Source: Flavobacteriaceae bacterium (GTDB lineage: Bacteria; Bacteroidota; Bacteroidia; Flavobacteriales; Flavobacteriaceae). Taken from it: a stretch of DNA of 58,353 nucleotides. This document shows positions 1-58,353 of this stretch, piece after piece; position 1 is the stretch's first letter, and each line of letters opens with the position of its first letter. The stretch covers positions 1 to 58,353 of the forward strand of contig JAQWHT010000096.1 of the NCBI GenBank assembly GCA_029249225.1. Direction: 5' to 3'. The notes beneath the pieces are model-generated. The model worked only from the letters and a program-made list of their open reading frames with translations. It was not told where the DNA came from and ran no database searches. The translations under genes were made by a program, and so were the position numbers.

Positions 1-39
1 AATACTCCAAGAATATAAGAAAGTAAAACTTGAAGTTGT

Positions 40-113
40 GGGTGTTGAGGGATTCGAACCCCCGACCTCTACCCTGTCAAGGTAGCGCTCTAAACCAACT
101 GAGCTAAACACCC
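40..113 (-). tRNA. tRNA-Val (anticodon GAC)
   Basis: Read on the minus strand this is a 74-nt cloverleaf. The acceptor stem GGGTGTT pairs with AACACCC. The D arm has the usual AGCTCAGTTGG form. The anticodon stem CTACC/GGTAG carries the loop TTGACAG, giving anticodon GAC (codon GUC, valine). The T arm contains GGTTCGAATCC. The 3' CCA is not encoded. Confusion with tRNA-Asp is possible because that anticodon is GTC, but the loop reads GAC in the tRNA sense. Confidence 0.93.
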
Positions 114-147
114 TTCATAAAATCGCATTTGTGCGAATGCTAAGATA

Positions 148-174
148 TTGTTTTATCTCGTAAGATTACTTTTG
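148..174 (+). promoter_or_regulatory. Possible plus-strand promoter facing the gene-poor region
   Basis: TACTTTTG at 167-174 matches the Bacteroidota -7 consensus TAnnTTTG exactly. A TTG at 148-150 is 16 nt upstream, shorter than the usual 19-20 nt spacing. It would start a transcript near 181 running towards the intrinsic terminator at 539-571. Chance occurrence in AT-rich DNA is possible. Confidence 0.25.
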
Positions 175-215
175 AGCCATATCATTTTTTTACTTTCTTA
201 TATTCTTGGAGTATT

Positions 216-538
216 GTTCTATTCAACCATTTTACTCGTTTAGAAAAAAAAATATTTTATTCAGATAACTCATTCTTTCTTTATAAATCAAACTTAAAAC
301 TGATCTACTAAGTTACGTGTGATAATGCATACAGCTCTTTTTTATGAATTTGAACAGTTACTTCTCCTGAGATTATCAAGACCTAATTTAAAAGAGCAAT
401 TATTGAATATTCAGTAAAAATGATCATACATCCGATTTAGATATAAAAAAAATAACGTTTTTGAAGTATCTTTAAATTATAATTAATGAAACAGCATTAT
501 TTGTTCAATTAATTCAATTTTTGTTTTTAGTTTAAGTT
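216..538 (+). other. Gene-poor region, possible untranslated or small-ORF transcript
   Basis: No convincing protein gene is present here. The longest notable plus-strand frame is a 30-codon ORF at 325-417 (ATG to TAA), with no recognisable family and no good codon signal. The stretch is very AT-rich. It lacks hallmarks of tmRNA, RNase P RNA or SRP RNA. It is listed because a plus-strand intrinsic terminator follows it and no annotated plus-strand gene uses that terminator. Confidence 0.25.
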
Positions 539-571
539 ATCGTCCAGACTGTACATCTGGACGATTTTTTT
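539..571 (+). terminator. Orphan intrinsic terminator (plus strand)
   Basis: A perfect 10-bp stem (539-548 with 556-565) and 7-nt loop are followed by a T run to 571. On the minus strand the hairpin is not followed by T residues, so it does not suit the minus-strand DUF2147 gene ending at 583. The orientation implies a plus-strand transcript from the preceding gene-poor region. Confidence 0.7.
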
Positions 572-582
572 AATACCACCAC

Positions 583-1002
583 TTATTTTCGTTTCCAAAC
601 CTGCGTCCTGCCAAGTAAAGAGAAACCTAAAAAGCCTCTTACCTTAAGAGTATTATCATCTTCAAAACCAATATAGCAGTCATAAATTTTTCCTGATTTA
701 GGGTCTAAAATTGTACCGTCTTCCCAGATATCATCTTCTAATTGAAGGTCATTAATAATTACAAGACCTTCTATTGGCTTATCTTTATTTTCACCTTTAC
801 AATTCACACATATTTTACCTTCATCTTCAGGTAAAAGTAGCTTAGTGATTTTTCCATAAAGCTTTCCACTTTCTATATATATCAGTACCTCGGATTTTTG
901 TTTCCCTGTTTCGTCATCTTGGGTTATCCAAGTCCCCTCAATAGAATCCGTTTGAAAAAATAGACTACAAAGAACGAATAGGACAGTATGTAATGTCATC
1001 AT
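583..1002 (-). CDS. DUF2147 family secreted protein
   Basis: A 139-residue protein with a signal peptide (hydrophobic residues about 5-16). The mature part begins IEGTW, the usual opening of DUF2147 proteins, and ends with a GFLGFSLLGRTQVWKR motif typical of the family. A C-x-x-C pair (Cys65, Cys68) sits where Flavobacteria homologues have one. The family is a small lipocalin-like beta barrel in the periplasm or outer envelope whose ligand is not established. Two ATG codons are adjacent at the start; either could be used. It stands alone, with an unrelated membrane ORF divergent from it. Confidence 0.85.
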   Translation of the reverse strand: MMTLHTVLFVLCSLFFQTDSIEGTWITQDDETGKQKSEVLIYIESGKLYGKITKLLLPEDEGKICVNCKGENKDKPIEGLVIINDLQLEDDIWEDGTILDPKSGKIYDCYIGFEDDNTLKVRGFLGFSLLGRTQVWKRK

Positions 1003-1073
1003 ATGGTTTAGTTTTTTATAAATTTAAAAAATCTATACCTATATTCGTGTAAATGATTCTTTAAATAAACCCT

Positions 1074-1268
1074 TTGAAAAAATTTAGATTTCTTCTTTTG
1101 CTAGTTCCACTAGCTTTATTCATCTCTTTACTGGACAACGAAGTATTAAAAGGATTTCTTTCTACTGGCAAAACACTCGATCATTACGGCTACATCGGCG
1201 TTTTGGTAGTCGCTGTTGTACTCATTATTTTTTTTGTTCTTCAGTTTGACAAAAAAACAAATTCGTAG
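1074..1268 (+). CDS. Small two-helix membrane protein
   Basis: A 64-residue protein that I do not recognise as a named family. It has a short Lys/Arg-rich N-terminus, a first hydrophobic segment at about residues 6-18, a polar loop, a second membrane helix at about 41-57, and a charged C-terminal tail. The start used is TTG, followed at once by a typical KKFRF inner-membrane N-terminus; no in-frame ATG gives a complete first helix. It lies 39 nt upstream of the flavin reductase-like gene. Function unknown. Confidence 0.5.
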   Translation: MKKFRFLLLLVPLALFISLLDNEVLKGFLSTGKTLDHYGYIGVLVVAVVLIIFFVLQFDKKTNS

Positions 1269-1289
1269 AAAATCAATTTTATAATAAGT

Positions 1290-1297
1290 TAAATTTG
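1290..1297 (+). promoter_or_regulatory. -7 promoter box before the flavin reductase-like gene
   Basis: TAAATTTG matches the Bacteroidota -7 consensus exactly and ends 10 nt before the ATG at 1308. No TTTG -33 element is present at the expected distance, so this rests on the -7 box alone. Confidence 0.35.
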
Positions 1298-1307
1298 AAC
1301 AATCCCT

Positions 1308-1925
1308 ATGCACCATTTTAAAAAAAAAGAACTGGAAAGCCTGTCTAAGATATATAGACTAAATTTAATTAATAGTGTAACTGGATATAAATCAGCCCAC
1401 CTATTGGGCACAACTTCTTCTTCGGGAAACGAAAATTTGGCTGTATTTAGCTCTATAGTTCACCTAGGAAGTAACCCGGCACTTATTGGATTTATTTTAA
1501 GGCCAACAACTGTTCCCAGACATTCTCATGCCAATATGAAATCTACTGGTATTTTCACTCTAAATGCAATTACCAAATATCAAATAGAGGATGCTCATCA
1601 CACCTCGGCTAAATACCCCGAAGACATCTCTGAATTTGACTTCACTAAGCTAAAACCAGAGTATAAAAAAAACTGGAATGCACCCTATGTTAAGGGAGCT
1701 CCAATACAAATGGGGTGTAGTTTTATTAATGAATACTCAATACATGAAAATAACACCATATTAATCATTGGTAGGATTGAACACCTCTATATTGAAAACA
1801 GTCTTCTCGGTGAAGACGGTTGGGTTCAATTAGACCGTGGTGAAATTGTGAGTATCAATGGACTAGACGGTTATGCCCTTCCCACATTGTTAGAACGATT
1901 TGAATATGCCAGACCAAAAAAATAA
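1308..1925 (+). CDS. Flavin reductase-like protein (FMN-binding split barrel)
   Basis: A 205-residue protein of the flavin reductase-like, FMN-binding split-barrel fold. It shows the family order: an N-terminal beta strand with SVTGYKSAHLLGT, the segment NLAVFSSIVHLGSNPALIGF that contacts FMN, then RHSHANMKSTGIFTLN. It probably binds FMN and may act as an oxidoreductase; the substrate cannot be read from sequence. Its last 26 nt overlap the start of the O-methyltransferase gene in another frame, so the two are likely co-transcribed and translationally coupled. Confidence 0.8.
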   Translation: MHHFKKKELESLSKIYRLNLINSVTGYKSAHLLGTTSSSGNENLAVFSSIVHLGSNPALIGFILRPTTVPRHSHANMKSTGIFTLNAITKYQIEDAHHTSAKYPEDISEFDFTKLKPEYKKNWNAPYVKGAPIQMGCSFINEYSIHENNTILIIGRIEHLYIENSLLGEDGWVQLDRGEIVSINGLDGYALPTLLERFEYARPKK

Positions 1926-2580
1926 TAATTCCTCTACTTCAGAGGGTGTTCATGAAGATTGGTTTGCTTACGCCACTGAGCACAGCGAAAATATTCCTGA
2001 AATTCTTATAGAATTAGAAAAAGAAACACACCAAAAAATATTGCAACCTAGAATGATGAGCGGCCGGCTTCAAGGTAGATTCTTGAGTCTTTTGGCTAAC
2101 TTAATTCAAGCGAATACCATAGTTGAAATTGGAACTTATACAGGATACGCAACCCTAAGTTTAGCTGAGGGTTTAACATGCGATGGTAAAATTCATACTA
2201 TTGATTGCAACGAAGAATTAGTTAGCTTTCAGGAACGTTTTTTTAATAAAAGTAAATTTTCTAATCAAATAAAAAGATATTTGGGCGATGCCTTAGAAGT
2301 ACTCCCTCAGATAAAGGGACCTTATGATTTAGTTTTTATAGATGCAGACAAAGAAAACTACTTCGCCTACTTTGATGCAGTACTGCCCAAAATGAGAAAG
2401 GGTGGTTTAATTATCTCCGATAACGTAATGTGGAGCGGCAAAGTGCTTCACAATACCAAACCAAAAGATAAAGCTACGTCTGTCTTAAAAGATTACAATA
2501 AAGCAATTAGGAGGCATCCTAGCGTTCAAACTACCTTATTACCGTTTAGAGACGGACTTACCCTGAGTAGAGTGCTATAG
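1900..2580 (+). CDS. Class I SAM-dependent O-methyltransferase
   Basis: A 226-residue protein of the COG4122 / caffeoyl-CoA O-methyltransferase family. The SAM-binding glycine motif VEIGTYTGYATLS is at about residues 75-87, and the metal and substrate region LVFIDADKENY at about 144-154 (Asp148, Asp150). Another typical block is LIISDNVMWSGKV. Such enzymes methylate catechol-like hydroxyls with a divalent metal; the substrate here is unknown. The start overlaps the upstream flavin reductase gene. The stop overlaps the convergent tatA stop in a 6-nt palindrome, CTATAG. Confidence 0.9.
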   Translation: MNMPDQKNNNSSTSEGVHEDWFAYATEHSENIPEILIELEKETHQKILQPRMMSGRLQGRFLSLLANLIQANTIVEIGTYTGYATLSLAEGLTCDGKIHTIDCNEELVSFQERFFNKSKFSNQIKRYLGDALEVLPQIKGPYDLVFIDADKENYFAYFDAVLPKMRKGGLIISDNVMWSGKVLHNTKPKDKATSVLKDYNKAIRRHPSVQTTLLPFRDGLTLSRVL

Positions 2581-2853
2581 ATCACGCCGGATTGAATCCT
2601 CAAGGTCTGTAAAATCTTTCTTTACTTCGTCTACCTCTTTTTTAAATTCTTTTGATAAAGACTTTGTTGGATTCTCAACATCAACATCAACCGTTTTTTG
2701 AATTTCACTTTTGATATCATTAGTGGCTTGTCTCACCTGAGTCATTCCTTTAGCTAGAGTTCTTGCTATAGAAGGTATTTTGTCTGCACCGAAGACGAGC
2801 AAGACAATAAAAAATACAAAAACAATTTCAGCTCCACTGATAAATAAAAGCAT
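2575..2853 (-). CDS. tatA: TatA/TatE family twin-arginine translocase subunit
   Basis: A 92-residue protein with one N-terminal membrane helix (about residues 5-21), the conserved hinge FGADKIPSIAR at about 22-32, and an amphipathic then charged C-terminal tail. This is the TatA/B/E layout: TatA forms the pore that moves folded proteins across the inner membrane. No tatC lies in the window. The tail is rich in Lys, Glu and Asp as in Bacteroidota TatA. A TatB-like role cannot be excluded from sequence alone. Confidence 0.88.
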   Translation of the reverse strand: MLLFISGAEIVFVFFIVLLVFGADKIPSIARTLAKGMTQVRQATNDIKSEIQKTVDVDVENPTKSLSKEFKKEVDEVKKDFTDLEDSIRRDL

Positions 2854-2868
2854 GTGCTAGATTTTAAA

Positions 2869-2876
2869 CAAATATA
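2869..2876 (-). promoter_or_regulatory. -7 promoter box for tatA
   Basis: On the minus strand this reads TATATTTG, an exact match to TAnnTTTG, with its last base 15 nt before the tatA ATG. The position where a -33 box should lie is occupied by the terminator hairpin of the upstream operon and does not read TTTG. Confidence 0.4.
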
Positions 2877-2885
2877 GGAGGTATT

Positions 2886-2925
2886 TTAAAAAACGGTTAA
2901 AACTAAAACAAGTTTCAACCGTTTT
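2886..2925 (-). terminator. Intrinsic terminator of the M1 peptidase operon
   Basis: The arms 2912-2925 and 2890-2903 form a 14-bp stem with one mismatch and an 8-nt loop. On the minus strand it is followed by a T run and lies just after the M1 peptidase stop at 2935. Confidence 0.75.
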
Positions 2926-2934
2926 ATTATTTGA

Positions 2935-5220
2935 TTAACCTTTAATTTTTTCTTTAAACTTTTCAAAATCAGAAGGTGATTCTTTTTTAGGCCAACTATT
3001 GTTGTCCTGATTCACGTCAGCGGTTTCAAGGTCAGGATCAACTGTAATCCCGATTAACTCTTTATCAGATGCGATAATTTTTTTCACACTTGCAACATTC
3101 TTTCTCCATAGCTGAACAGGATAGGTAACCCGTTCTTTTGTTCCATCAGCATATGCATATTCAACGATAAGCGGCATGACCAGTCCCCCTGGTTTTTCAA
3201 ATTCAACCTCATAAAAATAAGCAGGTATTTTACTACTATCTAAACCTTCAGCCTGCAGATAGTCTTGCATTATTTTAGAGTTTGTTATAGGGTTTTCGCT
3301 TGCTGCTTTTGGATCAAAAGATTCACTTTCTTCATCAATTTTAAAAACCATCTCTGGCAAATTGTCCAAATCATATCCAAATTGCTCCAACCTTTCTTTA
3401 GCCTTGTTGTCAGGAGTATCAGAATAATAATGTCTTTTTACGTTTTTTACTCCTATATCTACTACGTCTGTGGTGTAAAACCAACCTCTCCAAAACCAAT
3501 CTAAATCAATGGCTGAAGCATCCTCCATAGTTCTAAAGAAATCCTCAGGTGTTGGATGTTTAAACATCCATCGTTTAGAATACGTTTTAAAAGCGTGGTC
3601 AAATGCCTCTCTACCCATCACTGTTTCTCTCAAGATATTCAATGCCGTTGCTGGCTTTGCATAAGCATTCGGCCCAAGTTGATAAACATTCTCTGGATTT
3701 GACATTATTGGAGAAATAAAATCTTGTTCTCCAGCCATATAAGGAAGAATTTTTGCTGGAGCTCCCCTTCTTGATGGGTAAGCAGACAATCCAGGAATTG
3801 CTTCTGGATAAGACTCTCCAAATTCTTGTTCTGTTAAGTACTGAACAAAGGTATCAAGACCCTCATCCATCCATCCCCATTGACGTTCGTCAGAATTTAC
3901 AATCATTGGGAAATAATTATGTCCTACTTCATGAATGATTACACTGATCATTCCAAACTTAGTTCGATCAGAATAATTACCGTCCTTATCAGGTCTTCCA
4001 TAATTCCAACAAATCATTGGGTACTCCATACCTTGATTTTTTGCATGAACGGATACTGCTTTAGGGTAAGGATAGTCGAAAGTGAATTTCGAATAAGTCT
4101 TCAAGGTCTGCACAACTGCTTTAGTAGAATACTCTTCCCAGAGTGGATTCCCTTCTTTGGGATAAAGTGAAACTGCCATGACTTTTTGTGATCCAACTTG
4201 TACAGCCTGTCGTTCCCATATAAATTTTCTTGAGGTTGCAAAACCAAAATCTCTAACATTTTCTGCGTAGTATTTCCATGTACTTTTCTTTTTCGAAAAA
4301 GAAGCTTCTTTGGCTCTGGCCTCTTCTTCATTTACAATAATCAAGGGCTTATCAAAACTCTTTTCAGAAGTGGTGAAACGTTTATACTCTTCTCTACTCA
4401 AAACTTCTTTGGGGTTTTGTAGGCTACCTGTAGCCTCCATGATGTGATCAGAAGGAACAGTTATATTGACTTCATAATCTCCAAATTCTAAAGCGAATTC
4501 ACCATTACCCCAAAATTGATAGTTCTGCCATCCTTCAACATCATTATAAACACAAAGCCTTGGAAAAAACTGAGCAATAACATAAGCCTTATTACCGTCT
4601 TCTTTAAAAAATTCATAGCCTGAACGGCCTCTTTTTTCGACATGATCATTGATGTTGTACCACCATTTAATTTGTAAGACATATGACCCACCAGGTTGTA
4701 TAGCCTGAGGAAGATCAACACGCATCATGGTTTGGTTGATTTTATAAGATAGTGCATTCCCATTTTCATCTTTAACCCAATCAACATTGAAGCCCCCATC
4801 GAATGGACCATCTACATAATTGCTTACAAAAGAGGACGGACGCATTGTAATAGAATTACCAGTTCCGTTTTTCTCTAAAGCTGGGGCATCTTTTTTACGG
4901 ATATTTTGATCTAATTGAATCCATAAATAAGGCAACTGATCTGGAGAATTATTTGTGTAAGTAATTGTTTCCTCACCATAGAGTCGACTATTTTCATCAT
5001 CTAATTCGATGTCCATAACATAATCAACCTTTTGCTGAAAATATTCTACCCCCGGAGCACCAGAAGCATTATGGTATTTGTTTGGGTCAGCAAATTGATC
5101 GTATAATTGCTTAAACTTGTTGTTGTTTGTGTGACCTTGCTGAGTTTGAGAGTGAAGCAAAACACAACTCAACAAAACAAAAGAAAAGGTGAAACCTATT
5201 GTAAACTTTGATTTATTCAT
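2935..5220 (-). CDS. M1 family zinc metallopeptidase (secreted)
   Basis: A 761-residue protein with an N-terminal signal peptide (hydrophobic residues about 8-24). The zinc site is HEVGH at residues 430-434, with the third ligand Glu453 exactly 18 residues later, the gluzincin HExxH-X18-E pattern. A GMEYP sequence upstream corresponds to the GAMEN exopeptidase motif region. M1 enzymes remove N-terminal residues from peptides. Gene order with DUF6702 and a CarboxypepD_reg-like gene upstream on the same strand suggests one transcript ending at the terminator at 2886-2925. Confidence 0.92.
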   Translation of the reverse strand: MNKSKFTIGFTFSFVLLSCVLLHSQTQQGHTNNNKFKQLYDQFADPNKYHNASGAPGVEYFQQKVDYVMDIELDDENSRLYGEETITYTNNSPDQLPYLWIQLDQNIRKKDAPALEKNGTGNSITMRPSSFVSNYVDGPFDGGFNVDWVKDENGNALSYKINQTMMRVDLPQAIQPGGSYVLQIKWWYNINDHVEKRGRSGYEFFKEDGNKAYVIAQFFPRLCVYNDVEGWQNYQFWGNGEFALEFGDYEVNITVPSDHIMEATGSLQNPKEVLSREEYKRFTTSEKSFDKPLIIVNEEEARAKEASFSKKKSTWKYYAENVRDFGFATSRKFIWERQAVQVGSQKVMAVSLYPKEGNPLWEEYSTKAVVQTLKTYSKFTFDYPYPKAVSVHAKNQGMEYPMICWNYGRPDKDGNYSDRTKFGMISVIIHEVGHNYFPMIVNSDERQWGWMDEGLDTFVQYLTEQEFGESYPEAIPGLSAYPSRRGAPAKILPYMAGEQDFISPIMSNPENVYQLGPNAYAKPATALNILRETVMGREAFDHAFKTYSKRWMFKHPTPEDFFRTMEDASAIDLDWFWRGWFYTTDVVDIGVKNVKRHYYSDTPDNKAKERLEQFGYDLDNLPEMVFKIDEESESFDPKAASENPITNSKIMQDYLQAEGLDSSKIPAYFYEVEFEKPGGLVMPLIVEYAYADGTKERVTYPVQLWRKNVASVKKIIASDKELIGITVDPDLETADVNQDNNSWPKKESPSDFEKFKEKIKG

Positions 5221-5275
5221 AATATTATTTAAAGAGTTAAATATAAGGAATTATATCATCACATAATGTTAATTA

Positions 5276-5782
5276 CTAGGGTGATAAAACTAGAGAAATA
5301 CGTGAGTTATTTTTGTTTAGTAAATAACTTTTACGTTCCCCTAAGTTTTTAAAATGCACTATATTTTGCTGCTCTTCAAAGAGGGATAAAAAAAGTCCAT
5401 TAAATAATTCAATCTGACTGGGCACCTTAGAAAAATTAAGTTCTAAATAACATTTAGTGATGTCGTTTTTATATTCTTTTCCTAAAAAAACATAATCTAT
5501 CGCACTACCCTCTGAGGTAAACTTTAAGGTTTGTTTGAAATAATTCGAAATCAGTTGGTTAATGACTTCTTGATCAGAATCTGGATCAAGACTCAATCCT
5601 TCATTTATATTTTGAACTATTGATTCTATATCATCAGTAAAAAGCTGGGAAGTAATCTGCAAACTTTTTGTGTCCATCTTGAATTCGATAGTGGTGGTAC
5701 TTACATAAAATTTATGGCCTTGATCTGCATTACTTTGGTTGCTGAACCAAAAACTAAAAAAGAGGAAAAAAATATTTAGCAT
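5276..5782 (-). CDS. DUF6702 family protein (secreted)
   Basis: A 168-residue protein with a short signal peptide (hydrophobic to about residue 14). The mature part begins GHKFYVSTTTIEF, typical of DUF6702 proteins of Flavobacteria, followed by alternating beta strands and a charged middle region. The function of the family is not known. It lies 12 nt downstream of the broken CarboxypepD_reg-like gene and upstream of the M1 peptidase, an arrangement I recall as common in this family. Confidence 0.75.
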   Translation of the reverse strand: MLNIFFLFFSFWFSNQSNADQGHKFYVSTTTIEFKMDTKSLQITSQLFTDDIESIVQNINEGLSLDPDSDQEVINQLISNYFKQTLKFTSEGSAIDYVFLGKEYKNDITKCYLELNFSKVPSQIELFNGLFLSLFEEQQNIVHFKNLGERKSYLLNKNNSRISLVLSP

Positions 5783-5794
5783 CTATGGAACTGC

Positions 5795-6526
5795 TTAATT
5801 TTCAAAAGTTTCTTTGTAAACTTTACTTTTATTTATTAAAAACTCAATGAGTTGAAACTGTTTACTTTGTTTTAGCAGAGCACTGGTTTTCATTTGAGTA
5901 TCAATATATTCTAAAAATCCAACAACCTGATCTTTTTGGAGTTTTAAATCATTCTCGAAAAAAGAAGTCTCAAAAACAAGTGGTAATACCTCACTAGGTT
6001 TCATTTTCATCTGCTCTTCTTCAGGCTTTGAGCTGATCGCTTTTGCGATGAGCTTAGCTATATTAACAAAGTCGATGCCATTTGTCAACACACGGTCATC
6101 GGTCAGTTTATTATTGATGCGGGTAGATTTATCCTGATCGTAATCAAATCCTTTAAATTCTTCTTCCTTTAAATCTAAAAATTTATCAATGTCTTCCGTA
6201 GTAACCACAACTTCTTTTAATTCTGTAATGTTTTCATTGACTCCAACAACAAGCCTATTTTTAGCTAAAATCTCAGGAGTTATTCTTACTGCGCGAATTT
6301 GATATTGAACTGAAGAAAAAATAATTTCGTCCCCTTCGGCAACTTCTATTTCAAATTATCCTTCACCATCTGTTATGGTATTAGTTTGAGCTGTATTATT
6401 AATAACATTTGCTGCAATAACGACTGTATTCTTATACAGCAACTTCCCTTTAATCGGTCTTCTTTGCTGGCCTAGAAGTAAGGTGCTACAAAGTATGGAA
6501 AACCATAAAAAAACAGTAATTTTCAT
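5795..6526 (-). pseudogene. CarboxypepD_reg-like domain protein, interrupted by in-frame TAA
   Basis: Reading from ATG at 6526, the frame gives a signal peptide, then a carboxypeptidase-like regulatory beta-sandwich domain (PIKGKLLYKNTVVIAANVIN, then TDGEG-stop-FEIEVAEGDEIIF). A TAA at 6356-6358 (codon 57) falls inside the domain, exactly where this domain usually has an aromatic or other residue before F-x-I. After the stop the same frame stays open for 187 more codons to the stop at 5795-5797. The uninterrupted length would be 243 residues. An internal ATG at 6208 gives only the C-terminal 137 residues. One base change (TAT or TAC to TAA) explains it; a sequence error is equally possible. 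Confidence 0.8.
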
Positions 6527-6585
6527 TTTTTAAAGATAGCTTTACCTTATGAAACTTATCCTTTTTGGTTGTTAATTTTTTAATA

Positions 6586-7041
6586 ATGGATCTACAAATT
6601 AAAGAAATATTGGCCAAGCATACGTATAAACTTCGGCATACCTTACTCAGAAAAGGACAGCCTTATGAATCTTGCAAATTAGAAAGTGATAACCACATTG
6701 ACTCAATTCATTTAGGAGCTTTTGTTTCAAATCAATTGGTGGGCATACTCAGTGCATTACCAAACAAATGTCCAAATTATAATTCACGAAAAGCTATGCA
6801 ACTTCGAGCCATGGCTGTTCATCCAGATTTCCAACGAAAAAAAATTGCAACGCATTTAATCCGCAATATTTTAAAACAATTAAAAGACAGAAAGTCAATT
6901 GAAATCGTATGGCTCAATGCACGGGTTAAAGCAAATGATTTATATTTGGGATGCGGATTTACTCCCTTAGATAGTCCATTTGAAATTAATCCTATCGGAA
7001 TACATCAGCGTTTTATAAAATCGGTTACAGATGAATCGTAG
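6586..7041 (+). CDS. GNAT family N-acetyltransferase
   Basis: A 151-residue protein with the GNAT fold. The acetyl-CoA region is LRAMAVHPDFQRKKIATHLI at about residues 78-97, followed by an NARVKANDLYLGCGFTP block that matches the C-terminal family motif (N-x-x-A...Y...GF). The usual Gly of motif A (Q/R-x-x-G-x-A) is Lys here. I chose ATG at 6586; a TTG at 6565 would add seven residues unlike the family. The 3' end overlaps the M15 peptidase start by 11 nt. Substrate unknown. Confidence 0.85.
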   Translation: MDLQIKEILAKHTYKLRHTLLRKGQPYESCKLESDNHIDSIHLGAFVSNQLVGILSALPNKCPNYNSRKAMQLRAMAVHPDFQRKKIATHLIRNILKQLKDRKSIEIVWLNARVKANDLYLGCGFTPLDSPFEINPIGIHQRFIKSVTDES

Positions 7042-7753
7042 ACTTTTTATTTCTACCTCGCTTGGCCTTATGACCCTCCCTACTTGGTCACAAACTTCCA
7101 AAGCAGATCCTTTTTCTAGAGAATTTCTATTAGGAATGGAAGAACTTTCCTTGTACAGTAATACGATCCCACTTGCATTGGAAGCTGGAAATGCATTTGA
7201 AAAAATGCAATTAAAAGCAAAAAAAGACGGTATATTATTAGAAATAGTTTCAGGTTATCGCTCCTATGATAGGCAAAAAAGCATTTGGAACCGCAAATTT
7301 AAATCCAATCAGGAGAAAGGACTTACACCGGAGAACAACATTCTAAAAATTATCGAATACTCAACAATACCAGGAACTTCAAGACATCATTGGGGAACAG
7401 ATGTGGATATTATTGATGGGGCGAAACCAAAAGAAGGAGATGTTTTAGTCTCCAATAAGTTTCATGAAAAAGGCCCTTATGCCGAACTCAAAAAATGGAT
7501 GGAACAACATGCAGAAAGTTTCGGGTTTTATTTGCCTTACACTCGTAGCATTGACCGAAAGGGGTTTTATTATGAACCATGGCATTACAGTTTTGCTCCT
7601 CTATCGATACCAATTCTAAAATCATACCTCCAACTCGATCTCAACGAGGTTTTAATCACTGAGGGGCTAGAGGGTCGAGCTTATTTAAGCTCAGAATTTA
7701 TGTCTCGTTATCTCAAACATAATATTTTAGGAATAGCAGCAGCTCTTAAATAA
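7031..7753 (+). CDS. M15 family D-alanyl-D-alanine carboxypeptidase (VanY-like)
   Basis: A 240-residue protein with a signal peptide (hydrophobic segment about residues 5-20). It carries the M15B/VanY set of motifs: VSGYRSYDRQ, then SRHHWGTDVDI at about 117-128 with zinc ligands His119 or His120 and Asp126, then EPWHYSF with Glu182 and His185. Such enzymes trim the terminal D-Ala of peptidoglycan stem peptides in the periplasm. Overlap with the upstream GNAT gene implies translational coupling. Confidence 0.9.
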   Translation: MNRRLFISTSLGLMTLPTWSQTSKADPFSREFLLGMEELSLYSNTIPLALEAGNAFEKMQLKAKKDGILLEIVSGYRSYDRQKSIWNRKFKSNQEKGLTPENNILKIIEYSTIPGTSRHHWGTDVDIIDGAKPKEGDVLVSNKFHEKGPYAELKKWMEQHAESFGFYLPYTRSIDRKGFYYEPWHYSFAPLSIPILKSYLQLDLNEVLITEGLEGRAYLSSEFMSRYLKHNILGIAAALK

Positions 7754-7793
7754 ATCCTAAGTTGTATTTTAGTGCTAACCAAATCAAAATACC

Positions 7794-7901
7794 ATGGGAA
7801 AAGGAGACCGAAAAACCCGAAGGGGAAAAATCATCAAAGGAAGTAATGGGGTACGCCGCCCTAAAAAAAAATCTAAAAAAGTACGCTTCAAAAACAATTA
7901 G
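7794..7901 (+). CDS. 30S ribosomal protein THX (bTHX)
   Basis: A 35-codon gene starting MGKGDRKTRRGKI and ending KKVRFKNN, extremely basic. MGKGDRKTRRGKI is the diagnostic N-terminus of the small ribosomal protein THX found in Bacteroidota, which binds in the head of the 30S subunit. It falls below common length cut-offs. The stop overlaps the convergent yaaA stop by 4 nt (TTAG). Confidence 0.93.
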   Translation: MGKGDRKTRRGKIIKGSNGVRRPKKKSKKVRFKNN

Positions 7902-8653
7902 CGTATAAAAACAGGGCTCATTTTGTCTAGAGTTTCTGACTCGCTGTAAGCATATCCATCTGAATTGAATCCCAGAACATCCTCAAGTGATGAGGCTTCC
8001 CGATCAATTAAGTGTCTCACCATCATACCCCGAGCTTTTTTAGCAAAAAAAGAAATGACTTTTAACCTTCCATTTTTAAAATCTTTGAATTGAGGAGTGA
8101 GTACTGGTGAATGAATTAATTTTTCGTCCACTGCACTAAAGTATTCCTTACTTGCCAGGTTGACTAAAAGCTCACCCTCTTCAAGCTCATTGTTCAACTG
8201 CTCAGTGATTTTTATTTTCCAAAAGGAGTATAAATTTTTATGTTTTTCAAGCTTTAATGAGGTCCCCATTTCAAGGCGGTAGGGTCGTATGGCGTCTAGG
8301 GGTTTGAGCAACCCATACAAACCCGAAAGGATACGAAGTTTATCTTGTAAAACTTCAATCTTATCCAAGGTTAGTGAATAGGCATCTAAACCTGAATATA
8401 CATCGCCATTGAACGCAAAAACTGCAGCTCTTGATTCCGTAGTAGCAGATTTAAATTTTTGATTTCGCTCCCAGTTTAACGACGCCAAAGCATCTGAAAT
8501 ATGCATTAGCTTCCCTAAATCATTTGCTGATTGTCTTTTAAGAATGGAATTGATATAAGTGGCTTCATTCTGAAAAACAGCAGCTGTGGTTCTTTCTACA
8601 GGCAACTCTTTATCAAACTCTAAAGATTTGGCAGGTGAGATTACTAACTTCAT
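7898..8653 (-). CDS. yaaA: Peroxide stress protein YaaA
   Basis: A 251-residue protein of the YaaA/DUF328 family, full length for the family. It opens with MKLVISPAKSLEF and has the conserved blocks YSGLDAYSL, LRILSGLYGLLKPLD.IRPYRLEMGT, and VNLASKEYFSAV, followed by VISFFAKKARGMM. In Escherichia coli YaaA lowers intracellular iron during hydrogen peroxide stress and binds DNA. It is monocistronic here, with its own consensus promoter. Confidence 0.95.
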   Translation of the reverse strand: MKLVISPAKSLEFDKELPVERTTAAVFQNEATYINSILKRQSANDLGKLMHISDALASLNWERNQKFKSATTESRAAVFAFNGDVYSGLDAYSLTLDKIEVLQDKLRILSGLYGLLKPLDAIRPYRLEMGTSLKLEKHKNLYSFWKIKITEQLNNELEEGELLVNLASKEYFSAVDEKLIHSPVLTPQFKDFKNGRLKVISFFAKKARGMMVRHLIDREASSLEDVLGFNSDGYAYSESETLDKMSPVFIR

Positions 8654-8692
8654 AATTCAATATTTTTTATGAAAACAAGATATTTCTTTTAT

Positions 8693-8724
8693 CAAAAGTA
8701 ACTGGTTTTGACAGCCTCTCCAAA
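8693..8724 (-). promoter_or_regulatory. Promoter of yaaA
   Basis: On the minus strand TTTG (8724-8721) is followed after 20 nt by TACTTTTG (8700-8693), an exact Bacteroidota -33/-7 pair. The -7 box ends 39 nt before the yaaA ATG. Confidence 0.6.
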
Positions 8725-8751
8725 AATAATAAATTGAAGCTTTTAATAATA

Positions 8752-9795
8752 CTATTGCAATTTCTTATGCTGGGCATATTGTCGCCACTTTTGTAATGCA
8801 CTCTCTAAATCATCTGGCATAGGTGAATCAAACTGCATTTTTTCTTGAGTCTCTGGATGAATATAACCAAGAGTCTTAGCGTGAAGTGCTTGACGAGGTA
8901 ACAATGAAAAACAGTTTTCCACAAACTGTTTGTATTTGGTAAAACTTGTCCCTTTTAAAATTTTATCGCCTCCGTAGCGCGCATCATTAAATAAGGTATG
9001 ACCCTTGAATTTCATATGGGCGCGAATTTGATGGGTTCTCCCAGTTTCCAATTGACACTCTAAAAGGGTCACATATCCAAAACGCTCCAACACTTTAAAA
9101 TGAGTGATTGCCTCTTTTCCTTGAGAGTTATCCTCAAAAACTGTCATTTGTAATCTGTTCTTTGGATGTCTCCCAATAGCCCCTTTGACTGTACCTTGGT
9201 CCTCCTCAAAATCACCCCATACCAACGCCATATACTTTCGTTCTGAGGTTTTATCAAAAAATTGTTTAGCTAGATGAGTCATCGCCTCTTCTGTCTTTGC
9301 AACGACTAAAAGTCCACTGGTATCCTTATCAATTCGATGAACCAAACCTGGCCTGTTATTACTGTTTTTAGGTAATTGCTGAAAATGATGCAACAACCCG
9401 TTCAAGAGGGTTCCAGAATAGTTTCCATGCCCAGGATGAACAACTAAACCAGCAGGTTTATTGAGTACAACTAAAATATCATCTTCATAGATAATCTCCA
9501 GATCTAGAGGCTCTGGTGTCAAAAGATTGTCATAAGGAGGATGGGCAAAAAGAACTTTTACTTGATCACCAGCCTTAACTTTATAATTCGATTTAACTAC
9601 TTGTTCGTTGACAAATATACTTCCAGCTTTTGCTGCTTGTTGAATTTTATTACGCGTCACCTTTTCTATACGCGACATTAAAAATTTATCAACTCTTAAA
9701 GGTGATTGTCCCTGATCTGCATTGAACGAATAATGCTCGTATAAACCATCAGAATCGTTCGCTCCAGGATCTGAAGAAAAATTATCTTTTCCCAT
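8752..9795 (-). CDS. RluA family 23S rRNA pseudouridine synthase
   Basis: A 347-residue protein. An S4 RNA-binding domain occupies about residues 33-95 (LRVDKFLMSRI...NKIQQAAKAGSIFVN). The catalytic domain follows, with HRIDKDTSG at 153-161, where Asp156 is the catalytic aspartate, and the C-terminal ETGRTHQIRAHM block. Length and S4 domain place it with RluD/RluC-type enzymes that modify 23S rRNA; the exact uridine cannot be assigned. Its 5' end overlaps the upstream PASTA gene by 14 nt. Confidence 0.92.
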   Translation of the reverse strand: MGKDNFSSDPGANDSDGLYEHYSFNADQGQSPLRVDKFLMSRIEKVTRNKIQQAAKAGSIFVNEQVVKSNYKVKAGDQVKVLFAHPPYDNLLTPEPLDLEIIYEDDILVVLNKPAGLVVHPGHGNYSGTLLNGLLHHFQQLPKNSNNRPGLVHRIDKDTSGLLVVAKTEEAMTHLAKQFFDKTSERKYMALVWGDFEEDQGTVKGAIGRHPKNRLQMTVFEDNSQGKEAITHFKVLERFGYVTLLECQLETGRTHQIRAHMKFKGHTLFNDARYGGDKILKGTSFTKYKQFVENCFSLLPRQALHAKTLGYIHPETQEKMQFDSPMPDDLESALQKWRQYAQHKKLQ

Positions 9796-10333
9796 TTCCC
9801 AAAACTAGATCAATTTTACTTGTTTTTGGTAGTAAAACTCCAGGAGTTATTGATTTTCCTTCATGAGCGATCTCTAAGACCATGTCCTTACCAATATTGT
9901 CTTTGTAAGTAATTTCACCCAACTGAAACCCTACTGAATTGATCATAGACTCTGCGTTCCTTTTAGTAATTTGAATTAGATTGGGAACAGTAATTTGGCG
10001 GTATCCTGATGGGTTTACAGTCAAATAAATTTTCCTATTCTTCTTTACCTCACTACCAGCAGAAGGAATGTGGTCAATTACTGAAAGAGGGGGTAAAGTC
10101 GGGACAAACCTTGTGGAATCAATAATTTCAAAACGCAGGTCTTCTTGCTTCATAATAGTGGGTAATGCAGTTATGGGTATTCCCTCTAGATTCGGTACTT
10201 CAAGATATTCCTGATGGTGAGTGATCAACTTTAAAGAAAATGAAACAGACCAAAAGAGAACAAACACACACAAACCCAAATAAAAAAGTTGCTTGTAAAA
10301 AGACTTATTCAAAAGAAATCGTAAAAAATTCAT
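9782..10333 (-). CDS. PASTA domain-containing membrane protein
   Basis: A 183-residue protein with one membrane helix at about residues 15-35 and two PASTA repeats outside the membrane (about 40-105 and 110-178; second repeat begins ITVPNLIQITKRNAESMINSVG). PASTA domains bind peptidoglycan or beta-lactam-like ligands. No kinase or PBP domain is attached, the usual form in Bacteroidota. I chose ATG at 10333; a TTG at 10351 would add six residues before the conserved MNFLRF. It sits next to the divergent ddl gene, fitting a cell-wall role. Confidence 0.88.
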   Translation of the reverse strand: MNFLRFLLNKSFYKQLFYLGLCVFVLFWSVSFSLKLITHHQEYLEVPNLEGIPITALPTIMKQEDLRFEIIDSTRFVPTLPPLSVIDHIPSAGSEVKKNRKIYLTVNPSGYRQITVPNLIQITKRNAESMINSVGFQLGEITYKDNIGKDMVLEIAHEGKSITPGVLLPKTSKIDLVLGNGKR

Positions 10334-10371
10334 GATTTTATATCTGGTCAAAGATAATAAAACCTAGGTTT

Positions 10372-10401
10372 TTTGGGTTGGTATGAAATGCTATACCTTT
10401 G
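10372..10401 (+). promoter_or_regulatory. Promoter of ddl-coaD
   Basis: TTTG (10372-10375), 18 nt, then TACCTTTG (10394-10401) match the Bacteroidota consensus. Transcription would start near 10408, about 12 nt before the ddl ATG at 10420. This also rules out the TTG at 10399 as start, since it lies inside the -7 box. Confidence 0.65.
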
Positions 10402-10419
10402 CAAAACAGTTATATTAAA

Positions 10420-11403
10420 ATGAGTAAAAAAAAAGTAGGTGTTGTTTGTGGTGGTTTTAGCTCTGAATTTGAAATTTCAATTCAGAGTGGAGAAACAGTT
10501 GTATCAAATTTAGATCGTACTATTTATGAGGTTTATCTCATTACTATTAGGCCTACTTCATGGACAGCAACAGATGACAATGGCACTGAGTTTGAGTTGT
10601 CAAAAGGAGATTTTACTTTAACTTCTGAAATCGGTAAAATCAAACTCGATGTAATTTTTAATACACTCCACGGAGCTCCAGGGGAAAACGGACAATTAGC
10701 TGCTCTTTGGGAATTGCTGTACCTTCCTTTTACAAGTTGTGACAGCTATAATGCTGCCCTAACTTTTAATAAAAGGGATTGCCTTACTGTACTTCGTGCT
10801 TGGAAAGTTCCAACTGCCAAACACTTTGCAATCAATCAAGGGGATCCAATAGATGTGGTTAAAATTCAAAAAACCGTTGGCCTTCCCTGTTTTGTAAAAG
10901 CCAATAGAGCTGGAAGCAGCTTTGGAATCTATAAGGTGAATTGTGAATCTGATCTTGAACTTGCAATCCTAAAAGCCTTTAGAGAAGACCATCAAGTACT
11001 CATTGAAAGTGAATTAGTGGGACGTGAAGTATCCGTAGGAGTTGCTAAAATCAATGACAAAGTTGAAGTTATGCCGATCACTGAAATTATTAGCGAAAAC
11101 GACTTTTTTGATTATGCCGCAAAATATGAAGGTGAAGCGCAGGAAATAACTCCCGCTGTTATACCAGAGTCATGGGAAAAAGCAGTTAAAAAATGGAGTA
11201 AAGTGATTTACCAAAAACTTGATTTGAAAGGTGTTGTTAGAAGCGAATTTATTTTTGTAGATGGCATCCCACATCTTCTGGAGATCAACACTGTACCTGG
11301 AATGACGCCAAAGAGTATTATTCCTCAACAAGTCAATGCTATGGGTATGGATCTTTCAGATTTTTTTAATTATCTTTTACAAACTGCTTTAAAGCAAAAA
11401 TGA
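10420..11403 (+). CDS. ddl: D-alanine--D-alanine ligase
   Basis: A 327-residue ATP-grasp enzyme that joins two D-Ala for peptidoglycan synthesis in the cytoplasm. The N-terminus VGVVCGGFSSEFEISIQSG is the family glycine/serine motif, followed by the LHGAPGENGQ block, the ATP-grasp lid (FVKANRAGSSFGI), and the C-terminal metal and substrate motif HLLEINTVPGMTPKSIIPQ. ATG at 10420 is chosen from the promoter position and family alignment. It is followed 8 nt later by coaD. Confidence 0.96.
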   Translation: MSKKKVGVVCGGFSSEFEISIQSGETVVSNLDRTIYEVYLITIRPTSWTATDDNGTEFELSKGDFTLTSEIGKIKLDVIFNTLHGAPGENGQLAALWELLYLPFTSCDSYNAALTFNKRDCLTVLRAWKVPTAKHFAINQGDPIDVVKIQKTVGLPCFVKANRAGSSFGIYKVNCESDLELAILKAFREDHQVLIESELVGREVSVGVAKINDKVEVMPITEIISENDFFDYAAKYEGEAQEITPAVIPESWEKAVKKWSKVIYQKLDLKGVVRSEFIFVDGIPHLLEINTVPGMTPKSIIPQQVNAMGMDLSDFFNYLLQTALKQK

Positions 11404-11411
11404 ATTAATCT

Positions 11412-11870
11412 ATGAAACGATTTGTTTTTCCAGGTTCTTTTGACCCAATTACCATTGGCCATCAAGAAATTATTGAACGGGCACTCCCTCTTTGTGATGA
11501 GCTTGTTATCGCAGTTGGCAAAAACAGCAACAAAAAAACCATGTTTTCTCTAGAGAAACGAATCGGGTTTATTGTGAATACCAATAAACACAACTCAAAA
11601 GTTAGCGTTGAATCCTATGAAGGACTTACCATTGAGTTTTGTAAAAAAGTAGATGCAAGCGCGCTTTTAAGAGGACTGAGAAATCCTGCTGATTTTGAAT
11701 TTGAAAAAAGTGTAGCTCAAATGAATAGGAGGCTCTCAGGTATTGATACTGTCTTTTTATTAACATCTGCTTCTCATGCGTACATTAGCAGCAGTATTGT
11801 TCGTGAAGTTATGCGTTTTGGAGGAGATTATTCTTCATTAGTTCCAAAGGGTGTAATAACTTCCCCATGA
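11412..11870 (+). CDS. coaD: Pantetheine-phosphate adenylyltransferase
   Basis: A 152-residue nucleotidyltransferase, the usual length. It has the FPGSFDPITIGHQEII motif at the N-terminus (T/HxGH site), the LRGLRNPADFEFEKSVAQMNR block, and the ISSSIVREV motif near the C-terminus. It transfers AMP to 4'-phosphopantetheine, the penultimate step of coenzyme A synthesis. It lies in one transcript with ddl. Confidence 0.96.
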   Translation: MKRFVFPGSFDPITIGHQEIIERALPLCDELVIAVGKNSNKKTMFSLEKRIGFIVNTNKHNSKVSVESYEGLTIEFCKKVDASALLRGLRNPADFEFEKSVAQMNRRLSGIDTVFLLTSASHAYISSSIVREVMRFGGDYSSLVPKGVITSP

Positions 11871-11877
11871 TAATTTT

Positions 11878-12477
11878 TTAACCTTCAACAGCTTCAACTA
11901 CCGTTTTTATATTTTCGTAAGCATTATCTAATAATTCTGGAATTTCTATTGCTGTTTTCCATTCTGCCTTTTGAATATTCTCTTCTGTTTGAGGGACTAA
12001 TGCTCCTTCATACGTCGTTTTCATCAAATACCAATGAGTTAATTTTAACTTATACTTACCATTCGCATTATAGATATGATATGTAGTGGGTAGTGGCTTG
12101 GTTACAATCAGATCTGCAACTGCTGTTTCTTCAGACACTTCTCGTATAGCAGCATTGAGAACTATCTCTCTTTTTTCTATCTTACCTTTTGGCAAGTCCC
12201 ATTTATTGTTTCGGTAGATAAATAAATAACGTCCATCTTGATGTTGGACCAGCCCACCTGCCGCCTCTACAATTGGAAAATGTTTGAAAAAATGCTTTTC
12301 TAATTTTTCTCTTACAGCATGATAGATATAAATTCCTGAAACTTTCTTTGATTTCAAAGCTTTTATTAAGCTTACAGCTGTTGTATATTTGGCATAAAAT
12401 AATGGAAACTCATCAGAATTTTCATTCGTATCAGTTGTCAAAAAAATTGGCTTCTGGTTATAAAAAACTTTATACAT
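11878..12477 (-). CDS. Nudix hydrolase
   Basis: A 199-residue protein with an N-terminal domain of about 65 residues (begins MYKVFYNQKPIFLT) and a Nudix domain. The Nudix box starts at Gly98: G-x5-E (Glu104), then REVSEETAV at 112-120. The usual Gly near the end of the box is Ala119; the metal-binding Glu residues are kept. Substrate unknown; the family hydrolyses nucleoside diphosphate derivatives. The ATG is only 7 nt from the divergent pyrE ATG. Confidence 0.88.
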   Translation of the reverse strand: MYKVFYNQKPIFLTTDTNENSDEFPLFYAKYTTAVSLIKALKSKKVSGIYIYHAVREKLEKHFFKHFPIVEAAGGLVQHQDGRYLFIYRNNKWDLPKGKIEKREIVLNAAIREVSEETAVADLIVTKPLPTTYHIYNANGKYKLKLTHWYLMKTTYEGALVPQTEENIQKAEWKTAIEIPELLDNAYENIKTVVEAVEG

Positions 12478-12484
12478 TTAATAA

Positions 12485-13126
12485 ATGGTCTTTAGTCAAA
12501 AAATTGCTCAACAAACAGCCGAGTCACTTCTACAAATTAATGCAATAAAATTGAATCCAAAAAATCCATTCACATGGGCTAGTGGATGGCAATCTCCGAT
12601 ATATTGCGACAATAGAGTAGCACTGTCACATCACGATATTCGAACTTATTTAAGCACAACTCTAGCAGAAGAGATTGAAAGAAATTTTGACACCAATATT
12701 GTAATAGCTGGAGTTGCTACTGGAGCAATAGGCATTGGTATGCTGGTAGCCCAAACACTTGGTCTACCCTTTATTTATGTCCGACCAGAACCTAAAAAAC
12801 ACGGGCGAAAAAATCAAATTGAAGGTCACTTAGAACCCAATCAAAAAGTAATGGTCATTGAAGATCTTATCAGTACGGGAAAAAGTAGCCTAAATGCAGT
12901 TAAGGCAATTCAGGAGGCTCAAGGTAATATTCTTGGGATGCTAGCACTGTTTACATATGGGTTTCCTCAAGCTTCAACTGCTTTTGAAGAAGCCCAAGTC
13001 ACTCTCAAAACCCTTTGTGATTATCAACACTTATTAGGTGTAGCGCTTCAACAGGATAAAATAACCGAAACCGAAGCTGAAAATCTTAGAGAGTGGAGAC
13101 AAGATCCTGCAAACTGGACCCCTTAA
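12485..13126 (+). CDS. pyrE: Orotate phosphoribosyltransferase
   Basis: A 213-residue enzyme converting orotate and PRPP to orotidine monophosphate in pyrimidine synthesis. It has the family segment KNPFTWASGWQSPIYCDNR near residues 26-44 and the PRPP loop VMVIEDLISTGKSS at about 122-135. The start MVFSQKIAQQTAE fits homologues. It is divergent from the Nudix gene with almost no spacer, and its stop overlaps the convergent birA stop by 4 nt. Confidence 0.95.
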   Translation: MVFSQKIAQQTAESLLQINAIKLNPKNPFTWASGWQSPIYCDNRVALSHHDIRTYLSTTLAEEIERNFDTNIVIAGVATGAIGIGMLVAQTLGLPFIYVRPEPKKHGRKNQIEGHLEPNQKVMVIEDLISTGKSSLNAVKAIQEAQGNILGMLALFTYGFPQASTAFEEAQVTLKTLCDYQHLLGVALQQDKITETEAENLREWRQDPANWTP

Positions 13127-13878
13127 ACTAGCTCACTGTAATAAAGCATTCGAACTGTGGCTGAATCAATTTCGCTTTGAGTCTTGCAATCTGGATCCAG
13201 TAAGAGTAGTTTTCCCTCTTGAGTAACCTCCAAAGGTACCGCCTCAAAAATTTTTTCAGAATCTTTAAATTTAGAAATCTTACTTTTTCTCCACAAAAAA
13301 GAGTTAAACCCCTTGAGGTATTTCTTTTTTGTTAATGAAAAATTCGAAAACAACACTTTTTCATAAGTATGAACAAGAGAATTTAAAACGGTCTCCAAAT
13401 CCCATTTTTTGTTTGTTAACGTAAATAACGATGCCGCATTTGGAAGAGAATCAAAACGTTCCTGATTAACATTTAATCCCAGACCCATAATTGTTTCATT
13501 TAAACTAGAATTTTTATACGTATTCTCAATCAAGATACCTCCTACCTTATGATTGCATGACAAAATGTCGTTTGGCCATTTTATACTCAATTCAGGAACA
13601 CCAATAGACTCTAAGGCATGTACAGTTGCACAAGCAAAAGCAGCACTAATTTCAAAAGGATGTTGTGGAGCTTTTATTCCAAAAGCCCTGTAGATACTTA
13701 ATGATATACTATTCTCTGGTTCAGATTGCCAAATCTTATTCGACTGACCTCTACCAGCAGTTTGATTTTTTGTCCACACAAAATCACCGTCCTTATGGTC
13801 ACCCTTCAAGCGTTTATCTTTTAAATAATCATTGGTGGAAGTGATGGCATTAAGTTTGATTATATTAAAATAGCCCAT
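13123..13878 (-). CDS. birA: Biotin--[acetyl-CoA-carboxylase] ligase
   Basis: A 251-residue biotin protein ligase that attaches biotin to the acetyl-CoA carboxylase carrier protein. It shows TAGRGQSNKIWQSEPENS (ATP and biotin loop, GRGQ...W) in the first quarter, IKWPNDIL in the middle, and VGGILIEN, GLGLNVNQ blocks. There is no N-terminal DNA-binding domain, so it is an enzyme-only (class I) type, not a biotin repressor. Confidence 0.94.
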   Translation of the reverse strand: MGYFNIIKLNAITSTNDYLKDKRLKGDHKDGDFVWTKNQTAGRGQSNKIWQSEPENSISLSIYRAFGIKAPQHPFEISAAFACATVHALESIGVPELSIKWPNDILSCNHKVGGILIENTYKNSSLNETIMGLGLNVNQERFDSLPNAASLFTLTNKKWDLETVLNSLVHTYEKVLFSNFSLTKKKYLKGFNSFLWRKSKISKFKDSEKIFEAVPLEVTQEGKLLLLDPDCKTQSEIDSATVRMLYYSELV

Positions 13879-13907
13879 AGTGTGGTATATTGCGACCTAA
13901 AAAGTAA

Positions 13908-13915
13908 TAAATTTG
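13908..13915 (+). promoter_or_regulatory. -7 promoter box for rsfS-ftsH-LUD
   Basis: TAAATTTG matches TAnnTTTG exactly and ends 19 nt before the rsfS ATG. The nearest TTG (13890-13892) is only 15 nt upstream, so the -33 element is poor. Confidence 0.4.
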
Positions 13916-13934
13916 TTGAAAAGAGAGTAGCTTA

Positions 13935-14306
13935 ATGGCAAATAAAAAAGAAAGGGATATTCAGTTAGTAGAAGAGATCATTCTAGGTATAGAAAACGTA
14001 AAAGGTGAACAAATAAACCAATTAGATCTCAGAGAGCTAGAAAACACACCCTGTGACTATTTTATAGTATGCAGTGGAAATTCAAATACTCAAGTAACCG
14101 CCATAGTAAACTCTGTTTTAAAAACTGTAAGTAAAGCACTACAAGAAAAGCCATATCACACAGAAGGGTTAGAAAATGCTGAATGGGTATTAATTGACTA
14201 TGTAAATGTAGTAGTTCACGTTTTTCAAAACCAAATTCGTGAATACTACAATATCGAAGAACTCTGGGGTGATGCTAAAAGCACACAAATTGCTTCAAAT
14301 TATTAG
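13935..14306 (+). CDS. rsfS: Ribosome silencing factor RsfS
   Basis: A 123-residue protein, typical of the RsfS/Iojap family. Conserved blocks seen are DLRELENTPCDYFIVCSGNSNTQV, EGLENAEWVLIDY, and VVVHVFQNQIREYYNIEELWGDA. RsfS binds ribosomal protein L14 and prevents 30S and 50S joining under nutrient limitation. It is the first gene of a likely operon with ftsH (6-nt gap) and the LUD protein, an order common in Flavobacteriaceae. Confidence 0.95.
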   Translation: MANKKERDIQLVEEIILGIENVKGEQINQLDLRELENTPCDYFIVCSGNSNTQVTAIVNSVLKTVSKALQEKPYHTEGLENAEWVLIDYVNVVVHVFQNQIREYYNIEELWGDAKSTQIASNY

Positions 14307-14312
14307 AATGCT

Positions 14313-16262
<1,950 letters not shown>

Positions 16263-16271
16263 TAGCTAAAA

Positions 16272-16865
16272 ATGGGGATTTGGGATAATTTTTTTGGGAA
16301 AAGCAAAGCTAAAAAGTCCAAAAACAGCCCTTTTTTACCTGAAAAGGAGGACCCTCTTGACCTTGGATTTGCTAAGAATTTCACACGTAAGGGAGGTAAA
16401 TTTTTATTCAATGAATCACAATCCAATGTAATTGAAAATTTCAAGAATATATGTATTGAGAATAACTGGGAACAAGACTACGTATTAAGTCTGAACGAAA
16501 ATTTATCTCTCCAATTTGGGACGAGTTTAGTTACACAAAATTCTGGTAACCTCAAGGCTTATAAAGCCGCTCTCATAGAATGCGAATATCTCATCTCCAA
16601 CACAGGAAAAATCTTGTTGAGTGAATCCCAAATAAAACACTTTAAACTCCAAGATCTTCCACAAACAATTATTGTATTTGCTCACATGCAACAGCTGGTC
16701 CGAGATGTTAGTCAAGGGATGACTTTTCTGAAAAATAAATACCCTAAAAACATTCCTACTAATATTACAACACTCAAAATAAAGTCTGACTCTGATGACG
16801 AAAATCAAACTCTTGAAACCAGCACTACTTCAAAAAGCATATATTTGCTTTTAGAAAACAAGTAA
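16272..16865 (+). CDS. LUD domain-containing protein (LutC/YkgG-like)
   Basis: A 197-residue protein with the LUD fold. The C-terminal part contains the family pattern ALIECEYLISNTGKILLSE and LPQTIIVFAHMQQLV. LutC proteins act in lactate oxidation with LutA and LutB, but neither is nearby, so that role is not supported here. It follows ftsH by 9 nt and is probably its co-transcribed partner, a position I recall as common in Flavobacteriaceae. Real function unknown. Confidence 0.75.
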   Translation: MGIWDNFFGKSKAKKSKNSPFLPEKEDPLDLGFAKNFTRKGGKFLFNESQSNVIENFKNICIENNWEQDYVLSLNENLSLQFGTSLVTQNSGNLKAYKAALIECEYLISNTGKILLSESQIKHFKLQDLPQTIIVFAHMQQLVRDVSQGMTFLKNKYPKNIPTNITTLKIKSDSDDENQTLETSTTSKSIYLLLENK

Positions 16866-16950
16866 GTTTATACTTACCATTTCAATAAATTGACAGCAAT
16901 TTGTTCTACCGTACTTTATTTTTTTCTGGAGCAGATAAAATTAAATTCAC

Positions 16951-17754
16951 ATGAAAGAATTTTTCGTTAGAAGTGTTTCAGGACTACTTTATGTAGCACT
17001 GATAGTTTTTTCAGCTTATTGGTCTAACCTCACTCTTTTAATTGTAGTTTTTGTCTTTTCCTCCCTTGCCCTTTTCGAATTTCAAAAGCTTATCCATCAC
17101 AAAAGCCCTATCTCTTTTGTGGTCTTTGGGATTCTTGCATTTCAGTTTTACAATGAACAAGTACCTCCTGCTATTCATTATTTTCTTCTAGGCTTGACAT
17201 TGACTACAAGTTTATATTTGACATATTGCTTGTTTAAAGAAAAGAAACTCCCTTCTGCTCCTTACCAAAAAAGTGCTCTCTCGTTTTTCTATCTCGTTGG
17301 CTCTGGTTATTTTATTTTAGCAACCACAAAATTGTCTGGTTTAGAAGACAATTACTTTACACTTTTGATGTATTTACTTATCTGGACAAATAACAGTTTT
17401 GCATATCTCTTTGGTAAAAACTGGGGCAAAAACGTACTCTTTCCTTCAATTTCACCAAAAAAAACATGGGAAGGTTTTTGGGGAGGAGGACTAGTTTGTT
17501 TGGCAATTGGACTTGTACTAATGTTTTTTACAACCGACTTTCCAAAATGGATTTTCCCCTTATTAGCAATTGTAATAATTACAACTGCTACCATTGGTGA
17601 TCTAATCCAGTCTAAATTTAAACGAGAAGCTAAAGTGAAAGATAGTGGTTCTCTAATCCCAGGACATGGAGGTTTTTTTGATCGCATGGATAGTGTATTA
17701 TACACAGCGCCTTTTGTTTATCTTGTTTTAAAATTATCTGAATATGTTTCATAA
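16951..17754 (+). CDS. cdsA: Phosphatidate cytidylyltransferase
   Basis: A 267-residue integral membrane protein with about seven to eight hydrophobic helices. The C-terminal signature SKFKREAKVKDSGSLIPGHG, followed by GFFDRMDS, is the CDP-diglyceride synthase motif. It makes CDP-diacylglycerol from phosphatidic acid and CTP, the precursor of phosphatidylethanolamine. Its last 11 nt overlap the psd start, so the two steps of phospholipid synthesis are coupled. Confidence 0.95.
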   Translation: MKEFFVRSVSGLLYVALIVFSAYWSNLTLLIVVFVFSSLALFEFQKLIHHKSPISFVVFGILAFQFYNEQVPPAIHYFLLGLTLTTSLYLTYCLFKEKKLPSAPYQKSALSFFYLVGSGYFILATTKLSGLEDNYFTLLMYLLIWTNNSFAYLFGKNWGKNVLFPSISPKKTWEGFWGGGLVCLAIGLVLMFFTTDFPKWIFPLLAIVIITTATIGDLIQSKFKREAKVKDSGSLIPGHGGFFDRMDSVLYTAPFVYLVLKLSEYVS

Positions 17755-18397
17755 AGAAGGTTACCGCATCATCATGAATACATTTGTGCTTGTTGCAGCA
17801 ATTGCCGTTTTGGCAGAATATAAAATTTCTATAGAGTGGATCAAGTCGATCATTCAAATAACGGCATTAATTTTATTAATTTTGGTCCTACAGTTTTTTA
17901 GAAACCCTAACCGAACTACACCTAAAAATGAGAAACATCTTATTAGTCCTGCTGATGGAAAAGTAGTCATTGTGCAGGAAGTTTTTGAAAAAGAATATTT
18001 TAAAGATAAACGACTACAGGTTTCCATCTTTATGTCTCCCTTGAATGTTCATGTTACACGCTACACTATGAGTGGAGTAATAAATTTCAGCAAATACCAC
18101 CCGGGAAAATATCTTGTAGCTTGGCATCCAAAGTCATCTGAACTGAATGAACGAACCACAATCGTTCTTGAAAACGAAACCTTTGGAGAAATACTCTATC
18201 GTCAAATCGCTGGAGCTGTTGCTCGTAGAATAGTAAATTATGCTGAAGAAGGAACTCAAGTTACTCAGGGAGAAGATGCTGGTTTTATAAAATTTGGATC
18301 ACGAGTAGATCTTTTTTTACCACTGGGCACCCCTATCGACGTAAAAGTAAACGATGTGGTTAAGGGTGGCGTTCAAACGATTGCTCATCTATCCTAA
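17744..18397 (+). CDS. psd: Phosphatidylserine decarboxylase family proenzyme
   Basis: A 217-residue protein of the short (archaeal-type) phosphatidylserine decarboxylase class. N-terminal membrane helices (about residues 12-50) precede SPADGKVV, MSPLNVHVTRY and the self-cleavage site KFGSRVD, where cleavage between Gly185 and Ser186 would create the pyruvoyl group. It forms phosphatidylethanolamine. It overlaps cdsA upstream, and its stop overlaps the convergent valS stop by 4 nt (CTAA). Confidence 0.93.
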   Translation: MFHKEGYRIIMNTFVLVAAIAVLAEYKISIEWIKSIIQITALILLILVLQFFRNPNRTTPKNEKHLISPADGKVVIVQEVFEKEYFKDKRLQVSIFMSPLNVHVTRYTMSGVINFSKYHPGKYLVAWHPKSSELNERTTIVLENETFGEILYRQIAGAVARRIVNYAEEGTQVTQGEDAGFIKFGSRVDLFLPLGTPIDVKVNDVVKGGVQTIAHLS

Positions 18398-21024
18398 AGT
18401 GATTCCAAGTTCTTTAATAATAGTATAATTTTTTCATTAGCATCTGCGGCTTTTTTTCGCTCTAACTCAATCACTTTTTCTGGAGCATTTGACACAAAAC
18501 GGTCATTGGAGAGTTTTTTTTCTACTGAGGCTAAAAACCCTTTGGTATACTTAAGTTCACTAATCAGTTTTTCCTTCTCTTCTTTCGGATCTTCAACTGC
18601 ATTGGTTGGTATAAAGAATTCCAAATTATTAATCCTGAAGCTACCCCCAGCTAAATCTTTAGGAGGGATGGAATAATACATCTCTGAAACACCACCTAAC
18701 TTTACAATTGCAGATTCATAATTGAAATTAGCCGGTTTGGAATTCAAATAAAGGCTAATCTGTTCTTTTGGTGAAATGTTTTTTTCCTTTCTAAAATTTC
18801 GAATTCCACCGATAATTTGTTGAGCCAATTCAAAATCACTAATACATTTTTTGTCATAGGTGTGGACTTTTGGCCATGCCGCAATGGTAAGTGCCTCCTC
18901 TGGTTTTCGATCAGCTATATAATGCCATATCTCTTCGGTCAAAAATGGCATAAAAGGATGTAGAATCCTTAAGTTTTTCTCAAATAAAGCAATCACTTTG
19001 TTATAACTTTGGCGATCTATGGGCTCGCCATATTCAGGCTTGATAAGTTCCAATAACCACGAACAAAAATCTTCCCAAACAAGTTTATAGATTGACATTA
19101 AGGCATCTGAAATCCTGTATTTTTCAAAGTTCTCATCTACCCAAGCCAGGGTTTTTTCAAAATGACTTTCGTACCATTCAAGTGCCTCAGAGGCAACATT
19201 AGGTGCTTGTAAATCTTCTTTAATTTCCCAACCTTCAATTAATCGGTAGGCATTCCAAATTTTATTTGCAAAATTCTTTCCCTGTTGGCATAAAGTCTCG
19301 TCAAAAAGCAAATCGTTTCCTGCAGCAGAACTCAGCATTAATCCCACCCGAACTGCGTCTGCTCCATAGTCTTTGATAAGTTTTAATGCATCTGGAGAGT
19401 TTCCCAACTGTTTGGACATTTTACGTCCTTTTTTATCTCTAACCAAGCCTGTAAGATAAACCTTCGAAAAAGGTTTTTCATCTCTAAAGGCATACCCTGA
19501 CATAATCATTCTAGCTACCCAAAAAAACAAAATATCAGGCCCTGTCACTAAATCTTGTGTAGGGTAATAGTATTGAATTTCTTCATTTTCAGGATATCGG
19601 ATGCCATCAAAAACTGAGATAGGCCATAGCCATGAGGAAAACCAGGTGTCTAAAACATCTTCATCTTGACGAAGGTTGTCCATTGTTAAACTGGCATTCC
19701 CACTTTTTGATCTAGCCTTTTCCAATGCTTTTACCTCATCTAACGCTACCACATAGTCATCTTTCCCCTTTCCATAATAATAAGCTGGTATTCGTTGTCC
19801 CCACCAAAGTTGTCTTGAGATATTCCAATCTCGAATATTCTCCATCCAGTGACGGTAGGTGTTTTTAAACTTTTCTGGTAAAAGTTCAATATCTTTTGAA
19901 TTAAGAACTCCGTCTATGGCAGGCCGGGCTAATTCTTCCATTTTCAGAAACCACTGATCCAATAATCGTGGTTCAATTACAGCTTTTGTCCGTTCAGAAA
20001 CACCAACCTTATGTCTATGGGGCTCTGTTTTTACTAATAATTGTTGTGCTTCTAAGTCTTTAACAATAATTTTTCTCGCCTTAAAACGATCCAAGTTTTC
20101 GTAGCTACCCCCATTTTCATTAAGGCTACCATCAGGATTAAAAATATTGATAACTTCAAGTTGGTGCTTTTCACCTAGTAGCTTATCATTTTGATCGTGT
20201 GCAGGGGTGACTTTCAGACAACCAGTCCCAAAATCCATAGCAACATAATCGTCCTCAATAATAGGGATGGTTCTATTCGTCAATGGTACACTAACTTTTT
20301 TTCCTTTAAGGTGAGTATAACGTTCATCTTCTGGATGTATACAGATTGCTGTATCTCCCAATAATGTTTCTGGACGTGTAGTTGCAATGATTACCCTTTC
20401 ATCGCTATCTACCACAGGGTAAACAATGTGATACAGGTTTCCGTTTTTTTCTTCATAAAGCACTTCCTCATCAGAGAGAGTCGTTTGAGCTTCTGGATCC
20501 CAATTCACCATCCGATATCCCCTGTAGATTAGTCCGTCATTATGGAGTTGTTCAAAAACCTGAAGAACAGAGGCAGTCATTTCAGGGTCTAAAGTAAACT
20601 TGGTTCGATCCCAGTCACAACTGCATCCCAATTTTTTTAATTGTTCCAATATCACACCTCCGTATTCCTCAGTCCAGTCCCATGCATGTTTAAGAAATTC
20701 TTCTCGAGTCAAATCACTTTTTTCAATTCCTTCAGACTTTAATTTTGCAACTACTTTGGCTTCGGTAGCAATTGAGGCATGATCTGTACCAGGGACCCAA
20801 CAAGCATTAAAATCTCTCATTCTAGCACGTCGTACAATAATATCTTGAAGGGAATTATTTAACATGTGTCCCATGTGCAGGATACCTGTAACGTTTGGAG
20901 GAGGGATTACTATAGTGTAAGGTTCCCGCTCATCAGGTGATGATTTAAAAAAATTATTTTTTTGCCAATAGGAATACCATTTACTTTCTATCCCTTTGGC
21001 ATCAAATTTGGAAGGAATTTCCAT
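18394..21024 (-). CDS. valS: Valine--tRNA ligase
   Basis: An 876-residue class I aminoacyl-tRNA synthetase. The HIGH motif reads HMGH at residues 50-53 after PPPNVTG. The KMSKS motif reads KMSKQ at about 535-539, followed by LGNSPD. The editing domain lies between them (TTRPETLLGDTA). A C-terminal coiled-coil arm starts near residue 805 (EEKEKLISELKYTKG), typical of ValRS. No T-box leader is seen upstream. Confidence 0.97.
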   Translation of the reverse strand: MEIPSKFDAKGIESKWYSYWQKNNFFKSSPDEREPYTIVIPPPNVTGILHMGHMLNNSLQDIIVRRARMRDFNACWVPGTDHASIATEAKVVAKLKSEGIEKSDLTREEFLKHAWDWTEEYGGVILEQLKKLGCSCDWDRTKFTLDPEMTASVLQVFEQLHNDGLIYRGYRMVNWDPEAQTTLSDEEVLYEEKNGNLYHIVYPVVDSDERVIIATTRPETLLGDTAICIHPEDERYTHLKGKKVSVPLTNRTIPIIEDDYVAMDFGTGCLKVTPAHDQNDKLLGEKHQLEVINIFNPDGSLNENGGSYENLDRFKARKIIVKDLEAQQLLVKTEPHRHKVGVSERTKAVIEPRLLDQWFLKMEELARPAIDGVLNSKDIELLPEKFKNTYRHWMENIRDWNISRQLWWGQRIPAYYYGKGKDDYVVALDEVKALEKARSKSGNASLTMDNLRQDEDVLDTWFSSWLWPISVFDGIRYPENEEIQYYYPTQDLVTGPDILFFWVARMIMSGYAFRDEKPFSKVYLTGLVRDKKGRKMSKQLGNSPDALKLIKDYGADAVRVGLMLSSAAGNDLLFDETLCQQGKNFANKIWNAYRLIEGWEIKEDLQAPNVASEALEWYESHFEKTLAWVDENFEKYRISDALMSIYKLVWEDFCSWLLELIKPEYGEPIDRQSYNKVIALFEKNLRILHPFMPFLTEEIWHYIADRKPEEALTIAAWPKVHTYDKKCISDFELAQQIIGGIRNFRKEKNISPKEQISLYLNSKPANFNYESAIVKLGGVSEMYYSIPPKDLAGGSFRINNLEFFIPTNAVEDPKEEKEKLISELKYTKGFLASVEKKLSNDRFVSNAPEKVIELERKKAADANEKIILLLKNLESL

Positions 21025-21052
21025 GAGAAATTTTTGGTCTAGTTTTGTTTAG

Positions 21053-21060
21053 CAAAAATA
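21053..21060 (-). promoter_or_regulatory. -7 promoter box for valS
   Basis: On the minus strand TATTTTTG matches TAnnTTTG exactly, 28 nt before the valS ATG. The sequence 19 nt further upstream is TATG, a degenerate -33 element. Confidence 0.4.
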
Positions 21061-21134
21061 AGAACACTAATGTTATAAACATAACGACTCTCTAATAAAG
21101 AAAATTTTTATTTTTATTCTATAAATTCACTTTT

Positions 21135-21521
21135 ATGAAAGCAAACAATTACCCTAGCCTTTTTTTACTTCTTTTTAGTATTTCGGTTTATGCCCAACAA
21201 ATATCGCCTCAGATAGAATTTGAGACCACTATCATTGACTATGGAACAATCGAAAATGGGAGTGATGGAGCACGTGTTTTTAAATTTAAAAATACAGGCA
21301 GTGCAGATCTAATAATTACAAATGTTAAATCTACTTGTGGATGTACGATTCCTAAAAAACCTGATGAACCAATTGCTCCAGGTGAGTCTAGTGAGATTAT
21401 TGTACGGTATGACACCAAAAGAACAGGCCCTTTTAGAAAAACAATTACTGTTTCTACCAATCAGGAAAATAATCCTATCATCGCCTTAAAACTTAAAGGA
21501 ACTGTTCTTCCTGCTCCATAA
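21135..21521 (+). CDS. DUF1573 domain-containing secreted protein
   Basis: A 128-residue protein with a signal peptide ending about residue 20 (VYAQ). The rest is one Ig-like DUF1573 domain: IEFETTIIDYGTIENGSDG, then FKFKNTGSADLIITNVKSTC, GCTIPKKP, and a C-terminal strand set ending LKLKGTV. The CGC pair is typical. The domain resembles ASPM/Hydin-type beta sandwiches; the role in Bacteroidota is not established. It is monocistronic and faces away from valS. Confidence 0.9.
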   Translation: MKANNYPSLFLLLFSISVYAQQISPQIEFETTIIDYGTIENGSDGARVFKFKNTGSADLIITNVKSTCGCTIPKKPDEPIAPGESSEIIVRYDTKRTGPFRKTITVSTNQENNPIIALKLKGTVLPAP

Positions 21522-21597
21522 ATCCGCTAACAATTTAATTTTAAAAAATCTTTTTAGGTTTTAAAACTGTAGTTGATGGTTGGTAAAAAAAACCTCT

Positions 21598-21605
21598 TAT
21601 TTTTG
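21598..21605 (+). promoter_or_regulatory. -7 promoter box before the aminotransferase-murB pair
   Basis: TATTTTTG matches TAnnTTTG exactly and ends 16 nt before the ATG at 21622. A TTG at 21573-21575 lies 22 nt upstream, at the edge of accepted spacing. Confidence 0.4.
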
Positions 21606-21621
21606 CAACTTTATTTGACTC

Positions 21622-22821
21622 ATGCCACAATTATCTAGAAAGGGAATCGAACTTCCAACATCTCCAATCCGTAAGCTCGTAATTTATTCTGAAAGAGCAA
21701 AAGAGAAAGGAGTCGAGGTTCTTCATCTCAACATTGGACAGCCTGATATCGCTGCTCCGAAAGAGGCGATCGATGCTGTAACAAATTCAAATTTAAACTT
21801 GTTGCCTTATGGACCTTCTCAAGGTACCTTATCTTACCGTGAAAAATTAGTTGCCTATTACAGCAAACACAGCATTACCATTGGTACAGATGATATTATT
21901 GTCACTACAGGAGCAAGTGAGGCGTTAACATTCGCGCTTAATGTGATTTGTGATGCAGGTGATGAGATTATTATACCCGAACCTTTTTATGCCAACTACA
22001 ATGGCTTCGCAAGTGCTGCTAGTGTTTGTGTTGTTCCGGTTATTTCAGAGTTTCATTCTCAGTTCCAACTTCCAGCTTTAGAGAATATCAATGAAAAAAT
22101 TACGCCTAAAACTAAAGCCATTTTGTTATGCAACCCAAGCAATCCAACAGGCTATGTATACAGTAAAAATGAAATTGATACTCTTTGCGAACTGGCCATT
22201 AAACATGATATTTTCTTAATTGTTGATGAAGTTTACAGAGAATTTATTCATGGCGGTGATCCTCACTATTCCGTCCTAAGTAATGAAAAAGCTGGTCAGC
22301 ATACAGTAATGATTGACTCGGTATCTAAACGGTACAGCATGTGTGGAGCTCGAGTGGGTTCACTAGTATCAAAAAATAATACTCTTATTCAAAATGTATT
22401 GAAGTTTGCCCACCTTCGTCTCTCCCCACCCACCTATGCTCTCATGGCAAGTGAGGCAGCGCTTTCAGCCCCAGAAAGTTATTTGGAAGGAGTAATCAAT
22501 GAATATACCTCAAGAAGAAACACCCTCATTAAACACTTGGAGCAAATTCCCTATGTTGAGGTATCTCATCCGATGGGTGCTTTTTATTGCATTGTAAAAT
22601 TACCCGTGAAAGATGCTGAAGATTTTTCTAAATTCCTCTTAACAGATTTTAATTTTGACAATCAAACTGTAATGTTAGCTCCAGCAAAGGGCTTTTATTA
22701 ATCTCCAAATGTTGGGCTCAATGAAGTACGAATTGCATTTATCTTAGATCAAGAAAAACTAATTCTAGCAGCAACTATTTTAGAAAAAGGGTTGGAAGCA
22801 TATAAGAAATTTGTACATTGA
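21622..22821 (+). pseudogene. PLP-dependent class I aminotransferase with premature TAA
   Basis: A fold-type I aminotransferase with the expected motifs: LNIGQPDIAAPKEA, NPSNPTG, DEVYREF, and the PLP lysine Lys236 in DSVSKRYSMCGAR. Translation stops at TAA (22699-22701) after 359 residues, in the sequence PAKGFY. The same frame continues with SPNVGLNEVRIAFIL and runs to TGA at 22819-22821. The intact protein would be 399 residues, the normal length for the family. Homologues have Ser after GFY, so one C-to-A change (TCA to TAA) accounts for the stop. The lost 39 residues include the final strand and helix of the small domain. murB begins 3 nt after the original stop. Confidence 0.85.
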
Positions 22822-22824
22822 AAT

Positions 22825-23832
22825 ATGCTCAAGTTTAAAGAGAACATTTCTTTAAAGCCCTACAACACCTTTGGTATAGAAGCCCGTACAAAATACTTTT
22901 ACAAAGTCACCAATAGCCTTGAACTCAAGGATATTCTTCAAAGAAATAAAAACCTCCCGTTTCGTATTTTAGGGGGGGGTAGCAACATACTTTTAACCAA
23001 AGATTTTGAAGGACTCACGCTACTCATTGCAAATAAGGGTATTGAAATACTAGAAGAGTATCCAGAAACCGTTACTGTAGAAGTTCAAGCTGGAGAAAAT
23101 TGGCATGAATTTGTCTTGTGGTGCCTAAGTCGAAACTACGGTGGTGTAGAGAATTTAGCGCTGATTCCTGGAGGAGTTGGGGCTGCACCGATTCAGAATA
23201 TTGGCGCTTATGGAGTAGAGCTTGCTTCCGTCTTCAAATCATGTAAAGTCCTAAATACTCAAACATTAGAAGAAGAAACACTAGAAAAAAAAGATTGTGA
23301 ATTTGGCTACAGATCTTCTATTTTTAAAACCCATAAAAAAGGAACGTTTATAATCACATCAGTATGTTTCGAGCTTCGACAACCTCCTCACAATCTCATC
23401 ATTGAATATGGTGCCTTAAGATCTCAACTTAAAAATACCTCCCCGACTATACAGGAGGTTGCAGCTGCTGTAATTAGAATTCGAGAATCCAAACTACCCG
23501 ACCCAAAAATACTTGGAAACAGTGGAAGTTTTTTTAAAAATCCAGTGGTCTCAAAAACACATTATCATCGCCTCAAGAAAACCTACACCCAGCTACCCTC
23601 CTATCCTGCATCTGATCATCACCTAAAAATTCCAGCTGCTTGGCTGATTGACCAGTTAGGTTTTAAAGGCACCCAACATGGTGGGGCAGGTGTTCACAAC
23701 GCTCAAGCTTTAGTACTCGTAAATTTGGGAGAGGCGAAAGGAAAGGAAATTCTAGACCTCGCTCAAAAAATCCAAACTGCGGTCAAAAAAACTTTTGATA
23801 TAGCTTTAGAAATAGAAGTAAATGTTCTTTAA
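22825..23832 (+). CDS. murB: UDP-N-acetylmuramate dehydrogenase (MurB)
   Basis: A 335-residue FAD enzyme that reduces UDP-GlcNAc-enolpyruvate to UDP-MurNAc in peptidoglycan synthesis. Visible blocks are KPYNTFGIEA, RILGGGSNILLT (FAD pyrophosphate site), ALIPGGVGAAPIQNIGAYG, FGYRSSIFK, and GNSGSFFKNP with catalytic Ser235. The length and domain 3 layout (ending EIEVNVL) fit a type I, E. coli-like MurB. It is probably co-transcribed with the aminotransferase locus. Confidence 0.96.
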   Translation: MLKFKENISLKPYNTFGIEARTKYFYKVTNSLELKDILQRNKNLPFRILGGGSNILLTKDFEGLTLLIANKGIEILEEYPETVTVEVQAGENWHEFVLWCLSRNYGGVENLALIPGGVGAAPIQNIGAYGVELASVFKSCKVLNTQTLEEETLEKKDCEFGYRSSIFKTHKKGTFIITSVCFELRQPPHNLIIEYGALRSQLKNTSPTIQEVAAAVIRIRESKLPDPKILGNSGSFFKNPVVSKTHYHRLKKTYTQLPSYPASDHHLKIPAAWLIDQLGFKGTQHGGAGVHNAQALVLVNLGEAKGKEILDLAQKIQTAVKKTFDIALEIEVNVL

Positions 23833-23837
23833 AAGAA

Positions 23838-24290
23838 TTACTCCTTATTTTTAGAATCTAACCAAATAGTAACAGGACCATCATTTTCTAAAGTCACCCT
23901 CATCATGGCTCCAAAAGATCCTGTAGCAACCTTAGACTGTAAAAGAAAGTCTGCCTTTTCAATAAAAGACTCATAGAGGGGGATGGAGTGTTGGTGATTT
24001 GCAGCTCGTATATAGGAGGGTCGATTTCCTTTTTTAGTAGCTGCCATAAGTGTAAACTGACTTACAACCATCAACTCTCCGCTGATATCCATCAGTGATT
24101 TATTCATCACTCCGTGCTCGTCATCAAAAATACGCAAATTGAGCACTTTGTTGACTAGCCAATCTACATCATTTAAGGTATCTGCCATTTCGATCCCTAA
24201 TAGCACCAAAATTCCTTGACTAATTTCCTCACTTTTATTTTCTTCAATGGTTACTTGAGCCTTTCGGACCCGTTGCAGAACAACTCTCAT
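23838..24290 (-). CDS. dtd: D-aminoacyl-tRNA deacylase
   Basis: A 150-residue protein, the standard DTD length. It starts MRVVLQRVRKAQVTIEE, contains the catalytic SQFTLMA motif in the middle, and ends with the NDGPVT motif. DTD hydrolyses D-amino acids (and glycine) mischarged on tRNA. It lies 10 nt downstream of rsgA on the same strand, probably one transcript. Confidence 0.95.
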   Translation of the reverse strand: MRVVLQRVRKAQVTIEENKSEEISQGILVLLGIEMADTLNDVDWLVNKVLNLRIFDDEHGVMNKSLMDISGELMVVSQFTLMAATKKGNRPSYIRAANHQHSIPLYESFIEKADFLLQSKVATGSFGAMMRVTLENDGPVTIWLDSKNKE

Positions 24291-24300
24291 AATTTTTTAT

Positions 24301-25227
24301 TTATCGATAAGTAGTGTCGTTTTCCATCATTTGTAAGTAACTCTGATATCTTGTAGGGGCAATACCTCCTGCATCTAAAGCCTGAAGAATTGCGCAATGA
24401 GGTTCGCTTTGATGCAAACAGTTATGGAACTTACATTTGGATTTCAAAGATGCAAATTCTGGGAAATAATTTCCAATTTCTTCGGGTTTCATATCAACCA
24501 CCCCAAAACCTTTTATTCCTGGAGTATCAATTAGTTTCATCCTCTTGGGCAAAGCAAACATTTCCGCAAATGTAGTAGTATGTGTTCCTTGTTGATGTTG
24601 ATCAGAAAGAGCTGCAGTTTTTAAATTTAAATCTGGTGCAATGGCATTGATCAAAGTAGACTTGCCTACACCGCTATGTCCAGAAAACATACTTACCTTA
24701 TTTTTCATCATTAATTCAACTGAAGCAATATTTGTTCTTTCAGTAGCAGAAATTTTTAAAGTTTTGTATCCAATGGCATTGTAAATAGCAGCCAAATCGT
24801 TAATCTCCTGTTTCTGCTCTGGCACATATGTATCCAGTTTGTTAAAAACCAGAATAGACGGAATTTGATAAGCTTCAGCAGTGACTAAAAAACGGTCAAT
24901 GAAAGCGGGGTATGTTGGAGGATTGTGTAACGTTATAAGCAAAAATACCTGATCAATGTTTGACGCGATAATATGGGTTTGCTTTGACAGGTTTACAGAT
25001 TTACGGACAATGTAGTTTTGGCGTTCAAGAATTTCAACTATTGTCCCTTCAGGTTCTACAGCGAGAGTATCAACTTCAAAAATAACCCAATCGCCTACTG
25101 CCACAGGATTGGTGCTTTTAATCCCTTTCAATCGAAGTTTTCCTTTAATTCTACAGGCATAAAAAACTCCCTCACACTCAACTGTGTACCAACTTCCAGT
25201 AGATCTATAAACAAGGCCTTTTTTCAA
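24301..25227 (-). CDS. rsgA: Ribosome small subunit-dependent GTPase A
   Basis: A 308-residue circularly permuted GTPase with an N-terminal OB fold (about residues 1-70), G4 motif NKLD at 129-132, G1 motif GHSGVGKST at 183-191, G3 DTPG, and a C-terminal zinc region with CKFHNCLHQSEPHC. It matures the 30S subunit. The start is TTG at 25227: no in-frame ATG lies nearby, and KKGLVYRSTGSWY is the conserved N-terminus. Confidence 0.95.
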   Translation of the reverse strand: MKKGLVYRSTGSWYTVECEGVFYACRIKGKLRLKGIKSTNPVAVGDWVIFEVDTLAVEPEGTIVEILERQNYIVRKSVNLSKQTHIIASNIDQVFLLITLHNPPTYPAFIDRFLVTAEAYQIPSILVFNKLDTYVPEQKQEINDLAAIYNAIGYKTLKISATERTNIASVELMMKNKVSMFSGHSGVGKSTLINAIAPDLNLKTAALSDQHQQGTHTTTFAEMFALPKRMKLIDTPGIKGFGVVDMKPEEIGNYFPEFASLKSKCKFHNCLHQSEPHCAILQALDAGGIAPTRYQSYLQMMENDTTYR

Positions 25228-25274
25228 CTCTTTTTTTACAAAGTAACAGTTTTTTTTTCACCTTACTGGATTTA

Positions 25275-25302
25275 TTGAAGAGCATACAAATTTGTATCTT
25301 TA
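25275..25302 (+). promoter_or_regulatory. Probable promoter of gpmI
   Basis: TTG (25275-25277), 17 nt, then TATCTTTA (25295-25302), one mismatch from TAnnTTTG. The box ends 12 nt before the gpmI ATG. Confidence 0.4.
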
Positions 25303-25314
25303 CATAAAAAATTA

Positions 25315-26826
25315 ATGGCCCAAAAAACACTCTTGATGATCTTGGATGGCTGGGGGAACGCTCCTGACCCTAAAGTCTCTGCTTTAGACCAAGCACAAAC
25401 TCCTTACATTGATTCACTATATAAAAACTATGCTTATAACGCTCTTAGAACCGATGGCGTTCATGTAGGCCTCCCAGAAGGACAGATGGGAAATAGTGAA
25501 GTTGGACATATGAATCTGGGGGCAGGTAGAATTGTTTATCAAGACTTGGCAAAAATTAATTTGGCTGTTGAAAACAATGAACTTCAACATGAAACGGTCT
25601 TAACAGAGAGTTTGGTTTATGCTAAAAAGGAAAGGAAAAAAGTACATTTGCTCGGATTATTGTCTGATGGAGGAGTCCACTCCCATATCAATCATCTGGA
25701 AGGCTTACTAGACTTAATAGAAGAATATGAACTTCCTCAAGTATTTCTTCATGCTTTTACAGACGGGAGAGACGTTGATCCTCAGTCTGGAAAAAAATTT
25801 GTGAATCAAATCGAAAACAAATTAAAAGACAAACAAACCCAGTTTGCTTCTTTAATTGGTCGTTATTATGCTATGGATCGTGACCAAAGGTGGGAACGTG
25901 TAAAACTAGCTTATGATCTTTTAGTCCATAGAAAAGGTGAAGCATCAACCGATTTTGAGAAAAGTCTTCAAGAGAGCTATGATCTAGGAACAACAGATGA
26001 ATTTATAAAACCTTTATATAAAGAAAACACCTCAGCTAAAATAGAATCAGGTGATGTGGTACTCTTTTTTAATTTTAGAACAGACAGAGGCAGAGAGCTT
26101 ACTCAAGCACTTTCACAACAGGCATTCCCAGAATATGCAATGGAACCTCTCAATCTGTATTATGTGACACTTACTAATTATGACGAATCATTTAAAGGGG
26201 TAAAAGTAGTTTTTGACAAAGACAACCTTCAAGATACATTAGGCGAAGTTTTATCCAAATCAGGAAAAACTCAAGTTCGTATTGCCGAGACAGAAAAATA
26301 TCCCCATGTTACCTTCTTTTTTAATGGAGGAAGAGAAGTCCCTTTCGAGGGAGAAGAACGGATTTTATGTCCCTCTCCTAAAGTTGCTACTTATGATTTA
26401 AAACCTGAAATGAGTGCCTTTGAAATTCGGGATGCGATTGTTGAAAAAATACGAAACAATCCTCCAGACTTTATCTGTTTAAATTTTGCCAACCCAGATA
26501 TGGTAGGGCATACAGGAGATTTAGAAGCTGCAATCAAAGCTTGTGAAGCTGTAGATCAATGTGCGGGAGATGTATTGGATGCTGCACTCCAACAAGGTTA
26601 TGCCAGTTTAGTAATTGCCGACCATGGTAATTGCGAAACAATGATTAACCCTGATGGGAGCCCAAATACAGCTCATACAACCAACCCAGTTCCTGTGATC
26701 TTAGTAGATCCAGAAAAAAAGAAAATTAACTCTGGAATTTTGGGAGATATTGCTCCTTCTATCCTAGATTTAATGGATGTAAATCAGCCTGAAATAATGA
26801 CCCAAAAATCTTTAATTAGAAAATAA
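25315..26826 (+). CDS. gpmI: 2,3-bisphosphoglycerate-independent phosphoglycerate mutase
   Basis: A 503-residue alkaline phosphatase-superfamily enzyme of glycolysis interconverting 3- and 2-phosphoglycerate. The catalytic serine is Ser61 in GQMGNSEVGHMNLGAGR. Metal-binding blocks include LMILDGWG at the N-terminus, HAFTDGRD, NFANPDMVGHTGD and ADHGNCE. It heads an operon with the thioredoxin-like lipoprotein (TAATG overlap), map and a methyltransferase. Confidence 0.97.
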   Translation: MAQKTLLMILDGWGNAPDPKVSALDQAQTPYIDSLYKNYAYNALRTDGVHVGLPEGQMGNSEVGHMNLGAGRIVYQDLAKINLAVENNELQHETVLTESLVYAKKERKKVHLLGLLSDGGVHSHINHLEGLLDLIEEYELPQVFLHAFTDGRDVDPQSGKKFVNQIENKLKDKQTQFASLIGRYYAMDRDQRWERVKLAYDLLVHRKGEASTDFEKSLQESYDLGTTDEFIKPLYKENTSAKIESGDVVLFFNFRTDRGRELTQALSQQAFPEYAMEPLNLYYVTLTNYDESFKGVKVVFDKDNLQDTLGEVLSKSGKTQVRIAETEKYPHVTFFFNGGREVPFEGEERILCPSPKVATYDLKPEMSAFEIRDAIVEKIRNNPPDFICLNFANPDMVGHTGDLEAAIKACEAVDQCAGDVLDAALQQGYASLVIADHGNCETMINPDGSPNTAHTTNPVPVILVDPEKKKINSGILGDIAPSILDLMDVNQPEIMTQKSLIRK

Positions 26827-27389
26827 TGAAACAATTAATCCTTCTCTTTATCACAGCCCTACTTGTGACTCAATGCAAAAGTTCACAAACTCCAAAATAC
26901 AGCTCCAAACCCATGAAAGTAAAAACCTTGATTGGAGAAGAAGGAGAAACGGTAGTGCTGGGTTATATGAATCGTGCAAATCTTAATACTGAGGAGTTCA
27001 TGTCTTGGTTTAAACTAGAATACGATCGGCTTCAAATTCCTGAACAATGGGCAGAAGAGCATGTACCCCTGGTTAAAAATTTAGAATTTAAATTATTCTT
27101 AGGGACTTGGTGTGGTGATACCCAAAGAGAATTAGGTGGTATGTTCAAACTTTTAGATGCCTTAGGAGTATCGGAAGATCAACTGGAAATGTATGCTATT
27201 TCTGAAGCAAAAGACAGCCCCCTAGGATACGAAAAAGAATATGAAATCCTAAACATCCCAACCTTAATCTTCTTTGAAGATGGAAAAGAGAACAATAGAA
27301 TCGTAGAATTCCCTGTAGAAAGTATGATTGAAGATTTTTCTAAAATCCTTAAAAAGGAACCTTACGAGGACGCCTACGCTGATTTTTAA
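26826..27389 (+). CDS. Thioredoxin family lipoprotein
   Basis: A 187-residue protein with a lipoprotein signal (lipobox LVTQC, Cys17), so probably anchored in the envelope. The thioredoxin-like domain has LGTWCGDTQREL with Cys96; the second Cys of CxxC is missing (C-G-D-T). This WCGD type is common in Flavobacteria proteins annotated as thioredoxin family. It cannot act as a classical dithiol oxidoreductase. The start codon overlaps the gpmI stop by one base. Confidence 0.82.
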   Translation: MKQLILLFITALLVTQCKSSQTPKYSSKPMKVKTLIGEEGETVVLGYMNRANLNTEEFMSWFKLEYDRLQIPEQWAEEHVPLVKNLEFKLFLGTWCGDTQRELGGMFKLLDALGVSEDQLEMYAISEAKDSPLGYEKEYEILNIPTLIFFEDGKENNRIVEFPVESMIEDFSKILKKEPYEDAYADF

Positions 27390-27390
27390 G

Positions 27391-28215
27391 ATGTCTGGAA
27401 TTATACTAAAAACAAGAGAAGAAATTGAATTGATGCGGGAAAGTGCGTTGATCGTTTCAAAAACATTAGGGATGTTAGCTTCGGAGATTAAGCCTGGAGT
27501 TACCACATTAAAGCTTGATACGTTGGCTTATGAATTTATCAAAGAACAAGGTGCCGAACCAGGTTTTTTAGGGCTATATGATTTCCCAAACACTCTTTGC
27601 ATGAGTCCTAATGCTCAAGTTGTACATGGCATTCCCAACGAAACCCCTTTAGAAGAAGGAGATATTATCTCAATCGATTGTGGTGCTTTGAAAAATGGCT
27701 TCTACGGTGACCATGCCTACACCTTCGCTGTAGGTGATATTGATACCGATACAAAAAAATTATTACGCATTACCAAAGAATCTTTATATGAGGGTATCAA
27801 TGCATTTCGACTGAATAATCGAATAGGAGATTTGGGCTATGCCATTCAGTATCATTGCGAAAAAGAAGGCTATGGGGTTGTTCGTGAATTGGTAGGCCAC
27901 GGGCTAGGAGAAACCATGCACGAAGCTCCAGAAGTTCCAAATTACGGTAAACGAGGTCGTGGAAAAAAGTTTTTAAATGGAATGGTCCTAGCTATTGAGC
28001 CCATGATCAATTTAGGTACACATAGGATCAAACAACTCAAAGACGGTTGGACTATCCTAACCGCCGATGGAAAACCCTCCGCCCATTTCGAGCATAATGT
28101 TGCCTTGATAGATGGAAATCCTGAATTACTTTCAACCTTCGAATACATCTATAAAGCATTGGGGATTTCTAGTGAGGAAGAAATTCCTTTCAGAAGTCAT
28201 CCTTTGGTACTATGA
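27391..28215 (+). CDS. map: Type I methionyl aminopeptidase
   Basis: A 274-residue enzyme removing the initiator methionine. It carries the five metal-ligand regions: DIISIDCGALKNGFYGDHAYTF (two Asp), GHGLGETMHEAPEVPN (His, then His in LGETMHE), and AIEPMI (Glu) plus the C-terminal HFEHNV Glu. ATG at 27391 is chosen because MSGIILKTREEIELMRES matches family N-termini; an upstream start at 27328 would run inside the preceding gene. The 3' end overlaps the next methyltransferase by 4 nt. Confidence 0.95.
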   Translation: MSGIILKTREEIELMRESALIVSKTLGMLASEIKPGVTTLKLDTLAYEFIKEQGAEPGFLGLYDFPNTLCMSPNAQVVHGIPNETPLEEGDIISIDCGALKNGFYGDHAYTFAVGDIDTDTKKLLRITKESLYEGINAFRLNNRIGDLGYAIQYHCEKEGYGVVRELVGHGLGETMHEAPEVPNYGKRGRGKKFLNGMVLAIEPMINLGTHRIKQLKDGWTILTADGKPSAHFEHNVALIDGNPELLSTFEYIYKALGISSEEEIPFRSHPLVL

Positions 28216-28964
28216 AACAAATATTAAATTTATTTCCCCGGCCGTGGCTGATCTCCTTAAGCATCTGGCTTCGTCCCTTCATAAAATGGTATTACAAAGG
28301 AAATCGCTTCACCGATCCAATTGATGGAAGTTCTTACAGAAAATTTCTTCCTTACGGCTATCAAAACCTACGGAAAAATGCCTTGTGTCCTGGAACACTT
28401 TCTTTAGAGAGACATCGTTTATTATGGCTCTACCTTAAAAGAAAAACCACTTTTCTTGAAGACTCATTAAAGGTACTACATATTGCCCCAGAACAAGTTT
28501 TTTACACCAAATTCAAAGCTCTTGAAAATTGGGTATACACTACCACCGACCTCCACTCTCCTCTTGCTGATGTGAAAGCAGATATTTGTGCGCTTCCTTT
28601 TAAAAACGAGGAATACGATTTAATTTTCTGTAATCATGTTTTGGAACATATCCCAAACGATAAAAAAGCAATGCAAGAACTCTATCGTGTTTTAAAAAAA
28701 GGAGGAACCTTAATTGCACAAGTCCCCTTGGATGAAAATCGAGAAACTACTTTTGAAGACGATTCCATTACCGATAAAAACGAGCGTACTCAAATTTTTG
28801 GACAATACGACCATGTCCGTATTTATGGTAAAGATTACTATAAAAAGTTAGATGCTGCGGGTTTTAAAACTCAGGGTGTTGATTTTCTCAATGACCTTAG
28901 TCTCCATGAAATCAAGACTTTTGCACTCCCCAAGTACGAACGGATTCCAATTGCAATGAAATAA
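28212..28964 (+). CDS. Class I SAM-dependent methyltransferase
   Basis: A 250-residue methyltransferase of the Methyltransf_11 type. An unusual N-terminal 70 residues begin with a hydrophobic, membrane-associating stretch. The SAM core then shows KVLHIAPEQ (motif I, with ALA-like PEQ instead of GxGxG), DICALPFKNEEYDLIFCNHVLEHI, and LYRVLKKGGTLIAQVPL. The VLEHI motif is typical. Substrate unknown. It ends the gpmI operon. Confidence 0.85.
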   Translation: MKQILNLFPRPWLISLSIWLRPFIKWYYKGNRFTDPIDGSSYRKFLPYGYQNLRKNALCPGTLSLERHRLLWLYLKRKTTFLEDSLKVLHIAPEQVFYTKFKALENWVYTTTDLHSPLADVKADICALPFKNEEYDLIFCNHVLEHIPNDKKAMQELYRVLKKGGTLIAQVPLDENRETTFEDDSITDKNERTQIFGQYDHVRIYGKDYYKKLDAAGFKTQGVDFLNDLSLHEIKTFALPKYERIPIAMK

Positions 28965-28971
28965 TTGACCT

Positions 28972-29997
28972 TTATTCTTTTACAAACCCTTTAGAAAAGA
29001 TCTCTTTTACTCCCTCTAAAGAATCTGAAACGATCCAATAGGCTTCCAATTTTGGTTTTGATTTAATCAATTCTTGTGATTGATCTACAGGCATTACCAT
29101 AAGTGCAGTAGCGTAAGCATCTGCGGTCATACAATCTGATGCTGTTACTGAAACACTCAAGACTTTACTGGGTATTGCCTCTCCCGTTTTAGGATTAATG
29201 GAATGTGCAATTCGTAAACCAGTTTCTGCATCAATAGCATACTTGCGATAATTCCCCGAAGTAGCTAAAGCTTTATTTTCCAGTGTCAAGGTTCGGATAA
29301 AATCTCGCTGTTTTCCTTGTTGAGGATCATCTATGGCTATTTTCCAAAACATACCAGATCTTGGACTTTTCCCTTTAGCTACTATCTCTCCTCCTATTTC
29401 GACTAAAAAGGAAGAGACCTTTTTCAATCTCAAAAAATCAGCAATGACATCAACTACATAGCCTTTGGCTAAGGCATTGAAATCAAAGTATACCTTAGGA
29501 TGTTCTTTCTTGATAGTGCCTTGGTCGGTTAAACTTGTTTTATCCCACCCCGTAAAACTCAAAATACTGTCTCGTTGTTGCGCTGAAATTTGCTTCAAAG
29601 GTTTTCCAGGACCAAAACCATAGGCGTTGACTAAAGCGCCAACCGTAGGGTCAAAATATCCCTGGGTGGCCTTCCAAACCTCACTTGCTTTGTGATATAC
29701 TTTTACAAAATGAAAATCTATTTTTAAAAGACTATCTCCTTGATTAATTTTAGAAATATCGGAATTAGGAATATAAGTAGATAGTGACTGATTTAAAACC
29801 TCAAAAATAGAGTCTACTTTGTGGGTTAAATATTCTGGAGCCAAGGTATTGGAAACATAAGAGATGGAATATGAGGTCCCAAGGGCGTACCCCTGAATTT
29901 TTTGTAATGGAGGCTGTTCAGGAGTACAACTCCAAAACAGTAAACAACAGTAAAAAAAACTAGTGTATAGCTTCGAGTCCTTGAAAATTGACTGCAT
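28972..29997 (-). CDS. apbE: FAD:protein FMN transferase (ApbE)
   Basis: A 341-residue lipoprotein (lipobox LFWSC, Cys24). ApbE motifs are present: the ALGTSYSISY strand, DFNALAKGYVVDVIADFL, TSGNYRKY and a C-terminal SVTASDCMTADAYATALMVM block. ApbE attaches FMN to threonines of NqrB and NqrC. The nqr operon starts only about 9 kb away, which supports this role. Its 5' end overlaps the small upstream gene by 38 nt, an unusually long coupling overlap. Confidence 0.94.
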   Translation of the reverse strand: MQSIFKDSKLYTSFFYCCLLFWSCTPEQPPLQKIQGYALGTSYSISYVSNTLAPEYLTHKVDSIFEVLNQSLSTYIPNSDISKINQGDSLLKIDFHFVKVYHKASEVWKATQGYFDPTVGALVNAYGFGPGKPLKQISAQQRDSILSFTGWDKTSLTDQGTIKKEHPKVYFDFNALAKGYVVDVIADFLRLKKVSSFLVEIGGEIVAKGKSPRSGMFWKIAIDDPQQGKQRDFIRTLTLENKALATSGNYRKYAIDAETGLRIAHSINPKTGEAIPSKVLSVSVTASDCMTADAYATALMVMPVDQSQELIKSKPKLEAYWIVSDSLEGVKEIFSKGFVKE

Positions 29998-30319
29998 AAG
30001 GATCCTTTTTAGTTAATGGAAGTTCATAATTCTCTGCATGTGCAAAACCTACGCCTGCAAGAACTAATTGCGCATTATTTTTTGCTGCATGTTCTTTGAC
30101 TTTCTCTATCAATTCTGGATCAAACTTTTTTGGCGCCTTAGGATACAATGTTCCTTGTACTAGAACAAAGTATAATTTTTTTTCCTTTACACACACAAAC
30201 TGAGGTGATCTCTTAGGCTGAGAATTTACAGCTAAAAACTCATATCCTTCGGCTTCAAGGTGATCTCCTACCTCTTTCATTGCAAGATGATGAATTTCGT
30301 GATGGGTTAGATTATTCAT
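29960..30319 (-). CDS. Small conserved protein upstream of apbE (often labelled NqrF-like)
   Basis: A 119-residue cytosolic protein starting MNNLTHHEIHHLAMKEVGDH. Homologues in Bacteroidota are commonly labelled Na+-NQR subunit F, but it has no 2Fe-2S cysteines, FAD or NAD motif, and true nqrF is at 33320-34615. The label is probably carried over from gene context. The helix-strand-strand pattern with LYFVLVQGTLY recalls the PD-(D/E)XK nuclease-like core without its catalytic residues; this is a weak inference. I chose ATG at 30319 over TTG at 30349. It overlaps apbE by 38 nt. Confidence 0.75.
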   Translation of the reverse strand: MNNLTHHEIHHLAMKEVGDHLEAEGYEFLAVNSQPKRSPQFVCVKEKKLYFVLVQGTLYPKAPKKFDPELIEKVKEHAAKNNAQLVLAGVGFAHAENYELPLTKKDPYAVNFQGLEAIH

Positions 30320-30396
30320 AGAAATCCTAAAAGTAAAGGAATTGAACAAAGGTTTGAAATATTTTGTAATTTTATTGTAACAAATCTCAAACTATC

Positions 30397-31953
30397 ATGA
30401 AAATTGCACCTTTAGCCTGTCTATTGGCATTGATTTTTTTTCAATGTCAGTCTACGCCAAAACATGCTGTTCTTAAAAAAACTAATAACGGCTATACCTA
30501 CGAAAGTGTTACCAACGATCCTACTAACACTAGAATATACACACTAGATAATGGTCTTAAAGTTTACTTAAGTAAAGATCAAACAGCTCCTCGTATTCAT
30601 ATTTTTACCGCCATTAAAGCGGGTGGCAAAAACGACCCTGCAGACAATACTGGACTTGCTCATTATCTAGAACATATTATGTTTAAGGGGAATGATGTCT
30701 TTGGAACCAAAGATTATGAGAGTGAGAAAGTTCTCTTAGACTCTATCGAACGTTTATTTAATCAATATGGAAAAACAAACGAAGACCTAAAACGAAAGGA
30801 GTTATATCGTCAAATTGATGCAGTTTCAAATGAGGCTGCAAAATTTGCAATTCCAAATGAATACGATAAAATGATTTCTTTGATTGGAGGCAAAATGCTA
30901 AACGCATATACTACTGAAGATCGAACGGTATATACCGTTGATATTCCCGCCAACGAATTAGAACGTTTTTTACAAATTGAAGGAATACGATTTAAGAAAA
31001 TTGTCAACCGTCTTTTTCATACCGAATTAGAGGCAGTTTATGAGGAAAAAAATAGAAGTTTGGATAATGACTATTGGAAAGCTTTTCAAACAATGAATAA
31101 GCATCTTTTTCCAAACCATCCTTATGGTAAACAAACAGTAATTGGAACAATCGAACACTTAAAAAATCCTTCAATTACAGAAATATTAAACTACTTTGAC
31201 TCTTATTATCGCCCGAATAATGCTGCCATCTGTATGAGTGGAGATTTAGACTACGATAAAACAATTGCTCTTATTGAAGCGTATTTCGGTGAATGGGAAC
31301 CAAATGAAAACTTACCCCTATGGACAAAAGTGGACGAGTCTCCGCTTGTTACTCCTTTTGAAACGGAAATTTATGGTCCACAAGAGGAACGGGTATCCAT
31401 AGGTTTTCGATTTGATGGCAATCATACTGAGGAATTCAAAAAAATAGTGCTGATTGATATGCTACTCTATAATTCTTCTGCAGGATTAATTGATTTGAAT
31501 TTAATGCAACAACAAAAAGTGCTTCGAGCAGGAAGCTATGTCAATGGATTAAATGATTACAGTATTCACACATTGTTCGGAACACCAAAATCCAACCAAA
31601 GCTTGGATGAAGTAAAGAATTTAATCCTCAACCAGATTGATTCAATTAAACAAGGAGCATTTGAACCTTGGTTATTAAAAGCGGTAGTAACTGATTTGAA
31701 AAAGAAAGTTATGGAACAGGAAGACTCAAATTACGCCAATTATTTCAGGGCAAATGAAATGGTACTAGCTTTTACAAATAACACCCCTTGGATTGAACGT
31801 GTAAGCTATTTTGATGATTTGAGTGCAATTACTAAAGATGAACTAGTGTCCTTTGCAAATGAACATTACAAAGAAAATTATGTAGTGGTCAACAAGAAAA
31901 ATGGTGAAGATCCAAATGCAAAAAAAATTGAGCGTGGAAAAAATCCACCCTAA
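30397..31953 (+). CDS. M16 family zinc peptidase, N-terminal half (frameshifted gene)
   Basis: The 518-residue open frame has a lipoprotein-like signal (MKIAPLACLLALIFFQC) and an M16 unit with the inverted zinc motif HYLEH (residues 89-93) and the downstream ELEAVYEEKN block supplying the third ligand. A second M16 repeat (inactive type) follows. The frame shifts at an A8 run (31920-31927) and ends 11 codons later in GKNPP. Removing one A would join it to the next frame, giving a 941-residue protein, the usual size for this two-M16 family. It is probably one broken or misread gene. Confidence 0.85.
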   Translation: MKIAPLACLLALIFFQCQSTPKHAVLKKTNNGYTYESVTNDPTNTRIYTLDNGLKVYLSKDQTAPRIHIFTAIKAGGKNDPADNTGLAHYLEHIMFKGNDVFGTKDYESEKVLLDSIERLFNQYGKTNEDLKRKELYRQIDAVSNEAAKFAIPNEYDKMISLIGGKMLNAYTTEDRTVYTVDIPANELERFLQIEGIRFKKIVNRLFHTELEAVYEEKNRSLDNDYWKAFQTMNKHLFPNHPYGKQTVIGTIEHLKNPSITEILNYFDSYYRPNNAAICMSGDLDYDKTIALIEAYFGEWEPNENLPLWTKVDESPLVTPFETEIYGPQEERVSIGFRFDGNHTEEFKKIVLIDMLLYNSSAGLIDLNLMQQQKVLRAGSYVNGLNDYSIHTLFGTPKSNQSLDEVKNLILNQIDSIKQGAFEPWLLKAVVTDLKKKVMEQEDSNYANYFRANEMVLAFTNNTPWIERVSYFDDLSAITKDELVSFANEHYKENYVVVNKKNGEDPNAKKIERGKNPP

Positions 31954-33223
31954 ATTTCTTGATTTCACCAATGACTTGACACATTATTCAATAGGAAATC
32001 TACCAGTAATTTATAAAAGAAATGTAAATAATGATTTATTTGAACTCCCGTATGTATATGAATTTGCAAATAACGCAGATCCTAAATTTGGACTTGCTTT
32101 AACTGACTTTTTGGAGTTTGTAGGGACTGATGAATTAAGTCCAGAAGAAATAAAGCAAGAGTTTTACAAGCTAGGAAGTAGCTATAGTGTCCGCAATTCA
32201 ATAGAAAATGACAGATTATTTATTACTTTGAGGGGACTAAATGAACATTTTAAGACTTCACTTAAACTCTTTGAAAGTTTATTAAACAATGCGTCAGGAA
32301 CAAAAGAATCACTTAAAAGTTTAGTAGATCGAATTAAAAAGCAAAGAGAAGACAATCTTAAAAACAAAGGATATATTTTATGGAACGGCTTATTGCCATA
32401 TTCAAATTTTGGGAAGAATAATCCCAGTAATTTAGAAGTCTCTAATAGTAAACTAGACAAAATTGAGGTTGATGAACTTGTAGAAATAATTCAAGAGATA
32501 ACTAGCTACCCCCATAGAATTTCATATTATGGAAACTTAACTATAGAAGACTTAAGTGCCTCAATTAGTGAATATCATCAAGTAAGTGAGATGAAAAATC
32601 TTCCTGAAATATCTCATTTTGAAGAAAAAAATTACGACAACCCTGTCATATACTGGAGTCATTATGATATGGTTCAAACAGAACTGATTCTCATAGCAAA
32701 ATCGTTTCCCTACGACCATAATAAAGAGGCTATTATTCGTCTATTTAATGAATATTTTGGAGGTGGAATGAACAGTATTGTTTTTCAAGAAATCAGAGAG
32801 GCCCAAGGTCTTGCCTATTCAGTTTTTTCAAACTTTAGACAACCAAATAAAAAAGAATTTTCCAACTACCTCACTTCTTACATAGGAAATCAATCTGATA
32901 AGCAGGAAGAAGCAATATCCAGCATGTTTGACTTGATCAATAAACTTCCAGAATCAAAACAGGCTTTTGAGATAGCCAAAATGGCAATTTTAAATAAAAT
33001 TGAGGGTGAGAGAATATCAAAGTCAAGTGTGATATATGCCTATTTTAGAGCAACGGATAAAGGATTAAATCATGACATCAGAAAAGACATCTATGAGGCT
33101 GTAAAGAAATTCTCTTTTAGTGATTTATTAGAGTTTCATAAAGACTATATCAAAAATATTCAACAAAATATTGTTCTAATTGGAAATAGAGAAAAAATTG
33201 GTTTTGAGAATCTATCAAAATAA
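31901..33223 (+). CDS. M16 family peptidase, C-terminal half (continuation after frameshift)
   Basis: The open frame of 440 codons holds the C-terminal pair of M16 repeats. It shows the R/Y-type motif region GGGMNSIVFQEIREAQGLAYSV, which contacts substrate in M16 proteins, and no HxxEH. It overlaps the preceding frame by 53 nt. The ATG at 31901 is unlikely to be a real start because the first residues match no family N-terminus and real homology begins at SVEKIHPKFLDF. See the preceding entry for the A8 frameshift. Confidence 0.8.
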   Translation: MVKIQMQKKLSVEKIHPKFLDFTNDLTHYSIGNLPVIYKRNVNNDLFELPYVYEFANNADPKFGLALTDFLEFVGTDELSPEEIKQEFYKLGSSYSVRNSIENDRLFITLRGLNEHFKTSLKLFESLLNNASGTKESLKSLVDRIKKQREDNLKNKGYILWNGLLPYSNFGKNNPSNLEVSNSKLDKIEVDELVEIIQEITSYPHRISYYGNLTIEDLSASISEYHQVSEMKNLPEISHFEEKNYDNPVIYWSHYDMVQTELILIAKSFPYDHNKEAIIRLFNEYFGGGMNSIVFQEIREAQGLAYSVFSNFRQPNKKEFSNYLTSYIGNQSDKQEEAISSMFDLINKLPESKQAFEIAKMAILNKIEGERISKSSVIYAYFRATDKGLNHDIRKDIYEAVKKFSFSDLLEFHKDYIKNIQQNIVLIGNREKIGFENLSK

Positions 33224-33266
33224 GGAAAGGTAATAGAACTTTCCCATGAAGAATTATTTGCGTATT

Positions 33267-33303
33267 AAAAAAAAAAGGGGTTGCTCCACACAACCCCTTT
33301 TTT
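33267..33303. terminator. Bidirectional intrinsic terminator between M16 and nqrF
   Basis: A perfect 13-bp stem (33271-33283 with 33291-33303) has a 7-nt loop. It carries a T run on the plus strand and an A run (33267-33276) that reads as T on the minus strand. It can end both the plus-strand M16 transcript and the minus-strand nqr operon, which converge here. Confidence 0.9.
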
Positions 33304-33319
33304 AATAAAGTTAGATATA

Positions 33320-34615
33320 TTATCCTCCAAAGTCATCAAATCGAACATTTTCTGGAGGAACACCAAAGTCTTCAGCCATACGTTCGATAGCCTGATTCAT
33401 TAAAGGTGGTCCACAAAAGTAAACTTCAATATCTTCAGGTGATTCATGAACTGATAAATAATTATCAATGACCACTTGATGGACAAAACCAACAAACCCA
33501 TCACCTTCTCCTTCCAACCCATCCTTTACTTTCCAGTTATCTTCTTCCATAGGTTCAGAAAGTGCTATGTAGAATTTGAAATTTGGGAAATCTTTTTCAA
33601 GTGCTTTAAAATGCTCTATATAAAATAATTCACGTTTGGAACGCCCTCCATACCAGAAAGTTACTTTTCTTCCTGTCTGCAAGGTTCTAAATAATTCATA
33701 TAAATGTGAACGCATAGGGGCCATTCCTGCACCTCCACCTACATACAACATTTCGGAGTCTGATTCGTTGATGAAAAACTCTCCATAAGGCCCAGAAATA
33801 GTGACTGCATCTCCAGCCTTCTTAGAAAAAATGTAAGAAGATGCCACTCCAGGATTTACATCACTCCAATCATTTTTAGAACGATCAAAAGGTGGAGTCG
33901 CAATCCGTACATTAAGCATTATTTCTTTTCCTTCAGCAGGATAAGATGCCATAGAATAGGCTCGTTCGACTGTTTCGGGATTCTTCATTACTAAAGGCCA
34001 CAGATTAAACTTATCCCATTCCAATTTAAATTTTTCAAGTTCTCCTGGATGCTCTTCAGGATGCGCAGAGATATCGATGTCTTCGTATTTTATTTCACAA
34101 GGGGGGATTTCAATCTGGATATATCCTCCTGCCTTATAGTCCATAGCTTCAGGAATTTCCACTACAAACTCTTTGATGAAAGAGGCAACATTCCAGTTTC
34201 TTACAACTTTAGCTTCATATTTTTTGATGCCAAAAACCTCTTCAGGCACTTGAATTACCATATCTTGCTTCACTTTCACCTGACAACCCAAACGCCAGCC
34301 TTCTGCAACTTCTTTTCTAGAGAAGTGTGGAGCTTCAGTAGGAAGGATCTCACCCCCACCTTCAAGTACCTGACACTTACATTGAATACAAGTTCCACCT
34401 CCTCCACAGGCTGAGGGTAAAAATATTTTATTATTCCCCAAGGTGTTTAATAAAGTACTTCCAGAAGAGACCTCTACTTCATTGTCTCCGTTTATCATCA
34501 GTGAAACAGGCCCCGAAGGCAATAATTTTGCCTTAGCACCTAAAAGCATTCCAACTAGAAGGAATGTTATGATTAAAAAAACGACAATACTTGCTAATAC
34601 TACTGAATAATCCAT
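33320..34615 (-). CDS. nqrF: Na+-translocating NADH:quinone reductase subunit F
   Basis: A 431-residue protein with an N-terminal membrane helix (residues 4-25). The ferredoxin-type 2Fe-2S domain has Cys70, Cys76, Cys79 and Cys111, and the FAD/NAD domain has RAYSMASYP (FAD) and GGGAGMAPMRS (NADH). It accepts electrons from NADH and passes them into the pump. It is the last gene of the nqrABCDEF operon, which ends at the bidirectional terminator. Confidence 0.97.
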   Translation of the reverse strand: MDYSVVLASIVVFLIITFLLVGMLLGAKAKLLPSGPVSLMINGDNEVEVSSGSTLLNTLGNNKIFLPSACGGGGTCIQCKCQVLEGGGEILPTEAPHFSRKEVAEGWRLGCQVKVKQDMVIQVPEEVFGIKKYEAKVVRNWNVASFIKEFVVEIPEAMDYKAGGYIQIEIPPCEIKYEDIDISAHPEEHPGELEKFKLEWDKFNLWPLVMKNPETVERAYSMASYPAEGKEIMLNVRIATPPFDRSKNDWSDVNPGVASSYIFSKKAGDAVTISGPYGEFFINESDSEMLYVGGGAGMAPMRSHLYELFRTLQTGRKVTFWYGGRSKRELFYIEHFKALEKDFPNFKFYIALSEPMEEDNWKVKDGLEGEGDGFVGFVHQVVIDNYLSVHESPEDIEVYFCGPPLMNQAIERMAEDFGVPPENVRFDDFGG

Positions 34616-34621
34616 CTCACA

Positions 34622-35239
34622 TTATAATTTAATTCCCATAAAACTCATAAAACCCAACGCCATTAACCCGGTAATAATAAACGTAATTCCTAAACCTCTC
34701 AATGGTGCTGGCACATTAGAATAGGTGATTTTTTCACGGATTGCAGCAATCGCAAGAATGGCTAACAACCATCCAATACCCGATCCTAAACCATAAACTG
34801 CTGATTCTGCAACTCCGGAAAAATCTTTTTGCTGCATAAACAAGGATCCACCTAGGATAGCACAATTAACCGCAATAAGGGGTAGGAAAATTCCCAAGGC
34901 ACCATAGAGTGCAGGTGCAAATTTTTCAACAATCATCTCAACCAACTGAACCATCGAGGCGATTACTGCAATAAACATGATAAAGCTTAAAAAGCTCAAA
35001 TCAAGATCCGCATACTTAGATCCTAGCCAAGATAGAGCTCCAGGCTGCAACAAGTATGTGTCTAATAAAAAGTTAATAGGTACGGTAATAGCAAGTACAA
35101 AAATTACAGCAAACCCTAAACCCACTGCCGTTTTTACTGTTTTAGATACCGCCAAGTAAGAACACATCCCTAAAAAATAGGCAAATATCATGTTCTCTAT
35201 AAAGATACTTTTTACGAATAAGTTTAAATAGGCTTCCAT
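34622..35239 (-). CDS. nqrE: Na+-translocating NADH:quinone reductase subunit E
   Basis: A 205-residue integral membrane protein with six hydrophobic helices. Recognisable are [21 protein letters not shown] near the N-terminus (with the cysteine that helps hold the membrane iron site) and [14 protein letters not shown] in the middle (second cysteine). NqrE pairs with NqrD to form the sodium-coupled membrane redox unit. It lies 6 nt upstream of nqrF. Confidence 0.96.
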
Positions 35240-35247
35240 AGTAGCTC

Positions 35248-35943
35248 TTAATTTTTTTCAATTAAAGTTCTGTTGCGTGAGCGTTGTATCCAGATCAGTA
35301 TACCAACCGTTATTAACGCCATAGGTGAAAGCAACATCAATCCATTATTCACATAGCCCATTTCGTAAACTGCTTCTGGGATCACTTGAAATCCACCAAG
35401 CTTGCCTGAACCAAAAAGCTCGCGGAAAAAAGCTACTAAAATTAAAATGACTCCATATCCAGCAGCATTTCCTATACCGTCTAGGAACGATTTCCAAACA
35501 CCATTTCCCAATGCAAAAGCCTCTAATCTTCCCATCACTATACAATTTGTAATAATCAGTCCAATAAAAATGGAAAGTTCCTTACTTACATCATAGGCAT
35601 ATGCTCTAAGTATTTGGTCAACCAAAATCACCATTGAAGCTACAACTACCAGTTGAACAATAATTCGAATTCTATTGGGAATGAGATTTCTTAAAACAGA
35701 AATAATCACATTACTAGCTGCCATTACTGCCATCACTGAAATACTCATGACAACCGCTGGCTTAAGCTGAACAGTGATCGCTAATGCCGAACAAATTCCG
35801 AGTACCTGAACGGTAATCGGGTTGTTATCATCCATCGGATCCGACAATAATTTTCTGTTCTTTTTTGAAAAAAGAGGCTCTTTCTCTTTATTCACGAAGA
35901 GAATAGTAGGTTCCTTTTTAGTCTGAGATGTTTTATCTTCCAT
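35248..35943 (-). CDS. nqrD: Na+-translocating NADH:quinone reductase subunit D
   Basis: A 231-residue membrane protein related to NqrE, with about six helices after a hydrophilic N-terminal stretch of 30 residues. Blocks [20 protein letters not shown] and [17 protein letters not shown] hold the two conserved cysteine regions. The hydrophilic N-terminal extension ([18 protein letters not shown]) is longer than in Vibrio NqrD. It lies 1 nt from nqrC on one side and 8 nt from nqrE on the other. Confidence 0.95.
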
Positions 35944-36678
35944 CTATAATTGGTTTGAAGCCAGACTTACGTCTGCCGATTTTAAATAAGGTAAATAATG
36001 TTGTAACCGCTCTTTAATCATATCCGTAACTCCATCCCCTGTAATGGTAGCTCCCGAGATAGCATCTACTTCATGGTCCTCTTTGTCTAAGTCTTTTGGA
36101 TCATTGTTTGTTTTAGACACATTAATCCCGACAAGATTTCCATCAGTATCAAAAACTTTTTCTCCAACAAAACGATCTTGAAACCATTGTTGTGTAATTT
36201 CTGCCCCTAAACCCGCTGTTTCTCCAACATGATCAAACACAGCTCCTTGAATGGTGTTTTTATCTTCTTTCAGAGCAATATATCCCCATATTGCATTCCA
36301 AAGTCCTGCCCCTCTTAAAGGAACAACATAAGATTTAACTCCATCAACATTAGCCACATATAAAGGAAAATGTTGCTCCGCCAAGGGTTTTTTTAGTTCA
36401 TTACTTAATTCCAATTCAAAAGCATTGGAATCGGTGTCAATTTCCCCACCAGAAACGAGTGAAAGTTCTTCAACAATATATTGGTTATACAAAGTCTCTG
36501 CCTGTTCGCGATCGGTTTCGATACCGATGGTTGCTAAGATATTCTGCATTTTTTCTTTTCGAACATTAGCGTCTTGTAGGTCTTTAAGCGAGCTTGCTGT
36601 AAAGGCAAGTACAGAAGCTACCACCAACACCATTAATGTAGCAAAAATAAATGTATATGCGTTACTGTCTCTATTCAT
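35944..36678 (-). CDS. nqrC: Na+-translocating NADH:quinone reductase subunit C
   Basis: A 244-residue protein with one N-terminal membrane helix (about residues 9-29) and a periplasmic FMN domain. The flavinylation motif is DAISGATIT, with Thr211 as the predicted FMN acceptor. It receives FMN by phosphoester linkage from ApbE, encoded at 28972-29997. It is directly followed by nqrD. Confidence 0.96.
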   Translation of the reverse strand: MNRDSNAYTFIFATLMVLVVASVLAFTASSLKDLQDANVRKEKMQNILATIGIETDREQAETLYNQYIVEELSLVSGGEIDTDSNAFELELSNELKKPLAEQHFPLYVANVDGVKSYVVPLRGAGLWNAIWGYIALKEDKNTIQGAVFDHVGETAGLGAEITQQWFQDRFVGEKVFDTDGNLVGINVSKTNNDPKDLDKEDHEVDAISGATITGDGVTDMIKERLQHYLPYLKSADVSLASNQL

Positions 36679-36680
36679 TG

Positions 36681-37841
36681 TTAAGCAGTTTTAAGTTCTT
36701 GTGCATTGCTCCAACGCTTTTTACGTTTGTTGATATTACTATTTACTACATAGTGATCAATTGTTGGTGCAAAAACATTCATCAATAAAATAGCCAACAT
36801 GACGCCTTCAGGATAGGCAGGGTTGAAAACGCGAATCATGATACAGAAAATACCCGTAAGTATACCATAGATCCATTTTCCTTTGTTTGTTTGAGCGGCC
36901 GATACTGGATCTGTAGCCATAAAAACAATACCAAATGCAAAGCCTCCAACTACTAAGTGATTCATCCAAGAAAAACTCATTAACGCATTAGCTCCCCAAA
37001 GATTGAACAATAATCCCATTACAGCTGCACCAAGTATTCCACCAGCAATTATTCGCCAGCTTCCTACTCCTGTTAGAATTAAAATCAAGGCTCCTACAGC
37101 AACCCAAAGAGTAGAAGTTTCTGCTATTGACCCTGGAATAGAACCTTGAAACATTTCCATCATTGAATACTTAACGTCTTGTCCTGCTGCAAGACTTCCT
37201 AAAATTGTTTCTCCTGAAATTCCATCAACTGCACTAGCCTCAGAAACCCAAACTTTGTTTCCGGACATATAAGTCGGATAGGCAAAAAAAGCAAATGCTC
37301 TAGCAGTTAATGCCGGATTAAGAATATTCATTCCTGTTCCCCCAAAAGCTTCTTTTGCAATCAACACTGCGAATGCAGTTGAGATTCCGACCATCCAAAG
37401 CGGGATATCTACCGGCATAATCATCGGAATGAGTAATCCCGTCACTAAATACCCTTCATTTACTTCGTGACCTCTGTAGACAGCAAATCCAAATTCAATG
37501 GACAAACCTACCACATAAGAAACGATTATCATCGGAACAATTTTCCAAGCTCCATGAATAAAAGCATCTATAAAAGTGAAACTTTCTCCGGTCTGGACAT
37601 AATATTGGTATCCTGTATTATAGATACCATAAATTAAAGCTGGGAGTAGGGCAATAATCACAGTAACCATTGTTCTTTTTAAATCAACAGCATCACGTAT
37701 ATGTGCTCCTTTTTTGGTTGTGTGATTTGGAACAAACAAAAAGGTATCGAAAGCGTTAATTGCAGGTGCAAACTTTTCTAATTTTTGTCCTTTACCAAAA
37801 GGTTTTTTTAAAGCGTCTAATTGTTTTCTTAATGCATTCAT
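36681..37841 (-). CDS. nqrB: Na+-translocating NADH:quinone reductase subunit B
   Basis: A 386-residue membrane protein with about ten helices, carrying riboflavin and covalent FMN in the family. The flavinylation site aligns with DGISGETILG, where Thr212 is kept but the residue before it is Glu instead of the Ala of the S-G-A-T consensus. Other conserved blocks are GGTGMNILNPALTARAF, PGSIAETSTL and FMATDPVSAAQT. It is 2 nt from nqrC and 10 nt from nqrA. Confidence 0.96.
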   Translation of the reverse strand: MNALRKQLDALKKPFGKGQKLEKFAPAINAFDTFLFVPNHTTKKGAHIRDAVDLKRTMVTVIIALLPALIYGIYNTGYQYYVQTGESFTFIDAFIHGAWKIVPMIIVSYVVGLSIEFGFAVYRGHEVNEGYLVTGLLIPMIMPVDIPLWMVGISTAFAVLIAKEAFGGTGMNILNPALTARAFAFFAYPTYMSGNKVWVSEASAVDGISGETILGSLAAGQDVKYSMMEMFQGSIPGSIAETSTLWVAVGALILILTGVGSWRIIAGGILGAAVMGLLFNLWGANALMSFSWMNHLVVGGFAFGIVFMATDPVSAAQTNKGKWIYGILTGIFCIMIRVFNPAYPEGVMLAILLMNVFAPTIDHYVVNSNINKRKKRWSNAQELKTA

Positions 37842-37851
37842 ACTAGAAATT

Positions 37852-39210
37852 TTAACCTACTTCATTTATCATTAATTCGATTCCTTGGCGGATAATCTCC
37901 TGAGCTTCAATTTTTGAAGTGTTGGCATAATCAATCAGTCCAAAATCTTCAGGAACAACTTCATAAATCCCAAGGGCTTCCATCTTTTCAATATCTTCAA
38001 CCATACAAGCTTTTAAGAGCTGCATCGGGTAAACGTCTAAAGGAAATACTTTTTCCATTTCACCAGTAACTACCAAAGCACGTTCTTCTCCATTTAAGTT
38101 GGTATCAACCTCAAAACCTCTCTTTTTAAAAAGGCGGGAAAACGAGGTATTAGAAAGGCTGAGAATATTATTGTCTTTAAAAGGTAACCATCCGAACATG
38201 CGATAAGCATTCCCCTCAGGAATTACACTTATTTGATTATTGTAATAGCTAAGATGTCCCTCTAAATGGGATGTAGCACCTGTTAACACATCACCATTAA
38301 CTATTCGATTTTGTGGGTAAAGAAGATTGTGATCTTCCAATATGGGTTGTAATTCAGCACCCTGTTTGGTGACAATATATTTTGGGTGTTCAACTGCATT
38401 TCCAGTAATAGCCACTGTACGTTGGGGGCTAAATTTCCCCGATTTAATAAAACGACCCAAATTTGACACGTCCTCTGGATTAACAGTCCAAACCTTATCT
38501 CCCATGTTAAGGGGAGCTAATTCTTGGATATGCAAACTGACGTTACCGGCAGGATGGGGTCCAGCAACCGAATAATTTTGTACTCCCTTAATCTCTTTAA
38601 AAATTCCCGGATGTGAGGCATCAGTTCCAAGAAATACTGGTTGATCTACAAGCTTATTAAGAACGGAAATCCCATTTTGAAAGGCTCCAATTTCTTGATT
38701 TAAAATAAACTCAAAGTCAGGGCAAAGGGGATTTGTTTTGTGAGTCGATACAAAAATTGCCTTGGGCGTGTCATCAGGGTTGGCAATAGTGCCATAGGGG
38801 CGTTGGTGAATAAATGGCCAGTTTCCACTCTCTAAAAGGAGGGATTTTAATTCTTCACGACTCAAATCCTCCCAACTGTTGACGTCATGAGAAATACTTA
38901 CATCAGATGAAGATTTCTCAATGATAATTTCTTCTATTTTTCTTCTGGGCCCTCGAACAATTGAATGTATCATTCCACAAACAGGAGAAACGAACTTAAT
39001 TCGAGGTTCGTTCTTGCTAAAAAAAATGGGCTCACCTGATTTAACTTCCTCACCTTCTTTCTTTAAGAGTTTAGGTAAAGTGCCAAAAAAATCATCAGGT
39101 TTTAGTGCGTAAGTGTTTGAAAAAGGAGTTTTTGAGAATATCTTTTCAGCTTCACCCTTAATGTTCAGCTTTGCTCCTCTTCGAGTTTGAATTTTTTTAA
39201 TTATTTTCAT
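37852..39210 (-). CDS. nqrA: Na+-translocating NADH:quinone reductase subunit A
   Basis: A 452-residue soluble, cytoplasm-facing subunit and the first gene of the operon. It shows the N-terminal biotinyl-lipoyl-like fold (KKEGEEVKSGEPIFFSK), FVSPVCGMI, and the central Rossmann-like domain with FVSTHKTNPLCPD and SVAGPHPAGNVSLHI. The length equals that of known NqrA proteins. NqrA contributes to ubiquinone or menaquinone binding. A -7 box lies upstream. Confidence 0.96.
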   Translation of the reverse strand: MKIIKKIQTRRGAKLNIKGEAEKIFSKTPFSNTYALKPDDFFGTLPKLLKKEGEEVKSGEPIFFSKNEPRIKFVSPVCGMIHSIVRGPRRKIEEIIIEKSSSDVSISHDVNSWEDLSREELKSLLLESGNWPFIHQRPYGTIANPDDTPKAIFVSTHKTNPLCPDFEFILNQEIGAFQNGISVLNKLVDQPVFLGTDASHPGIFKEIKGVQNYSVAGPHPAGNVSLHIQELAPLNMGDKVWTVNPEDVSNLGRFIKSGKFSPQRTVAITGNAVEHPKYIVTKQGAELQPILEDHNLLYPQNRIVNGDVLTGATSHLEGHLSYYNNQISVIPEGNAYRMFGWLPFKDNNILSLSNTSFSRLFKKRGFEVDTNLNGEERALVVTGEMEKVFPLDVYPMQLLKACMVEDIEKMEALGIYEVVPEDFGLIDYANTSKIEAQEIIRQGIELMINEVG

Positions 39211-39236
39211 TAAAAAAGTTAAATTCTAAAATCGGA

Positions 39237-39244
39237 CAAATTTA
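39237..39244 (-). promoter_or_regulatory. -7 promoter box for the nqr operon
   Basis: On the minus strand TAAATTTG matches TAnnTTTG exactly and ends 26 nt before the nqrA ATG. At -33 the sequence is TTAA rather than TTTG. Confidence 0.4.
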
Positions 39245-39380
39245 CTAATAAACGCTCTTTTTATTAAGTCATATCTGGAGGAAAAAGCTTATTTATATTC
39301 GTTCTAAATAGGTGTTTAAGGATTTCTTTTATAAGTCCTCAATTTGGACATCACAAGCTGAACAATTACATTTACATTTG

Positions 39381-40637
39381 ATGAAAATGATCGCAAACAG
39401 GCTAAGTATTTATGTGCTTTTGATTAGCGCTCTTAGCACCGCCCAAGAGCGAAAAGAATTTGCTGCTCCAGATTACATCAAATCCGTTAAGTTTAGTAGC
39501 AGAGAAAATAGAGGTGCTTTTCCGGTAGTAGCTTTAGGTGATCAGATAAATTTACTATTTGATGATTTAAATGCCGATGAGGCAGATTACTATTATCGTA
39601 TTAAATTTTACAATCACGACTGGACCCCTTCCCAACTGTTTCAAAACGAATATCTAGAAGGCTATGACAATTTAAGGATTGAAAATTACAGAACTTCATT
39701 TAACACACTCCAGTCCTATACTCATTACAACTTAAATATTCCAAATGAAAACGTACAACTCAAAGTCTCAGGGAATTATATGATTGAGATTTATTCCACT
39801 TATGATGAGTTGATTTTTTCGAGAAGATTTTGTGTATACGAAGATCGTTCTACAGTTCAGGCTGCAATTTATAAGCCTCAAAACATGGATCTTTTTACGA
39901 CTCATCAATCCGTTCATTTTGCAGTATCACCAAAAAGTGATTTTTTTGTCAATCCTGAAGAAAATGTCAATGTGGCCATCTTACAGAATTATCAATGGAA
40001 TGATGCAATAACGGGAGTAAAACCCCAATACTTTTCTGGCAACACACTTGATTATCGCTATGAAGGCCCCACTCAGTATGAGGGAGGGAATGAATATTTT
40101 TTCTTCGATACTAAAGATTTAAGGCTCACAACCCCTAATATCCATTATACTACCCGCACAGATCTTTACGAGTCTTATCTTAAAACAGACATCATCAGAA
40201 GTCAATTGGACTATACCTATGCACCTGATATTAATGGGGATTTCGAGATAAGAAATATTATGCGTTCAACCGATTCTAATTTTGACGCGGATTACAGTCT
40301 TGTTTACTTTAGTCTTGCATATCCTTATGAATTAGAACAGAATGAAGAATTATACATTTATGGCTCATTTAATAATTTTGAACTCAATGAATTAAATAAA
40401 TTACATTTCAATCCAGCACTGGAAATATACGAAAGTGTCATATTACTTAAACAAGGTTTTTATAATTACAAATACGTCTTGAAACAAAATGGCGTGTTAA
40501 TTAAAAATAGTATAAGTGGCTCACACTCACTGACTGAGAATGATTACCTTATCTTAGTATACCACAGAAACATCGGTGAACAATACGATGCTTTAGTTGG
40601 AGTTGGAAAAGCAAATTCATTTGAATTAAAAAATTAA
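39381..40637 (+). CDS. Type IX secretion system Plug protein (DUF5103)
   Basis: A 418-residue protein with a signal peptide (MKMIANRLSIYVLLISALSTA). The body is the DUF5103/T9SS plug type: VKFSSRENRGAFPVVALGDQ, YYYRIKFYNHDWTPSQLFQNEYLEGYDN, and a C-terminal immunoglobulin-like or CBM48-like strand region. In Flavobacterium the Plug protein blocks the periplasmic opening of the SprA translocon. ATG at 39381 is preferred over GTG at 39312 because it begins a clean signal peptide. No other T9SS gene is adjacent. Confidence 0.8.
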   Translation: MKMIANRLSIYVLLISALSTAQERKEFAAPDYIKSVKFSSRENRGAFPVVALGDQINLLFDDLNADEADYYYRIKFYNHDWTPSQLFQNEYLEGYDNLRIENYRTSFNTLQSYTHYNLNIPNENVQLKVSGNYMIEIYSTYDELIFSRRFCVYEDRSTVQAAIYKPQNMDLFTTHQSVHFAVSPKSDFFVNPEENVNVAILQNYQWNDAITGVKPQYFSGNTLDYRYEGPTQYEGGNEYFFFDTKDLRLTTPNIHYTTRTDLYESYLKTDIIRSQLDYTYAPDINGDFEIRNIMRSTDSNFDADYSLVYFSLAYPYELEQNEELYIYGSFNNFELNELNKLHFNPALEIYESVILLKQGFYNYKYVLKQNGVLIKNSISGSHSLTENDYLILVYHRNIGEQYDALVGVGKANSFELKN

Positions 40638-40646
40638 TTTAAAAAA

Positions 40647-40677
40647 TTTGTTAACTAGTTGATTTTTATTACCTTTA
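40647..40677 (+). promoter_or_regulatory. Promoter of apaG
   Basis: TTTG (40647-40650), exactly 19 nt, then TACCTTTA (40670-40677), one mismatch from the -7 consensus. Transcription would begin near 40683. The apparent ATG at 40677 overlaps this box and would not be in the transcript, which favours the GTG start at 40707. Confidence 0.55.
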
Positions 40678-40706
40678 TGAATCAGCTACGAACTAAAATA
40701 TCTAGT

Positions 40707-41093
40707 GTGATACAACAAATTACAAGAGGAATAAAAATCTCTGTAGAATCAAAATTTGAAGGAAGTTTTCTGAAAGATCAGATTCTCCACCATGCCTTTA
40801 TGTATCATATTACTATAGAAAACCAAAGTAAAGACGTCGTACAACTGCTTACCCGCCATTGGAAAATATTGGAGTCTGTAAGCAGACCTCAGTATGTTAA
40901 TGGCAATGGAGTTGTAGGAAAAAAACCCGTTATCAAACCTGGTGAGAGTCATACATACCAATCAGGAAGTCTAATTACCTCTCCTCTAGGCTCTATGACA
41001 GGAACATATATTATGATCAACTTTTCTACTGCAAAAAAATTCAATGTGGATGTACCAAGTTTCAAACTTAGTGTTCCTTACATATTAAATTAA
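40707..41093 (+). CDS. apaG: ApaG domain protein
   Basis: A 128-residue ApaG protein when started at GTG 40707 (VIQQITRGIKISV, where homologues start M-x-Q-Q). An ATG at 40677 would give 138 residues with a non-conserved leader and lies inside the promoter -7 box. Family blocks seen are YHITIENQSKDVVQLLTRHW, GNGVVGKKPVIKPGESHTY, and SPLGSMTGTY. ApaG has a fibronectin type III-like fold and is linked to cobalt/magnesium tolerance in enterics; its role in Flavobacteria is unknown. Confidence 0.88.
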   Translation: MIQQITRGIKISVESKFEGSFLKDQILHHAFMYHITIENQSKDVVQLLTRHWKILESVSRPQYVNGNGVVGKKPVIKPGESHTYQSGSLITSPLGSMTGTYIMINFSTAKKFNVDVPSFKLSVPYILN

Positions 41094-41129
41094 GCCTTTC
41101 TGTTTTACGCCTTTTTTATTTTTAATCAA

Positions 41130-41137
41130 TACTTTTG
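41130..41137 (+). promoter_or_regulatory. -7 promoter box for pruA
   Basis: TACTTTTG matches TAnnTTTG exactly and ends 15 nt before the ATG at 41153. It also overlaps the TTG at 41135, arguing against that start. No clear -33 TTTG. Confidence 0.45.
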
Positions 41138-41152
41138 ACTAAAATTAAAGTT

Positions 41153-42781
41153 ATGGCTCACAGTATTTTTCAAGTTCCCTTTCCAAGCAATGAACCGATT
41201 TTATCTTATGCCCCTGAAAGCAAAGAAAAAAAGGAAGTTCTTAAAATGTACACCCATTTGTATAACGCCAATTTAGATATCCCTATGCGAATTGGAAATC
41301 AAGATGTACGCAGTGGAGATACTGCGAGTATGCACCCCCCTCATGACCATCAACACAAATTAGGAATATACCACAAAGCAGAGGCTACCCATATAAAAGA
41401 AGCCATAGCAACATCCCTAAAAGCAAAAAAAATGTGGAGTCAAATGCCTTGGGAATCACGGGCATCTATTTTCCTAAAAGCCGCTGAGCTGGTAGCTGGT
41501 CCCTATCGAGCAAAAATAAACGCCGCTACCATGTTAGCGCAATCTAAAACCATTCATCAAGCAGAAATTGATGCTGCTTGTGAATACATTGACTTTCTTC
41601 GTTTTAATGTTTCGTTTATGCAGGAGATTTACGAAAACCAACCTGAAAACAGTCCAGGAATCTGGAACCGTTTGAGCTATCGACCTTTAGAGGGTTTTGT
41701 TTATGCTGTTAGTCCGTTTAATTTTACTGCTATTGCAGGGAACCTCTGTGCGAGTGCCGCTATGATGGGAAATACAGTAGTTTGGAAACCAAGTGATCAT
41801 CAAGTTTTTTCAGCTCAGGTATTGATGGAAGTTTTTCAAGAGGCAGGATTGCCAGATGGAGTAATTAACATGGTTTTTGGAGATCCTGAGATGATAACAA
41901 ATACTGTGCTTGAAAGTCCTGATTTTGCTGGGATTCATTATACTGGTTCAACTGAAGTCTTTAGAGCAATTTGGGGTAAAATCGGCACACAAATTCATCG
42001 TTATAAGTCTTACCCAAGAATTGTTGGCGAAACAGGTGGTAAAGACTTTATCGTTGCTCACCCTTCAGCTAAAGCAAAAGAGGTTGCTACAGGAATTATT
42101 CGAGGAGCTTTTGAATTTCAAGGACAAAAGTGTTCTGCTGCTTCAAGAGTTTATTTACCTGCATCTCTTGCTGATGAGGTGATAAAACTTATCAAAACAG
42201 ACTTAGAAAGTGTTAAAATGGGATCACCTGAAGATTTTGAAAATTTTGTCACCTCAGTAATTCACAAAGGGGCATATGATCGATTGGTGAACGCTATTGA
42301 GCAAGTCAAAAAAGACGATGAAGCTGAAATTGTCGCAGGTGGCACTTATAACGAAAGCATCGGCTATTTTATTCAACCAACCGTAGTAAAAACCACCAAC
42401 CCAAAATATTCTACAATGACCAAAGAATTGTTTGGTCCACTAGTAACATTGTATATCTACCCAGATAGCGAATGGTTGGAAACTTTAAAAATGGTTGATA
42501 ACACTTCAGAATACGCACTTACTGGAGCAGTTTTTTCACAAGATCGATACGCACTTGAAGAGGCTTTAAATGCATTAGAAAATAGTGCTGGTAATTTTTA
42601 TATTAATGACAAACCCACAGGTGCTGTTGTAGGTCAGCAACCTTTTGGCGGAGCAAGAGGCTCAGGTACAAATGATAAAGCTGGTTCAGCATCTAATTTA
42701 CTCCGTTGGGTATCACCGCGCCTAATAAAAGAAACTTTCGTTCCAGCAAATGACTATCGCTACCCTTTTTTAGGAGAGTAA
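41153..42781 (+). CDS. pruA: L-glutamate gamma-semialdehyde dehydrogenase
   Basis: A 542-residue aldehyde dehydrogenase of the 1-pyrroline-5-carboxylate dehydrogenase type. It has YAVSPFNFTAIAGNL (NAD site), GETGGKDFIV (catalytic Glu region), and FEFQGQKCSAASRVY with catalytic Cys327, plus the C-terminal QPFGGARGSGTNDKAG that marks this family. It oxidises glutamate semialdehyde to glutamate in proline breakdown. No putA/proline dehydrogenase lies next to it. Start ATG 41153 is set by the -7 box. Confidence 0.96.
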   Translation: MAHSIFQVPFPSNEPILSYAPESKEKKEVLKMYTHLYNANLDIPMRIGNQDVRSGDTASMHPPHDHQHKLGIYHKAEATHIKEAIATSLKAKKMWSQMPWESRASIFLKAAELVAGPYRAKINAATMLAQSKTIHQAEIDAACEYIDFLRFNVSFMQEIYENQPENSPGIWNRLSYRPLEGFVYAVSPFNFTAIAGNLCASAAMMGNTVVWKPSDHQVFSAQVLMEVFQEAGLPDGVINMVFGDPEMITNTVLESPDFAGIHYTGSTEVFRAIWGKIGTQIHRYKSYPRIVGETGGKDFIVAHPSAKAKEVATGIIRGAFEFQGQKCSAASRVYLPASLADEVIKLIKTDLESVKMGSPEDFENFVTSVIHKGAYDRLVNAIEQVKKDDEAEIVAGGTYNESIGYFIQPTVVKTTNPKYSTMTKELFGPLVTLYIYPDSEWLETLKMVDNTSEYALTGAVFSQDRYALEEALNALENSAGNFYINDKPTGAVVGQQPFGGARGSGTNDKAGSASNLLRWVSPRLIKETFVPANDYRYPFLGE

Positions 42782-42836
42782 AATGTAACATTTTTCATTT
42801 TTTTTCGTCTAAGTTTTAAAACTCAAATCAAAAAAA

Positions 42837-43352
42837 ATGAAAACTCTAGCGTGTACATTAGCCCTTTTTCTGGGATTGGGTATAACTTTTGCACAAAATC
42901 AAGAAAACCCAGATGTACGGTATCATGTTGAAAAAGAATACGATCAAAACGGAAACCTGATTCGTTATGACTCAACCAGAGTGACGAATTCCTCAAAATT
43001 TTCAAAAAAGCTTAATTTCTTTTTTAAACGTGATACTTTGGGATTTGATCCTCAAATTCACTTTTCTCCTCATTTTTTCATGCGAGACTCACTAGACTTT
43101 GCTTTGGATCTTGACTCACTTATTGATCTCCGACTATCAAGCCTGAAAGACAAATTACCTCATCTTGATTCTTTGATTCATGAAAATTATTTTCCCGGGA
43201 TGAACAACTGGTTCCATGACAAAAATCCCGAGCTCTCCAAGCTAAATAAACGCATGGAAGAGTTTGAAAAGTTAATTGAAAAAAAAATGCTTCGTATTGA
43301 GGAACTGCTAGATCAGCTGGATGAAGCCGAAAAAGAAAAATCTAAATACTGA
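42837..43352 (+). CDS. Hypothetical secreted protein with C-terminal coiled coil
   Basis: A 171-residue protein I do not recognise. It has a signal peptide (MKTLACTLALFLGLGITFAQ), a short segment VEKEYDQNGNLIRYDSTRV resembling one YD-type repeat strand pair, a middle region rich in Asp, Ser and Leu, and a C-terminal coiled coil (about residues 135-165) of Glu, Lys and Leu heptads. Likely periplasmic or envelope-associated. Its last 11 nt overlap the convergent rsmG 3' end. Confidence 0.75.
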   Translation: MKTLACTLALFLGLGITFAQNQENPDVRYHVEKEYDQNGNLIRYDSTRVTNSSKFSKKLNFFFKRDTLGFDPQIHFSPHFFMRDSLDFALDLDSLIDLRLSSLKDKLPHLDSLIHENYFPGMNNWFHDKNPELSKLNKRMEEFEKLIEKKMLRIEELLDQLDEAEKEKSKY

Positions 43353-43959
43353 GATACACCACTTTTTTAGTTTCAAAAAATGAGGTCGTATAATAATTTT
43401 TGAGCTCGAAGCACTTTGCATTTGGAAAATTTTGCAATTCTTGGTTAAGGTCTCCTCCTTTGAGATAAAGAATGCCATTTTTAATAGCATGCTGGTGTTT
43501 TGAATTCAAATTACTTTTTATTAATGGGATGAAAGCATCCATTTTTGAAACTGCACGACTTACCACGAAGTCAAACTTTTCATTAAAATCTTCAGCACGA
43601 ATTTGAGTCGCTTTAACATTAGTCAATCCTAGCGACTGGTATACAGCGTTGACTACTTTTATTTTTTTACCTATTGAATCTATTAAATGAAACTCAACTT
43701 TTGGAAACAAAATTGCCAGAGGAATTCCTGGAAATCCCCCTCCTGTCCCTACATCCAATACTCGAGTCTGATCCTTAAATTTTAAAACCTTTGAGATTCC
43801 CAAGGCGTGCAAGACATGGCGCTCATAGAAAGATTCCATATCCTTTCTTGAAATTACATTAATCTGTGCATTCCAATATGTATACAGTTTTTTTAGCTCA
43901 CTGAATTGCTTAGTTTGTGCTTTAGTCAAGTTTGGAAAATGAATCAATAATTCTTCCAT
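43342..43959 (-). CDS. rsmG: 16S rRNA (guanine(527)-N(7))-methyltransferase RsmG
   Basis: A 205-residue SAM methyltransferase modifying G527 of 16S rRNA. Motifs: N-terminal YWNAQINVISRKD, HVLHALGI, the SAM loop VLDVGTGGGFPGIPLAI, LIDSIGKKIKVV and RAEDFNEKFDFVVSRAVSKMD. The full length is present. The 3' end overlaps the convergent hypothetical gene by 11 nt. Confidence 0.96.
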   Translation of the reverse strand: MEELLIHFPNLTKAQTKQFSELKKLYTYWNAQINVISRKDMESFYERHVLHALGISKVLKFKDQTRVLDVGTGGGFPGIPLAILFPKVEFHLIDSIGKKIKVVNAVYQSLGLTNVKATQIRAEDFNEKFDFVVSRAVSKMDAFIPLIKSNLNSKHQHAIKNGILYLKGGDLNQELQNFPNAKCFELKNYYTTSFFETKKVVYLSI

Positions 43960-44025
43960 AGTGTTTTTTTACAAGGAGTTCAGATTTAAAAATTTTTAAG
44001 CTATTTTTACAATTCAAAAATATTT

Positions 44026-45120
44026 ATGCAAGCTACACAAAGACTCCGCTTTTCTAGAAAAGACCCCAAAGAATTTTTTAAAACTTTAAACAAACGAGTC
44101 AATTCTTATTTTCGTGAAAATAAGATTGAAAAAACCGGCAATTGGAAACTCTATGTTAAAACCTTTGTGATGTTTTTACTTCTCATTGCACCCTATGTAT
44201 TAGTGTTAACACTGAGCATTAGCCTTTGGATAAAATTATTACTTTGTATCGTCATGGGTGTGGGGATGGCTGGTGTAGGGATGAATGTAATGCATGACGG
44301 AAATCACGGTTCTTTTTCTAAGTATCAGTGGGTAAATAACTTTATGGGTAGTAGTATTTATTTTCTTGCAGGAAATGTCTTTAACTGGAAAATACAGCAC
44401 AACCTTTTACACCATACTTACACTAATATCCATGGTCACGATGAGGATCTAGAAGCCGGGAGGATACTTCGTTTTTCTAAGCATTCTAAATGGATGCCAC
44501 ATCATCGTTTTCAGCATTTTTACTCAATACTTTTATACGGTTTACTCACTTTAAATTGGGCTGTTTTTACCGATTTTCAGCAAATGAAACGCTACACTAA
44601 AAGGAAGTTGTCTTACTTAAATAGCAAGCGTCCTAGCTTTCAGTGGACAGGCTTACTGATAAGTAAAATTTTATATTTTTCGGTTTGGATTGCTCTTCCC
44701 ATCTTTATTATTGATGCCCCTTGGTGGACAGTCTTGATCGGCTTTGTGGTGATGCATTACACTGCAGGACTCATCTTAAGTTTGGTCTTTCAACTGGCCC
44801 ACGTAATGGAAGATGCTGAAATGCCAAAACCAGACTCTTCAGGTACCATGAAAAATACCTGGGCAATCCACCAGCTGCTTACAACAGTAAATTTTTCAAC
44901 AAAAAACAAAATAGTAAATTGGTTCACCGGAGGATTAAATCACCAAATTGAACATCATATTTTCCCACATATTAGCCATGTCCATTACACAAAAATTGGA
45001 GAAATTGTCAAAAAAACAGCTAAAGAATTTAATTTACCTTACAACGAATATAAAACAACACGTAGCGCCCTATTTTCGCATTTTAGATTTCTGAAGCAAA
45101 TGGGAGTGCAACCCAGCTAA
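44026..45120 (+). CDS. Membrane fatty acid desaturase (acyl-CoA/lipid type)
   Basis: A 364-residue membrane protein with the three histidine boxes of the desaturase family: HDGNH at 90-94, HNLLHH at 125-130 and HQIEHH at 306-311. The HQIEHH box, with Gln first, is typical of front-end type desaturases (delta-5/6), but no cytochrome b5 domain is fused, so regiospecificity is uncertain. Four hydrophobic helices lie between the boxes. It introduces double bonds to adjust membrane fluidity. It is followed 8 nt later by an aminotransferase. Confidence 0.9.
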   Translation: MQATQRLRFSRKDPKEFFKTLNKRVNSYFRENKIEKTGNWKLYVKTFVMFLLLIAPYVLVLTLSISLWIKLLLCIVMGVGMAGVGMNVMHDGNHGSFSKYQWVNNFMGSSIYFLAGNVFNWKIQHNLLHHTYTNIHGHDEDLEAGRILRFSKHSKWMPHHRFQHFYSILLYGLLTLNWAVFTDFQQMKRYTKRKLSYLNSKRPSFQWTGLLISKILYFSVWIALPIFIIDAPWWTVLIGFVVMHYTAGLILSLVFQLAHVMEDAEMPKPDSSGTMKNTWAIHQLLTTVNFSTKNKIVNWFTGGLNHQIEHHIFPHISHVHYTKIGEIVKKTAKEFNLPYNEYKTTRSALFSHFRFLKQMGVQPS

Positions 45121-45128
45121 AACCACAA

Positions 45129-46313
45129 ATGGAAGCATTATCAAAACGAATTAATAGTCTACCGGTCTCTGCTACACTAGCTATGGCGGCAAAAGCCAGA
45201 GAATTAAAAAATCAAGGAATTGACATTATTGGACTAAGTCTTGGAGAACCTGATTTTAATACCCCTGAATTTATTAAAGATGCTGCTGTTCAAGCAGTAA
45301 ATGACAACTGGAATTCATACTCTCCTGTTGACGGTTATGCTGATCTTAAAGAAGCGATTTGTAAAAAATTTGACCGCGACAATAATCTCTCTTATCGGCC
45401 ATCACAAATTGTGGTATCAACTGGTGCAAAACAATCAATAGCCAATGTATGTATGGTGCTTTTAGACCCAGGTGACGAGGTTTTACTTCCTGCCCCTTAT
45501 TGGGTTAGCTATTCTGCTATTGCGACTTTAGCCGAGGCAAAGTCAACCATTATCCCGTCCAGTATTGAAACAGATTTTAAAATTACTCCTGCTCAACTTG
45601 AGGCAGCTATTACTCCTAGAACCAAATTAATCATGTTCAATTCGCCAAATAATCCTAGCGGAACAATTTATACTGAGGACGAATACAGAGCACTTGGAAA
45701 AGTTTTAGAAAACTATCCTGAGATCTACATTCTCTCAGATGAAATCTATGAGCACATCAATTACGGAACCCCTCACTTTAGCTTTGCGGCGATTGAATCA
45801 TTATATGATCGGACTATTACAGTAAATGGAGTTGCAAAAGCATTTGCTATGACTGGATGGCGTATCGGATACATTGGAGCTGCCGATTGGATCGCTAAAG
45901 CGTGTAACAAAATGCAAGGCCAAATTACAAGTGGGGCCAACTGTATTGCCCAAAGAGCGACCATTGCTGCAGTAACTGCTCCTGTAAGTGCAATTCAATA
46001 TATGGTGGATGAATTTGCAACACGTCGTGAAATCATTATTGAATTACTTTCTGAAATAAAGGGGTTCAAACTCAACCAACCCCAGGGTGCATTTTATGTG
46101 TTTCCTGATGTATCTTTTTATTTTGGGAAAACAATCCGTGGAAAGCAAATCAAAAACGCTTCAGATTTTGCTTTATTTCTTCTGGAAGTAGCCCATGTAG
46201 CTACAGTCACAGGTGAAGCTTTTGGGAATGAAAACTGTATCCGGATCTCTTATGCTGCCTCAGAAGAAAATATTAGAACTGCAGTAAATCGAATTGCAGA
46301 TGCTTTAAAGTAA
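45129..46313 (+). CDS. Pyridoxal phosphate-dependent aspartate aminotransferase
   Basis: A 394-residue fold-type I aminotransferase of the aspartate aminotransferase (aspC/aatA, I-gamma-like) group. Motifs: SLGEPDFNTPEFI, NSPNNPSGTIY, SDEIYEHINYG, PLP lysine Lys237 in VNGVAKAFAMTGWRIGY, and the C-terminal RISYAAS arginine. It likely makes aspartate from oxaloacetate and glutamate. It is a separate paralogue from the enzymes at 21622 and 50626. Confidence 0.9.
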   Translation: MEALSKRINSLPVSATLAMAAKARELKNQGIDIIGLSLGEPDFNTPEFIKDAAVQAVNDNWNSYSPVDGYADLKEAICKKFDRDNNLSYRPSQIVVSTGAKQSIANVCMVLLDPGDEVLLPAPYWVSYSAIATLAEAKSTIIPSSIETDFKITPAQLEAAITPRTKLIMFNSPNNPSGTIYTEDEYRALGKVLENYPEIYILSDEIYEHINYGTPHFSFAAIESLYDRTITVNGVAKAFAMTGWRIGYIGAADWIAKACNKMQGQITSGANCIAQRATIAAVTAPVSAIQYMVDEFATRREIIIELLSEIKGFKLNQPQGAFYVFPDVSFYFGKTIRGKQIKNASDFALFLLEVAHVATVTGEAFGNENCIRISYAASEENIRTAVNRIADALK

Positions 46314-46317
46314 GTGC

Positions 46318-46348
46318 TTTGACCTTTTTTGGATTTTATGTATCTTTA
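46318..46348 (+). promoter_or_regulatory. Promoter of the tandem PPK2 genes
   Basis: TTTG (46318-46321), exactly 19 nt, then TATCTTTA (46341-46348), one mismatch from TAnnTTTG. It ends 40 nt before the first PPK2 ATG. A small GCC-TTTT-GGC hairpin lies in the leader. Confidence 0.5.
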
Positions 46349-46388
46349 AGATGGCCTTTTGGCTGATAATATCTAAGAACCTGACTCC

Positions 46389-47237
46389 ATGAAATTCTCC
46401 CCAGATCATTTCAATGCAGTTCATAAACGAGCTGATCTTCTCCGCATTGCTAAAGAAAATAACATTTCTTTAAAAAAAACACTAAATAAATTAAAGTACG
46501 AGGTTGAATTGCGAAAATTGCAATCTGAATTTGTCAATCTCCAAAAATGGATTTCTCAAAATAAAATGAGGGTTGCAATACTGTTCGAAGGTAGAGACGC
46601 CTCAGGAAAAGGAGGCTCAATAAAGCGCTTTAAAGAACACTTAAATCCAAGAAATTCAAGGGTGGTTGCGTTAACAAAACCAACTGATATTGAGCGGGGT
46701 CAATGGTATTTCAGACGTTATGTAAAAGTTTTACCAAATCCTGGTGAAATTGTTTTTTTTGACAGAAGCTGGTACAATAGGGCTGTTGTAGAACCAGTCA
46801 TGGAGTTTTGCACCAAAACGGAATACAAACAATATATGGTTCAAGTCCCTGAATTTGAACATCTATTAAACGAGGATAATTTAATCATCATCAAATTTTG
46901 GTTTTCCATTTCTAAAGAGGAACAAAAAAAACGATTTGACTCCCGTTTAAAAAATCCTCTTAAAGAATGGAAGTTTAGCCCTGTCGATTTAAAAGGACAG
47001 GAACTTTGGAACACTTACACCCATTATAAAGAAGAAATGTTTAGTAAAACTCACACCACATTTAGTCCATGGATTATTGTCAAGACGAACAATAAAAAAC
47101 AGGCAAGACTTGAGAGCATGCGTTATGTGCTTTCACAATTTAATTATAAAGAAAAAGGGACCTCTGGAATTCCCCTTCTTCCAGACCCAAACGTTATTAT
47201 TAGATATCATCGGAGTGCAATCCAAATCGACATTTAA
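46389..47237 (+). CDS. Polyphosphate kinase 2 family protein (copy 1)
   Basis: A 282-residue PPK2 with Walker A GRDASGKGGSIKRF (about residues 68-81), the NPRNSRVVALTKPTDIERGQWYF lid region, and Walker B-like IVFFDRSWYNRAVVEPVM. PPK2 enzymes transfer phosphate between polyphosphate and nucleotides. The N-terminal region is alpha-helical and charged. Class (NDP or NMP kinase preference) cannot be assigned surely. It lies 9 nt upstream of a second, diverged PPK2. Confidence 0.92.
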   Translation: MKFSPDHFNAVHKRADLLRIAKENNISLKKTLNKLKYEVELRKLQSEFVNLQKWISQNKMRVAILFEGRDASGKGGSIKRFKEHLNPRNSRVVALTKPTDIERGQWYFRRYVKVLPNPGEIVFFDRSWYNRAVVEPVMEFCTKTEYKQYMVQVPEFEHLLNEDNLIIIKFWFSISKEEQKKRFDSRLKNPLKEWKFSPVDLKGQELWNTYTHYKEEMFSKTHTTFSPWIIVKTNNKKQARLESMRYVLSQFNYKEKGTSGIPLLPDPNVIIRYHRSAIQIDI

Positions 47238-47246
47238 TTTCTCAAA

Positions 47247-48023
47247 ATGAATCAAACCAAAAAAATTACTTCTGAGGAAATTAACCTACTCAATTCTGAG
47301 CTTGGTCATTATATTCTGCTCCAGAATAAAAAAATAAATATTACAAAAGTACTTGAGGAAATTCGCTATTTCAAAGAATTAAAGAAAAAACAAAGGGAAC
47401 TCATCAAACTTCAAAATTGGGTTATTCAGCATGATCAAAAAATTGTGATTCTTTTTGAAGGAAGAGATGCTGCAGGAAAAGGAGGAGCAATCAGAAGAAT
47501 CACTGAATACCTGAATCCAAGACATTTTAGAACATTTGCTTTAAACATTCCTACCCCTGATGAGAGAAAGCAATGGTTTTTTCAACGCTACATCACACGC
47601 TTACCCAAGCCAGGAGAAATAGTTTTTTTTGACAGAAGTTGGTATAACCGAGCCGTAGTCGAACCTGTAAATAAATTTTGTACGCTACAAGAATATAAGG
47701 TGTTTATGGCTCAAGTCAATGATTTCGAACATATGCTAGTTCAGTCAAAAACTTTCCTCATTAAATTTTATTTTTCAATTTCCAAAGAGGAGCAAGCAAA
47801 AAGATTTACTGAGATCCAAAATGATCCGTTAAAACGATGGAAGATGACACCACTTGATCGTAAAGCACAAGACTTATGGGACGATTACACTCATTACAAA
47901 CAAAAAATGTTTGAAACAACAAACACCAAAACAGCTCCTTGGTTAATCGTAAATGCAGATAAAAAGTCAACTGCACGATTGAGAGCTATTACTCATATTT
48001 TACACACCATTCCCTATGAATGA
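47247..48023 (+). CDS. Polyphosphate kinase 2 family protein (copy 2)
   Basis: A 258-residue PPK2 with Walker A GRDAAGKGGAIRRI (about residues 72-85), NPRHFRTFALNIPTPDERKQWFF, and VFFDRSWYNRAVVEPVN. It is clearly homologous to the gene just upstream but lacks its last 25 residues and has a longer N-terminal helix (about residues 10-55). The substitution LNIPTPDERKQWF for LTKPTDIERGQWY in the lid region hints at different nucleotide preference. The pair is probably co-transcribed. Confidence 0.92.
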   Translation: MNQTKKITSEEINLLNSELGHYILLQNKKINITKVLEEIRYFKELKKKQRELIKLQNWVIQHDQKIVILFEGRDAAGKGGAIRRITEYLNPRHFRTFALNIPTPDERKQWFFQRYITRLPKPGEIVFFDRSWYNRAVVEPVNKFCTLQEYKVFMAQVNDFEHMLVQSKTFLIKFYFSISKEEQAKRFTEIQNDPLKRWKMTPLDRKAQDLWDDYTHYKQKMFETTNTKTAPWLIVNADKKSTARLRAITHILHTIPYE

Positions 48024-48037
48024 AATCTATGGATGCG

Positions 48038-48616
48038 CTAACCCTGCTGACTTTTTAGATAGTTATAATAACTAGCTACTGTTAATTGATGCCAGGGTAG
48101 TACTACAAAAATACCAACTATAAAACAAAGTACTCCCAACAAGTACCAAGGAATAAAACGAAGATGAAGTACAAACAACTGCATCTTATACCCGTCAGTT
48201 AGTTTCCAACTTTCTTTTAATATTTCCTCAATGGTTAACTCTGGATTTTCTATTAAAATGTAATAACTCATAGACAACCCAAGAGAAATGATAATACCAG
48301 GTACAATAAGGAGGATAAACCCTACTATTGTAGCTACAGAAATTACCAAATAAAGCAACAATACTTTTAACAGCGGTTTAAACCCTTCAATAAGGTTTTC
48401 AATGGAAGCAGGTCGGTCATAAAAAATATTTAATATATAAATACTCAAACCTAACTGGAGTGGTCCTGCTAACAAAAAAGACAAAAACTCCCCATAGTAA
48501 TTGAGCTCTTGTGGTACACCCACAAGGACACCATAAATAATTGAGATGAAAAAAGCAATCAGCCAGTGAGGCTTCAGCTTCTCTCTCGATTCACGCATTA
48601 AGTTAAGTAGATCCAT
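48038..48616 (-). CDS. DUF975-like integral membrane protein
   Basis: A 192-residue membrane protein with five to six hydrophobic helices. The sequence pattern IENLIEGFKPLLKVLLLYL...IGFILLIVPGIIISLGLSMSYYILIENPELTIEEILKESWKLTDGYK matches DUF975 family proteins in broken segments (the VPGII and ILIENPELT...SWKLTDGYK signatures). Function unknown. It is monocistronic on the minus strand, facing the PPK2 genes. Confidence 0.7.
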   Translation of the reverse strand: MDLLNLMRESREKLKPHWLIAFFISIIYGVLVGVPQELNYYGEFLSFLLAGPLQLGLSIYILNIFYDRPASIENLIEGFKPLLKVLLLYLVISVATIVGFILLIVPGIIISLGLSMSYYILIENPELTIEEILKESWKLTDGYKMQLFVLHLRFIPWYLLGVLCFIVGIFVVLPWHQLTVASYYNYLKSQQG

Positions 48617-48653
48617 ATTTTTAAGATTGGATTTTGAATTTACAAAATCTAGC

Positions 48654-49736
48654 TTAAGTATTTAGTATTTTTTCTTGTTTGTTGATCGATTCTTGGTGAA
48701 TTGCTTTAAAAACTCGGAGAATAAATTCCTCAGAAAGTTGACGCTCTTGACCTTCTAAAATCATCTTTCCTAAGATTTCATTCCAGCGTTTATTGTGTAA
48801 TACCGCAACATTATTCGATTTCTTTAACTTCCCGATGCCCACAGCAACATTCATTCGTTTTCCCAATGTATCTAATAAGGTTTGATCAATAACGTCGATC
48901 TGAGCTCTCAGATTATTCAATTCATGCTGGTAAGCTTCTTCATGGGTCGTTTTCTTTCGAACTCTCAAGTCTTTCATGATTTCAACTAAACGAGCGGGAG
49001 TTACCTGTTGTGCAGCGTCACTCCAAGCATTTTCAGGATCGCAATGGGTCTCAATCATCAAACCATCAAAATTAAGATCCAAAGCGGCTTGAGAAATATC
49101 AAAAATTAAATCTCGTTTACCCCCTATATGGGAAGGATCGCAAATCATGGGTAAATCTGGAAATCGATTTTTTACCTCAATCGCAATTTGCCATTCTGGA
49201 ATGTTACGGTATTTTGTTTTTTCATAGGTTGAAAATCCTCTGTGGATCAAACCTAAATTTTTAATATTCGCTGTATACAGTCGCTCTACTCCACCTAACC
49301 AAAGAGCTAAATCTGGATTTACGGGGTTTTTCACTAATACAATCTTATCCGTACCTTCCAACGCATCTGCGATCTCTTGCATGATGAAGGGACTCACGGT
49401 TGATCTTGCACCAATCCAAAGTATGTCAACATCATTTTCCAAGGCCAATTTTACATGATCTTTATTGGCAACTTCGGTAGCTGTCAACAAGCCCGTTTCT
49501 TCTTTTACTTTTTTTAACCAACCCAGACCTATGGCCCCTACACCTTCAAACATTCCAGGGCGTGTTCTAGGCTTCCAAATTCCAGCACGGTAAACCGTTA
49601 CATCGGTATCTTTCAATTCATGAGCAATTTTTAAAACTTGCTCTTCGGTTTCAGCGCTACAGGGTCCTCCGATCACCAAAGGGTGATCCAATCCAAAATT
49701 AGTAAGCCACTGTCGCATTTCTTTTTTATTTTCCAT
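48654..49736 (-). CDS. Bifunctional DAHP synthase / chorismate mutase type II
   Basis: A 360-residue fusion. The N-terminal part (about residues 1-265) is a DAHP synthase of the KDO8P-like class (VIGGPCSAETEEQ, YRAGIWKPRTRPG, VLVKNPVNPDLALW, MICDPSHIGGKRD, GLMIETHCDPENAWSDAAQQ). The C-terminal part (about 275-355) is an AroQ-type chorismate mutase helix bundle (LRAQIDVIDQTLLDTLGKRM). It catalyses the first shikimate step and the chorismate to prephenate step. It is the last gene of the pheA operon. Confidence 0.95.
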   Translation of the reverse strand: MENKKEMRQWLTNFGLDHPLVIGGPCSAETEEQVLKIAHELKDTDVTVYRAGIWKPRTRPGMFEGVGAIGLGWLKKVKEETGLLTATEVANKDHVKLALENDVDILWIGARSTVSPFIMQEIADALEGTDKIVLVKNPVNPDLALWLGGVERLYTANIKNLGLIHRGFSTYEKTKYRNIPEWQIAIEVKNRFPDLPMICDPSHIGGKRDLIFDISQAALDLNFDGLMIETHCDPENAWSDAAQQVTPARLVEIMKDLRVRKKTTHEEAYQHELNNLRAQIDVIDQTLLDTLGKRMNVAVGIGKLKKSNNVAVLHNKRWNEILGKMILEGQERQLSEEFILRVFKAIHQESINKQEKILNT

Positions 49737-49747
49737 TGTAATAAGTG

Positions 49748-50629
49748 TTAAATCGTATTCGTTTTATTAATATTTTTTCCTTCTGGGATACCCTCCAGTA
49801 TGGTTTTTATTGAATTTATCTCTTCCATCTGACGGAACAATGCTGCCCAATTTTTACTTTCCAAAAGAGACTTAAATTGTTCTAAGTTGGCTATATACTC
49901 ACCCAAAACTTCAAGTATATTTTCATTATTTTGCTTAAAAATAGGAGTCCACATTTGAGGTGAGCTTTTTGCCAAACGAACTGTGGATGCAAATCCACTT
50001 CCCGCCATATCAAATATAGTTCGTTCATCTTCCTCTTTTTCCATTACAGTTTTTCCAAGCATAAAAGAGGAAATATGTGAAATGTGAGAAACATAAGCAA
50101 TATGCTGGTCATGGGACAGGGGATCCATTTCCTGTATCTGCATATCCATTGATCGAAAAAATTGCATTGCCCATTCCAATAAATCTGGACGAGTTTTTTG
50201 TGTCTCACAAAGAATTTGTGTCTGGTTCACGTATAAGTCTGGAAAAGCCGCAGAAGGACCTGAAAATTCTGTTCCTGCGATAGGATGTGTACCTAAAAAC
50301 TGGTTTCTTTTAGGATGTAAAGCTACCGCATTACAAATCGAGGATTTTGTAGAACCTGCATCAAACAAAAGTGCATTATCATTAATTTGATCCAATAATT
50401 CTAAAACCAATTTGGCTGCAACATCTACGGGTATAGCCATGATGATAACATCCATTTGTGGAATATGCTCAGACAGTAACTCATGGTCAATAATCTGTTT
50501 TTCGATAGCTTCTTTGAGGTGATTTGGATTTTTATCCCCACCAAATAGTTCTACTTCAGTAAGGTGCTTTTTTGCTGCTAGGGCAAAAGAACCCCCGATC
50601 AAACCCAAACCGATTACTGCTATATTCAT
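49748..50629 (-). CDS. tyrA: Prephenate dehydrogenase
   Basis: A 293-residue enzyme with an N-terminal Rossmann NAD(P) site (VIGLGLIGGSFALAAKK) and the catalytic histidine region (GTHPIAGTEFSGP, then DQHIAYVSHISHI). It oxidises prephenate to 4-hydroxyphenylpyruvate for tyrosine. No chorismate mutase or ACT domain is fused. Its start overlaps the stop of the upstream aminotransferase by 4 nt, and it lies 11 nt upstream of the DAHP synthase fusion. Confidence 0.94.
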   Translation of the reverse strand: MNIAVIGLGLIGGSFALAAKKHLTEVELFGGDKNPNHLKEAIEKQIIDHELLSEHIPQMDVIIMAIPVDVAAKLVLELLDQINDNALLFDAGSTKSSICNAVALHPKRNQFLGTHPIAGTEFSGPSAAFPDLYVNQTQILCETQKTRPDLLEWAMQFFRSMDMQIQEMDPLSHDQHIAYVSHISHISSFMLGKTVMEKEEDERTIFDMAGSGFASTVRLAKSSPQMWTPIFKQNNENILEVLGEYIANLEQFKSLLESKNWAALFRQMEEINSIKTILEGIPEGKNINKTNTI

Positions 50630-51777
50630 GATTCAAATCGCTTTAAAACCTCTTCAATTGTTTTTTCTGGGACACATAGCGAAAAGCGAATATATCCTTC
50701 TCCCTGACTTCCAAAAATTGTCCCTGGTGTTATGAATACATGTTTTTCGTCTAAAATTTTATCTATAAAAACTTCAGCATCTTTTACGCTTTTCGGTAGT
50801 TTTGCCCAAAGAAAAAGACCCACACTATTCAGGTCAAATTCAGCCCCCAATCGGGTAGCTATTTTTTCTACTAACACTCTTCTACGGTGGTAAACTTTAT
50901 TTAAATCTTCAAACCAAGAAGTCTCCATTTTCAACGCGGCAATAGCACCCTTTTGAATGCCAAAAAACATTCCAGAATCCATATTGCTTTTCACTTTGAG
51001 TACAGACTGAATAGTTTCTTCTTTTCCACATAGCATTCCAACACGCCAACCTGCCATATTAAATGATTTACTCAATGAATTTAACTCCAAAGCAACTTCG
51101 TGAGCACCTGGTCGTGATAGAATACTTTGAGGCTTGTCGGTCAAAACAAAACTATACGGATTATCATTGACCAATAAAATATCATGTTGCTTAGCCCAGT
51201 GGATCAAACGATCAAAGGTTGTAACATCCACCTTAGTTCCAGTTGGCATATGTGGATAATTAATCCACATAATTTTGATTTTAGAAGTGTTTAAAGCATT
51301 TAAGGCTTCAAAGTCAGGTTGCCAATTATTGGCTTCTGAAAGAGGGTAAGAAATAGGTTCTGCTTCCATCAATCGTGTTACAGAGGCATAGGTTGGATAA
51401 CCCGGATTGGGAATCAATACTTGATCTCCTGGATTTAGAAAAGCCATTGAGATATGCATGATGCCTTCTTTCGATCCCATTAAGGGCAAAACCTCAGTAT
51501 TTGGATCCAAAGTTACTTGATAATGAGTTTGATAAAATTCACTTATGCTTTCGCGTAACTCTGGAAGTCCCTGATAACTTTGGTACATATGTGCCTTTGG
51601 ATGAGACAATGCATTTTGCAAAGCAGCTATGACCGTAGGATGAGCAGGCAAGTCGGGGCTACCAATTCCCATATTGATGATTGGTTGACCCTTCTTTATA
51701 CGTTGAGCTACTTCTCTTAACTTTCTAGAAAAATAGTATTCTTGCACACTCTCTAATCGTTTGGCTGTCTTATTCAT
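50626..51777 (-). CDS. PLP-dependent class I/II aminotransferase of the aromatic operon
   Basis: A 383-residue fold-type I enzyme: INMGIGSPDLPAHP, NPGYPTYASV, NYPHMPTGT, DNPYSF, PLP lysine Lys237 in LNSLSKSFNMAGWRVGM, and YIRFSLCVP. Position between pheA and tyrA in a 4-nt overlapping chain suggests it aminates phenylpyruvate and 4-hydroxyphenylpyruvate (or prephenate) in Phe/Tyr synthesis. By sequence alone it is also like LL-diaminopimelate aminotransferases, so substrate assignment is an inference from context. Confidence 0.85.
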   Translation of the reverse strand: MNKTAKRLESVQEYYFSRKLREVAQRIKKGQPIINMGIGSPDLPAHPTVIAALQNALSHPKAHMYQSYQGLPELRESISEFYQTHYQVTLDPNTEVLPLMGSKEGIMHISMAFLNPGDQVLIPNPGYPTYASVTRLMEAEPISYPLSEANNWQPDFEALNALNTSKIKIMWINYPHMPTGTKVDVTTFDRLIHWAKQHDILLVNDNPYSFVLTDKPQSILSRPGAHEVALELNSLSKSFNMAGWRVGMLCGKEETIQSVLKVKSNMDSGMFFGIQKGAIAALKMETSWFEDLNKVYHRRRVLVEKIATRLGAEFDLNSVGLFLWAKLPKSVKDAEVFIDKILDEKHVFITPGTIFGSQGEGYIRFSLCVPEKTIEEVLKRFES

Positions 51778-52607
51778 CTCTGATGCTGGGCGTACTCGCC
51801 TAAAATTTTAAATTCAGAAGCCATGATGGCTATCAACTGTCTTGCTTTCTCGTAGTGTGTAAAATCTTCAAAAGTCACATCAACAAAAAAAGCATATTTG
51901 CCTGGTGTCTCAATTACTGGGAGAGATTGAATTTTTGTCAAATTCAACTGGCAATCGCTCATGACGTTGAGAACCGCTGCTAAACTACCCCTCTGATGAT
52001 CTAAAATAAATTTTAAAGCTGCTTTGTTGATCGATTCTTGGGCTATTAAATGACCTTCACTTTGAATAATTACAAATCGGGTAACGTTATTTTTTATTGT
52101 CTGAATTGATGATGCTACGACTTCCATCCCGTATAAATCAGCTGCTTCTTGACTTGCAATAGCACCTATACCTTCAAGCTGATTCTCAGCAATTCGCCTT
52201 GCTTCATCGGCGGTATCTTCAGCCTCCACAAGTCGTATATGAGGATGCTGATGAAAGAAATCCTTACATTGTAACAAGGCCATGGGATGAGAGTGCACTT
52301 CTTTAATATCCTCTATATTTTGACCTGATAACGCCATAAGTTGGTGGTGGATACTCAGACCGTATTCTCCCACAATCTTCAGTTGATTTCTGTCAATTAA
52401 AGCATAATTTGGAATTATGGATCCTGCAATGGAGTTTTCTATGGCCATTACTGCTTGGTTTGCAGTGCCTTTCAATAATGCTTTTACTGTATCATCAAAT
52501 GTTTCACAAACCACTAGTGAAAAATCACGTTTGTAATATTCCTTTGCCACTACGTGGTGAAACGAACCTTTATTTCCTTGAATGGCTATGTTTATCTTAT
52601 CTTCCAT
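51774..52607 (-). CDS. pheA: Prephenate dehydratase
   Basis: A 277-residue enzyme. The catalytic domain (about residues 1-180) starts INIAIQGNKGSFHHVVAKEYY and contains the NNVTRFVII motif with the Thr-Arg-Phe active site. The C-terminal ACT regulatory domain has GSLAAVLNVMSDCQLNLTKIQS and PGKYAFFVDV, so feedback by phenylalanine is likely. It makes phenylpyruvate. ATG at 52607 is chosen; a TTG at 52616 lies inside the terminator T run. First gene of the operon, controlled by the leader at 52615-52784. Confidence 0.95.
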   Translation of the reverse strand: MEDKINIAIQGNKGSFHHVVAKEYYKRDFSLVVCETFDDTVKALLKGTANQAVMAIENSIAGSIIPNYALIDRNQLKIVGEYGLSIHHQLMALSGQNIEDIKEVHSHPMALLQCKDFFHQHPHIRLVEAEDTADEARRIAENQLEGIGAIASQEAADLYGMEVVASSIQTIKNNVTRFVIIQSEGHLIAQESINKAALKFILDHQRGSLAAVLNVMSDCQLNLTKIQSLPVIETPGKYAFFVDVTFEDFTHYEKARQLIAIMASEFKILGEYAQHQR

Positions 52608-52614
52608 TGTACTC

Positions 52615-52642
52615 AAAAAAAAAGTCCCGAAAAATCAGGACT
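52615..52642 (-). terminator. Attenuator terminator upstream of pheA
   Basis: On the minus strand, arms 52642-52635 and 52630-52623 form an 8-bp stem with one G-U pair and a TTTT loop, followed by T9 (52623-52615). It ends 7 nt before the pheA ATG, so transcripts must read through it to express the operon. Its 5' arm can instead pair with 52680-52675 (GGGACT with AGTCCT), giving an alternative fold. Confidence 0.9.
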
Positions 52643-52654
52643 CTTTTTTTTATG

Positions 52655-52680
52655 TTGTAATAATCTTACTACAAAGTCCC
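52655..52680 (-). promoter_or_regulatory. Predicted antiterminator 5' region of the pheA leader
   Basis: GGGACT at 52680-52675 begins right after the leader-peptide stop codon and is complementary to AGTCCT at 52642-52637, the 5' arm of the terminator. Between them 52674-52666 and 52663-52655 form an accessory hairpin. A ribosome paused at the leader stop would cover GGGACT; one stalled at the Phe/Tyr codons would leave it free. Confidence 0.7.
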
Positions 52681-52737
52681 TTATACTTCGTTAAAGAAGT
52701 AATAGAAAACATTGTAATAAGAAAAGTTATTTTTCAT
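52681..52737 (-). CDS. Phe/Tyr-rich leader peptide of the pheA operon
   Basis: An 18-codon ORF on the minus strand, MKNNFSYYNVFYYFFNEV, with eight Phe or Tyr codons between positions 5 and 15 (Phe5, Tyr7, Tyr8, Phe11, Tyr12, Tyr13, Phe14, Phe15). It starts about 10 nt after the predicted transcription start. Its stop (TAA) directly touches the antiterminator strand. It lies upstream of genes that make phenylalanine and tyrosine. This is the classic layout of a ribosome-stalling leader peptide that senses charged tRNA-Phe and tRNA-Tyr. Confidence 0.88.
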   Translation of the reverse strand: MKNNFSYYNVFYYFFNEV

Positions 52738-52753
52738 GACTTTTAAATCGGCA

Positions 52754-52784
52754 CAAATGTAGCATTGCTTTTTAAAAAAACAAA
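52754..52784 (-). promoter_or_regulatory. Promoter of the pheA operon
   Basis: On the minus strand TTTG (52784-52781), exactly 19 nt, then TACATTTG (52761-52754), a perfect Bacteroidota promoter. The start site would be near 52747, giving a leader of about 140 nt before pheA. Confidence 0.75.
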
Positions 52785-52882
52785 CAGTTCCTTCTTTTTT
52801 TTAGTGTTTTATTCGGAAAATAGCTCTATTTATTAAAAATGTGGCGAAATAAACTATCTTAACTGTTCAAAGATTCTATTCA

Positions 52883-54010
52883 ATGATCGCAGCCGTACTG
52901 ATCACTTTTTTTACAGTGCTTTTGGTCTTATATTTAGAACGATTAAAACACCCTTTGATCATCAAATTATTCAGTTGGCTTCCCTCCATTTTATTAGCCT
53001 ACCTCATTCCTGCAATTTGTTCCTATGTGATGAATCAAAACTTTTCTGAGGTTTCAATCCATCAATGGAGCAAGAATTTTTTTATTCCTTTGGCAATTGT
53101 TGCTGTAATGAGCAGTCTATCATTTTCTCAACTCAAACAAGTAGGCTGGAAACCTATTGCTGTTTTTTTATCTGGTTCTATATGGATTGCTATTTTCCCA
53201 GTGGTATTTATGCTCCTTTTCCAACGAACAGATTTTGTGAGTGACGCATTAGTGAGTCAGGAGAGCTGGAAAGGCATTCCTCCTGTAGTAGGAAGCTGGA
53301 TTGGTGGAAGTACGAGTCAGTTGGTATTAAAAGAATTGGCTTCATGTCCAGAAGCACTCTTCCTTACTATTTTAGTATTAGATAATATATTAGTGAACTT
53401 ATGGACTATTGGGATGTTTCAAAGTATCAAAAGAAGTAATACACTCAACAAGCTGATGGGTATAGCTGCTTTTGAGCCTCCTTCAGAATTTAGTGCACTT
53501 AAAACAAAAAGTCACAATCCGCTATTAAGCCTCTTCATTTTATTGGTCACTGTTGTTTTAGCACAACTCATCCTGACTGCTTTTGTCGTTAAAGTTGTTA
53601 TACTGTCTGTACTGGGTCTAGGTTTCGGATTTTTTATCAAATCTTGGAATTTCAACTTTGCACTTAAATTAGGTGGTGTATTGATCCTTATTGTAATGGC
53701 CGTACTAGGGCTTAAACTTCGTTTTGAATTAATTCAATTTGACCTGGCCTTTGTGGGCTTTTTAATTATCTGGTTGGGTAGCCATTTAGTTATCATGTTA
53801 GTTGCAGCCAAACTATTAAATGTTCATGCTGCTTGGGTTCCCATTGCAAGCATGGCAAATGTAGGAGGAATAGCCACTGCTCCTGCAGTTACTGCAGCCT
53901 ATGAAAAAAAATGGATGCCCCATGCCATTATTTTAGCTGTCCTCAGTATGGCTACTGGAACTTTTTGGGGAATGGTTACCATTACTCTTCTTCAATTTTT
54001 TGTTTTGTGA
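52883..54010 (+). CDS. DUF819 family integral membrane protein
   Basis: A 375-residue membrane protein with about ten helices. It resembles DUF819 proteins (YjcL-like): IPPVVGSWIGGSTSQLVLKEL, a polar central loop (residues about 195-215), a second half of helices, and a C-terminal SMANVGGIATAPAVTAAYEKKW. DUF819 resembles transporter folds with two half repeats; the substrate is unknown. It is followed 3 nt later by a DMT transporter gene on the same strand. Confidence 0.88.
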   Translation: MIAAVLITFFTVLLVLYLERLKHPLIIKLFSWLPSILLAYLIPAICSYVMNQNFSEVSIHQWSKNFFIPLAIVAVMSSLSFSQLKQVGWKPIAVFLSGSIWIAIFPVVFMLLFQRTDFVSDALVSQESWKGIPPVVGSWIGGSTSQLVLKELASCPEALFLTILVLDNILVNLWTIGMFQSIKRSNTLNKLMGIAAFEPPSEFSALKTKSHNPLLSLFILLVTVVLAQLILTAFVVKVVILSVLGLGFGFFIKSWNFNFALKLGGVLILIVMAVLGLKLRFELIQFDLAFVGFLIIWLGSHLVIMLVAAKLLNVHAAWVPIASMANVGGIATAPAVTAAYEKKWMPHAIILAVLSMATGTFWGMVTITLLQFFVL

Positions 54011-54013
54011 ATT

Positions 54014-54883
54014 ATGGACAAAAACAACTCCCTACATTTTTTCTTATTGAACTGTGCCATGTTGTGCATCTCCACTTCTGGTGCCTTAGGACGTTCTATC
54101 AGTTTACCCCCTCCATTAACGATTTGGTCTAGGGCAGTTGTCGCTTTTGTTTTGCTATTCGGGTTTGCCCTTTGGAAAAAAAAGAGAATACTCCTCAACT
54201 TTAAAAAAGAAGGAAGCGCAACAGTTCTCAGTGGAATATTAATGGCCAGTCATTGGGTTACTTATTTTTTTGCTTTACAATGGAGTTCCGTGACCATCGG
54301 TATGCTTTCCCTCTTTACCTATCCCATGATCACGGTGTTACTCGAACCTTTTTTCTTTGAAATTCGTTATCAAAAAAGACACCTCCTTCTTGGCCTAATG
54401 ATTTTAGCTGGGGTGTATTTACTAGCTCCAAGTTTTGAATTAAACAACACCGTTACTCAGGGGGTATTGATGGGAATACTCTCTTCTGTTTGTTATGCCT
54501 TAAGAAATATTCTGATGAAACAAAAAATTGCAGCAGTGGACGGTTCGGTTTTAATGCTCTATCAGATGGGGGTTACCCTGATCATTCTTCTTCCAGCCTT
54601 GGTTTACTTTGAAATGGAATCCTACATCATCAATCTCCCCTATTTACTTATTTTAGGGATTTTGACGACTGCCATTGGCCACACTCTATTCCTTAATAGT
54701 TTTAAAAAATTCTCCATTGGTACAGTGAGTATCATGAGCGGCATCCAACCCATTTATGGAATACTCTTAGGAATTCTATTTCTTAGTGAAATTCCTACTG
54801 GAAGAAGTATTATTGGTGGGTTGTTGATTATTTTAACCGTTTTGATCGAACAAAAAAGCACACGAACAGCTCAAGAGAAATAA
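54014..54883 (+). CDS. DMT family transporter (EamA domains)
   Basis: A 289-residue protein with ten predicted membrane helices made of two EamA repeats. Features: NCAMLCISTSGALGRSISLPP in helix 1, SVTIGMLSLFTYPMITVLLEP in the first repeat, and SFKKFSIGTVSIMSGIQPIYGILLG in the second, the usual place of the P-x-x-x-x-x-L/G pattern. It is probably a drug/metabolite exporter in the inner membrane; substrate unknown. Likely co-transcribed with DUF819. Confidence 0.9.
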   Translation: MDKNNSLHFFLLNCAMLCISTSGALGRSISLPPPLTIWSRAVVAFVLLFGFALWKKKRILLNFKKEGSATVLSGILMASHWVTYFFALQWSSVTIGMLSLFTYPMITVLLEPFFFEIRYQKRHLLLGLMILAGVYLLAPSFELNNTVTQGVLMGILSSVCYALRNILMKQKIAAVDGSVLMLYQMGVTLIILLPALVYFEMESYIINLPYLLILGILTTAIGHTLFLNSFKKFSIGTVSIMSGIQPIYGILLGILFLSEIPTGRSIIGGLLIILTVLIEQKSTRTAQEK

Positions 54884-54904
54884 GTATCTTTAAAAAAAAA
54901 TAAA

Positions 54905-55801
54905 ATGAGTTTAGTTATTGCGGATGTCGCTAAAAACTATGGCAGTATACAGGCCTTAAGTGGCATTAGCATGGAACTTAAAAAGGGGGAGGTTGTCGGT
55001 TTACTCGGACCCAACGGTGCAGGAAAATCAACACTAATGAAAATCCTAACTGGTTATTACACTAACTGGGAAGGACAAATTCATTTTTTTAATCAAGATC
55101 TAAGGACCCAACTGCGCAACATCCAAAAAAAGACAGGGTACTTACCTGAAAATAATCCACTCTATCCAGAAATTTATGTGGTAGAATATCTAAACTACTG
55201 CGCCGATCTCTATCAAATTTCCAATCTCTCATTAGTTGACATCATTCGTAAAACAGGCCTGGAAAATCATGCCCATACCAGAATCAACACCCTTTCCAAA
55301 GGTTATAAACAACGTGTAGGACTAGCTGCAGCACTACTGCACGACCCAGAAGTGGTGATTTTAGATGAACCTACAACTGGCTTGGACCCCAATCAACTCA
55401 TCGAAATACGAAAACTGATTCGGGAGTTAGGAAAGGATAAAACCATCATTTTGTCCACCCATATCCTACAAGAAGTAGATGCTATTTGCGACCGGGTAAT
55501 TATCATCAATAAAGGAGAAATTGTTTTGGATGATTCTCTTGAAAGCCTTCGTAAAAATCAACAGCAAATCATCAAAGTTAGTTTTGACTACCGTGTAGAA
55601 ACCGAAGCTTTAGCTAGACTTACTCAGGTTGAAAAAGTTAACAATACCCATGATTTTAACTACGAAATATTTATCAAAGGCACCGAAGACCAACGTCCTG
55701 CAGTATTTGACTTTGCCCACGACAACGGACTTAAAATTTTATCACTCCAACTTAAAAACGAAAGTTTGGAAACCCTTTTTAACGAATTAACTTCGAATTA
55801 A
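54905..55801 (+). CDS. gldA: Gliding motility ABC transporter ATP-binding protein GldA
   Basis: A 298-residue ABC ATPase: Walker A GPNGAGKST (35-43), Q-loop region KKTGYLPENNPLYPE, signature LSKGYKQRVGLA, Walker B VVILDEPTTGLDP, and a C-terminal domain of about 90 residues as in GldA. GldA works with GldF and GldG, which are not in this window, so the call rests on sequence type. GldA, GldF and GldG are needed for gliding in Flavobacterium johnsoniae. Confidence 0.85.
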   Translation: MSLVIADVAKNYGSIQALSGISMELKKGEVVGLLGPNGAGKSTLMKILTGYYTNWEGQIHFFNQDLRTQLRNIQKKTGYLPENNPLYPEIYVVEYLNYCADLYQISNLSLVDIIRKTGLENHAHTRINTLSKGYKQRVGLAAALLHDPEVVILDEPTTGLDPNQLIEIRKLIRELGKDKTIILSTHILQEVDAICDRVIIINKGEIVLDDSLESLRKNQQQIIKVSFDYRVETEALARLTQVEKVNNTHDFNYEIFIKGTEDQRPAVFDFAHDNGLKILSLQLKNESLETLFNELTSN

Positions 55802-55858
55802 GACAATACTAACGAATTAGTCTCCTTGTTTTTGAAATCCAATAAATAAATACCTCAA

Positions 55859-56815
55859 TTAAAAAACCTCTCTCCCAATCGCTTTAATATTATCGGATTT
55901 ACTCATGGAGTAATAATGTAAAAAGGGGACTTGAGATTCTTTGAGTTCTTTACTTTGAGCAATACACCATTCTATACCCACTTGTTTTACTGCTTTATTG
56001 TCTTTGCATTTGATAACTTCTTTTACTAAGGCCTCGGGTAAATCTATATGAAAACGATGGGGAATCATATTCAGTTGCTTTAGAGTAGAAAGGGGTTTTA
56101 ATCCTGGTATGATAGGGACTTTAATCCCCTCTTTCCGAACTTGTTTAACAAAATCAAAATACTTTTGATTGTCAAAAAACATTTGGGTCACCACATATTC
56201 TGCTCCAGCTGCTACTTTTTTCTTTAAAAAATGAATGTCACTCTCCATACTTGGGGCTTCCATATGCTTTTCAGGATAACCGGAAACTCCGATGCAAAAA
56301 TCTGTCGAATGGGAATTCTGAAGTTCCTCATCCAAATAAATTCCATTATTCAAATCTGTTATTTGCCCTACCAATTCGTTTGCATAATTATGTCCATCAG
56401 GAGTTGCTTTAAAATAGGTTTCATTTTTGAGCGCATCACCTCGTAAAGCCACCACATTGTCAATCTCTAAGAAATCTAAATCAATCAAAAAATTCTCAGT
56501 ATCCTCTTTAGAAAACCCTCCACATAAAATATGAGGAATTGCATCTATCTTATATTTCCCTTGAATTGCGGCGCAAATCCCGACAGTCCCAGGACGTTTT
56601 TTGATCACTTTCATCTCAAGAAGTCCGTTTCCAGCGTCTTTATAAAGATGTTCCTCTCTATGGTAGGTCACATCAATAAAAGGAGGATTGAATTCCATAA
56701 GTTCATCAATCACATTGTATAAAGCATTAATGCTCTGTCCTTTGAGAGGGGGTAAAATTTCAAATGTAAACTGGGTAGCCCCAGCAAAATTTTTAATATG
56801 GTCTGTAATTTTCAT
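55859..56815 (-). CDS. metF: Methylenetetrahydrofolate reductase
   Basis: A 318-residue FAD enzyme reducing 5,10-methylene-THF to 5-methyl-THF. Seen: FTFEILPPLKGQ, FIDVTYH, VALRGDAL, FCIGVSGYPEKH and YVVTQMFFDNQKYFDFV. It supplies methyl groups to MetH, which is encoded 44 nt upstream on the same strand, so the two probably form one operon for methionine synthesis. Confidence 0.96.
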   Translation of the reverse strand: MKITDHIKNFAGATQFTFEILPPLKGQSINALYNVIDELMEFNPPFIDVTYHREEHLYKDAGNGLLEMKVIKKRPGTVGICAAIQGKYKIDAIPHILCGGFSKEDTENFLIDLDFLEIDNVVALRGDALKNETYFKATPDGHNYANELVGQITDLNNGIYLDEELQNSHSTDFCIGVSGYPEKHMEAPSMESDIHFLKKKVAAGAEYVVTQMFFDNQKYFDFVKQVRKEGIKVPIIPGLKPLSTLKQLNMIPHRFHIDLPEALVKEVIKCKDNKAVKQVGIEWCIAQSKELKESQVPFLHYYSMSKSDNIKAIGREVF

Positions 56816-56859
56816 CGATCTCTAGTTATACGTAATTATTCAGCAAGATTGGGATTCAA

Positions 56860-58353
56860 CTATTTTCTTGCCTTTTCAATTTCTATTCCTCTTCTCTTAC
56901 TATAATTAATCAATTGATCTTCTTTGATTTTCCCTAAACCAAAGTAGAGTGACTTAGGATGGGCAAAATAATACCCTGAAACAGAGGAAGCTGGCCACAT
57001 GGCCAAGCTCTCTGTCAAGCTTACGCCTATGGTTTCTTCTACTTCAAGAAGTTTCCATATAGTATGTTTTTCTAAGTGATCGGGGCAAGCAGGATAACCG
57101 GGAGCCGGACGTATCCCTTGATATTTTTCCTGGATCAAATCTTCATTTGTCAAACCCTCGTTAGCTGCATATCCCCAATGTTTGATTCGAATTTGGGTGT
57201 GTAAATATTCTGCAAAGGCCTCTGCTAAACGATCTGACAAAGCTTTAACCATGATGGAACTGTAATCGTCATTTACATCCTCAAATTCTTTGGCTTTTTC
57301 TTCTGTACCAAAACCTGTAGTTACACAAAAAGCTCCCATATAATCAATTGTCCCCGAGTCTTTGGGTGCAATAAAATCAGCTAATGCGATGTTTGGTTGT
57401 TCCTTTGATTTTTTTAATTGCTGCCTTAAGGTTATCCAGTTTCCTAGAATTTGACTTCGACTTTCATCTGAGTAAATTTCAATATCATCCCCAACTGTGT
57501 TTACAGGAAATATTCCGAAGCGAGCCTTTGCAGTCACCCAACGTTCAGTAATCATCTTTTGCAACATGGTCTGAGCGTCTTCAAATAAAACTTTAGCTTG
57601 TTCTCCTACTGTCTCATCTTCAAGTAAAGCAGGGTATTTTCCGTGCAAGTCCCAAGACCTAAAAAAAGGTGTCCAGTCAATATAGGGAACCAATAATTTC
57701 AAATCTAAAGAGGTAATAGTTTGCATACCCAATTCTTTGGGTTGCTGCGGACTAAACTGAGTCCAGTCAACTTGAAAAGGGTTTTCTTTAGCTTGAGCGT
57801 AAGTCAAGTACTCTTTGGCTGTCCCTCGTGCCATAAATTTTGCCTTAAACGCTTCGTATTCTTCTCTGATTTGAAGTGTATAAGCCGCTTTCTTATCTTT
57901 TTGCAAGAGGTTACTCACCACACCTACTGCGCGTGATGCATCATTTACATGGATCACTGCTGCTTTGGACCCTGGAGCAATTTTAACTGCAGTGTGTGCC
58001 TTGGAGGTTGTCGCTCCCCCAATGAGTACTGGAATATCAATATTCATTCGATTGAGTTCCTTAGTTACATATACCATTTCATCTAAGGAGGGTGTGATTA
58101 AACCTGAAAGTCCAATGATATCAACTTGTTCCTCAATAGCACGTTGGATGATAACTTCAGGCGGTACCATAACTCCAAGATCTATAATTTCGTAATTATT
58201 ACACGCCAAAACAACACTGACAATATTTTTTCCAATATCGTGAACGTCTCCTTTGACGGTTGCCATTAATACTTTACCTGCGTGTTGTTTGTCCTCTGTT
58301 TTTTGGGCCTCTATAAAAGGTTGCAAATAAGCTACTGCTTTTTTCATCACTCG
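56860..58353 (-). CDS. metH: Cobalamin-dependent methionine synthase, C-terminal part
   Basis: An open frame of at least 497 codons that continues past the right edge of the window. The visible region contains the cobalamin domain with the B12-ligand motif GDVHDIGKNIV, SGLITPSLDEM and IGGATTSKAHTA, and then the SAM-binding activation domain (GIRPAPGYPACPDH, SLAMWPASSVSGYYFAHPKS). It transfers a methyl group from methyl-THF to homocysteine. The codon before the GTG/ATG pair at the edge is in frame, so the true start lies outside. Confidence 0.95.
   Translation of the reverse strand, partial: RVMKKAVAYLQPFIEAQKTEDKQHAGKVLMATVKGDVHDIGKNIVSVVLACNNYEIIDLGVMVPPEVIIQRAIEEQVDIIGLSGLITPSLDEMVYVTKELNRMNIDIPVLIGGATTSKAHTAVKIAPGSKAAVIHVNDASRAVGVVSNLLQKDKKAAYTLQIREEYEAFKAKFMARGTAKEYLTYAQAKENPFQVDWTQFSPQQPKELGMQTITSLDLKLLVPYIDWTPFFRSWDLHGKYPALLEDETVGEQAKVLFEDAQTMLQKMITERWVTAKARFGIFPVNTVGDDIEIYSDESRSQILGNWITLRQQLKKSKEQPNIALADFIAPKDSGTIDYMGAFCVTTGFGTEEKAKEFEDVNDDYSSIMVKALSDRLAEAFAEYLHTQIRIKHWGYAANEGLTNEDLIQEKYQGIRPAPGYPACPDHLEKHTIWKLLEVEETIGVSLTESLAMWPASSVSGYYFAHPKSLYFGLGKIKEDQLINYSKRRGIEIEKARK

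Follow-up and report, generated by a model that had tools for sequence, protein, structure and literature searches.

Transcription attenuation by a translated leader peptide is best known from enteric bacteria, where the pheL leader senses Phe alone. Two comparative studies, Vitreschak 2004 and Lopatovskaya 2010, reportedly may already predict leaders of this kind in Bacteroidetes. In 2010, leader-peptide systems were described as not then shown outside Proteobacteria and Actinobacteria, in a text whose available part holds no Bacteroid- or Flavobacter- terms (PMC2965389). A map of Bacteroides thetaiotaomicron reports short ORFs in 5′ UTRs that recall attenuation leaders, with pheA unmentioned in the accessible portion (PMC7366714). 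The F. psychrophilum transcriptome of 2021 finds strong signs of attenuation by leader peptides ahead of amino-acid operons and, in the part available, places pheA and hisG among structured 5′ elements that are found in other Flavobacteriaceae genera and have no Rfam hit (PMC9723704); the pheA element as such had therefore already been noticed. Its section on 5′ cis-regulatory RNAs is without leader sequence, segment layout, spacing or distribution. In open PMC papers, taken without their supplements, we found no description of the pheA leader, its layout, a spacing rule or its spread in Bacteroidia, and PMC9723704 was the sole direct precedent.

Here we analyse one stretch of DNA, the window, which comprises positions 1 to 58,353 (58,353 nucleotides) of contig JAQWHT010000096.1 of a Flavobacteriaceae bacterium (GCA_029249225.1). 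Upstream of pheA, on the minus strand, the sequence and its comparison with relatives reveal a leader with aromatic codons, a terminator, a competing pairing between the segments that we number 2 and 3, a regular spacing and conservation of the whole. We conclude with high confidence that this is a ribosome-mediated transcription attenuator, sensing charged tRNA-Phe and tRNA-Tyr (joined by tRNA-Trp in many relatives) on behalf of an operon of pheA, an aminotransferase, tyrA and a DAHP synthase/chorismate mutase. As these three genes accompany pheA, the operon would supply Phe as well as Tyr and start their shared pathway; the four genes are probably co-transcribed. Coordinates and homology are given in Table 1, in which titled loci are those of the titled genome collection, with gene order displayed for six of the 80.

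Table 1. The pheA leader, its RNA segments and the downstream genes in the window.
Feature	Position	Strand	Basis and remarks
Bacteroidetes-type promoter	52754..52784	-	TTTG at 52784-52781, 19-nt spacer, TACATTTG at 52761-52754
Leader ORF MKNNFSYYNVFYYFFNEV and stop TAA	52681..52737	-	ATG at 52737, TAA at 52683-52681; resembles leaders of relatives
Segment 1, TCTTATTACAA, within leader ORF	52712..52722	-	MFE fold; partner 52674-52664
Segment 2a, GGGACT, antiterminator 5′ arm	52675..52680	-	Partner AGTCCT in segment 3
Segment 2b, TTGTAGTAAGA	52664..52674	-	Folds; partner is segment 1, or ATTACAA just downstream (antiterminator inner stem)
Segment 3, AGTCCTGA, terminator 5′ arm and antiterminator 3′ arm	52635..52642	-	Sequence and fold
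Segment 4, TCGGGACT, terminator 3′ arm	52623..52630	-	Sequence and fold; absent from generic terminator scan
T9 tract of intrinsic terminator	52615..52623	-	Sequence; followed by GAGTACA, then pheA ATG at 52607
pheA, prephenate dehydratase	51774..52607	-	NCBIfam PRK11898.1 E 6e-62, 209.3 bits (cut-off 219); Pfam PDT above cut-off, E 4e-58
Aminotransferase, second operon gene	50626..51777	-	Best NCBIfam match under its cut-off; homologue in 80/80 titled loci
tyrA, prephenate dehydrogenase	49748..50629	-	NCBIfam PRK08507.1 above cut-off; homologue in 79/80 titled loci
DAHP synthase fused to chorismate mutase	48654..49736	-	NCBIfam matches to both domains, all under cut-offs; homologue in 79/80 titled loci

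The promoter, leader, GGGACT, terminator and T9 tract claimed by the first-pass annotation all lie where it had placed them, on the minus strand and to the base. By sequence and fold, an intrinsic terminator stands between leader and pheA: on the minus strand, TTGTAGTAAGATTATTACAACA separates GGGACT from the terminator AGTCCTGA-TTTT-TCGGGACT (52642-52623). The promoter follows TAnnTT(T/A)G, which we take to be the Bacteroidetes consensus. Of 157 distinct leaders (one per peptide from the 178 loci identified by script, loci with N removed), 122 have this motif no more than 45 nt ahead of their ATG, at 15-21 nt in 91 of those 122; the figure for shuffles is 8.7%. A generic scan listed neither a terminator nor a sigma-70 promoter at the pheA leader. 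We think that its stem rule absorbs the A/T extension of the hairpin, and that its promoter model differs from the Bacteroidetes type.

The first-pass annotation had staked its reading on relatives keeping both a leader ORF and the alternative pairing. Our comparison supports that reading, with an aromatic-rich leader and a terminator in 183 of the 201 pheA upstream regions not cut by a contig end, 178 by script and five, missed by the script, by eye (L089, L094, L111, L113 and L116); the remaining 18 have no leader, and since the samples overlap (L004 and L179 have the same leader) and the loci are related by descent, these counts are not independent events. Left out were G039 (family), three genus matches, G145 (order) and phylum matches beyond those listed. 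The script's screen asks for an ATG ORF with 5 of 8 residues aromatic. Within Flavobacteriaceae, 51 of 60 sampled genera, the window's own included, have a PheA match, and with G039 left out 50 upstream regions were read. A complete leader and terminator are present in 46 of the 49 genera with intact upstream DNA, again counting its own, and three (L029, L030 and L038) have no leader; in L022 the upstream region is cut by a contig end yet shows an aromatic run and a terminator. Besides the window's own genome, 32 genomes of its genus have a PheA match, and all 29 genus mates examined have the leader. In the titled collection, leader and terminator occur in 79 of the best 80 of 591 relatives, L217 being the one without.

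Among other families of Flavobacteriales, 12 of 22 loci with upstream DNA are positive; those without a leader are L097-L100 (one family, with 0.6-Mb genomes), L104-L108 (a family with a distant PheA) and L093. Elsewhere in Bacteroidia, 11 of 15 pheA loci are positive (L114 doubtful), as are L125 and L126, and L112, L119, L121 and L123 have no leader. In a sample of the class, Pfam PDT and protein searches alike detected pheA in 17 of 60 genomes, so the choice of query does not explain the genes missing there. Beyond the class, not one of 18 loci (L127-L144) passes the screen when read from the open-frame start, the best having 4 of 8 aromatic residues. One further locus from outside, L124, does have a leader, and its PheA is Bacteroidia-like, 44% identical to that of the window.

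Some loci depart from the usual arrangement. In very small genomes (0.5-0.6 Mb; L097-L100 and L123) pheA is kept and the leader is absent. Upstream of pheA in the leaderless L029 and L217 (Gelidibacter) is a similar unrelated short ORF (..FYKFEERNKIN and MFYEFEERNKMN, respectively), which in L029 sits in repeated sequence; another Gelidibacter, L181, retains the leader. L125 and L116 have two tandem aromatic leaders before a single pheA, each with its own terminator-like hairpin as judged by eye.

In the window, the leader has 18 codons, of which eight encode Phe or Tyr and none Trp. Among 5000 shuffles of the intergenic region, 55 contained an ATG ORF of 8-30 codons with at least 8 aromatic residues. 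Across the 157 distinct leaders, Phe is present in 157, Tyr in 156, Trp in 71 and all three in 70. The earlier proposal that both Phe and Tyr are sensed fits the codons of the window, with the qualification that many relatives have Trp codons as well. Similarly, contact between the leader stop and GGGACT, to which the first-pass annotation gave weight, is true of the window but not general: its genome is alone in this among 28 aligned leaders, and the arrangement is uncommon elsewhere. That alignment holds 27 of the 30 genus loci together with L010, with L055 excluded for one N, and L061 and L066 for an in-frame ATG upstream. In the nearest relative, L051, the sequence is GAA GCA GGT GGG ACT TTG TAG, and as its downstream TAG is still in frame in the window, the 18-codon leader looks like a lineage-specific shortening, with the stop at 52681-52683 cutting off four codons relative to the stop of relatives. 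Over the 178 loci, the stop varies in position, at one extreme preceding the start of segment 2 by 7 nt and at the other following it by 31 nt. It lies at least 8 nt beyond that start in 148 loci, and before segment 2 or at most 3 nt from its start in 28. A ribosome at the stop, early or late, would cover most or all of segment 2.

Segment 2 was defined by its best duplex with segment 3, so the pairing itself is by construction, and three controls were applied. Shuffling of the zone downstream of the last aromatic codon seldom reproduced the 2:3 duplex: for 144 of the 157 distinct leaders, no more than 5% of trials gave an equal or better one; for the window, the duplex was equalled by 3 of 200 shuffles. 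When segment 3 was swapped among 52 loci with different cores, none of 2000 permutations reached the real mean energy (-11.89 versus -8.05 kcal/mol), a covariation that bears out the GGGACT/AGTCCT pairing proposed for the window. The segments 2, 3 and 4 change together, as in GGGACT/AGTCCC/GGGACT, GAGGCT/AGCCTC/GAGGCT, AAGGCT/AGCCTT/AAGGCT, TCCGGG/CCCGGA/TCCGGG and AGGCGGGAT/ATCCCGCCT/AGGCGGGAT. Within the genus set, 2:3 pairs hardly vary and none changes on both sides; segment 3 is invariant there, so this set is uninformative on 2:3 covariation. RNAalifold, run on the genus set, found 1:2 and 3:4 helices and no 2:3 helix.

The third control concerns the position of segment 2. Distances were counted from the first base of the last aromatic codon, taken to be the final aromatic codon that has two or more further aromatics within the preceding four residues. 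On this count segment 2 begins 9-16 nt downstream in 151 of the 157 distinct leaders, compared with 19.5% of shuffles. Over the 178 loci the spacing ranges from 6 to 17 nt, with a mode of 13 nt (45 loci). The ribosomal footprint extends some 12-13 nt downstream, counted from the first base of the A-site codon. Because the spacing approximates this footprint, a stall at any aromatic codon, even the last, would leave segment 2 nearly or wholly free, and a ribosome past the aromatic run would cover it. The suggestion that a stall near codon 15 frees GGGACT agrees with this rule.

We considered three other explanations for the element. Chance is one: in an AT-rich intergenic region, an aromatic ORF could arise by accident beside an unrelated terminator, and 149 of 3140 shuffled upstream regions (4.75%) do pass the 5-of-8 screen, since T-rich DNA favours Phe and Tyr codons. 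Against it, the screen is passed by 79 of the 80 titled loci and by 46 of the 49 genera of the family, together with the terminator, the 2:3 pairing and the spacing, and we give chance practically no credence. A role for the leader mainly in tuning pheA translation or Rho access, with the hairpin a weak constitutive terminator, is helped by how close to the leader stop pheA begins, 50-137 nt away in the 46 family loci. Coupling or Rho control of this kind does not demand that segment 2 covary with segments 3 and 4, nor that it keep a fixed distance from the last aromatic codon, and we regard it as very improbable.

Nascent-peptide arrest, in which an aromatic peptide together with free Phe or Tyr as ligand would stall the ribosome in the manner of TnaC rather than by slow decoding, could draw on the FYFFF-like core common to many leaders. 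The order of F, Y and W nevertheless varies (FYYFF, FYFYFF, YYFFF, SFYFYFF), the N- and C-terminal parts differ, and the last aromatic residue is not fixed (102 F, 48 Y and 7 W among the 157 distinct leaders). Arrest by an abundant ligand would moreover let Phe induce the operon, the opposite of what is expected for a biosynthetic one. Peptide arrest is very unlikely in our judgement, if a shade less so than coupling or Rho control. Slow decoding of aromatic codons by the ribosome on the leader is the reading that we retain.

Folding calculations add detail to this attenuator. The leader RNA of the window folds at -41.8 kcal/mol, compared with -20.2 (sd 2.9) in shuffles (z -7.5). Its MFE fold has two main parts, the terminator and a long hairpin that joins leader codons 6-9 (segment 1) to segment 2b; when the leader's own sequence is left out, the antiterminator inner stem appears alongside the terminator. 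The 1:2 hairpin and this inner stem are additions to the 2:3 and 3:4 pairings noted before, and the former completes the classical four-segment layout. Its support differs between single loci and the set as a whole. With leader codons exchanged for synonyms taken from the pool of all leaders, as good a 1:2 hairpin arose in no more than 5% of shuffles for 36 of the 157 leaders and in no more than 20% for 93 (chance expectation about 8 and 31 leaders), with a median of 15.5%. For the window the figure is 12%, short of significance for this single locus. Of the cells in the genus set, 78.6% pair; five pairs and 10 cells changed on both sides, as many such cells being seen in 1 of 500 shuffles; the covariation score is 0.117, and a +3 column slide scores slightly higher, at 0.132. 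The 1:2 hairpin is likely real in general, and a candidate at most single loci, the window included.

To model the ribosome, we folded 46 leaders minus the covered part, assuming a footprint of 13 nt, at the stage when segment 3 has been made and segment 4 has not. The median 2:3 probability was 0.71 with a stall at the last aromatic codon and 0.00 with the ribosome at the stop. In the window the values were 0.73 stalled, 0.00 at the stop and 0.00 with no ribosome, the last because 1:2 forms (0.77). Relatives without a ribosome often have a high 2:3 probability at this stage (median 0.54), which makes default termination seem weaker in many of them than in the window. When the entire transcript is folded with the ribosome stalled at the last aromatic codon, the terminator wins over the antiterminator in 45 of the 46 models (median 3:4 probability 0.96; exception L043). 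In these models, the preference for the terminator counts against a simple equilibrium reading, and the switch would have to be kinetic, decided during transcription.

The switch would then work as follows. RNA polymerase would be expected to start near 52748, and a ribosome would begin the leader. With ample Phe and Tyr, the ribosome would pass the aromatic codons to the stop and cover segment 2 (GGGACU...), so that segments 3 and 4 would pair and transcription would stop in the U tract before pheA. If Phe or Tyr were short, the ribosome would wait on an aromatic codon, its leading edge, at the last one, about at the start of segment 2; segment 2 would then be free to pair with segment 3, and polymerase would enter the operon. 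Should no ribosome load, 1:2 would pair and the terminator would form by default.

We lean, on balance, towards a single attenuator design, already present in the ancestor of class Bacteroidia, that governs the Phe/Tyr operon as a whole and reads pooled aromatic tRNAs, with tandem pairs in some lineages. If the attenuator works in this way, a spacing of about 13 nt between the last aromatic codon and segment 2 would imply tight coupling of transcription and translation. Translation in Bacteroidetes starts largely without Shine-Dalgarno pairing and, to our knowledge, coupling between ribosome and RNA polymerase has been little studied in the phylum. With both competing helices and the fixed spacing kept across Bacteroidia, the leader could serve as a natural reporter of ribosome-polymerase distance.

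The element also offers a rule for finding amino-acid leaders in Bacteroidia genomes, and the window's own genome has candidates at hisG and trpE, each with codons that match its pathway. At hisG (L225, contig C80), the His-rich leader MTKKRTHSHHVNIRSNEM, which contains HSHH, is accompanied by a 1:2 hairpin and a terminator in the same layout as at pheA, and an antiterminator-like ATCAAACG can pair with CGTTTGAT of the terminator. At trpE (L243, contig C96), the leader MNRTIIFLNGWWYALQQ, with WWY, precedes a strong terminator-like hairpin; inspection by eye showed no clear antiterminator there. The Rfam model Bacteroid-trp has no match in this genome at E up to 0.001, and ilvD was not found in it (about 90% complete).

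At the Rfam gathering threshold, nothing is reported at the pheA leader and only a tRNA elsewhere in the window. A T-box or riboswitch was considered and rejected, with none in the window at that threshold and none among 21 weak Rfam matches. Bacteroid-trp (RF01692) is, as far as the available part of its description goes, likewise a Bacteroidetes leader-peptide RNA (PMC2864571). That family belongs to trp genes, and the window scores 21.2 bits against it, short of its gathering score of 49. The enteric Phe_leader (RF01859, pheL) has in common a leader peptide before pheA and the 1:2, 2:3 and 3:4 logic. The window aligns to this family over its full length (model 1-125 of 125) at 33.4 bits, below the gathering score of 55, and 18 relatives gave 5 matches at E up to 1, the best at 31.8 bits. 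Unlike enteric pheL, the window and its relatives have codons for Phe and Tyr, often with Trp, and a Bacteroidetes-type promoter, and in most loci segment 2 is at least partly within the leader ORF. The operon, unlike enteric pheA, would also make Tyr and carry out the first shikimate step. The mechanism itself is known; the pheA element adds a member to the known class of leader-peptide attenuators.
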